Below, piece after piece: positions 1 through 37,745 of a DNA stretch of 37,745 nucleotides; position 1 is the first letter of the stretch, and every line of letters begins with the position of its first letter. The stretch comes from Baaleninema simplex PCC 7105. GTDB taxonomy: Bacteria > Cyanobacteriota > Cyanobacteriia > Cyanobacteriales > Geitlerinemataceae. The stretch covers positions 3,083,298 through 3,121,042 of the forward strand of contig NZ_KB235958.1 in the NCBI RefSeq assembly GCF_000332355.1, in the 5' to 3' direction. The notes beneath the pieces are model-generated. The model was given only the letters and a program-made list of their open reading frames with translations. It was not told the origin of the DNA and did no database searches. The position numbers were made by a program, and so were the translations under genes.

Positions 1-446
1 CCAAACCGATCGCCCGATCGCATCACCATCACCACCTCTTCTTCAGGGTCAACTAACCACCCCAGTTGACCCCCAGCCTGCAAACAAGTTTGAATCTTCG
101 CAATCAGCCGAGTCGTACTCTGATTCGGAGACAAAATTTCAATTATCCAAGCTGGCGCACCGGAAAAAGGTAAGTTCCCAGTTGGCATCGCGTCGCGCCG
201 CACTACTGCAATATCGGGAACGATCGCATACGAATCGAACAGACAACGTAACTCGGGAAAAGCTTCGTAGGGAGACTCACAAGCATCGACGATCGCCACT
301 AAACGCTTCTGAAGAATACTATGATAAGCCGTTGGCATGGGTTTCTGTTTGGGGTGTCCGTCGAGTAACTCCCAAGCTGGCGAATCGTCAATTTCAGGTA
401 ACTTTAGGAACCCTTGAAGATCGATCGACGAACCTGTCGTAATCAT
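1..446 (-). CDS. Uma2-family (DUF820) putative endonuclease, 3' end outside window
   Basis: The ATG is the complement of 444-446 and the frame stays open for 148 codons to the window edge, so the C-terminus is missing. A good Shine-Dalgarno (AGAGGAG) lies just upstream of the ATG. The translation starts MITTGSSIDLQGFLKLPEI and contains the family hallmarks: a YHS segment around residue 45, the PDIAVVRRD strand, the AWIIEILSPNQS strand carrying the acidic residue of the PD-(D/E)XK-like fold, and GQLGWLVDPEEE near the end of the visible part. Uma2 proteins are greatly expanded in cyanobacteria and their biological role is not settled; nuclease activity is inferred from fold. A second, divergent family member lies at 29334-29972. 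Confidence 0.85.
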   Translation of the reverse strand, partial: MITTGSSIDLQGFLKLPEIDDSPAWELLDGHPKQKPMPTAYHSILQKRLVAIVDACESPYEAFPELRCLFDSYAIVPDIAVVRRDAMPTGNLPFSGAPAWIIEILSPNQSTTRLIAKIQTCLQAGGQLGWLVDPEEEVVMVMRSGDRF

Positions 447-675
447 ACTCTCCTCTGTAAAGACGAACGCGCTACGATTTTAGCGCAAGCGATCGCCTCA
501 CAGACATCGATCGCCCTACTGTTGAACTCCCCAAGAAACCGAGTTTTTTAGCCTGAACCGCGAGAATCCTACGTTTCTAATCTCCGATTGAAGCGTAGAT
601 GAATCGCGGCGGTAAGGTTGCGGGCAAGCCGTTCGATCTGTTATGCTGCTCTTAGTGCAAAGCTTGTTTCACCTA

Positions 676-890
676 ATGAAAGTTGTCAAGCTGAGAATTT
701 ATCCCACGGGGGAGCAGGAAGTTGCCCTGGCGAAAGCCTTTGGCTGCTGTCGTTTCGTGTGGAATCGTTCTCTGCAATTGACGACTGAAGCCTACCGCCA
801 AACGGGGAAAGGCATCTCTGGGTTAACTCTCAAAAAGATGCTTCCGCAATGGAAGCGAGAACTGGAGTGGCTCTCAGACACTTATTCTCA
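676..890 (+). pseudogene. tnpB: tnpB, 5' fragment (split by IS4-family element)
   Basis: This is the N-terminal part of an IS200/IS605 OrfB/TnpB RNA-guided nuclease. The start is taken as ATG 676 (MKVVKLRIYPTGEQE), because the family begins with this K-x-R-(I/L)-Y-P segment; an upstream ATG at 643 would add 11 unrelated residues. The typical FGCCRFVWNRSL helix follows at residues 22-33. The frame is broken at 890 by the IS4-family insertion, after which it runs only one codon into the IS before a stop. Joining base 890 to base 2221 restores a continuous frame into the 3' fragment, giving a 433-residue protein. Confidence 0.9.
882..890. repeat. 9-bp target-site duplication of the IS4-family element (left copy)
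   Basis: TTATTCTCA here is identical to 2212-2220. Removing one copy together with 891-2211 restores the tnpB reading frame, which confirms the element limits. Confidence 0.93.
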
Positions 891-2211
891 CTGAGAGGGT
901 GACAACATAGCTAGACCCCCTGCCTCACAAGGGATAGAGCCTCTAGCCCTCGTTGAAAATGGAGAGATTTGTGAGGCTTCAACGCCATGAGCGCCAACAT
1001 CCAATCTCTCCAGAGCAGCAGGGATTGACTCCAAGCATAACCGGATAATCCGAGGGAAAAAACACTATGATGAGGAAAACCTTGAGGGGTCAGGTCTGAA
1101 CGACCTAAATAGGATTGGACGTGAGATTCAAGGAGACGCTGACCCGAACGAGTTGCTAACCAATAGGCTAAAGTCATGAGCAAAATGAGCGCCAAAAGTC
1201 GCGGAGGACTGACTCGAGTTGACTCAAGATTGTAGCCGCCACTTTTGCAGTCTCGGAACATCATTTCAATGCCCCAACGCGCTCTGTAAATTTGGCGAAC
1301 TAATTGAGCATCTGAGAGAGTGGTCAGCAATAACCAAGGTTCTTTCCCTCCTTTCCCTCGATAACGACGTTTCCAATAAACGCCGAGATTAAGAGCGCGA
1401 ACTGGTTCTTCTTTGTTGACATTAACGTTTTCAAAGAAGTGATACTGTCCCGGTTGAAAGCCTCGGTGTTTTAAGGCTTGGCATCGAGTCTTGGCATCCG
1501 CCACATAGGTACTTTTCTTCTGTCGCAATACAGCGTCCGCACCTCGCTTCCTGAGCCAGTCTGCCAGTTTAGCACTCTGAAATTCTCGGTCGCCTACTAC
1601 CACCACTGGATAAGGTTTTAATAGCTTCAATACCGGCGCTAATATTTTTTGCTGTTGCCTCAAGGAACTGCTGCCTAATTGGGGTAATAACTCCCAATAG
1701 ACCGGTAAAGCATGAGTCCCCCAAATTAGAGACACCATGAACAAATTCCGGTCTCTCCATTGAGTTCGGTCAAGGACGACCACCAAATATTTTCGAGACT
1801 TTAAGGTGAGTTGAGGACGCGCTCGTCGCTGTTCCCGATTGAGGTGGTTGCCGCGATATTCAGCTTTCAGCCACCTCTTGATAAGGGGAAACCATAACAA
1901 CTTGGCACTCAACTGAGGCAACTTCAGAAATCGTTGCAAGCTGGTGACGCGACTGTCGTATTTTATCGGTTGAGGAAAGAACTGCGCTAACGTCGATAAT
2001 TTGACTTGCCGATGCATTTGCAGTATCCAGACCAGCCACTTTAAGATCCCAATTTGCTTCTCATTGAGATGGATGCGCAGAAAATCTTGGTAGAATGTCG
2101 GTAGCATTTTTTTGTTGGGGTGGCCGCAAACGCCACCCTCTTTTTTGGGACTCCTCTATTCTCTCAAACAATTGTCCCGTCTGGCTTCCGTCTACCTTGT
2201 CACCCTCTCAG
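891..2211 (-). mobile_element. Complete IS4-family insertion sequence (1321 bp)
   Basis: The element is bounded by perfect 15-bp inverted repeats, CTGAGAGGGTGACAA at 891-905 and its reverse complement at 2197-2211. It is flanked by a 9-bp direct target duplication TTATTCTCA at 882-890 and 2212-2220. It carries one full-length transposase on the minus strand. The intact ends, intact transposase and perfect duplication indicate a recent, probably still mobile insertion into tnpB. I could not match it to a named IS without a search. Confidence 0.93.
911..2107 (-). CDS. IS4-family DDE transposase (398 aa)
   Basis: This is the transposase of the 891-2211 element and catalyses its cut-and-paste movement. 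An N-terminal helical region (about 1-100) is followed by the RNase-H-like DDE core: D113 in VVLDRTQW, D173 in VVVGDREF, and E281 in YRARWGIEMMFRDCK. That last motif is an exact Y-(2)-R-(3)-E-(6)-K signature (Y274, R277, E281, K288), which is diagnostic for IS4. Length is normal for the family and there is no frameshift. The ATG lies about 90 bp inside the right inverted repeat, and the stop is close to the left inverted repeat. The gene is antisense to the tnpB it interrupts. Confidence 0.95.
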   Translation of the reverse strand: MLPTFYQDFLRIHLNEKQIGILKWLVWILQMHRQVKLSTLAQFFPQPIKYDSRVTSLQRFLKLPQLSAKLLWFPLIKRWLKAEYRGNHLNREQRRARPQLTLKSRKYLVVVLDRTQWRDRNLFMVSLIWGTHALPVYWELLPQLGSSSLRQQQKILAPVLKLLKPYPVVVVGDREFQSAKLADWLRKRGADAVLRQKKSTYVADAKTRCQALKHRGFQPGQYHFFENVNVNKEEPVRALNLGVYWKRRYRGKGGKEPWLLLTTLSDAQLVRQIYRARWGIEMMFRDCKSGGYNLESTRVSPPRLLALILLMTLAYWLATRSGQRLLESHVQSYLGRSDLTPQGFPHHSVFSLGLSGYAWSQSLLLWRDWMLALMALKPHKSLHFQRGLEALSLVRQGV

Positions 2212-2220
2212 TTATTCTCA
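2212..2220. repeat. 9-bp target-site duplication of the IS4-family element (right copy)
   Basis: TTATTCTCA is identical to the left copy at 882-890. This length fits the 9-12 bp duplications known for IS4-type elements. Confidence 0.93.
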
Positions 2221-2602
2221 ATGTCTGCAAAGTTCGGTACTCAACCTCTCGAGAGCCTTCGTTAACTTCTTTGAGGGACGCGCTCGTTACCCACGATTTA
2301 AAAGTAAGCACAAACGGCAATCCCTTCAATACCCGCAAAACGTCAACTCTTACGGAGACAAATTACATCTTCCCAAGATTGGAGAGGTGTACTGTCGCGT
2401 TCATCGTTGGTTTGAGGGGACAATCAAAACCGTAACCGTCAGTCGCAACCCTGACGGTCGTTATCACGCTTCAATCCTTATCGACGACGGTTCGGAAAAA
2501 CCCGAACCGAATGCCGACGGAAAGGCCATCGGTATCGATCTGGGGTTGAAGCACTTTGCCGTGACTTCTGACGGTGAGAAATACAACAATCCCCGTCACC
2601 TC

Positions 2603-2650
2603 AACGCTTCGACTCCGCTCAGCGTTGAGTCCGAGCGGAGTCGAGGACTC
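2603..2650 (+). repeat. 48-bp in-frame palindromic insert in tnpB
   Basis: A 12-bp perfect stem (TCGACTCCGCTC at 2609-2620 against 2633-2644, 12-nt loop) sits between the family-conserved NNPRHL and KKHERNLK segments. It adds 16 codons without a stop. Palindromes of this TTCGACTCCGCTCAG type are common dispersed repeats in cyanobacteria. The boundaries are inferred from the expected uninterrupted protein. Confidence 0.7.
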
Positions 2651-2803
2651 AAAAAGCACGAGCGCAATCTCAAACGCAAACAGCGAAAACTTTCGAGGAA
2701 ACAGCAAGGGTCGAACTCTCGCCAAAAAGCCAGGCGGCTCGTGGCGCGAGTTCACAGTAAAATTGCCAACACTCGAGCCGATTTTCTCCACAAGCTATCC
2801 CGC

Positions 2804-2854
2804 TCTCTTGGTGCGCGTTCCCTAGCGCCGTGCGACGGCGCGGGGTCGCACCGC
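2804..2854 (+). repeat. 51-bp in-frame palindromic insert in tnpB
   Basis: The core is GCGCCGT-GCG-ACGGCGC, with an outer GGTGCG/CGCACC pair. The insert interrupts the conserved run LHKLSR / KIVNENQ with 17 extra codons (starting SLGARSLAP) and no frameshift. The element is GC-rich relative to its surroundings. No second copy was seen in this window. Confidence 0.65.
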
Positions 2855-3282
2855 AAGATAGTCAATGAGAACCAAGTGATTGTGGTGGAAAATCTAGCCG
2901 TGAAGAACATGGTCAGGAATCACAGCCTCGCTAAGGCAATAAGCGATGTGGGCTGGGGTATGTTTTCAACCCTGCTCAAATACAAGGCAGAGGGAGAAGG
3001 GAAGGTCTATCTAGAAGTCGATCGATTCTTCCCCAGTACTCACCTTTGCTCTGAAACGCTGTTGCCGCTCCCCAAGATGGGACTCGACGTGCGATCGTTT
3101 GAATGTCCGCAATGTGGGCAGATTCACGACCGCGACATCAATGCGGCAATCAATCTTAAAAATGAAGGCTTGCGGATATGGGCCTCGGGAACCGGGGCTT
3201 CTGCCAGTGGAGGGAATGTAAGTCCAAAGGGAGGTCGAATTCGTTCGACGCTTTCCGAGGCAATTCCCAGTGAAGCTGGAAG

Positions 3283-3322
3283 CCACTCATCAATCGCCTC
3301 GCGATGATGAGTGGTAGTTCAC
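3283..3322 (+). ncRNA. Right-end hairpin of the TnpB element, likely omegaRNA 3' end
   Basis: A perfect 10-bp stem (CCACTCATCA at 3283-3292, complement at 3305-3314, 12-nt loop) overlaps the tnpB stop codon and is followed by TAGTTCAC ending at 3322. In IS200/IS605 elements the right end carries such a subterminal hairpin, and the guide RNA of TnpB is read from the 3' end of the gene across it. The hairpin is seen directly; its role as an omegaRNA scaffold and the element end at TTCAC are inferred. Confidence 0.5.
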
Positions 3323-3339
3323 AACCCGATCCTCTAAAC

Positions 3340-3498
3340 CTGTCCACCCGACCCGTTATTCATCCACACTAGCCGCACGATTCCGCCACGCCTTACTCCG
3401 CCTGAGCCTTGCATCCGTGGAAACGATCGCCCTCCTAACCGCCACCGATCGCACTGCGATCGCCCAAACCCGACTCACCAACAACTCCTGACTCGCGA
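3340..3498 (+). pseudogene. Possible C-terminal gene remnant, unrecognised
   Basis: A frame with no start codon runs from just after the TnpB right end to a TGA at 3496-3498. It ends in coding-looking sequence (RFRHALLRLSLASVETIALL, then TATDRTAIAQTRL). It could be the tail of a gene cut by the TnpB element, or a chance open frame in GC-rich DNA. I do not recognise a family. Confidence 0.2.
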
Positions 3499-3513
3499 TC
3501 GACGGAATCGGCC

Positions 3514-4308
3514 CTATCGCAGGAACGTTTCGTCAAAAAACCGTTGCATCGTCGCCCAAGCCTCCTGTGCCACGTCCTCGTCGTAAGCCGTTCCCTCAAA
3601 CGGATCGTCGTCAGCACCCGGATCGGTGAAACTGTGAACGGCGTTTCCGTACATCACCATTTGCCAATCAACGTTTGCCGTCTGCATTTCCTCGATAAAG
3701 CCGTTGACGTCAGCGATGGGGACGAACGGATCGTCAACCCCGTGCAACACCAAAACCCGCGATCGAATATCAGCCGCATCCTGGGGATCGGGGGTGTCGA
3801 GGTTGCCGTGAAAGCTGACGACTCCCGCCACAGACGCACCACTACGGGCGAGTTCGAGGACAGTTCCGCCGCCGAAACAATAACCGATCGCCGCAATGCG
3901 ATCGCTCTCCGTCATCGCTAAATCGCGTAAAAAGTTCGCCCCAGCATTGGCCCGCGATCGCAACAGTTCCCGATTTTCTCGATACAGCGTCGCCAGTTCG
4001 TTCGCTTCGTCAGTATTGCTCGGCCGCACCCCTCGTCCGTAAATATCGGCCGCTAAGGCTACATATCCCATTTCCGCCAGTTCTCGCGCCCGAGCTTTCT
4101 CGAAATCCGTCAATCCCATCCAAGTGTGAACCACCATGACGCCGGGGCGTGGGGCGACGATGGCGTCGTCGTAAACGAGATAGCCTTCGAGAACCGTTTC
4201 GCCATCGCGATACTCGACGGTTTCAGTGCGAATTTCAGCCAAGGCAGTTCGGACGCTCAGGAGTGCCGTGGCAGCGGCCAGGATCGGGGAAACCCAGGAA
4301 AATTTCAT
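3514..4308 (-). CDS. Dienelactone hydrolase family protein, exported
   Basis: This is an alpha/beta-hydrolase of the DLH family, which hydrolyses lactone or ester substrates; the natural substrate here is unknown. Residues 1-24 form a signal peptide ending TALA, so the enzyme is probably periplasmic. The DLH nucleophile motif G-x-C-x-G-G is present as GYCFGG (C144). The acid is in VDDP (D192 or D193) and the base is in AVHSFTDP (H225), so the Cys-Asp-His triad is complete. The length of 264 residues is normal. The gene stands alone on the minus strand, divergent from the SDR gene at 4424 with about 115 bp between them. Confidence 0.9.
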   Translation of the reverse strand: MKFSWVSPILAAATALLSVRTALAEIRTETVEYRDGETVLEGYLVYDDAIVAPRPGVMVVHTWMGLTDFEKARARELAEMGYVALAADIYGRGVRPSNTDEANELATLYRENRELLRSRANAGANFLRDLAMTESDRIAAIGYCFGGGTVLELARSGASVAGVVSFHGNLDTPDPQDAADIRSRVLVLHGVDDPFVPIADVNGFIEEMQTANVDWQMVMYGNAVHSFTDPGADDDPFEGTAYDEDVAQEAWATMQRFFDETFLR

Positions 4309-4423
4309 CAGTGTCTTCGTGGTATCGTGTGCCGCTAATATTATCGATGGTCTTCGACGGGCGAACGAAATCTTTCTAGACTAGATCGCAATGTTGGAAA
4401 TTTGAAGCCGTTTGAAAACAGTC

Positions 4424-5083
4424 ATGGCAACCTATCTCGTAACCGGCGCAAGCGGTGGCATCGGCGTAGAATACTGTCGTCAGTTAACAGAGCGGGGAGA
4501 CGAGGCGATCGCCGTCTGTCGCTCGAGTTCGTCAGAATTGGACAAGTTGGGAATTCGCGTCGAAACGGGAATCGACATCACCTCCGACGAGGCTGTCGCC
4601 GACTTGGTGTCTCGCTTGCAGGGCAAAGCGATCGACGTTTTAATCAACAACGCCGGTCTCCTCAAACGCGTTACCCTCGACAACTTAGATTTCGACAGCA
4701 TCCGTCAACAGTTTGAAGTCAACGCTTTGGGGGCGTTGCGAGTCACGGCGGCGCTACTCCCCAACCTCCACGACGGCTCGAAAGTCATCATGATGACCAG
4801 TCGCATGGGATCGATCGACGACAATACTTCGGGGAGTTCCTACGGTTATCGGATGTCGAAAGTTGCCATGTCGATGGCGGGAAAATCCCTCTCCCACGAC
4901 CTCAAACCCCAAGGAATCGCAGTGGGAATCCTGCATCCAGGGTTGGTGAGTACCCCCATGACGAACTACAACGGCATTTCTCCTGAAGAGTCGGTGAAAG
5001 GACTGTTGGCGCGTATCGACGAGCTGAACTTAGACAACACCGGTACGTTTTGGCACGCCAATGGTGAAGTGTTGCCGTGGTAG
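4424..5083 (+). CDS. Short-chain dehydrogenase/reductase (219 aa)
   Basis: This is an NAD(P)-dependent SDR oxidoreductase. The start chosen is ATG 4424 (MATYLVTGASGGIG), which puts the first beta strand at the N-terminus as in the family; ATG 4412 would add only four residues. The cofactor motif TGASGGIG is at 7-14, the NNAG structural motif at 75-78, and the catalytic Y142-x3-K146 follows a serine in MTSRMGS. The residues after LVSTPMT are typical of the small sniffer/carbonyl-reductase-like SDRs. The substrate cannot be read from sequence. No clear Shine-Dalgarno is seen. Confidence 0.88.
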   Translation: MATYLVTGASGGIGVEYCRQLTERGDEAIAVCRSSSSELDKLGIRVETGIDITSDEAVADLVSRLQGKAIDVLINNAGLLKRVTLDNLDFDSIRQQFEVNALGALRVTAALLPNLHDGSKVIMMTSRMGSIDDNTSGSSYGYRMSKVAMSMAGKSLSHDLKPQGIAVGILHPGLVSTPMTNYNGISPEESVKGLLARIDELNLDNTGTFWHANGEVLPW

Positions 5084-5092
5084 GGGGAGCCA

Positions 5093-5274
5093 GGGAGAGG
5101 GGGAGAGGGGGAGAGGGGGAGACAAGGGGATAAGGCAGAACTTCACCTTATCCCATCATCTCCTCATCCCGCCATCCCATCACTGGTGACTGGTGACTGG
5201 TGACTGAAGCACTGCCTCGCGGCTCACTGTTCGCGGCTCACTGTAAAAGGCTGGTGACTGGTGACGGGTGATTG
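5093..5274. repeat. Simple tandem repeats between convergent genes
   Basis: GGGAGAGG octamers repeat from about 5093 to 5122. CTGGTGA heptamers run at 5183-5205 and again, less perfectly, at about 5250-5274. Short tandemly repeated heptamers are common in filamentous cyanobacteria. The repeats lie between the convergent SDR and DUF3352 genes. A plain G-rich tract like this has no evident coding role. Confidence 0.75.
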
Positions 5275-5281
5275 AAACCCA

Positions 5282-6925
5282 TCACTGCTCGCTGGAAATC
5301 TTGATGAAAATATCATAGCGACTGCTGCGCTCGTCGAGGATTCCTGCACGAACGCCGATGGCGTCGATCGCCTCGAGCAATGCTTGTTGGTTGTCGGGTA
5401 GGCGCGGTAAGAATAGGTTGGCTTCCCCTTGGCTGTCAGCTAAATTGAGGAAAAACAAACCGTTGCTGGGGTTCGGTTGTTGGGGAACCACTCGCTCGAA
5501 CAGGGGTGTCTCGGACAAAAATTGAGCATCGCTGGGAGTTAGGCGATCGCTCGTCGGAACGCCGACGCTGAAAAATGCCAGAGTACTGTTGAGCCAACCG
5601 TGAGTGACGTCGAGTCCTTTGCGCCGCGTGTCCCACTGGACTAGGGGCAATCCCGAAAGTTCGCCGACTTCGACTTCAAAATCGTATTCCTCAGCCACAG
5701 CGCGATCGATCTTGTCGAAAAACAGATCGGCCGCGCGGCGATCGCCAGCTTGTGCCATCAACACCAACGCTCCAGGAAACGTCGCGTCTGAAGTGTCCGT
5801 CGCCGGAACTAAGGCCAGGGCGAACTCTCCCGTCATCCACGAGAGAACTTCCGCTTCGAGATCGATGCCGACGGTTTGTTGTAAAGCACTCCGCAGCCAC
5901 GCGGCATCGAGGGGCAACAGAGCGTTGGCGCGAGCGTTTTGTAAATAGTCTTGCCAGAGTTGTTTGAGGTTCGATCCGGCTACGACCAAGACTGTTTCGG
6001 CCGGGAGGCGATCGACTGTCGTGGGGGGTCGATTGCGTTCTGGATCGAAGGTCGTTTCGCTGTTGGGAGCCAGCCACGACAATCCTTTGAAGCGCATTCC
6101 GTCGTTTTCGAGGTTGACGGCGATCGCGACACCTTGCGTTTCGACCCGTTCGAGGGCTTCAGATTCGACGGGACGAGTCGAGGTTTCCGAAACCGCTTTC
6201 AGGGCTTGGGGAACGTTAACGAACAGGTTCGCCGCATTGGGGTCGGTGGCGTCCAAGGTTTCCCAAGCGCGGTTGTAGCCGGGGGTCGAGACGATCGAAC
6301 TGTTGCCTTTGTACGCATCGATAGCGCGATCGATGGCGCTGGCGTCCGTCGCCGCCAGGAGAAACCGTCGGTCGAGAATGGCGATCGCGTAACTCGACCC
6401 GTTGTCTTGTCGTTCGCGAACGGTAATCCCTTTATAGGTTCGTTCTTGCCAGGACGAGGACGGGTCGCCTGCTTCGGCTAACTGTCTGACGCGGTTGAGG
6501 TTAGCAATTGGTAAAACGAACAGGGCAGCGCGATCGGCTTTGAGGTCTTCGGGGTCGGTCTCTGGCGAGATCGGCGGTGGCGGAAGAAACGCAACGGTGA
6601 TGCGATCGCCGACCCAAGGTTTGATGTCTTCGGTGTAGGTATAGCCGCTATCGCCCAGTAGACGCTGTTCGAGTTGTGCCAAACCCTCGCGGAACAACGT
6701 CTGACTGTCCGGCGTTCCGTAGCGAGCGAGCCGTTGCCAGCGATCGTCGGCCGTCGAAACCGACACGGCCATCAGCGCGTCTTCGGGGATCGATCGAGCG
6801 CCTGCCATCACGGTTTCGTCGGCAGGTTTGCGCGACAGAACCCAATAGGCTAGACTCCCACCGAAAACCAGGAGTACCGCGACACCTAACAGACGCCAAC
6901 GAGAAGATTTCCGAACTGTCATCAT
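5282..6925 (-). CDS. DUF3352 domain protein, membrane anchored (547 aa)
   Basis: Residues 1-12 are basic and are followed by one membrane helix (about 13-29, LLGVAVLLVFGGSLAYWVL), so the large C-terminal part is predicted to lie outside the cytoplasm. The body matches the DUF3352 family common in cyanobacteria: IPEDALMAVSVST near residue 45, KPWVGDRITVAFLPP near 104, repeated LLAATDASAIDRAI-like blocks, and a VLVVAGSNLKQLW segment in the middle. The function is not known. The start is one of two adjacent ATGs (6925 or 6922). The gene ends close to its convergent neighbour with only simple repeats between. Confidence 0.85.
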   Translation of the reverse strand: MMTVRKSSRWRLLGVAVLLVFGGSLAYWVLSRKPADETVMAGARSIPEDALMAVSVSTADDRWQRLARYGTPDSQTLFREGLAQLEQRLLGDSGYTYTEDIKPWVGDRITVAFLPPPPISPETDPEDLKADRAALFVLPIANLNRVRQLAEAGDPSSSWQERTYKGITVRERQDNGSSYAIAILDRRFLLAATDASAIDRAIDAYKGNSSIVSTPGYNRAWETLDATDPNAANLFVNVPQALKAVSETSTRPVESEALERVETQGVAIAVNLENDGMRFKGLSWLAPNSETTFDPERNRPPTTVDRLPAETVLVVAGSNLKQLWQDYLQNARANALLPLDAAWLRSALQQTVGIDLEAEVLSWMTGEFALALVPATDTSDATFPGALVLMAQAGDRRAADLFFDKIDRAVAEEYDFEVEVGELSGLPLVQWDTRRKGLDVTHGWLNSTLAFFSVGVPTSDRLTPSDAQFLSETPLFERVVPQQPNPSNGLFFLNLADSQGEANLFLPRLPDNQQALLEAIDAIGVRAGILDERSSRYDIFIKISSEQ

Positions 6926-7242
6926 AGGGAGGCTGCTTGTGAGAGTCAGAGGCTGTGTGCCGTGCCTCTGACACTTTATCAGGATTTTTCGTCAATGCGA
7001 TCGATCGCGCAACTTCGGCAGAGTTCGCCGAATCTACGGTCTCGACTTGACAAAAGGCGATCGTAGATACCAAATTCGCCTCAAATCGGGCGCTCGGGCG
7101 ACTTTCCCTTACGAGAACTTTAAAAAACCACAAATACCATGAAGATTAGACAAACATCAGATAGGAAACAAGACAGCGTCAAAATGCATCTCATATATTG
7201 GAACCAAAGGGCTGACTTGTAAAGCTACGAAGAGCGCCAACC
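6926..7242. other. Intergenic region between divergent genes, no gene seen
   Basis: These 317 bp separate the starts of the DUF3352 gene (minus) and the sugar transferase (plus), so promoters for both must lie here. The second half (about 7120-7215) is AT-rich. I see no convincing consensus promoter, no long hairpin and no conserved coding frame. Confidence 0.5.
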
Positions 7243-7929
7243 GTGACTACGACACTGCCTTCGCAAGTAACTTCGTTTGACCGACACCAACCAACAGGTG
7301 TCGCCATTTTCTCAGAACCGGTTCATGCTTCTGTGAACAACCGTTTCAAACGGGCCGTCGACATCGCCGGTGCGGTGGTCGGATTGGGCATTACTGCGGC
7401 TGTCGCCGTCCCTGTGGCGATCGCCATGCACTTGTCGGACCCCGGTCCGATTTTTTACAGCCAAATCCGCTGCGGATATAAAGGCAAACCATTTCGGATC
7501 TGGAAATTTCGCTCGATGGTGGTCGATGCCGACCGCAAAAAGCATCTCGTCGAAAACCAAGCCGAGGGATTCATCTTCAAAAACGAAAACGATCCGCGCA
7601 TTACATCGATCGGACGCTTTCTCCGTCGCACGAGTTTAGACGAACTACCTCAGTTTTGGAACGTTCTGACTGGCGATATGACCTTAGTTGGAACTCGCCC
7701 ACCGACACCGGACGAGGTAGAGCGGTATAACGCCCATCACTGGCGGCGTCTCGATGTCAAACCGGGCATCACCGGAGAATGGCAAGTGAACGGTCGGTCT
7801 ACCGTGAAAAACTTTGAAGATATCATCGAAATGGATCTTCAATATCAGGAAAAATGGTCTGTTTTTTACGACTTACAACTGATCTTCAAAACCATTGCTG
7901 TCGTGTTCAAGGGAAGCGGTGCTTGTTAG
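7243..7929 (+). CDS. Bacterial sugar transferase (initiating polyprenyl-phosphate sugar-1-P transferase)
   Basis: Members of this WcaJ/PglC-like superfamily move a sugar-1-phosphate from a UDP-sugar onto undecaprenyl phosphate, priming exopolysaccharide or O-antigen synthesis at the inner face of the membrane. The start is GTG 7243. A hydrophobic re-entrant or transmembrane helix (about 40-63, DIAGAVVGLGITAAVAVPVA) follows the FKRA motif. Then come DPGPIFYSQ, KFRSM (88-92), the catalytic Asp-Glu in SLDELPQ (133-134), LVGTRPP (148-154) and PGITGEWQVNGR (174-185). At 228 residues it is the short, single-domain form without the multi-helix N-terminus of WcaJ. No other glycan genes flank it; a terminator follows at 8004. 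Confidence 0.93.
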   Translation: MTTTLPSQVTSFDRHQPTGVAIFSEPVHASVNNRFKRAVDIAGAVVGLGITAAVAVPVAIAMHLSDPGPIFYSQIRCGYKGKPFRIWKFRSMVVDADRKKHLVENQAEGFIFKNENDPRITSIGRFLRRTSLDELPQFWNVLTGDMTLVGTRPPTPDEVERYNAHHWRRLDVKPGITGEWQVNGRSTVKNFEDIIEMDLQYQEKWSVFYDLQLIFKTIAVVFKGSGAC

Positions 7930-8003
7930 GTTGAGAACTATTTTCTCGGTGCATCTCACCGTTTCGCCCTCGCACGATTTGAACGATTGCCGATACATCT
8001 CAA

Positions 8004-8027
8004 AGCTCGCTCCTCAGCGGGCTTTTT
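8004..8027 (+). terminator. Rho-independent terminator after the sugar transferase
   Basis: An 8-bp stem (AGCTCGCT at 8004-8011 with AGCGGGCT at 8016-8023, one G-U pair) with a CCTC loop is followed by TTTTT. It lies 75 bp after the stop codon. Confidence 0.8.
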
Positions 8028-8059
8028 GGTGTTTGTCTTCAAGGATGTTCGTACTTGGT

Positions 8060-8148
8060 AGGACTTACGCAGTTCGACCGAAATTACACTAAATGGAGAG
8101 GTCGATGGGCATTGCCCACCCTACAAATGGTGTAAATGCGTAACTCCT
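8060..8148. repeat. MITE-like dispersed repeat, AGGACTTACGCA ends
   Basis: The ends AGGACTTACGCA (8060-8071) and TGCGTAACTCCT (8137-8148) are inverted repeats with one mismatch in 12. The left 42 bp (8059-8100) recur exactly, inverted, at 33986-34027 downstream of clpB. No coding capacity is present. This looks like an 89-bp non-autonomous element. The rest of the gap to 8290 is AT-rich with no gene. Confidence 0.7.
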
Positions 8149-8290
8149 GCTTGGACACCAGAAAAAATCCGATTCCCTGTTCCCGCTTCCCTTTTTGTCC
8201 CGATTTTGTTACACAACTGATTTTTGAATTTTAAATTTGTAAAATTTGCGATTTGATTTTTTGCGAAACAGGTTTCAAGAAATTTTTGAT

Positions 8291-9655
8291 TTACTTGGAA
8301 GAATCAATCGAAACGGGGATTTCCACAACAAACGACGTTCCGATATCCACTTTAGATTTAAAATACAACTGTCCGCCATGAGTTTTTGTGACAATTTGAT
8401 AGCTAGTAGATAACCCGATTCCTGTCCCTTGACCCACGGATTTTGTGGTAAAAAACGGCTCGAAAATTTTGCTCGATAACTCTTCTGAAATTCCAATACC
8501 GTTATCTGAAATTTGAATGCGAATTCTTGTATTTTTGCCTTGAAAATATTCAGTTTTTATGTTAATTTCTGGGATCTCTAGATAGTTCGATCGAGCGTCG
8601 ATGGCATCGATAGCGTTAGCAATTAGATTTAAAAACACTTGATTGAGTTGGCCGACGGCACAAGTGACGGGAGGAAGGTCGCCAAAGTCTCGGATCAGAC
8701 GAATTTCTCCTCGCGTCTCTGTCGCCTGAAAGCGCTGTCCGGCAATGTTTAACGTATTCTCTAACTGTTGGTGCAAATCGACGGTTTTGATTTCAGCTTC
8801 GTCGAGGTGGGAAAACATTCGCAGAGATTCGACGATTTTTTGAATGCGATCGGCGCCAAATTTCATCGAATCCAGCAATTTGGGAAAATCTTCGGCAAGA
8901 TAGTCGAGATCGATCGCCTCGATTTCCTCGAGAATCGTTTCGGGAGGGTTGGGATAGACTTGTCGATACAATTCGATCGCGCGGATTAATTCTGCACTGT
9001 AACCGTGGGCGTGTGGGAGATTTCCCGCAATAAAACTGATGGGATTGTTAATCTCATGGGCGATTCCCGCGACAAACTGACCCAATGCAGACATCTTTTC
9101 GGTGTGAATTAAGCTGGCTTGGGTATGTTGCAACCGTCGCAGCGTCTCGCTTAACTGTTGGACGTTGCGCCGCAGTTCCATTTGCGCGATCGTCTGGCGA
9201 CTGAGGGCGCGTAACGCCCGCAATTGTTCGGAATTGAGTTGGCGAGGTTTGCGATCGATGGCGCAAACGGTTCCCACCGCGTAACCGTCTGGCGTCACCA
9301 ACGGCGCACCGGCGTAAAAGCGAATTTGAGGATCGACTGTGACGAGGGGATTGTCGGCGAAGCGTTTGTCAATACTGGCGTCGGAAACGACAAAGATATC
9401 TTTGGGTTCGAGGATGGCGTGGGCGCAAAACGCCTGTTCGCGGGGGGTTTCGTCGGCGTCGAGGCCGTATTTGGATTTGAACCATTGGCGATCGCGATCG
9501 ACTAAACTAATTAAGGCAATGGGCGTCTCGCAAATATACGCCGCCAAAGTTGTAATGTCGTCGAAAGCCTCTTCCGGTAAGCTGTCGATAATATTGTAGC
9601 GATCGAGTGCCTTTTGGCGATCGGCTTCGTTACTCGGGTTTGGGGCGCTTGGCAT
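8291..9655 (-). CDS. GAF-domain sensor histidine kinase (454 aa)
   Basis: This is a cytoplasmic two-component sensor kinase without a transmembrane segment. The start is taken at ATG 9655 (MPSAPNPSNEADRQKALDRY), because this segment begins the conserved GAF-associated region; an upstream ATG at 9787 would add 44 AT-rich, unconserved residues. The GAF domain spans about 25-160 (EQAFCAHAI, IRFYAGAPLVTPDGYAVGTVC). A coiled region of about 160-185 leads to the H-box EKMSALGQFVAGIAHEINNP with phosphoacceptor H200. Also present are the N-box around N343/N347, G1 DNGIGI (384-389), F-box FEPFFTTK (398-405) and G2 GTGIGLS (410-416), so the kinase looks active. There is no adjacent response regulator. 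The GAF ligand is unknown; no bilin-binding Cys is evident in the usual context. Confidence 0.92.
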   Translation of the reverse strand: MPSAPNPSNEADRQKALDRYNIIDSLPEEAFDDITTLAAYICETPIALISLVDRDRQWFKSKYGLDADETPREQAFCAHAILEPKDIFVVSDASIDKRFADNPLVTVDPQIRFYAGAPLVTPDGYAVGTVCAIDRKPRQLNSEQLRALRALSRQTIAQMELRRNVQQLSETLRRLQHTQASLIHTEKMSALGQFVAGIAHEINNPISFIAGNLPHAHGYSAELIRAIELYRQVYPNPPETILEEIEAIDLDYLAEDFPKLLDSMKFGADRIQKIVESLRMFSHLDEAEIKTVDLHQQLENTLNIAGQRFQATETRGEIRLIRDFGDLPPVTCAVGQLNQVFLNLIANAIDAIDARSNYLEIPEINIKTEYFQGKNTRIRIQISDNGIGISEELSSKIFEPFFTTKSVGQGTGIGLSTSYQIVTKTHGGQLYFKSKVDIGTSFVVEIPVSIDSSK

Positions 9656-10129
9656 ATTTAGGCGATAATTTGATTCAGTTTTTGACTTCTCTTTGACGAG
9701 ACCTTTAGAACGCTCGTCGATGTAAACCCATCTCGATTTTAACATTTTCGATCGAAAGTTTTTAAATACCTTGAAAAATTCCTGCATATCAGATCTCTGG
9801 CATCTTCGAGATGCCGGAAAGCTGGCTGTAGCGAGAGAGCCTCGATCGCTATCTCCAGCAGGATACTTACAGTACGAACGACTTCAACTTTCGGATTTCA
9901 AGATTTTCTCAAACTTGCAACATAGAAAACAAAATTGGGTGCATTTCAAAAATGTAAATTTATCAGCTCGGAGTCTATACAGTGAATTGAGCTGTTCGCC
10001 CAATTTTTTAAACCACGGTGTCGGCGGTCAGTTTTTAGGTTTTAGACGTATTTTCTCGTATTCAATGCTCGATCGAATAAGTGCCAAAGGCAAAATACTT
10101 AAAGCTGAATTGAGTTGAGTTCTGGAAAT
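9656..10129. other. Gene-free region with degenerate repeats
   Basis: No conserved coding frame was seen. It holds a hairpin repeat (about 9793-9818, GGCATC-TTCGA-GATGCC). At about 9945-9971 there is a partial, diverged copy of one end of the MITE found at 10192 (GGGTGCATTTCAAAAATG, continuing TAAATT). The region is AT-rich and probably contains the kinase promoter near 9660-9800. Confidence 0.5.
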
Positions 10130-10191
10130 GATACTTCATCCTTTTCCGATAAGCTAGGTTTCAAGAAGTCTTCACCACATCCCCCCTTAGC

Positions 10192-10344
10192 GGGTGCATC
10201 TCAATGAGTGCAAAAACATCAGTTTGGGGTGGCAAAATTCCCGATTAGCACTTCCGGTATAAGATCCCCGGCATCTCCAAGATGCCGGGGATCTGGAAAT
10301 TGAGTGCGCCCAATTCGATGAATTTACATTTTTGAGATGCACCC
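10192..10344. mobile_element. 153-bp MITE, GGGTGCATCTCA ends, 8-bp target duplication
   Basis: Perfect 13-bp terminal inverted repeats (GGGTGCATCTCAA) bound the element, and the 8-bp duplication CCCTTAGC flanks it at 10184-10191 and 10345-10352. Inside is a 13-bp perfect hairpin at 10263-10293 (GATCCCCGGCATC, loop TCCAA). It has no coding capacity. The adjacent uninterrupted repeat copy at 10416 serves as the empty site. A second member with a different target duplication lies at 34034-34161. Confidence 0.9.
10263..10293. repeat. Perfect 13-bp hairpin repeat (CCCCGGCATC type)
   Basis: GATCCCCGGCATC pairs with GATGCCGGGGATC around TCCAA. Related hairpins occur at about 9793-9818 (shorter, diverged) and 29098-29124 (one arm diverged). 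This copy lies inside the 10192-10344 MITE, so the hairpin may be a separate small element nested in it or a normal MITE centre. Confidence 0.75.
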
Positions 10345-10542
10345 CCCTTAGCCCCCCTTTGAAAGGGGGGTTGGGGGGATAGAGAGACTTTTTAGGTTGG
10401 GCAAAACCCGTGTTTGATACTTCATCCTTTTCCGATAAGCTAGGTTTCAAGAAGTCTTCACCACATCCCCCCTTAGCCCCCCTTTGAAAGGGGGGTTGGG
10501 GGGATAGAGAGACTTTTTAGGTTGGGCAAAACCCGTGTTTGA

Positions 10543-10715
10543 GTTCGGATTCCGTATGACACACCGATATCGAGAATAGCTCCATTTTCAGGCTGCAACT
10601 GAGCTGCAATAGCCATGACTTTCGCATCTGGTGCGTTTCCAAATAAGACGCAATTTTTTCGATCGACTAATGTTTGAGTTCGATCGTCAATGGATTCGAT
10701 CGCCGCTTCAATTTG
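10543..10715 (-). pseudogene. SAM-dependent methyltransferase remnant
   Basis: An open frame without a start codon reads QIEAAIESIDDRTQTLVDRK, then NCVLFGNAPDAKVMAIAAQL, then QPENGAILDIGVSYGIRT. The ILDIG strand-loop is motif I of class I methyltransferases, although the usual acidic/glycine-rich continuation is degraded (VSYG instead of a G-x-G). The frame starts just after the stop of the HAD gene and runs into the 125-bp repeat at 10540, which appears to have cut it off. This is a relic, not a functional gene. Confidence 0.5.
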
Positions 10716-10730
10716 ACATCAAAACTCATT

Positions 10731-11423
10731 TTAGCGATCGGCAAACTTCGCCGTGACATCCGACCAATGCAACCCGTCCAAACTGGGCAACACCCAATGA
10801 GCCGCCCCCACCCGTTCGGCCGGTCCGAGTCCGACGACGTGCATTTTCGCCGCCAACGCCGCCTCGACACCGGACTCTGCATCCTCGAACACGACGCAGT
10901 TTTCCGGCGAAACCCCTAACTGTTCGGCAGCGTGTAAAAATACGTCCGGGGCGGGTTTGGGGCGATCGACACAGTAAACGTTGGTGATGGTGTCGATATC
11001 GTCAGCAATTCCCAACTGTTCGATGACGGCGTAAACGTTCTGACTGGCCGAGGCCACCGCCGTTTTAATCCCAGCGGCGCGAACCTCGTCGAGGAACGAT
11101 CGCACCCCCGGTAACAGATGTTCGGAACTCATCGTTCGCACGAACTCGCGAAAATATTGATTTTTGCGGTCTAGTAGCGTTTGAATCTTCTCTTCCGGTA
11201 GCGTCCGACCGTTCAGCATCCGCAGCAGCGAATCCCGTCGCGACAAGCCCCGTAGCGCTTCGTTGGCTTGGCGATCGAAGGGAATTCCTTCTTCGTCGGC
11301 TAAACGCTGCCAAGTTTGATAGTGAAATTCGATCGTATCGGTCAGCACGCCGTCCATATCGAAAATTGCCCCCTGTAGGGCGACAGACGGTACGGAACGA
11401 GTAGACGAGACGGAAGACTTCAT
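10731..11423 (-). CDS. pgmB: HAD-family beta-phosphoglucomutase-like enzyme (230 aa)
   Basis: Known beta-phosphoglucomutases interconvert beta-glucose-1-phosphate and glucose-6-phosphate; related HAD enzymes are phosphatases, so the exact activity is inferred. Motif I DMDGVLTDT has nucleophile D22 and acid/base D24, and the helical cap follows (about 30-100). Motif II is TAVASAS (S125/S127), motif III is the lysine in DRPKPAPDVF (K156) and motif IV is FEDAESG (E180, D181). The start is ATG 11423 (MKSSVSSTRS). An alternative upstream start at 11486 would overlap the next gene. It lies 19 bp downstream of the cNMP-binding gene, suggesting one transcript. Confidence 0.85.
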   Translation of the reverse strand: MKSSVSSTRSVPSVALQGAIFDMDGVLTDTIEFHYQTWQRLADEEGIPFDRQANEALRGLSRRDSLLRMLNGRTLPEEKIQTLLDRKNQYFREFVRTMSSEHLLPGVRSFLDEVRAAGIKTAVASASQNVYAVIEQLGIADDIDTITNVYCVDRPKPAPDVFLHAAEQLGVSPENCVVFEDAESGVEAALAAKMHVVGLGPAERVGAAHWVLPSLDGLHWSDVTAKFADR

Positions 11424-11442
11424 GGGCGGCGAGGGGAAAACG

Positions 11443-11928
11443 CTACGACCCCAGATTACGGAGTTCTGCGTCTCTTTGTCTAGCATCTTGAAGTCGAGCT
11501 TCTTGTAGGTTGAGTTTTTGGTTGAGTTCCCGCGTGCGGCGAGACAACAAGCGAATGATATTGATGGCGATTCCGGGGGTTTCGTCGATGGCGTCGTAAA
11601 GTTGTTGTTGGGTCAACATCAAACACTCGCAGGGTTCGCAGGTTGTCACCGAGGCCGATCGCGGTTCGGCGTCGAAGAGGGACATTTCACCGAAACAAGC
11701 GCCTTGGGACAGCCGTGCTAGTTCGCGATCGCCGATATGCACGCGCACCACACCCGAGACGACGATATACAGCGATCGACCTTCCTGCCCCTCCGTAAAA
11801 ATCGTATGGTTGGCGGGAAAGGACAACTCGTCCATCACCGAAGCCAAACGCACGAGAAAGTCGTCCCGCAGTTCTTTAAAGATCGGGACGCCTCGCACGA
11901 ACAACAAGCGATCGACACTGGTAAGCAT
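11443..11928 (-). CDS. Stand-alone cyclic-nucleotide-binding domain protein (161 aa)
   Basis: A single cNMP-binding beta-barrel (about 8-120) contains the phosphate-binding cassette FGEMSLFDAEPRSASV, with E81 and R90, the residues that in CAP-family proteins contact the ribose and phosphate of cAMP/cGMP. Residues 127-158 form a polar coiled-coil (RTRELNQKLNLQEARLQDAR). No DNA-binding helix-turn-helix follows, so it is not a Crp-type transcription factor. The gene lies 123 bp downstream of the transporter/HEAT gene and 19 bp upstream of the HAD gene, all on the minus strand. The likely role is a separate nucleotide-sensing subunit for the transporter; that partnership is inference. Confidence 0.9.
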   Translation of the reverse strand: MLTSVDRLLFVRGVPIFKELRDDFLVRLASVMDELSFPANHTIFTEGQEGRSLYIVVSGVVRVHIGDRELARLSQGACFGEMSLFDAEPRSASVTTCEPCECLMLTQQQLYDAIDETPGIAINIIRLLSRRTRELNQKLNLQEARLQDARQRDAELRNLGS

Positions 11929-12051
11929 GGGGCAGAAAGGAAACGAAGATTAGGGAGCCAAAGCAGACATCATCGACGGAAGCTCGGGCTTCCGTTTCGA
12001 TCGGGCGATCTCCGAGGCTTACCGCTTTCTAATTTTACCGCTTCGCTTTCG

Positions 12052-15000
12052 CTAAGCTTTGGAAGAACTCAACCCAAACTGAACCATTAGCTCGCGAACT
12101 TGAGCGGCCACGAGGGGATCGGGATCGTTTTGCAGTTTCGGGAGTAATTCTAGCAGGGCGCGAGGCGAGGCGACCTCTAAATAAGCCAGCACTGCTTCCC
12201 GCACGAATCCCGTCGGGTGTCGCAACCCGGCTAGGGTTTGGTCGGCGCCGATACTCCAGCGAGCGACTCGGGCGACGTGGAAGCAGCAGGCTAGAGGCCA
12301 GTCGGAGAGGAACAGGCGCAACTCGAGTAAAAACCGCAGGCGATCGCTCGGCGACATCGGTTGATAGTCCACTAACTCCGAGAGATTTTGCAGTTTTTCT
12401 GCGTCCCCTTGGCGATCGAGAACGCTCAACAGCGATCGCTTGCTGGGAATGTCGATAGTGTTGTCGAGAATTTCCAACCCCCGCGCCATATACGATCGCG
12501 ATCCCGACTTGAGGTTGAACGCCGCCGCTTGAATCGAGCTGAGGGGATATAAGAACTTCATCAACAAGAACAACCGCTCGATACTATCAGCTTGTAAGTC
12601 TTGCAGAGCGCGACGCAACAACTCGATGGCGTAGTCGGCGGTCAAACTCACGTGACCGTTGGTTCGCGGGCGACTCGCCACCGCTTCGGGTTCGCCTGGG
12701 GGAACGCTCACCTCGGGTAAATCCACCAGGGCGGCGTATAACTGTCCCACGAACATCAACTCTTGGTCGATGAGGATCTCCACGCCGCGACGTCCCAGGC
12801 GATCGAGAACCCCTTCGATACCCCGTTCTTCGGGCATTTTCAACAAAATTCGCAAGATGTTGCGGCGGTTGGTTCCCCACGCGGTCATCAAATGGGCGAC
12901 CAAGACGTCGAGAGCTTCGACGGTTCCGATTTCGCCGATGGTACTCCAAGCGTACATCCGTACTAAATCGGGTTTGTGAACGTCTTCGGCTAACGTCACT
13001 AGGCGATCGAGGACTTCGTTATCCAACCGTACCAACGCCTGCATCGCGGCGTCCCGCGTAGATTTATACGACAGTCCCCGCAACAGAGACGGATAGTACT
13101 CTTCTAAATGAGTCGAGGCGATGACCTCCAACAGCGCACAGCGCACCCGTAACGATTCGTCTTGGAGTAAGTTGGGGACGTACAATCGCAGCCCTTGCAG
13201 GAAATCGGCTTCGCCTAACGCGCGAGTTCCCATGACCCGTTCCCGTTCCTGTTTGTGGGTCAACATTCGCCGTAAGGCGTTGGTGGCTTCTGCTTTCTGT
13301 TCGCGATTGCCCTTGCGTAAAATTAGCGAGGCTGCCGTCGCTCGCACCACCGGATCGACTTCCGGGCGCAGGTAAGGCCGTAACTGCCGCATATCCGGCG
13401 TTCGTTCCGTCAGCCAAACATAGCGCAACGCCAAGGCCAGCACTTCCGGCGGTTGGGGGCGATCGATCAGCGCCCGCACCTGGGGCAAATACTCGGCTTT
13501 GGGATGCTCGAGCATCACCTCTAAGCTTTGCCGCTGTAAGGCGGGCGATAGCGTTGCCAGTAGCGGGGCGAGGACTTCCCCCACGTTTTTCGGATCGATT
13601 TGAGCCAGGAGTTCGACACAGGAGCGTTTGTCGGGGTCAGACTTGGGTTTTTCGAGGGTTTCGACTACGGAGCGTTTGAGAACCCGTAAATCCACGTCGG
13701 AAACCCCCAACCGCCCTCGTTCGGCACTGGAGACGAGCAGACCCACGTAGCGCGATCGCATCAACAAAATGATGGCAATCCAGGCCAGGGCGACCAACAC
13801 CACCAAAAATACGAAAACTGGACTTTGCAGAGCTTGCCACTGGTCTTTCCCCAGAAAGCGGCGTCCGCCCCAAATAAACGTCCACATGGCCAAACCCGCC
13901 ACCCCCGTCGCCACTGGCTCCGCCACGCCGTTAACGAGGGCTTGCATATTGTTGCGCTGGGATTCTGGCAGGGGTTGAAACAGTACCGGCCCGGTGCCTT
14001 CGATGAGGGTGTAGTGGAATAGTTCGTCGACGAACTTAATGGCGATCACGCCGAGGAAAAGGTCGAACCAGCCCCCAAAGGAGCTGGAGATGGAAATCAC
14101 CCCGATCAGCACCACCAGCATCGGCAAAATCGACCCGGCGCGAAACACCCCCATCCGCTCCACGACGCGACTGGAGGCGAACCACTGGGTCACTAACTCG
14201 AAAATTCCCAGAATTCCGTTAAAAATCCCGACGAAACTGGCGATACCATTGGCTAAATCGACGCCGCCTTGGAATTGCAGCTCTAGTTCGCTGTAAAACT
14301 GAAATTCGATGAGAACGTAGAGAATTTCGACGAGGACGAAAAACGTCACCAACAGCCAAACGTAGGTTCGCAGCGGTCCTTGGAAGCGGCGCGTGGCGTA
14401 ATCGGAGGGATCTTCTTCTTCAGTGCGCCGACTGGCATCGGGAAAGGCTTGTCGGTAGTTTTCGCTGAGGTAGAATAGCAGAAACGCCCCCAGGACGAGC
14501 ATGAAGCAGGCCATCAAGGTGACGTTTCTCAGACCCACGCGGGAGATGAGGGCGGGTAGCGAAAACCCACTGATCACGTCGGCCAGAAGGATTCCGCTGC
14601 TGATGATGGGGTAGGTTCGCTTAATTTCGCGAATGTTGAAGAGTTGGTTGGCGGTAATCGAGGTGTTGAGGTCGTTAAGGATGTAAGCTCCGTCGATCCA
14701 CAGCCGCATGGAAAAGACGGTGATGCCGAAGAGCAAGGGAAGTTCGAGTCCGACTCGGAACAGCACCAAGGGCAAGGCCATCAGCAGGGCGATCGCGACG
14801 ATCGCGCGACGCATGGGCAACACCTCTTGCAGCCAGGAGTAGAAAAATCCCAACCCCGAACCGATGGCCGAACTGGCGATATAGATAATCGTCAGGGATT
14901 CAGCACCGTATTTATCCAGAAACAAGCCGTAGGTGACGGCTTCGAGCCAGAGCAGGCCGATCGAGGTCGCCGTGTAAAAGGCAAACATCAGTAGGGTGCG

Positions 15001-15087
15001 CTCGCCTTCTTCGGGACGAAGGTTCACCCATTGCAGCACCCGCTGTCCCCAGCCACCTTGGTTGAATTGCCAGTTTTTCAGTTCCAT
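12052..15087 (-). CDS. Nucleotide-transporter-like MFS membrane protein with C-terminal HEAT repeats (1011 aa)
   Basis: Residues about 25-445 are a polytopic membrane domain of roughly a dozen helices. Its conserved stretch, LNDLNTSITANQLFNIREIK then RTYPIISSGILLADVISGFS, resembles the ATP/ADP-antiporter (Npt/TLC) branch of the major facilitator superfamily. Residues about 470-1005 are alpha-helical HEAT repeats, with recurring blocks such as VLAYLEVASPRALLELLPKL. A linker of charged residues joins the parts (RSRYVGLLVSSAERGRLGVS). Transport of nucleotides is inferred from fold and not established for such bacterial proteins. Genes for a cNMP-binding protein and a HAD enzyme follow on the same strand. 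No signal peptide is needed, as the first helix starts near residue 30. Confidence 0.82.
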   Translation of the reverse strand: MELKNWQFNQGGWGQRVLQWVNLRPEEGERTLLMFAFYTATSIGLLWLEAVTYGLFLDKYGAESLTIIYIASSAIGSGLGFFYSWLQEVLPMRRAIVAIALLMALPLVLFRVGLELPLLFGITVFSMRLWIDGAYILNDLNTSITANQLFNIREIKRTYPIISSGILLADVISGFSLPALISRVGLRNVTLMACFMLVLGAFLLFYLSENYRQAFPDASRRTEEEDPSDYATRRFQGPLRTYVWLLVTFFVLVEILYVLIEFQFYSELELQFQGGVDLANGIASFVGIFNGILGIFELVTQWFASSRVVERMGVFRAGSILPMLVVLIGVISISSSFGGWFDLFLGVIAIKFVDELFHYTLIEGTGPVLFQPLPESQRNNMQALVNGVAEPVATGVAGLAMWTFIWGGRRFLGKDQWQALQSPVFVFLVVLVALAWIAIILLMRSRYVGLLVSSAERGRLGVSDVDLRVLKRSVVETLEKPKSDPDKRSCVELLAQIDPKNVGEVLAPLLATLSPALQRQSLEVMLEHPKAEYLPQVRALIDRPQPPEVLALALRYVWLTERTPDMRQLRPYLRPEVDPVVRATAASLILRKGNREQKAEATNALRRMLTHKQERERVMGTRALGEADFLQGLRLYVPNLLQDESLRVRCALLEVIASTHLEEYYPSLLRGLSYKSTRDAAMQALVRLDNEVLDRLVTLAEDVHKPDLVRMYAWSTIGEIGTVEALDVLVAHLMTAWGTNRRNILRILLKMPEERGIEGVLDRLGRRGVEILIDQELMFVGQLYAALVDLPEVSVPPGEPEAVASRPRTNGHVSLTADYAIELLRRALQDLQADSIERLFLLMKFLYPLSSIQAAAFNLKSGSRSYMARGLEILDNTIDIPSKRSLLSVLDRQGDAEKLQNLSELVDYQPMSPSDRLRFLLELRLFLSDWPLACCFHVARVARWSIGADQTLAGLRHPTGFVREAVLAYLEVASPRALLELLPKLQNDPDPLVAAQVRELMVQFGLSSSKA

Positions 15088-15304
15088 GCAGCGTCGATCG
15101 TCCTGATGTCGGTCTTTGGGGAGCGAGACTCGCTCGGCTCCTGCCGTCTAGAGTAACGCGCCACCCAGTTCGGCGAAAAAAGTTCCGCTCTGCTTTAAGC
15201 GCGAACGGCTAAATTCAGGGTAACAATAAATTGTCGCTGACAAACGCTCTTGGCGTTTTTCCCGTTGAACTGCACTGGGGAACGGTTCGGCGGCGCGACC
15301 GGCC

Positions 15305-15323
15305 GGATTCGACACTCGAATCC
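15305..15323 (-). terminator. Hairpin downstream of infC, possible terminator
   Basis: A perfect 8-bp stem GGATTCGA/TCGAATCC with a 3-nt loop lies about 50 bp after the infC stop. There is no U-tract, so intrinsic termination is doubtful. The rest of 15088-15371 shows no gene. Confidence 0.3.
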
Positions 15324-15371
15324 GTCTGGCGACCTCGGGTCTCGACCGCCGCTGCCTCGCCAACGTTTCGA

Positions 15372-15908
15372 CTATGTCTTCTTCGGCGACAGTAGCATCA
15401 TCATGCTACGTCCTTCTCGTTTGGGCCGTTGCTGGACTTCGGCCAGGTCGGTTAAGTCTTTGGCTAAGCGTTCGAGCAACTGTTGGGCGAGGTCGGTGTG
15501 TTGGATTTCTCGACCTCGGAACATCACGGTGGCTTTCACCTTGTCTCCCGCTTTGAGGAAGCGCACCGCCTGCTTGACGCGCACCTGATAGTCGTGATCT
15601 TCGATCTTGTAGCGCATCTTCACTTCCTTGAGTTCGGAAGAGTGCTGCTTCTTCTTGGCTTCCTTAGAGCGTTTCTCTTGCTCGAACTTATATTTGCCGT
15701 AGTCCATGATCCGACAAACGGGCGGATCGGCTTTGTCGCTGACCAAGACCAGATCGAGGTCTTTTTCTTCAGCAATTTTCAAGGCGTCGGCTGGGGACAT
15801 GATACCGAGTTGCTCTCCCTCTGTATCGATCGCTCGAATTTTGGGAAAGCGAATTCGCTCGTTGATTTGGGGTAAATCCCGTTGTCGTCTTCTTCCGATT
15901 GCAGGCAT
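15372..15908 (-). CDS. infC: Translation initiation factor IF-3
   Basis: IF-3 binds the 30S subunit, blocks 50S joining and checks start-codon/tRNA-fMet pairing. The sequence has the N-domain ([20 protein letters not shown], then [20 protein letters not shown]), the [13 protein letters not shown] linker helix and the C-domain ([33 protein letters not shown]). The length of 178 residues is normal. The start is an ordinary ATG (15908) rather than the rare AUU of the E. coli gene. It is not followed by rpmI-rplT, the usual partners in many bacteria. Confidence 0.97.
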
Positions 15909-16126
15909 ATGAATTGGTTTGATTTATTGGCTCGATAGGTTCGTGGTTGGGTAAATTTTGGTCTGAGATCGAGAACAGTCGTACTAACATTCTACTCGGA
16001 ATATTTTCGATCCTCATCTAGATTTAAGAGAAATTCTAAAATTGCCCGACGGCCGACTGGGGCAAACGGCCAGGTGGGATCGCCTACAATGGGGAGATAC
16101 GACGTTTCGCTCGAGAGGACGCAACT

Positions 16127-17044
16127 ATCGCCAGCTCTACTCCCGGTCTCGATTTTCCCCGGCGGCGCGATTGGATTTGGCGTGGATGGCAAACTCGCTA
16201 CGCTGTGGCTCGTCCGACAGCGGTGGAGGCATCGCCGACTCCCGTGGTGTTACTGCACGGGTTTGGCGGTTCTATCGACCACTGGCGCTACAATGTCGGA
16301 CCGTTGAGCGATCGCCACCCCGTTTACGCTCTGGACTTACTCGGGTTCGGAGCGACTGAAAAGGCTCCGACTCGCTACAGTGTCGATCTCTGGGCCGATC
16401 AAGCTTACGAGTTTTGGCAACAGACCGTCGCGCGTCCGGCGGTTTGGGTGGGTCACTCGATCGGCTCGCTGGTCGGTGCGACCCTCGCACGACGCTACCC
16501 AGAGGCGATCCGAGGATTGGTGTTCTTGACGTTGCCCGACCCGGCGTTACGCCGAGATCTCCTCCCGCCACCGCTCCGGCCGGTGGTTCGCGCGATCGAA
16601 CGCTTGTTTTCTTCTCCCCTCTTGCTCAAGCCGATTTTTTACTGGATTCGCCACCCCGAACGATTGCGGTCTTGGATGCAGTTGGCTTACGCCGACAGCG
16701 GTTCCGTCCCCGAAGACCCGGTGGAAGTTTTCGCGCCCCCCGCCTTCGATCGCGGTGCGGCGGGTGTCTTCTGTCGCCTCGCCCGTGCTAGCAGCGATGT
16801 CGAGTTCTGTCCCGACGTGGCTGCTTCTCTACGTCAGTTAGAGGTTCCCGCTCTGTTGGTGTGGGCCCGCGACGATCGCATGGTTCCGCCGAAACTCGCC
16901 CGTCCCCAGCAGTTCCAACAGGTCAATCCGACCTTGGAGTTGTTGGAATTCGATCGCGGCGGTCATTGCCTTCACGACGAACGCCCCGACCTCGTCAACG
17001 AGGCGATTCTCGATTGGATTCAACGGCGTGTCGATGTCCGGTAA
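16127..17044 (+). CDS. Alpha/beta-hydrolase, start codon uncertain (ATC 16127 or GTG 16205)
   Basis: This is a serine hydrolase of the alpha/beta fold with unknown substrate. Counting from GTG 16205 (279 aa), the oxyanion HGFGG is at 18-22, the nucleophile elbow GHSIGS has S85, the acid is in WARDDRM (D224) and the base in GGHCLHDERP (H254). The same frame is open upstream and encodes RRRDWIWRGWQTRYAVARP, which matches the W-x-W-x-G-x-x-I/T-R-Y strand that normally precedes the HGFG motif in cyanobacterial relatives, so GTG 16205 looks too late. No ATG, GTG or TTG exists in that extension. ATC 16127 lies 7 nt after an AGAGGA Shine-Dalgarno (16114-16119) and would give MASSTPGLDFPRRRDWIWRG (305 aa). 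An ATG at 16089 is out of frame. Confidence 0.75.
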   Translation: MASSTPGLDFPRRRDWIWRGWQTRYAVARPTAVEASPTPVVLLHGFGGSIDHWRYNVGPLSDRHPVYALDLLGFGATEKAPTRYSVDLWADQAYEFWQQTVARPAVWVGHSIGSLVGATLARRYPEAIRGLVFLTLPDPALRRDLLPPPLRPVVRAIERLFSSPLLLKPIFYWIRHPERLRSWMQLAYADSGSVPEDPVEVFAPPAFDRGAAGVFCRLARASSDVEFCPDVAASLRQLEVPALLVWARDDRMVPPKLARPQQFQQVNPTLELLEFDRGGHCLHDERPDLVNEAILDWIQRRVDVR

Positions 17045-17104
17045 CGGCGATCGCGCCTCCGTAATAAGATGGAAACCCTCGGTTTCCGTTGCCCTATCCC
17101 AGAG

Positions 17105-17131
17105 CTTCACCCTACTCTGGGTGAAGTTTTT
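17105..17131 (+). terminator. Rho-independent terminator after the alpha/beta-hydrolase
   Basis: Stem CTTCACCC (17105-17112) and GGGTGAAG (17119-17126) with loop TACTCT, then TTTTT. It lies 60 bp after the hydrolase stop and before amiC. A smaller hairpin (GGAAACC/GGTTTCC) precedes it. Confidence 0.85.
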
Positions 17132-17247
17132 GTGCTATTTTTCAAGCCAGTTTGTCGATCGGCTCGTCGGGCGAAACAGTTCGGGAAAAATCGGCGATGT
17201 CTAAAATCGGCTCGTCTGAAACGACGATCCTGTCAATAAGGAGAAAT

Positions 17248-18468
17248 ATGGTCAGAGTTCACTGGTTGCTCCCAAGTCTCGCAAGTCTGCTGGTGGTGTC
17301 GGAATTCAGTGCGGTGGCGCGATCGCAACCCCTCGATCGCGCCACGGAGGATCTCAAATCGATGTCGTCTTCGACGCCAACTGCGATCGCCGACCCCCAA
17401 GAACTCCGAGACCCCCTGACTCTTTCGGGCGACCTCGCTCGAGACGAGATTCGACTCGAGCGAAAAGCGGAGGACAGGCAAGACGACCGGCCGCGACGGG
17501 TTCAGCGCAACCGACAAACCGCGACGATCGAGGCGGTCGAAATTACCGTCGATGGAAATCGCGCTCTCGTGCGCGCCGATCGCGCTATCCAACCCGTCGG
17601 CTACTGGGATCGGAGAACTCTGGCGTATCAAATTGAAATTCGCAACGCCCGCCTCGCACCGGGATTTCGCGTCCCCAGCGCCCGCGACAGTGCGGCGATT
17701 TCTTGGATACAGGCCGAGCAGGCCGACCCCGAAACGGTCATCGTGCGGGTCATGCCCGCCCCACAAGTGTCGATCGAAGGTCTCAACCAACCCAGCACGC
17801 AAACGCTCGCCCTCGAACTCCGACCGTACAGTGCCGAAGCCGCGCCCCCACCGATCGCCAACCGCCGCCCTGCGAATTCTTGGGACGACGTGCCGCAAAT
17901 TCCTCAAGGACAAGTGGTCGTGGTCATCGACCCCGGACATGGCGGCAGCGACCCCGGTGCGGTCGGGATTGGCGGCCTCAGCGAAATCGATATCGTCAAT
18001 CCAATGTCCCATCGCATCGCGGATTTGTTGGAAGCCAACGGCGTGGCAGCCGTTCTCACGCGGGAAGACAACCGCACTGTCGAACTCGAGCCGCGCGTTC
18101 AGTTGGCAAACCGCCTCAACGCCAATCTGTTCGTCAGCATTCACGCGAACGCTATCAGCATGAGCCGACCGGAGGTCAACGGCATCGAAACCTATTACTA
18201 CCAAACGGGAGGCGATCTCGCCCGCACGATCCATCAAAATGTCGTTCGGGCGGCGGGGGGGCCCGATCGCGGCGTGCGGACGGCTCGGTTTTACGTGCTA
18301 CGCAATACGGATATGCCAGCGGTGTTGGTGGAACTCGGGTTCGTGACGGGGGCTTACGACGCACCGCGACTGTCAGACCCGGAATATCGTGAGGTTCTCT
18401 CGCAAGCGATCGCTCGAGGTATCTTGCAGTACGTCAACCAGTACTGTCCCGGTCCGCTCTGTCAGTGA
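17248..18468 (+). CDS. amiC: N-acetylmuramoyl-L-alanine amidase with AMIN domain
   Basis: This zinc amidase (Amidase_3) cleaves the MurNAc-L-Ala bond in peptidoglycan during cell separation or formation of septal junctions. The start is ATG 17248, preceded by AAGGAG at a good distance; an open frame from 17152 adds 32 unconserved residues. A signal peptide (1 to about 25, ending SAVARS) precedes a variable linker, the AMIN domain (about 94-195) for envelope targeting, and the catalytic domain (222-405). The metal and catalytic residues are all visible: H231 in DPGHGG, E246 in GLSEIDIV, H299 in SIHANA, E362 in VELGFV. It is followed closely by murI, an arrangement found in other cyanobacteria. 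Confidence 0.93.
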   Translation: MVRVHWLLPSLASLLVVSEFSAVARSQPLDRATEDLKSMSSSTPTAIADPQELRDPLTLSGDLARDEIRLERKAEDRQDDRPRRVQRNRQTATIEAVEITVDGNRALVRADRAIQPVGYWDRRTLAYQIEIRNARLAPGFRVPSARDSAAISWIQAEQADPETVIVRVMPAPQVSIEGLNQPSTQTLALELRPYSAEAAPPPIANRRPANSWDDVPQIPQGQVVVVIDPGHGGSDPGAVGIGGLSEIDIVNPMSHRIADLLEANGVAAVLTREDNRTVELEPRVQLANRLNANLFVSIHANAISMSRPEVNGIETYYYQTGGDLARTIHQNVVRAAGGPDRGVRTARFYVLRNTDMPAVLVELGFVTGAYDAPRLSDPEYREVLSQAIARGILQYVNQYCPGPLCQ

Positions 18469-18529
18469 CGGCGAGTCTGCATTCTACGCCACCTTTACTC
18501 CGGTAATATCGGTATTTCACAAACACCCC

Positions 18530-19456
18530 ATGACAAACAATACTCGCTCGATCGGGATCTTCGACAGCGGCGTCGGTGGTTTGACCGTGCTGCGGGCAGC
18601 ATACCGACAACTCCCTCACGAGTCGGTTTTGTATTTCGGCGATACGGCACGGTTGCCCTACGGCACGCGATCGCCCGAGGAAATCGTGCGGTTCGTGCGA
18701 GAAATCCTGCATTGGATGGCTCAGTGTCGGGTCAAAATGGCGATCGTTGCCTGCAACACCAGTTCGGCGCTGGCGTTGGAAACGGTGCGCGACGAATTCG
18801 ATTTTCCGATTTTGGGCTTGATTCTACCGGGAGCGAGAGCGGCCGTGCGTCGGGGCAGCCGTATCGGGGTCATCGCGACACCGGCTACGGCGAAAAGCGG
18901 CGCGTACCGTCGGGCAATTTTGGAAACGAACCCTTCGGCTCGGGTTTGGGAAATAGGCTGTCCGGAATTCGTGCCGATCGTCGAAGGAAACCGCATTCAC
19001 CATCCTCGTACTCGAGAGATCGTTCGACAGTACCTCGAACCGTTGCTCGAACACCGTATCGATACGCTGGTGTACGGTTGTACTCACTACCCCCACCTCG
19101 AACCGGTTTTACGGACGTTGCTTCCGGCGAGGGTGTCTTCGATCGATCCGGCCGAATACGTGGTAGCGGCAGCCGCCCGAGAATTGGATTTACTGGGGTT
19201 GGCAGCGGTGGCGACGCCCTACGAACATTCGGTTTCGCCGAGACACGGAACCCGCTTTTGCGTCAGCGGTTGTCCGCAAACGTTTGCGAGTTTGTCGAAG
19301 CAATGGCTCGGATTTGTCCCCGAGGTCGAAAAAATTTGGCTTCCGGCGCTCGATCGCTCCCATAATGCCGATCTCGATGAGAACGCGATCGCTCTATCCG
19401 AGTCGATCGATAGTCGGGTTTGTGGGGAACCGAAATCGGGAGACGCGATCGTGTAG
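18530..19456 (+). CDS. murI: Glutamate racemase
   Basis: This enzyme converts L-Glu to D-Glu for peptidoglycan. The start is ATG 18530 (MTNNTRSIGIFDSGVGGLTV); open frame continues upstream but without family similarity and overlapping amiC. Motifs: D12-S13 in FDSGVGG, YFGDTARLPYG, the first catalytic cysteine C75 in VACNTSSA, and the second, C184, with H186 in VYGCTHYPHLEP. The length of 308 residues includes a 25-residue low-conservation tail. It follows amiC by 61 bp on the same strand, so both may be one transcript serving the same pathway. Confidence 0.95.
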   Translation: MTNNTRSIGIFDSGVGGLTVLRAAYRQLPHESVLYFGDTARLPYGTRSPEEIVRFVREILHWMAQCRVKMAIVACNTSSALALETVRDEFDFPILGLILPGARAAVRRGSRIGVIATPATAKSGAYRRAILETNPSARVWEIGCPEFVPIVEGNRIHHPRTREIVRQYLEPLLEHRIDTLVYGCTHYPHLEPVLRTLLPARVSSIDPAEYVVAAAARELDLLGLAAVATPYEHSVSPRHGTRFCVSGCPQTFASLSKQWLGFVPEVEKIWLPALDRSHNADLDENAIALSESIDSRVCGEPKSGDAIV

Positions 19457-19494
19457 AGTCCTGCATCTCTGCTCCCTGCGGTTACCAGGAGTTT

Positions 19495-19929
19495 TGGGTT
19501 TAACGCCTCGCCCATAAGCGGGCGACTTGGTTATCATGGGGGGAACGGGAACGGTATTCAACCCGTTTAAAACCGAGCCTAAAATCCACGGCAATCGAAC
19601 CTTGAAAACTAAAGTTATGGGGTTCCGCTTGGGAAGGCTCAAGCGGGTAAAAGCTCTAAGCACTACGGACATCTCACGGTGGCGAACCGAGTTCGCCCCC
19701 CGTGTCCTCAAGTACAGGGAACCAGTATTTTAGGATTCTCAGGTACGGTAGGGCATACCGGAACCTCCTCTAAAATGGGGAAAACGCCTGGGGAGATAAA
19801 CCCCTCTGGTATTCATTGGCAACAATGAGCATTAGGGGTTGTCAGAGAACCAGGAATCCAAAGCCGTGAGGCTTGGAGAATCGCCGCCCCTTCGACTTGG
19901 CTCAGGGCAAGCCTTCTAGGGCGGTGAGT
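19495..19929 (+). ncRNA. Orphan IscB omegaRNA / HEARO RNA (predicted)
   Basis: A 430-nt non-coding stretch directly before a five-codon IscB-like start. It holds many perfect stems: 19508-19513/19520-19525 (TCGCCC), 19625-19631/19640-19646 (CCGCTTG), 19681-19686/19692-19697 (GGCGAA), an outer 19799-19805/19834-19840 (AACCCCT) enclosing 19813-19818/19823-19828 (TCATTG), 19858-19865/19870-19876 (GCC/GGC with bulge), and an outer 19884-19889/19919-19924 (CCGCCC) enclosing a CTTG/CAAG hairpin. In IscB systems the omegaRNA lies immediately upstream of iscB on the same strand, with its guide at the 5' end, as here. The stems are read directly; the family assignment is inference from position, structure density and the MSNNV start. 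No intact iscB is present. Confidence 0.6.
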
Positions 19930-20010
19930 ATGTCAAATAATGTTAAAGGAAAAAGATGTGAGCAACACGCGATCGCACTATGGTTTTCTTTGGATTCGGA
20001 AAAAAACTGA
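19930..20010 (+). pseudogene. iscB start relic (MSNNV...)
   Basis: ATG 19930 encodes MSNNV, the usual first residues of cyanobacterial IscB (RRXRR/HNH) proteins, but the family continuation is absent. The frame reads on through unrelated codons into the start of msrA and stops at 20010. This fits a deletion that removed the iscB body and left its RNA. Five residues alone are weak evidence; it depends on the omegaRNA reading upstream. Confidence 0.4.
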
Positions 20011-20633
20011 CACTACCCAAACCGCAAGACGCCTTACCGGGACGAGATACACCGATGCCCGTTCCCGACAAGCACTTCGTTCTCAAAACCCCCCTAACAC
20101 CGCCCTATCCTGATGGAATGCAGCTAGCTATGTTTGGGATGGGTTGCTTCTGGGGCGCCGAGCGTCGTTTCTGGCAACTCGACGGGGTCTATTCGACAGC
20201 GGTGGGTTACGCGGCTGGATACACCCTCAACCCCACCTACCAAGAGGTCTGTACGGGGATGACGGGACATAACGAAGTGGTGCGCGTGGTGTACGATCCC
20301 GAGGCGATCTCTTACGAGATGCTGTTGAAAACCTTTTGGGAAAGTCACGATCCCACTCAGGGAATGCGACAGGGAAACGATGTGGGAACTCAGTATCGTT
20401 CGGGAATTTACTGTTACTCGGGCGATCGACGCCGACAAGCTGAAGCTTCCCGCGACGCCTATCAGACGGAACTTAAAAAAGCCGGATACGGCGAAATTAC
20501 CACGGAAATTCTCGAAGCCCCCGAGTTTTACTTTGCGGAGGACTATCACCAACAGTATTTGGCGAAGAATCCCAACGGCTATTGCGGGCTAGGCGGAACG
20601 AACGTTTCTTGTCCGACTGGAATCGGAGTGTGA
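19980..20633 (+). CDS. msrA: Peptide-methionine (S)-S-oxide reductase
   Basis: MsrA reduces methionine-S-sulfoxide in proteins and free methionine, and protects against photo-oxidative damage. The catalytic cysteine is C56 in [10 protein letters not shown]; the C-terminal NGYCGLGG and NVSC (C202, C211) are the resolving cysteines. The start [20 protein letters not shown] fits the cyanobacterial family form with its long N-terminus. Length 217. The inferred omegaRNA element appears to have inserted into its 5' region, so its promoter may be altered. A likely terminator follows at 20788. Confidence 0.95.
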
Positions 20634-20648
20634 TTTCTAATTCTCGCT

Positions 20649-20676
20649 GTAGGAGTGTCCCTGGCAACACTCCTAC
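20649..20676. terminator. 10-bp perfect hairpin after msrA
   Basis: GTAGGAGTGT (20649-20658) pairs with ACACTCCTAC (20667-20676) around an 8-nt loop. It is followed by CCCCAAAATTTT. It may be a processing or weak termination hairpin, or a small dispersed repeat. Confidence 0.45.
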
Positions 20677-20787
20677 CCCAAAATTTTCGGTAAGGGCTGT
20701 CGGTGTAAGGGAACGCTCGCTCGAGACGAAGGCCGATCGCCGTCCGTCCGATACCCAAATATGTCGAGACATTCTGCTCGACTGACG

Positions 20788-20824
20788 AACGCGAGGGGGG
20801 AGGTTAAATCTCCACTCGCGTTTT
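20788..20824 (+). terminator. Probable msrA terminator
   Basis: AACGCGAG (20788-20795) pairs with CTCGCGTT (20815-20822), with an inner GGAG/CTCC pair, followed by TTTTGCTC. It lies between convergent genes and may also serve the small membrane-protein gene on the minus strand. Confidence 0.7.
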
Positions 20825-20849
20825 GCTCTGTAAAGTCTAAAAAAGCCAA

Positions 20850-20999
20850 TTATTTGGCGGTTGCGGTGACTGAGGTTTGTTCGGATCTGACGTTAAGGTG
20901 GATCGAAGAATCTTGCGTATATCCCCACAGGGTTAAAGCGACTATTGAGAACGTCAGTACCATGCCGATCGTGCAATCGATTCGATCGAGGCGTTCCAT
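20850..20999 (-). CDS. Small single-span membrane protein (49 aa), unknown
   Basis: The ATG at 20999 (MERLDRIDC) is preceded by AGAGGA with a normal spacing, which decides this start over a longer open frame reaching 21149. One hydrophobic helix (about 11-27, GMVLTFSIVALTLWGY) is followed by a polar tail rich in Ser/Thr ending TATAK. I do not recognise a family. Support is the ribosome-binding site, the membrane helix and the adjacent terminator-type hairpin. Confidence 0.5.
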   Translation of the reverse strand: MERLDRIDCTIGMVLTFSIVALTLWGYTQDSSIHLNVRSEQTSVTATAK

Positions 21000-21693
21000 G
21001 TTCGGTTCCTCTATAAAATTTTCGTAGATAAGGTTGAGTTCGATCGCGTCTCGCTGCTCGTGACTCGAAACGTTGGCAGCGCTCCTCACTTTTTTAGTTT
21101 TAACGAGTTTTTCCTGGGGAGAATTTGAGTGAGATCGCCGCAGCAGCACGAAAGCTACTTTTGGTTTTTGGATTCATTTCAGCGTGTTTTAACTCAATTC
21201 TCCCTGGTGTCTACTGTACCCGATTGATATCGATCGATTAACGCCTCGAAAAAAATCTTTACTCAAATTTTAAAACTGAGGAATTTTAAACGGCGTTAAC
21301 TTTATCGATCGAGCAAAATTACTAGATTTTAACGATGCGATCGATGTGTTTTTTTGAGGGTTTCGGATATTGCTTACGTGATTTAACGTAGTCGAAACTA
21401 AGCTTTCTAAAAAGATCCGTATTTTCCGAAAAATAAAGAGTCGACCGTGTTGCAATGTGGCGTTTCAACGAGCGCAAACCTTCCATAGTAAGGACTTGAG
21501 CGTCGAGATGTCAGATGGAATCCGTTTCCGATAAGCTTCACCACAGAGACACAGAGGACACGGAGAAGGGCTTATCGCGTTCGGCTAAGCCACTGTTTGA
21601 AATGCAAATTCTGTATTAAATTTCAGTGTGGGTTAATTCGAGCGGAGGCGATATCGATCGGTCGGTCTATTTTCAATTTTTTACTTTTAATGG
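21000..21693. other. Gene-free region
   Basis: No conserved coding frame was seen. About 21180-21440 is AT-rich. At 21534-21598 there is a variant of the TTTCCGATAAGC dispersed repeat, with TTCACCACAGAGACACAG and an inverted GCTTATCG at 21569. The promoter of the small membrane protein must lie near 21010-21100. Confidence 0.55.
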
Positions 21694-22557
21694 TTATTCT
21701 GGTAACGTTTCTTGGTCGCGAAACGAGAGTTTTGGATAAGAAATTCCTGCTTTGGACAAGGCTGCTTTTGCACGTCGAATCAGATCGGTTTGGTAAACAA
21801 ATTCGTCTCTAGCGTCGATGGGATAACATTTAAGTTTGAAATGAGTTCCCCACGGAGTTTCTTCAATGATGACTAAAATCGGGAAGTCAATTTGTGTGTA
21901 CTTGCTCGTTTGAGCAGTGCGTTTTAGAATTTTACTGACGCGATCGACCTCGATGTCGTGGGCGAAATAGAAATCGACGACAGTTTGAGCTTCGACATTC
22001 CCTTTATTTGCATTGACGATCGCGTCCGTCCAAATTTTATTGTGGGGAATCGATACGATGTCGTCGTTGGGGGTGCGAATGCGGATTCCTCGCAAGCCGT
22101 AATTGATAATTTCGCCGTATTGGTCGCCGATAGTGACGCGATCGCCCACTTGATAGGGACTTTCAAACAATGCGATAATTCCTGCAATCACGGAACTGGC
22201 GTAATCTTTAAAAGCAAATCCCAAAGCGACAGCGACAGTTCCCGTAATCGCGAAGAGGTTGTTCGCCGAAAAGTCGAGAAACAACCCCAGAAGAACTACG
22301 ATCGCCAATCCTAAAACGAAAGCTTGCCAAAACGGAAGCGATTGTGCGATCGCCAAGCGAAACCGCAGGGGAACTTTTTCCGCCAGCCACCGCACGACTT
22401 TATCGATCGCGACAGTGCTGAAATAAGCAACGACTACGACGGCGATCGCTTGTAGAATTTTAGCAGTCGTAATTTCTTTAAAAACTTCGGTCGCATTGCT
22501 AACTGCGTTCCCGTTACTTTGGGCGATCCAGAACTGTGGAACAATTAATTCGTTCAC
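21694..22557 (-). CDS. MscS-family mechanosensitive channel (287 aa)
   Basis: Small-conductance mechanosensitive channels release solutes on hypo-osmotic shock. The sequence has two or three N-terminal helices (about 31-52 and 75-95), then the pore-lining helix and beta domain typical of the family: LFAITGTVAVALGFAFKDYA, SVIAGIIALFESPYQVGDRV, and the later WGTHFKLKCYPID. Its first four bases (ATGA, 22554-22557) overlap the stop of the upstream gene, so it is probably translationally coupled to the winged-helix protein. Length is in the usual short-MscS range. Confidence 0.93.
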   Translation of the reverse strand: MNELIVPQFWIAQSNGNAVSNATEVFKEITTAKILQAIAVVVVAYFSTVAIDKVVRWLAEKVPLRFRLAIAQSLPFWQAFVLGLAIVVLLGLFLDFSANNLFAITGTVAVALGFAFKDYASSVIAGIIALFESPYQVGDRVTIGDQYGEIINYGLRGIRIRTPNDDIVSIPHNKIWTDAIVNANKGNVEAQTVVDFYFAHDIEVDRVSKILKRTAQTSKYTQIDFPILVIIEETPWGTHFKLKCYPIDARDEFVYQTDLIRRAKAALSKAGISYPKLSFRDQETLPE

Positions 22558-23729
22558 GATTTTGAGTCTCCGATACGAAATTGATTGTTACTCAAATCTC
22601 GATACAACCGGGGATAGTGAACGGGTTCGAGTTGGAAAAATTCGTCGGGTTGGCGTACTAGAGACACAGACTGCAACCGACGCACTCGCTGCAAAACTTC
22701 GAGGGGAGAATCTCCCAAGGTTTTCGCTAAGTCCCCAACCGTTATATTTCGATGTAAGCCGAGGGAATACAGTAAAAAGCGATCGTTTTTATCGAAAGTG
22801 GGAAGTTCGGGAAGGTGAGGACGTTGGGCGAAAATTCCCTCTTCACCCTCAATGTGGTGGAGCGATCGCAGCCATAAATTCGAGGCGACCGCCGCACTTC
22901 CTAACGATAGTTCGGCGAGTCGGTGGAAATAGGACTTTTCGGCTTTCGAGTTCCAGAAGTCGTCTTCGTCGTCTTCAGTTTCGGAATTTTCGTTTTCGTC
23001 GGCTTCTTTTTCAAACTGACAGTCGGCGAGGTGACAGACGGGAGACAACCAGGTTTTTAAGTCTTCTGGAGAAAGTTCGGGTAAGATACTAGGTTCGGGA
23101 AAACTTACTGACAGGTCACAGGCGAGATCGAGATAGTTCCACGCAAACGTGTTGCAACCGATCAGCCAAAATCGAGAGCGATCGCGTAAAACGCAGTCCT
23201 GTAAAACGTCGATGCTGTCTAACCCTTCTACACACCGTAAAAAACACTGGCTCAAATCGGGAACGACGATAACGAGATTGCGATTGGCAGACCGAACGAA
23301 GTCCGAATCGGACGTTTTGCGAAGTTGTCGAACGATCTCCGAAACGTCGTGCGGTACTGTCGAAGATGCTAACGTTTTAACCAGTAGAATGCTGTCGTTT
23401 TCCCACGAGGAAATGGCAGTGTCGAGCAGTTTTGAAAACGAATCGACGGGAGTTCCGAGAAGTACGAATCCATTGGGGGCGGTTTCGTCTTGTTGCCACT
23501 GTTTCAACCGTTGGGAAAGCTGCGATCGCACCTCCTCACAATAAGGATTTGGAGCGTCTAGTTCGAGGAGGCGATCGATCAGTTTTTGACGAAGGGTAAA
23601 ATTGAGGGGAATTCGATCGACTTCGGAAAACTTGGCTTCCAATTCAGCAGCGTGTTCCTTTAGTTTCGCTTGAGCTTTGGGAAACCACGATCGCACGCGA
23701 GCCAATATATCGCCGATTTTGAATTTCAT
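22554..23729 (-). CDS. Winged-helix protein of unknown function coupled to MscS (391 aa)
   Basis: I do not recognise a named family. An amphipathic N-terminus (1-40) precedes a region resembling a nucleotide-binding alpha/beta core but without a Walker A: GFVLLGTPVDSFSKLLDTAI, then ILLVKTLASS, LVIVVPDLSQCFLR (a strand ending in an acidic residue) and SRFWLIGCNTFAWNYLDLAC. An acidic linker (EADENENSETEDDEDDF) follows. The C-terminus (about 335-385, ITVGDLAKTLGDSPLEVLQR...) looks like a winged helix. It starts directly after the SDR stop (no gap) and its stop overlaps the MscS start by 4 bp, so the three genes are likely co-expressed. A regulatory or scaffold role for the channel is speculation. 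Confidence 0.65.
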   Translation of the reverse strand: MKFKIGDILARVRSWFPKAQAKLKEHAAELEAKFSEVDRIPLNFTLRQKLIDRLLELDAPNPYCEEVRSQLSQRLKQWQQDETAPNGFVLLGTPVDSFSKLLDTAISSWENDSILLVKTLASSTVPHDVSEIVRQLRKTSDSDFVRSANRNLVIVVPDLSQCFLRCVEGLDSIDVLQDCVLRDRSRFWLIGCNTFAWNYLDLACDLSVSFPEPSILPELSPEDLKTWLSPVCHLADCQFEKEADENENSETEDDEDDFWNSKAEKSYFHRLAELSLGSAAVASNLWLRSLHHIEGEEGIFAQRPHLPELPTFDKNDRFLLYSLGLHRNITVGDLAKTLGDSPLEVLQRVRRLQSVSLVRQPDEFFQLEPVHYPRLYRDLSNNQFRIGDSKS

Positions 23730-24506
23730 TTATCCCCGCCGCACTACTTGCGTTGCGGTGGCTTGTTCTGTCGGAACCACCAACACTTCGCTGATGTTGA
23801 CGTGAAGCGGACGACTGGCACAAAATAAAACGATATCCGCGATGTCGTCTGGGGTTAACGGCGTCAAGTTTTCGTAAACCTTTTTCGCCCGTTCTGTATC
23901 CCCGTGAAATCGCACGTCGCTGAACTCGGTTTCTACCAAACCGGGATCGACTTCGCTGACACGAACTGAGGTTCCTAATAAATCCTGTTTCAACCCTTGG
24001 GTAATGGCGCGAACCGCTGCTTTTGAGGCACAATAGACGTTACCGTTGGGATAGGCGTGTCGTCCGGCGATCGAACCGATATTAATGATATGTCCGCGAT
24101 CGCGTTCTACCATTCCCGGTACTACGGCACGAGTCACGTAGAGCAATCCCTTCACGTTGGCGTCTATCATCTCTTCCCAGTCGTCGATATTCCCTTCGTG
24201 AAGCTTGTCGAGTCCTCGACTCAATCCGGCGTTGTTGATTAATATGTCGATCTCTTGCCAGTTTTGGGGTAATGTGGCGAGGGTTTCGGCCACTTGTTGG
24301 CGATCGCGAACGTCGAGTTTGAGGATGCGAACGTCGGTTCCGTGATGTCGGTGTAATTCGGCGGCGAGGGTTTCGAGGCGATCGGAGCGACGAGCGGCTA
24401 AAATCAGTTTGGCACCCGCTTCAGCAAAGAATTTGGCACAAGAGGCTCCGATTCCGCTGCTGGCTCCCGTAACGAATACAATTCGATCTTTGACAGACCC
24501 CATCAC
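23730..24506 (-). CDS. Short-chain dehydrogenase, YdfG-like (258 aa)
   Basis: This NADP-type SDR resembles the YdfG branch, which oxidises 3-hydroxy acids or serine; the substrate here is inferred. TGASSGIG is at 13-20, NNAG at 91-94, the serine in INIGSIAG (S145), and Y158-x3-K162. The later VRVSEVDPGLVETEFS and the tail VNISEVLVVPTEQ are typical of that branch. The start is one of two adjacent ATGs (24506 or 24503). It is the first gene of a three-gene minus-strand cluster with the winged-helix protein and MscS. Confidence 0.88.
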   Translation of the reverse strand: MMGSVKDRIVFVTGASSGIGASCAKFFAEAGAKLILAARRSDRLETLAAELHRHHGTDVRILKLDVRDRQQVAETLATLPQNWQEIDILINNAGLSRGLDKLHEGNIDDWEEMIDANVKGLLYVTRAVVPGMVERDRGHIINIGSIAGRHAYPNGNVYCASKAAVRAITQGLKQDLLGTSVRVSEVDPGLVETEFSDVRFHGDTERAKKVYENLTPLTPDDIADIVLFCASRPLHVNISEVLVVPTEQATATQVVRRG

Positions 24507-24916
24507 AGATTCTTTAACGTTGCAACTTTCTCAGTTTAGGACATTTTTTTGGAGAAACCGGGGTTTTGAGGTTTGAAAAAATCCGCGTGAAAGAACTCTC
24601 GTTCGTGTCGCGAGCAAAATGATTGACGTTTTCCTTTCGAGGAGTTATACTGTAAAAAACTGTATTCATACTTTAATATAATTGAAATTGACTTAAAATT
24701 CAACATTCAACACTATAAATAAGTATTAGAAATATCGAAGGCTTTGAAGTTGAGTAGAAGAACCCGAAGTCATCATCAGAGCGATCGAAATTCCGGGTTT
24801 CTCGTATAGATCCCAGCCAGACGCGTTCGATTCACACCGATCGCCGGGAAGTTTGCTAAGATGCAGAACTCAACTGACGTTAATGTTAGGATTTGAGTTC
24901 ACGCGATCGCAAAATC
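24507..24916. other. Divergent intergenic region, AT-rich
   Basis: The region separates the SDR gene (minus) and a hydrolase gene (plus). 24640-24740 is very AT-rich and should hold promoters for one or both. Two copies of a GAAACCGGGTTT-like motif are present (about 24553 and 24792). No gene was seen. Confidence 0.5.
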
Positions 24917-25765
24917 ATGGCTGTGAGACAGACTGTATCTCTACCCAATATCGAACTTTCCTATCTCGAATGGGGCGTTCCCGGTAACGAACCCGTCTTG
25001 TTACTGCACGGACTCGCAGACCATGCGGGGGTGTGGTCGAGTTGCGGCGAATCCCTTTCCTCAGCCTATCACGTCGTCGCGCCGGACTTGCGGGGACACG
25101 GCAACAGTAGCAAGCCCCGAACCGGATATCGAGCGATCGACATTATCCGAGACTTACAGCATTTAATGCAACATCTCGGCTGGACTTCCGCTCACGTTGT
25201 CGGGCATTCGTGGATGGGGAAAGTGGTGCCGAGGTGGGCAACCTTACACCCCGAACAGTTTAACACCGCCGTACTCGTCGATCCCTTTTTCATCGGCAAA
25301 CTTCCCCAAATTTTTCGCTTGACCTTTCCCCTCCTTTACCGCGTGTTACCTTTTTTAAAAGGTATGGGTCCTTTTGAAACCTACGACGCAGCCGTGGAAC
25401 GCGCCAAAACCCTAAAACAGTATCGCGGCTGGAGTGCCTTACAACAGAACGCCTTCAAAGAAAGTCTCGAAGAAAAACCCGACGGTATCTGGGGTAGTAA
25501 ATTCACCATAGACGCCAGAGACGGCGTATTTGAAGACGTGATGCTAGTAGCAGGCTTGACACAGGAAATCGACGTTCCGACCCTGTTCGTCAAACCCATC
25601 GAAGGACTCAACCGAACCGCCTTTCAACTGAAACCCTACCGTCAATATTTAAACAAACTAGAAATTCGAGAAGTTCCCGGCAACCACTGGGCGTTTTTAG
25701 TCGAACCCGAAGCTTTTAACGCCAGCCTTTTAGACTACTTCAAACAACACTCGTTTACTTCGTAG
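24917..25765 (+). CDS. Alpha/beta-hydrolase (282 aa)
   Basis: This is a serine hydrolase of unknown substrate. The start is ATG 24917 (MAVRQTVSLPNIELSYLEWG); a TTG 24 bp upstream is in frame but less likely. HGLADHAGVW forms the oxyanion region, DLRGHGNSSKP is the family strand-loop, and the nucleophile elbow is GHSWMG (S98), unusual for having Trp after the Ser. The base is in VPGNHWAFLV. A lid of about 90 residues (LVDPFFIGKLPQIFRLTFPL onward) is present. It lies 25 bp before the SirB1-family gene on the same strand, so they may be co-transcribed. Confidence 0.9.
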   Translation: MAVRQTVSLPNIELSYLEWGVPGNEPVLLLHGLADHAGVWSSCGESLSSAYHVVAPDLRGHGNSSKPRTGYRAIDIIRDLQHLMQHLGWTSAHVVGHSWMGKVVPRWATLHPEQFNTAVLVDPFFIGKLPQIFRLTFPLLYRVLPFLKGMGPFETYDAAVERAKTLKQYRGWSALQQNAFKESLEEKPDGIWGSKFTIDARDGVFEDVMLVAGLTQEIDVPTLFVKPIEGLNRTAFQLKPYRQYLNKLEIREVPGNHWAFLVEPEAFNASLLDYFKQHSFTS

Positions 25766-25790
25766 ACTTATCGTAGATTGTATCGATCGC

Positions 25791-26609
25791 ATGAAATTTT
25801 CACTCCCCCGACAACGGTTTTACCAAGAAATCAACCGAGACGACGAGAACATCGATTTAGCTGTCGCGGCGTTGTGCGTCGCCTGGGAAGAATATCCCGA
25901 TCTCGATATCGAAAGATATCTCAACGCCTTAGATACGATGGCGTCAGAAGCAGCGGAAAAACTACCCGCCGAACGCTATCCCATGCGAGTGATTCAAGCC
26001 CTCAACGAATATCTGTTTGACGACTTAGGATTTCAAGGCAATCGAGACGATTATTACAATCCCCAAAACAGCTATCTCAACGATGTTATCGACAGACGGT
26101 TGGGAATCCCCATCAGCTTGTCTTTACTGTATTTAGAAATTGCCAAACGCCTCGATTTTCCGATGGTGGGGATTGGAATGCCGGGACATTTCATCATCCG
26201 CCCCAACTTTGAAGACGCGGGAATTTTCATCGATGTCTTTAACGGCGGCGAAGTAATGTTTCCCGAAGATTGCGAAAACCGCCTGCGTCAAGTATACGGA
26301 CAACCAATTCGATTTCGTCCCGAATTTCTCGAACCCATTAGTTCGCGACTGTTCCTCGTGCGGATGCTAACGAACTTAAAAGCCGTGTATATTTCCAAAC
26401 AGGAAATGTCGAAAGCCTTAAGCGCGATCGAGCGAATTTTGCTATTAAATCCCGATTCCATCATGGAACTACGCGATCGCGGACTCTTGTACTACCAAGC
26501 CGGACGGTCAGTCGAAGCCACCCAAGACTTAGAACGCTATCTCGAAATGCGTCCCAACGCCCCCGACGCCTCCACCATTCAACAGTTACTCGAAAAACTC
26601 AATAATTAA
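25791..26609 (+). CDS. SirB1-family protein (transglutaminase-like plus TPR)
   Basis: The N-terminal half has the SirB1/transglutaminase-like domain, with LNDVIDRRLGIPISLSLLYL (about 95-120) and VGIGMPGHFIIRP. The position of the classic transglutaminase cysteine holds Ser in ISLSLLY, as is common in this family, so catalysis is doubtful. Residues 195-265 are TPR-like helices (LSAIERILLLNPDSIMELRD). The cellular role in cyanobacteria is not established. It follows the hydrolase gene by 25 bp. Length 272. Confidence 0.9.
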   Translation: MKFSLPRQRFYQEINRDDENIDLAVAALCVAWEEYPDLDIERYLNALDTMASEAAEKLPAERYPMRVIQALNEYLFDDLGFQGNRDDYYNPQNSYLNDVIDRRLGIPISLSLLYLEIAKRLDFPMVGIGMPGHFIIRPNFEDAGIFIDVFNGGEVMFPEDCENRLRQVYGQPIRFRPEFLEPISSRLFLVRMLTNLKAVYISKQEMSKALSAIERILLLNPDSIMELRDRGLLYYQAGRSVEATQDLERYLEMRPNAPDASTIQQLLEKLNN

Positions 26610-26637
26610 TTGATAGGGAACGGGGAACAGTCCGTAG

Positions 26638-26772
26638 GGTGCGTGACTTGAAAAATCGGGTGTCGAACACCAGACCGAAAAATCGTCACGCACCGCCAAT
26701 GTACACCGCCCACAGACAAGAGAAAAATCGGGTGTCGAACACCAGGCCGAAAAATCGTCACGCACCGCCAAT
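26638..26772. repeat. Palindromic dispersed repeat, duplicated in tandem
   Basis: GGTGCGTGAC (26638-26647) and GTCACGCACC (26685-26694) are perfect inverted ends around an inner GGTGT-CGA-ACACC hairpin. A 51-bp segment (26650-26700) recurs with one mismatch at 26722-26772, period 72 bp. It lies between the SirB1 and fabG genes. Confidence 0.8.
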
Positions 26773-26825
26773 ATATTCTCCCCCTCTCCTCTGCTCCTCC
26801 TCTCCCAGACTCCCCTCTCCCCTAA

Positions 26826-27626
<801 letters not shown>

Positions 27627-27701
27627 TTCTCCGCAATCGGAGGAATTGAGAGTTGAGAGGGCGAACCGAGGTTCGCCCCAACGGGAAATTTGACGAGATA
27701 C

Positions 27702-27881
27702 TTAGAGAATTCCCATCCAGGTTAACAGACCTTTTCCGGTGAGGATTTCTAAAATGAGCAATCCCACGAAGCCAATCATGGCAAAGCGTCCGTTAATCTG
27801 TTCGGCGTAGGGCGTCCATCCGAAGCCGGGTTCGTAGCGATCGCTGTTCGTTTCTTGTACGTTGGGCGTTTCGTTCGTCAT
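27702..27881 (-). CDS. High-light-inducible protein (chlorophyll a/b-binding-like)
   Basis: This is a 59-residue one-helix thylakoid protein that binds chlorophyll and carotenoid and helps protect photosystem assembly under stress. The start is ATG 27881 ([10 protein letters not shown]); a TTG five codons upstream is less likely. The hallmark E-x2-N-G-R-x-A-M-x-G-F motif is at about residues 32-43, followed by the rest of the helix ([12 protein letters not shown]). The preceding [11 protein letters not shown] is the usual thylakoid-protein lead-in. It marks the host as a cyanobacterium. Confidence 0.95.
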
Positions 27882-28019
27882 GGGGTTCTCAACCAACTGG
27901 GGATATCACGATTACATAGGATACCGCGCTCCTCTTCGCTTCGCTACGATCGCATCTTTCGAGAAAGTGAGATACTAAAGTAAAATTGAATCGAGATGTC
28001 GCAACAGGGAGGAGCGATC

Positions 28020-29078
28020 GTGAGCAAACCAACGAAATCTGAAAACGTTCCCAAGGCAATGCAGAAAAAGTTCGATGAAATTGTTGCGATAACCGAGGAG
28101 TTTTCCCAGCAACATTTGAACGAAGAATACGCCGAACTGATTCGCTTTGCCACCGCCGCACTTTGTCGAAAACGACCGTCTCCCTTGGCTCGCGGTCGTG
28201 CAAAAACTTGGGCGTGCGGAATTACCCATGCGATCGGAATGGTGAACTTTCTCTACGATCGCTCGCGGGAACCGTACATCAGTGCCAAAGATTTATATCA
28301 GTGGTTTGGCGTGAGTTCCAGTACCGGTCAAGCCAAGTCCAAACTGGTACGAGATACCTTGAATACACATCAACTCGACCCAGAATGGAGTATAAAAAGT
28401 ATTAATAAAGACAACCCACTGGCTTGGATGATAACGTTAGAGAGCGGTCTCACGATCGATGTGAGAACGGCACCTCGGCACATTCAAGAACTCTTCTATC
28501 AGAACGGTTTGATTCCGTTTCCTCCGGATGCTTTCGAGTCTGAAGACACCCCATCGCGACCCAGAGCCTCGAAAAAGCGAAAGTCCAAACCCACGAAGGC
28601 GGAACTCAATTCTTTGTACGTCCTCAATGTCTATCTTTTTGACGGTTTGGTGACAGAGGAATTTATCAAGACAAATCCGGTGGTCTGTCGAACTATTGAA
28701 ATTAAAGGTAGCAACACGTTAACCGACCTCCACGATGCGATTTTCGATGCGTTCGATCGCGAGGAAGAACATCTTTACGAATTTCAAATCGGTGGAAAAG
28801 GACCGAACGACCCGGAGGCGGTACGATACGGTATGAAATCACCGTTTTCAAAGCCGATGTTTGGGAACGACAGCAAGGACGCCGAAGCGACCAGAATCGC
28901 CTCTTTAGACTTGTCGGTTGACGATGCGTTTGGCTACTTGTTCGACTTTGGCGATAGTTGGATGCATCAAATTAACGTGATGTCGATTTCGGAGAACGCC
29001 CCGAAAGGGAACTATCCCAGGGCGACGAAGCGGGAAGGAGAGAGTCCGCCGCAATATCCCGATTTTGAGGAAGAATAG
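28020..29078 (+). CDS. DUF6398 / plasmid pRiA4b ORF-3-like protein (352 aa)
   Basis: The start is GTG 28020, because a strong GGAGGAG lies 5-6 nt upstream; an ATG at 27996 would sit before that ribosome-binding site. Residues about 15-150 match a DUF6398-type helical domain (KFDEIVAITEEFSQQHLNEE, WACGITHAIGMVNFLYDRS, KDLYQWFGVS). A basic linker (RASKKRKSKPTK) leads to the pRiA4b ORF-3-like domain (YVLNVYLFDG, TIEIKGSNTLTDLHDAIFDA, FLFDFGDSWMHQI-type ending YLFDFGDSWMHQINV). Both families occur in plasmids, transposons and defence-rich regions, but the biochemical role is unknown. The two-domain architecture is known in such proteins. Confidence 0.85.
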   Translation: MSKPTKSENVPKAMQKKFDEIVAITEEFSQQHLNEEYAELIRFATAALCRKRPSPLARGRAKTWACGITHAIGMVNFLYDRSREPYISAKDLYQWFGVSSSTGQAKSKLVRDTLNTHQLDPEWSIKSINKDNPLAWMITLESGLTIDVRTAPRHIQELFYQNGLIPFPPDAFESEDTPSRPRASKKRKSKPTKAELNSLYVLNVYLFDGLVTEEFIKTNPVVCRTIEIKGSNTLTDLHDAIFDAFDREEEHLYEFQIGGKGPNDPEAVRYGMKSPFSKPMFGNDSKDAEATRIASLDLSVDDAFGYLFDFGDSWMHQINVMSISENAPKGNYPRATKREGESPPQYPDFEEE

Positions 29079-29097
29079 GAAAGCCTGTCTCTCCAAA

Positions 29098-29295
29098 TCC
29101 CCGGCATCTCGAAGATGCCAGAGATCTCACGCAGCTATTGACCGATCGAGAAATTTTGGGTCTGTTGGAATTGTGGTGTAATACGGAATCCAAATCTCAA
29201 ACAGCAGTTTCTCTAAACTCTGCATCACCCCTTAGCTCCCCAAGGGAGAGGGGAGTTGGGGGGATGTGTCTCTGTGGTGAAGACTTTTTGGTATT
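29098..29295. repeat. Dispersed repeats downstream of the pRiA4b-like gene
   Basis: 29098-29124 is a hairpin of the CCCCGGCATC-TCGAA-GATGCC type, related to 10263-10293. 29228-29290 is a diverged, partly inverted relative of the 125-bp unit, with CCCCTTAGCTCCCC, AGTTGGGGGGATG and GGTGAAGACTTTTT. No gene lies in the gap up to 29333. Confidence 0.6.
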
Positions 29296-29333
29296 TTCAT
29301 GTCCATTAAATCTGTCCAACGGAACTCTACATC

Positions 29334-29972
29334 TTACCCAAACTGCTGCAACAACCAGCGATTCACCGCCCCATCATCCTCCGTCTGACTCCGCCGCAAC
29401 GCCTCTTCCACCGTAGATATCGCCAAACCCGGTAACACCGCCGATACCGAAATCTGACGACTTCCCCCATTCGCCACCGCAAACGCAAAGACTGCGGCCG
29501 CCTCCACGTCGATAACCCAATATTCCCGAACCCCAAACCGTTCGTATAACAAACGTTTCTGTCCCAAATCCTCGCTTAACGTCGTCGAAGAAATCTCGAT
29601 CGCCAACGTCGGCGTTCCCCAAACCGCCACATCGATCGCTTGGTTTGTCTTCGTCGGTCGCCTCACCTCAGCCCCGATGTAATAGGCCAAATCCGGCTGA
29701 CATTCCCGTTCCCCCGTTTTGCGAAAACTGGTATTCGTAAACGATATATAAGGGATGTCTTTCAGCGTTCCGTACAGACTGACGATCGCCGCCACGATCG
29801 AATTATCCTGTCCGTGACCCGACCCGATGGACATCGTCTCAATCCTCATCCAACCGGAATCGTAATAGCATCGCGCGTTCTCAAATTCGGACTGTTGCGA
29901 AATTGCCAAAAAATCGTCCCAAGTGGCAGAAATCCAGGTTTCGGCGATCGCATTTTGGGGAGTTGATACCAT
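29334..29972 (-). CDS. Uma2-family (DUF820) putative endonuclease (212 aa)
   Basis: This is a full-length family member: ATWDDFLAI at the N-terminus, the strand CYYDSGWMRIETMSIGSGHG with the family's S-x-G-x-x-H-x-x-D-N core, CQPDLAYYIG (acidic residue), AIDVAVWGTPTLAIEISSTT with the catalytic-type Glu, RLLYERFGVREYWVIDVE, and a LPGLAISTVEEALRRS tail. The fold is PD-(D/E)XK-like; nuclease activity is inferred. It is not closely similar to the partial copy at 1-446. Confidence 0.88.
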   Translation of the reverse strand: MVSTPQNAIAETWISATWDDFLAISQQSEFENARCYYDSGWMRIETMSIGSGHGQDNSIVAAIVSLYGTLKDIPYISFTNTSFRKTGERECQPDLAYYIGAEVRRPTKTNQAIDVAVWGTPTLAIEISSTTLSEDLGQKRLLYERFGVREYWVIDVEAAAVFAFAVANGGSRQISVSAVLPGLAISTVEEALRRSQTEDDGAVNRWLLQQFG

Positions 29973-30084
29973 ATCGATTTCCCTTCACCGCTGGTTCTTC
30001 CACTGTACTCGACCCGCCGGACACCTCTCACCCAAAACGCCAAACCCTCCGGTGACGGGGGGTTTGGAAGGAATCAATAGAGAT

Positions 30085-30155
30085 GAGCGATCGGGGATTC
30101 GAACCCCGAACCAACAGATTAAGAGTCTGTAGCTCTGCCGTTGAGCTAATCGCCC
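30085..30155 (-). tRNA. tRNA-Lys (anticodon CUU)
   Basis: A 71-nt cloverleaf on the minus strand has acceptor GGGCGAT/ATCGCTC, a D arm with GCTC/GAGC, anticodon stem ACAGA/TCTGT with loop CTCTTAA (anticodon CTT), and a T arm CGGGG-TTCGAAT-CCCCG. CCA is not encoded. The acceptor has one G-U pair. Confidence 0.95.
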
Positions 30156-30202
30156 TCACTACAACCGTTTTAATGGTTGTAACACGATTGTAGCATCTTA
30201 TT

Positions 30203-31114
30203 TCAAATTGTCGAGAACCCCGTCCCGCGATAGCCGAAATCGCAACAACTCGGATGCAGGATTTCCGCCAACAGTTCTAACGAATCCACCAATCGCGGCC
30301 CCGGACGGTTGAAATATTGATTACCATCGCAATAGTACACTCGTCCCGTTTGCACCGCCTTCAACTGCGGCCACGCCGGATGTTGCGTCAGGTGTTTGGC
30401 GTCTTCCTGAGTTTCCTGCAAATCGTACCCGCAGGGCATGACGACAATAACATCAGGATCGACTGATTCCAGGGATTCCCACTCGATCCAAGGGGAATGC
30501 TGGCCGATTTCTCCGAGATGGGGAACGCCTCCAGCCAGTTGTACCAATTCTGGAACCCAGTTTCCGGCGGACATCAACGGTTCCGTCCATTCAATGCACA
30601 CCACGCTGGGTTCCGGTTGTCCCGCCACTCGCCGCCGGACTTCCTCAACTCGCTGTTGCAAACCGGCGATCGCATCTTCGGCGTCCGCCCCCAACTGTTC
30701 CCCCACCAAGCGCATATTTTCCCAAACTTCCGCTAAAACGCTCGGTTGTAGGGAAATCACCTTGGGTTGACTCTGGCTGAGTTGCGCCACCGCCGCTTCG
30801 ACTTCCGCTAAACTGGCCGCACAGACTTCGCATTGGGCTTGCGTGATGATGTGGGTGGGGTGCAACTCGCGCAGTAACTCGGTTTCCACCCGGTAGACGC
30901 TGAGTGCCGATTGCAGGAGTTCCGTAACGCGATCGTGAATCTGGGGACTGCTACCGTTGGGGTCGAACTGAGGCTGAGTACAGGCGGGAAGCGATCGCAC
31001 CGACTCGGGAAAGTCGCACTCGTGGGAACGCCCCACCAGGCGATCGCTCAGTCCGAGACTATCGACGATTTCAGTCGCACTAGGAATTAAAGAGACGATA
31101 CGCAGATCGGACAT
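30203..31114 (-). CDS. Cobalamin-binding (BtuF-like) protein without signal peptide
   Basis: The fold is that of class III periplasmic binding proteins: IVSLIPSATEIVDSLGLSDR at 6-25, LVGRSHECDFPE, and a C-terminal domain with SAGNWVPELVQLAGGV and DVIVVMPCGYDL. It begins MSDLRIVSLIPSATE with no signal peptide, so it is not an ordinary secreted substrate-binding subunit. Such cytosolic-looking members are annotated as cobalamin-binding proteins; ligand and role are inferred. No btuCD genes are adjacent. It is divergent from clpB with about 210 bp between. Confidence 0.85.
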   Translation of the reverse strand: MSDLRIVSLIPSATEIVDSLGLSDRLVGRSHECDFPESVRSLPACTQPQFDPNGSSPQIHDRVTELLQSALSVYRVETELLRELHPTHIITQAQCEVCAASLAEVEAAVAQLSQSQPKVISLQPSVLAEVWENMRLVGEQLGADAEDAIAGLQQRVEEVRRRVAGQPEPSVVCIEWTEPLMSAGNWVPELVQLAGGVPHLGEIGQHSPWIEWESLESVDPDVIVVMPCGYDLQETQEDAKHLTQHPAWPQLKAVQTGRVYYCDGNQYFNRPGPRLVDSLELLAEILHPSCCDFGYRGTGFSTI

Positions 31115-31326
31115 GAAACAGGCTCGATGTTGAGGTCTTCGTTACTCAAACTCTACCGTATCGCTACATTTAGTTACCACAAGTCAATAAAATTGTCAAT
31201 AAAAAAATATCCGCGAAAGCCGTAGGCGGAAACACAGACCCCAAATGGCGCGATCTCCGATCCCGGCGATCGCCTTGAAATCCCTAAAATGAGGATAACA
31301 GACACAGATCGACTCAACCCACGTCT

Positions 31327-33945
31327 ATGCAACCGAGCAATCCCAACCAATTCACCGAAAAAGCCTGGGAAGCGATCGCCCGCACGCCGGACGTCGCCAA
31401 ACAAGCCAACCAGCAACAAATCGAGAGCGAACACCTCATGCAATCGCTTCTCGAAGGAGAAGGGCTGGCAGCGAGTATCTTTAGCCGCGCCGGGATAGCT
31501 GTCGCCAGTTTACAAGAGAAAACCCGAGATTTTATTCAAAAACAACCTAAAGTAACTGGAAGTAGTACCTCAGTGTATCTCGGGCGGAGTCTCGACAGCC
31601 TGCTCGATCGCGCCGACAGCTATCGAAAAGAGTACGGAGACGAATATATATCCATCGAGCATATCGTCCTCGGCTACGTCAAAGACGATCGCTTTGGAAA
31701 AGCCCTCTTCAAATCTCTCAACCTCACCGAGAAAAAACTCAAAGACACCATCTCGCAAATTCGCGGAACTCAGAAAGTGACCGACCAAAACCCCGAAGGA
31801 AAATATAACGCCCTCGAAAAATACGGGCGCGACCTCACCGACGCCGCAAAAAAAGGCAAACTCGACCCCGTTATCGGACGGGACGACGAAATCCGCCGAA
31901 CCGTGCAAATCCTCTCGCGGCGTACCAAAAACAACCCCGTCCTCATCGGCGAACCCGGTGTGGGTAAAACCGCCATCGCCGAAGGACTCGCCCAACGCAT
32001 CGTCAAAGGAGACGTACCCGAATCCCTGCGCGATCGCATGCTTCACGCCCTCGACATGGGGTCGTTGATTGCAGGGGCGAAATATCGCGGCGAATTTGAA
32101 GAACGCCTTAAAGCCGTCCTCAAAGAAGTCACCGACTCCAACGGTCAAATTATCCTCTTTATCGACGAAATCCATACCGTCGTCGGGGCTGGCGCGACCC
32201 AAGGGGCAATGGACGCCGGAAACCTCCTCAAACCCATGTTGGCGCGGGGCGAACTGCGCTGTATCGGGGCGACGACTCTGGACGAATACCGCAAATATAT
32301 CGAAAAAGACGCAGCGTTAGAACGTCGTTTCCAACAGGTGTACGTCGACCAACCCAGCGTTGAAGACACCGTGTCCATTTTGCGGGGACTCAAAGACCGC
32401 TACGAAACCCACCACAACGTCAAAATCGCCGACAGCGCGTTAGTAGCGGCGGCGACGCTGTCCACTCGATATATTAGCGATCGCTTCCTTCCCGACAAGG
32501 CGATCGATTTGGTGGACGAAGCGGCGGCCAAACTGAAAATGGAGAGTACCTCCAAACCCGAAGAACTCGACGAGATCGATCGTCGCATCATGCAACTAGA
32601 AATGGAAAAACTGTCGCTGCAAAAAGAAAGCGACCCCGCCTCCAAAGAACGGTTGCAACGCATCGAAAAAGAACTGGCCGACTGCAAAGAAGAACAAACC
32701 CATTTCAACGCCCAATGGCAGGCGGAAAAAGACATTCTCGAAGGTCGTAAAACCTTAAAAGAAGAGATCGATCGCGTCCAAGTCGAAATCGAAGACGCCG
32801 AACGCAAATACGACCTCAACCGCGCCGCCGAACTCAAATACAGCAAACTTCCCGAACTCCAGAAAAAACTCTCCGAAACAGAAGCCAAATTCACCACCGT
32901 CCAAACCAGCGGTGAAGCCCTGTTGCGTGAAGAAGTCACCGAAGCCGACATCGCCGAAATCATCTCCAAATGGACGGGAATTCCCATCAGTAAACTCGTC
33001 GAATCCGAGAAAGAAAAACTCCTACATCTCGAAGACGAATTACACCATCGCGTTGTCGGACAAGACGAAGCTGTCACCGCCGTCGCCGACGCCATCCAGC
33101 GATCTCGGGCGGGGTTAGCCGACCCCAACCGTCCCGTCGCCAGCTTCCTGTTTTTAGGACCGACCGGAGTTGGTAAAACTGAACTGGCGAAAGCCCTAGC
33201 GTCCTATCTCTTCGACACCGAAGACGCGATGGTTCGCATCGATATGTCCGAGTACATGGAAAAACACGCCGTCTCCCGTCTAATTGGTGCGCCTCCGGGG
33301 TACATAGGATACGACGAAGGCGGACAACTGACCGAAGCGGTTCGCCGCCGTCCCTACGCAGTGATTCTCTTCGACGAAGTCGAAAAAGCCCACCCCGATG
33401 TCTTCAACGTCCTGTTGCAAGTTCTCGACGACGGACGCATCACCGACGCCCAAGGTCGAACGGTGGACTTCAAGAACGCCATCATCATCATGACCAGTAA
33501 CATCGGGTCGCAATTCATTCTCGACGTATCCGGGGACGATTCCCAATACGAAGAAATGAAATCGCGGGTGACGGAGGCGTTGCGGGCGAACTTCCGACCG
33601 GAATTCCTCAACCGCATCGACGACACGATTATTTTCCACTCTTTGGAAAAAGCTCAGTTGCGGAATATCGTGAAATTGCAAGTCGTGCGGTTGGAAAAAC
33701 GCCTCGACGAGAAGAAAATGGCGCTCAAACTGTCCGAGGGAGCGATCGATTTTCTGGCGGAAGTGGGTTACGATCCCGTGTACGGTGCGCGTCCGCTGAA
33801 ACGGGCGATTCAACGGGAGTTAGAAACCCAAATTGCCAAAGGAATTTTACGGGGCGACTTTGGCGACGGCGATACGATTTTCGTAGATGTCGAAAACGAT
33901 CGGTTGTCGTTTAAACGGCTTCCGGCAGAGTTAGCCACCGTATAG
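31327..33945 (+). CDS. clpB: ClpB disaggregase chaperone (872 aa)
   Basis: ClpB is a hexameric AAA+ ATPase that works with DnaK to dissolve protein aggregates. It has the N-domain double repeat (about 1-150), AAA-1 with Walker A GEPGVGKT (208-215) and Walker B FIDEIH, the ClpB-specific coiled-coil M-domain (about 405-530, [20 protein letters not shown] onward), and AAA-2 with Walker A GPTGVGKT near 610 and Walker [15 protein letters not shown]. The C-terminus has the sensor-2 GARPLKRAI. It lacks the IGF/P loop of ClpA/ClpX, as expected for ClpB. No CIRCE inverted repeat was seen upstream. Confidence 0.97.
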
Positions 33946-33985
33946 GTTCGATGCTAGGTTAGAAGGGTCGGCAATGCCCACCGAA

Positions 33986-34027
33986 CTCTCCATTTAGTGT
34001 AATTTCGGTCGAACTGCGTAAGTCCTA
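33986..34027. repeat. Inverted partial copy of the AGGACTTACGCA repeat
   Basis: Forty-two bases are the exact reverse complement of 8059-8100. The other end (TGCGTAACTCCT) is missing. Its outer end overlaps the left target duplication of the neighbouring MITE. Sequence just before it (33961-33985) is only partly related to the 8060 copy. Confidence 0.85.
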
Positions 34028-34033
34028 CAGTTC

Positions 34034-34161
34034 GGGTGCATCTCACTTTTGCACCCGGAACCCCACCCATCCTCCCCTTACTAAGGGGAGGTGCCGAAGG
34101 ACGTTCGGCGAGCGCTCAGTCGAGGCGCGGAGGGGTCGTTCTACGAAATTGAGATGCACCC
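34034..34161. mobile_element. 128-bp MITE, GGGTGCATCTCA ends, 8-bp target duplication
   Basis: Perfect 12-bp terminal repeats GGGTGCATCTCA (34034-34045) and TGAGATGCACCC (34150-34161) are flanked by the 8-bp duplication TACAGTTC (34026-34033 and 34162-34169). The interior differs from the 10192 copy. It holds a TCCCCTTACTAAGGGGAG palindrome and no coding frame. It lies against the 33986 repeat, so it inserted into or beside it. Confidence 0.88.
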
Positions 34162-34169
34162 TACAGTTC

Positions 34170-34463
34170 TTCCCACATCAGATTTTTATAACATTGCGAT
34201 CGCCGCTTTCGGCAAGCTTATCTTTTTAAGGCGATTCGGCGATCGCTCCTGTTCTCGTCGGTATGTCTGACGCAGTAGCTCGACTGTCGCAAACCCTCTT
34301 TCAGCAGGAAATCAATACGTCGCCAATTCAAGCTTGAAATGTAACGGCAGCTAAATTTATTAAAATTTATTAATATTAATATAGATAAAAAAATATTGAA
34401 AATAGATGATTTTTAAGATATAATTTTATTTTAAAAAGATTGATTATTATCAATTTGATTGGT
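34170..34463. other. AT-rich leader upstream of the haemagglutinin-type gene
   Basis: From about 34340 the DNA is extremely AT-rich, runs of AATATT and ATTTTA being frequent. This is a probable promoter region. No gene was seen. Confidence 0.5.
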
Positions 34464-37400
34464 ATGTGTATCGCCCATACTAACATTAAAAAATTACACA
34501 GTATTTCTAGCTCCGTACTAACTGCGGCGACCCTTGCGAGTCTCCAGAGCCTAGCATTCGGTTTCCTTCCCAGAACGTCCGCGTTGGCTCAGATCGTTCC
34601 CGATCGGACACTTCCGAGTCCTTCCCGAGCGATCGTAGGAGGCAATACTTACACCATCGAGGGAGGAACGGAGGCGGGTCGCAACCTGTTCCACTCCTTC
34701 GAGCGTTTTTCCGTGCCAACGGGAGCCGAAGCCTTTTTTAACAACGCCACGACCGTTGAAAACATCCTGACTCGCGTGACGGGCGATGGCGTGTCCAATA
34801 TTGACGGACTGCTACGAACCAACGGAACGGCGAACTTGTTTCTGCTCAATCCCAACGGCATCGTCTTCGGTCCGAACGCTCGCCTCGAGGTCGGCGGTTC
34901 CTTCTTTGCCAGTACAGCCCATCGTCTCAACTTTAGAGACGGCAGCGTCTTCAGTGCGGCCGAACCTAACGCGCCGCCATTACTGACTGTTTCCGTTCCC
35001 GTGGGAGTGCAGTTTGGCAATTCACCCGGGTCCCTCGACATCCGAGGAACGGGGAATGTCGATCGCTTTCCCACCGAAACCCCAGGCTTATCGGTTCCCC
35101 CCGGACAGGCGATCGCCCTGGTGGGAGGAAACATCACCCTCGACGGCGCGATCGTCAGCGCCCCGTCAGGACGAGTTGAAATGGGTGGCGTTGTTGAAGG
35201 AAACGTCAGCTTTGACGAGAGTTGGACGCTCGACTACGACGGCGTGAGTGAATGGGGAGACGTACAGTTATTGAATCGATCGTCCGTCTTCGTCCCGACT
35301 AGCGATCTCGGCAACCGCTCGAATACGGGAATTCAAGTCGTTGGGGGAGACATCTCGATGGCGAGTTCTCAACTGGCCACGCTGACGCAGAACGGTCGAG
35401 CCAGCGGTAACATTGACATCCAGGCGTCAGAGTTGCTGAGTTTGGGTGGAGCGATCGATACGTTTCCCTTTAGTGCTTCGGTGGAAACGCAAACTGACGA
35501 AACGGCAACCGGAAACGGCGGCCATCTCGCTGTAACTGCGCCCGAAATCGCGATAAACGACGGGGCGAGACTTCAAACCTGGAGCTTTGGGGATGGAAAT
35601 GCCGGAGGCGTGACGGTGAATGCCGAGGCGATCGAGGTCGTTGGTTCCTCTCCTTCGGGTGGGTTCTTTTTTAATCTCGCCCTACTCCTCGAACAGAGTA
35701 CGGGTAGCCGCATCAGCAGCGAGAACTTCGGAACGGGAGACGGCGGAAACGTCCGCGTCGTGACTGACAACCTCGTCCTCAACGACGGCGGACAAATCCG
35801 AACGCTCACCGGTGCGAGTGGAAAGGGCGGTTCGATAACGGTAAACGCCCGAAATTTACGAGCTGTAAGCACCGTTCCCCTAACTCCAATCGTCAGTAGC
35901 GGGATCGCCAGCATTACCACGGGAACGGGTTCGGGGGGAGACAGCACGATTTCAAGCCAACGAGCCACGTTACTCGATGGCGCGAGACTCATCTCTTCAA
36001 CGTGGGGATCGGGACGGGGAGGAAACCTGAACGTCGAGATCTCAGAATCCTTTACCGCTCGAGGTTCGGCTTCCGTTTTTACGGGTGCGTCCGTTGGTTC
36101 GGGGGTGTTTTCCGGTACGTTCAGTTCTGGAAACGGGGGCAATGTGACCGTCACCGCACCTCAACTCACCCTATCGGACGAGGGGCTAGTGGTTTCAACC
36201 GTTCTGCGTCAAACCCTCGGCGAACCCTTACCGGGTGCAGGAACAGGCAATGGAGGAGACGTCCGCGTGGTTGCCGATTCCCTCGAGTTAATTGGTGCGA
36301 CTTCTGCTGATTCTGCTGATACGGATTCTTTCACCCAAGTTGGTAGTGTAACGTTTGGAACGGGGAATGCTGGAGACGTTTGGGTGTCAACGAGACAACT
36401 GATCGTTCGAGATGGCAGTCTACTCTCTTCGTCTGTCCTTCTGTCCTTTTCTGCGCTCAGCGAACCGCTGTCAGGTTCGGGGACGGGGAATAGTGGACGG
36501 TTACAAATCGACGCATCGGAATCGATCGAAGTGCTGGGTTCTAACCTCTCGAGTGCTGCGACATCGAGTTTTGTCGGGACGCAAACCTTCGGAATTGGCA
36601 ATGCGCGCGAGTTAGTCGTCAACACCGATCGCCTGGTGTTGCGCGATGGGGGTTTTATCGGTACGTTTACCAGTGCCACGGGCAGCGCCGGAGAGATTCG
36701 CATTAATGCCTCAGACATCTCGATCGCCGGTCGCGCTATCAATGGCGTCTCTCGCGTGGCGGCCGAAGCCTTTGAGCCAAACGAAGTGTTACAGCAGGCG
36801 TTTTTTATTCCATCGATTCCTAACGGCGAAACTGGTCGCGTCGCGATCGAGACCGATCGCTTGACGCTTCGAGAGGGGGGTAGCATCAGCGTTCAGCACG
36901 ACGGCATTGGGAACGCCGGAATTTTAGACATCGAGGCGTCGCAAATCGCGATCGAAGACGATTCGAGGATCTCGGCGACGACGGCTTTCGGTGTGGGCGG
37001 AAACGTCAGTCTCAACGTGCGCGATTCCTTGCAACTACGCGACGACAGCCAAATTTCCCTGTCTGCTCTCGGGGATGTGGGAGATGGGGGGAACTTGGCG
37101 ATCGAAGCAGCGACGGTAACGTTACTCGATCGAAGTTGGATTCGAGCCAATGCCGTGGGGGGAGATGGGGGCAATATTCGCATCGTCACCGACGGTATTT
37201 TAGCTGCACCCGGCACCGCCATTACTGCCAGTTCGCAATTGGGCATCGATGGCCTTGTTGAAATTAGCCAACCTGCCGTCGATACCAGTACGGGGTTAAT
37301 TCAGTTACCCCAAAACACTATCGACCTTGCCAGCCAGATCCAGCAAGGATGTGCTAGCAGTCAAGGTAATACGTTTGTCATTACCGGACGCGGGGGCGTT

Positions 37401-37652
37401 CCGAACAATCCGAGGGAAACGTTACCCGCGAGGGCGAATTTGGCTTGGGGCGATCTTCGAGATTGGCGCGAGATCGGGCAATTGCCGTCGGGGGATGTCT
37501 CCCGAGAGATCGAAGAGATCGAAGAGATTGAAACGGAGGCGATCGCGCCTATTGTTGAAGTCACTGGATGGGTGAGATACGACGATGGAACCGTTGAGTT
37601 AGTGGCTGAGGAGTCGGTCTCCGCGTTCGGTTTAAACTGTCGTACTGATTGA
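34464..37652 (+). CDS. Filamentous-haemagglutinin N-terminal-domain secreted protein (1062 aa)
   Basis: The start is ATG 34464 (MCIAHTNIKK); the TTG at 34440 would only prepend eight residues. A long signal-type N-terminus ends in SALAQIVPD. The Haemagg_act (TPS) domain follows (about 44-190) with NLFHSFERFSVP, GVSNIDGLLRTNGTANLFLL, NPNGIVFGPNARLEVGGSFF and AST. The remainder is beta-helix repeat, with many short segments such as G-N-G-G-x-V/L-x-V/I. The C-terminus has the cyanobacterial SSQGNTFVITGRGGVPNNP motif. Such proteins are usually two-partner-secreted exoproteins; no TpsB pore gene is seen beside it. A dispersed repeat follows at 37653. Confidence 0.9.
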   Translation: MCIAHTNIKKLHSISSSVLTAATLASLQSLAFGFLPRTSALAQIVPDRTLPSPSRAIVGGNTYTIEGGTEAGRNLFHSFERFSVPTGAEAFFNNATTVENILTRVTGDGVSNIDGLLRTNGTANLFLLNPNGIVFGPNARLEVGGSFFASTAHRLNFRDGSVFSAAEPNAPPLLTVSVPVGVQFGNSPGSLDIRGTGNVDRFPTETPGLSVPPGQAIALVGGNITLDGAIVSAPSGRVEMGGVVEGNVSFDESWTLDYDGVSEWGDVQLLNRSSVFVPTSDLGNRSNTGIQVVGGDISMASSQLATLTQNGRASGNIDIQASELLSLGGAIDTFPFSASVETQTDETATGNGGHLAVTAPEIAINDGARLQTWSFGDGNAGGVTVNAEAIEVVGSSPSGGFFFNLALLLEQSTGSRISSENFGTGDGGNVRVVTDNLVLNDGGQIRTLTGASGKGGSITVNARNLRAVSTVPLTPIVSSGIASITTGTGSGGDSTISSQRATLLDGARLISSTWGSGRGGNLNVEISESFTARGSASVFTGASVGSGVFSGTFSSGNGGNVTVTAPQLTLSDEGLVVSTVLRQTLGEPLPGAGTGNGGDVRVVADSLELIGATSADSADTDSFTQVGSVTFGTGNAGDVWVSTRQLIVRDGSLLSSSVLLSFSALSEPLSGSGTGNSGRLQIDASESIEVLGSNLSSAATSSFVGTQTFGIGNARELVVNTDRLVLRDGGFIGTFTSATGSAGEIRINASDISIAGRAINGVSRVAAEAFEPNEVLQQAFFIPSIPNGETGRVAIETDRLTLREGGSISVQHDGIGNAGILDIEASQIAIEDDSRISATTAFGVGGNVSLNVRDSLQLRDDSQISLSALGDVGDGGNLAIEAATVTLLDRSWIRANAVGGDGGNIRIVTDGILAAPGTAITASSQLGIDGLVEISQPAVDTSTGLIQLPQNTIDLASQIQQGCASSQGNTFVITGRGGVPNNPRETLPARANLAWGDLRDWREIGQLPSGDVSREIEEIEEIETEAIAPIVEVTGWVRYDDGTVELVAEESVSAFGLNCRTD

Positions 37653-37745
37653 CATCCGTTTCCGATAAGCTAGGTTTTAAGCAGTCTTCACCACATCCCC
37701 CCTTAGCCCCCTATCCCCCCCCTTAGCCCCCTATCCCCCCTTAGC
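37653..37745. repeat. Partial copy of the TTTCCGATAAGC repeat, cut by window end
   Basis: It starts ATCCGTTTCCGATAAGC, then the TTTTAAGCAGTCTTCACC variant, and ends in tandem CCCCTTAGCCCCCTATC units. It is related to the 125-bp unit at 10130-10540 and to 21534. Confidence 0.8.

Follow-up and report, generated by a model that had tools for sequence, protein, structure and literature searches.

A probable satellite transposon of the IS608 type with a TnpB-type RNA scaffold between murI and msrA in Baaleninema simplex PCC 7105

The murI–msrA locus and the ends of the element

The window analysed here is the whole stretch of 37,745 nucleotides from contig NZ_KB235958.1 of B. simplex PCC 7105 (positions 3,083,298 to 3,121,042, forward strand). 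The region of interest lies between two host genes (Table 1) that we take, from their translations, to be murI upstream and msrA downstream. That sequence-only reading had described the gap between them as rich in stems and devoid of a plausible gene, and both observations stand: the ORFs and the translations of murI and msrA leave no long frame inside the element, and the folding of the strand beats chance, with a minimum free energy of −171.9 kcal/mol where shuffled sequences average −146.9 (z = −4.05; none of 100 shuffles as good). Its proposal that a mobile element had inserted between the two genes is likewise supported. The unit itself, placed earlier at 19495–20010, is corrected by copy alignment to the limits in Table 1, giving an element of 451 bp with no ORF.

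Table 1. Features at the locus, in window coordinates
Feature	Position	Strand	Basis or score
murI (presumably glutamate racemase), 5' host gene	18530..19456	+	translation
Left cleavage/target tetranucleotide TTAC, followed by C; presumed TnpB target-adjacent motif	19482..19485	+	sequence; copies
Whole element: probable ORF-less IS200/IS605 (IS608-like) non-autonomous transposon with an orphan RNA gene	19486..19936	+	copy alignment
Left guide position (AACG) and hairpin TCGCCC/GGGCGA	19502..19525	+	sequence, alignment
−10-like TATCAT, putative promoter, just 5' of the first RNA helix	19532..19537	+	
5' H-type pseudoknot: helix 19545-19549/19562-19566, tail helix 19552-19555/19572-19575	19545..19575	+	
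5' module core (model R1): two nested covarying helices	19596..19665	+	83.1 bits, E 1.2e-13 (window also among the training sequences)
Hairpin repeat inserted into the RNA	19665..19717	+	partial matches (query 216-268), dispersed in own genome
3' module (model R2): predicted TnpB-type omegaRNA/reRNA scaffold	19741..19856	+	108.3 bits, E 6.5e-21 (window also among the training sequences)
Right end, including guide GAAT 19878-19881 and TCAA 19933-19936	19878..19936	+	sequence, alignment
Right-end hairpin with inserted dispersed repeat	19882-19889/19919-19926	+	
Presumed guide: flank 3' of the right end, in the msrA leader	19937..19956	+	analogy with ISDra2
msrA (presumably peptide methionine sulfoxide reductase), 3' host gene	19980..20633	+	translation; ATG 19980

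At least eight further long copies are present in the same genome (query positions 71–444, 79–83% identity); this count, like those of the R1 places and genomes, the R2 places and the order-wide matches given below, is a lower bound, candidates having been scored in part. All eight start directly after TTAC, end in ...GTATGTCAA and are flanked by DNA that differs on both sides. The search string for this comparison included TTAC, so what counts as evidence is its position, which coincides with the start of divergence in all eight. For IS608, the available part of PMC5934647 gives TTAC and TCAA as the left and right cleavage sites (CL and CR), AAAG and GAAT as the corresponding guides (GL and GR) and a preference for insertion at TTAC followed by C. 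Membership of the IS608 type is indicated by the TTAC and TCAA boundaries, the subterminal hairpins and the AAAG and GAAT guides met in all eight of the other long copies. The window copy fits these ends save for its left guide, which is AACG where each of the eight has AAAG. The element is multicopy in its own genome, as a non-autonomous IS200/IS605 element should be.

A second end type, with TCAT at the left and GAAA beside the left hairpin, was seen in L125, L126, L129, L135 and Microcystis copies such as L147 and L150; it fits the IS608 base-pairing rule with an altered target and is possibly a case of natural retargeting. Two dispersed repeats were also observed. A hairpin repeat some 50 nt long (ACGGACATCTCACGG...GTGTCC; the inserted repeat of Table 1, L013–L016 and L101) is spread through the genome, where it sits within the RNA of these elements and, at L016, in the 3' coding part of another tnpB; it is absent at the equivalent position in the relatives L107, L117 and L132. 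A 23-nt repeat, TTCGACTTGGCTCAGGGCAAGCC, occupies the loops of left-end and right-end hairpins, often in tandem and with the stems intact (window 19884–19924 and the left ends of L002, L008 and L009).

The sequence-only reading had attached weight to an ATG opening a frame with MSNNV, as the start of a lost iscB. The ATG is present, at 19930, and its frame runs for 26 codons (19930–20010), but it is out of frame with msrA, given its 50-nt offset from the msrA start, and its continuation is unlike IscB, whose starts in the same genome include MSNFVFVLDTN, MSNYVLVIDTN and MHVFVLDKDK. The 'ATG' is supplied by ATGTCAA, the right-end terminus of the element, and ATAATGTT, which comes after this terminus in the window, is similar to the msrA leader in a relative that lacks the element. 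In that relative (L294), the nearest family genome with a short murI–msrA gap and an MsrA that is 85% identical, the leader reads GATAATGTT...ACACGCGATCG...TATGGTTTTC, resembling the window DNA 3' of the element. MSNNV is therefore the product of joining the right-end terminus to the msrA leader. Homologues of msrA are present in all 14 family genomes (own included), and 8 of the 13 others have a murI homologue 5' of msrA with an intervening gap too short for the element. None of these eight supplies a true empty allele; the one aligned (L294) matches the window by eye at the right flank, not at the left.

The 5' module and the covariation of both halves

The 5' half of the element carries an additional conserved domain of about 150–200 nt, absent from the TnpB loci examined. 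Alignment A1 of this module was built from 127 instances, which formed 49 clusters at 90%; L140, L175, L195, L233, L158, L197 and L122 were left out (truncated, contig edge, divergent or with an insertion), L123 was added (43 references) and L191 was dropped by hand, leaving 42 sequences with 70 columns and 14 pairs. The instances had been found by patterns that fix some loop or single-stranded letters and leave the paired letters mostly free, so that loop conservation is in part selected. In A1, 96.3% of the cells are paired and double-sided changes occur in 13 of the 14 pairs. The covariation score of 0.675 compares with 0.243 in shuffles (0 of 500 as high), and slid partners gave at most 0.107. 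Judged by these comparisons, the 5' module is a conserved RNA structure without a matching Rfam family; among 15 relatives searched at E ≤ 5, Rfam returned just weak unrelated or HgcC matches. R1, the model of the core, has no match in 58 TnpB, IscB and HEARO loci.

Upstream of this core, 38 sequences were found with a pseudoknot, and 36 were kept as alignment A2 after L184 (a chance match) and L269 (a long linker) had been dropped. The pseudoknot helix pairs in 173 of 180 cells, against a mean of 141 and a maximum of 152 in shuffles for which the helix offset was likewise chosen by fit. The tail helix of four pairs is formed in 95.8% of 144 cells; because the search itself depended in part on GGT and ACC in the pseudoknot, just the one variable pair of this helix is informative (GC 18, AU 10, CG 3, GU 1, unpaired 4; n = 36). 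A TAnnnT box precedes the pseudoknot in all 36 sequences (shuffled mean 20.0, maximum 28; 300 shuffles).

A pseudoknot inside a transposon could also be part of a ribozyme by which transcripts lose the element through splicing, as in IStrons, which the accessible text of PMC4227781 describes as a self-splicing group I intron joined to an insertion sequence. Rfam offers no intron family for the window region (E ≤ 10) or for the 15 relatives (E ≤ 5), and we regard the group I intron or IStron assignment as unsupported. The promoter-like box inside the element also speaks against it. When the flanks of 50 elements were joined (both ends recognised, 300 bases of flank, TTAC or TCAT required by the pattern), a frame of at least 150 codons spanned the joined site in 15, which is an upper limit on gene insertions. 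Splicing is thus a very improbable role for the 5' domain.

Alignment A3 of the 3' module started from 29 sequences, of which L135, L218, L274, L289 and L292 were dropped as mis-anchored or of another type; with the window added, 25 remained. Double-sided changes occur in 29 of its 34 pairs, a count that leans towards the R2 structure because RNAalifold derived that structure, as a consensus, from this very alignment. G·U pairs outnumber A·C mispairs by 37:6 and 110:11, as expected if the element strand is the RNA and not if the stems are DNA hairpins or belong to the complementary strand.

The window copy forms 13 of the 14 A1 pairs and 32 of the 34 A3 pairs. Against L002, four A1 pairs have changed, three of them in a compensatory manner and one with loss of pairing; against L003, five A3 pairs have changed, one on both sides, three on a single side and one with loss of pairing. 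Given the AACG guide, the two repeat insertions and the broken pairs (1 of 14 and 2 of 34), the window copy may no longer move or be used.

These data bear on another reading of such an element, in which an internally deleted TnpB element is moved by TnpA in trans and its RNA structure is merely inherited and functionless. The lack of an ORF, the multiple copies and a decayed frame resembling the C-terminus of TnpB would all be expected of such a dead MITE, as would the loss of the exact left guide in the window copy. However, the 5' module is found at none of the TnpB loci examined, and double-sided changes keep the pairs intact across 42 and 25 diverged sequences. Covariation of this kind is not expected of passive relics, and even between the window and L002 three of four changed A1 pairs are compensatory, with one broken. 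We therefore consider a functionless relic unlikely.

Relationship of the 3' module to TnpB, HEARO and HgcC

R2, a covariance model of the 25 sequences of the 3' module, matches at least 45 places genome-wide. In 24 of these, the start lies 15–42 nt downstream of a same-strand TnpB zinc-finger domain; another 17 follow the element's own 5' module (R1), and four do neither. At the 32 TnpB loci of the same genome that were examined, R2 matches the 3' end of tnpB at 14 and finds no match at 18, so that only some TnpBs could be partners. Two TnpB loci from two other genomes are both matched, one of them with an open tnpB frame of 432 codons and the other a remnant. R2 has no match in 24 HEARO/RRXRR loci. 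Its presence at tnpB 3' ends and absence from these loci identify the RNA as TnpB-type: by sequence comparison, the 3' half of the element RNA corresponds to a TnpB-type right-end RNA, an identification that we consider well supported.

The same genome contains, on contig 5 at about 19.8–21.2 kb, a 1.39-kb element with a tnpB frame of 472 codons from stop to stop, flanked by TTAC and ending in GTATGTCAA. Its left end is 97% identical to that of copy L002 over 59 nt and its right end 81% over 176 nt. The ORF-less elements retain a decayed frame that resembles the C-terminus of TnpB, specifically the end of the TnpB encoded by this 1.39-kb element, and in the window this frame overlaps the 3' module. 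A coding function for the element was considered and rejected, as there is no long frame and the similarity is that of a decayed TnpB tail.

The 3' module is not universal. Eleven loci of divergent elements with the 5' module have no R2 match, namely all five loci examined from the Peptococcaceae genome CEB3 (L158, L197, L315–L317) together with L169, L214, L274, L282, L289 and L290, whereas the 11 other loci in the same comparison, some of them training sequences, are all matched. L158, L169, L214, L274, L282, L289 and L290 were seen to keep the 5' module with another 3' part, some ending in TCAC for TCAA.

The genome is rich in RNA-guided transposon nucleases, with 117 match rows for the TnpB zinc finger (and 5 for the Y1 transposase, PF01797, of which 4 exceed the cut-off), 36 for RRXRR (PF14239), which we take to be a domain of IscB and IsrB, and 25 for HEARO. 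Elsewhere in the window, far from the element, a tnpB-like ORF lies at 2120–3307 on the + strand with a zinc-finger match at 2954–3157; R2 does not match it.

The sequence-only reading had proposed an orphan HEARO RNA, the omegaRNA of IscB, left behind when an inserted element lost its iscB ORF. What survives of this is a nuclease-less orphan RNA of the omega type in a mobile element, and the abundance of RRXRR and HEARO matches and the MSN start of some IscB proteins in this genome speak in its favour. The IscB identity does not hold. No HEARO match was obtained at E ≤ 10 in 19300–20100, and in the genome-wide search 23 of the 25 HEARO rows exceed the gathering score used as the cut-off and none falls on the window element. 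The gene directly 3' of the element is msrA and not iscB, and none of 119 related cores, among which 73 have full flanks, has an iscB within 1.5 kb. The 3' module occurs at tnpB 3' ends and at 0 of 24 HEARO/RRXRR loci, and MSNNV is accounted for by the junction described above. Loss of an ORF at this particular site is not indicated either, ORF-less copies being the usual form in the relatives examined. With no HEARO match and no examined relative with iscB downstream, the HEARO/IscB assignment was rejected, and we give it next to no credence.

The assignment to TnpB rather than IscB also changes the side on which a guide would be sought. In the portion of PMC8612924 at hand, the ISDra2 reRNA comprises the tnpB 3' end, the right end and about 16 nt of flank as the guide, and the target motif of the transposon is also the motif of the TnpB nuclease. 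Since the 3' half is a TnpB-type right-end RNA, the polarity is reversed relative to the earlier proposal, which took the guide from 19460–19495; by analogy, the window copy would draw its guide from the 3' flank, which starts at 19937.

The HgcC family (RF00062) aligns with the 3' module and right end of the window (19749–19949) at 18.9 bits, for a gathering score of 50. Membership was not accepted, the match being far under the threshold and traced to the right-end module. HgcC also aligns below threshold with L107 and L108. Since the terminus of its consensus resembles an IS605 right end, HgcC may itself be a TnpB-type omegaRNA.

Distribution, proposed function and comparison with known systems

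R1 was found at no fewer than 19 places in the B. simplex genome, the window included, and in at least 54 of 386 genomes of the phylum, 53 of them from the same order (own included) and one from another; it has no match in the five other genomes of the same family among those listed. In a search of the order, at least 67 of 243 genomes matched, many by the right end alone. Outside the phylum, R1 matches three places in a Peptococcaceae genome. A search with a DNA pattern gave 99 stretches in named genomes, and among the 80 matches listed 77 are cyanobacterial, two are from Peptococcaceae CEB3 and one is from Rhizobium. On this last contig (L140, Rhizobium sp. LE19-388.1D), a 40-nt stretch by the element is identical to that in Microcystis L163 and L175, and the contig is therefore probably a cyanobacterial contamination of the metagenome-assembled genome. 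No phage matches the element, viral contigs have no match to the 5'-module pattern and plasmids show right-end matches of 36 nt alone, in two Trichormus records.

The element has no tnpB in cis. Profiles made from the TnpB, IscB and TnpA proteins of the same genome detected no tnpB, iscB or tnpA within 1.5 kb of 119 element cores (L107–L234), 73 of which have at least 1.4 kb of sequence on both sides. The closest tnpB to any of these cores is 1.7 kb away, and in 20 further regions one tnpB was present, about 600 nt downstream.

The explanation that we consider probable is that this is a non-autonomous, IS608-like satellite transposon of the IS200/IS605 group, whose RNA gene has the scaffold of a TnpB omegaRNA and is used with TnpA and TnpB in trans. 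The element would carry a single RNA gene, in which a promoter-like −10 box is followed by a 5' domain made up of a pseudoknot and nested helices and then by a 3' omegaRNA/reRNA scaffold whose last part is the right end. TnpA supplied in trans would move the element at TTAC sites, and an RNA reading through the right end into the flank would load a TnpB encoded elsewhere in the genome, a supply that is assumed here. This TnpB could then cut the TTAC-flanked donor site after excision, and repair from the sister copy would restore the element. A retention model of this kind, with TnpB cleavage of the vacated donor site followed by repair, is proposed for ISDra2 in the available portion of PMC8612924. 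Most likely, then, the element makes its own TnpB guide RNA, a function that we infer.

In this scheme the 5' domain would be a leader expressed from the promoter in place of the tnpB message, and it may contribute to the stability, the processing or the regulation of the omegaRNA. As far as PMC10278001 is accessible, TnpB itself trims the 5' side of its RNA and the region of the tnpB mRNA upstream of the omegaRNA can inhibit cleavage; possible roles of the 5' domain are therefore those of a leader that is cleaved off, a stabilising element or a regulator. It could also serve another purpose, its counterpart being absent from the TnpB elements examined. The inhibition reported in that source, together with a 5' domain confined to these elements and kept by divergent elements in which R2 misses the 3' part, could point to an RNA whose target is TnpB or the host and which does not serve as a guide, being either a decoy titrating TnpB or a regulator with an active 5' domain. 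A pure decoy, however, would not need the right end and 3' scaffold that the window's group keeps in the arrangement of TnpB elements, and we regard this role as quite unlikely.

If the satellite reading is correct, a guide RNA has been kept and its nuclease discarded, which would show that TnpB is open to sharing and exploitation in trans. This would help to explain the persistence of ORF-less IS605 elements and would provide a natural stand-alone omegaRNA gene. The wider proposal is that cyanobacteria, and at least one Peptococcaceae genome, harbour satellite transposons of a class not described before, in which a protein-free element would express a promoter-driven TnpB guide RNA for use in trans and parasitise the resident IS605 transposase and nuclease, with a new 5' domain freeing the omegaRNA from its own mRNA. 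We advance it tentatively, as a possibility with somewhat less than an even prospect.

The OMEGA guide RNAs known for TnpB derive from the mRNA of the nuclease gene itself. The element resembles the TnpB omegaRNA/reRNA of ISDra2 and AmaTnpB in that its 3' scaffold ends with the right end at TCAA, its module also lies at tnpB 3' ends in the same genome and a 3'-flank guide is expected; it differs in having no cis tnpB, a promoter-like box of its own and an extra 5' domain. With IS608, a Y1-transposase element, it shares TTAC and C at the left, TCAA at the right and guide tetranucleotides by subterminal hairpins, but it has neither tnpA nor tnpB, the left guide is mutated in the window copy and a sister group has TCAT with GAAA. 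Compared with the HEARO/IscB omegaRNA (RF02033), it has in common a structured, transposon-associated RNA of the RNA-guided nuclease type, and differs in lacking a covariance match and iscB and in the opposite side on which the guide is expected. HgcC is without the 5' module and matches the element far under threshold.

The PATEs of haloarchaea are non-autonomous IS200/IS605 derivatives. Like such MITEs, the element is short, ORF-less, bounded by IS605-type ends and presumably mobilised in trans, and unlike them its interior is a long RNA that covaries across many cyanobacterial genera. The accessible parts of the papers on Microcystis and Anabaena MITEs (PMC11448079, PMC3542288) do not describe it, and the 187-nt Microcystis MITE reported there has ISL3-type repeats. 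ORF-less IS605 elements with a dedicated omegaRNA were not found in the open PMC literature, coverage of subscription papers and bioRxiv being sparse. Both halves are thus of known kinds, IS605-type MITEs on the one hand and the TnpB omegaRNA on the other, and what appears to be new is that the two are combined, together with a new 5' RNA domain that is conserved.
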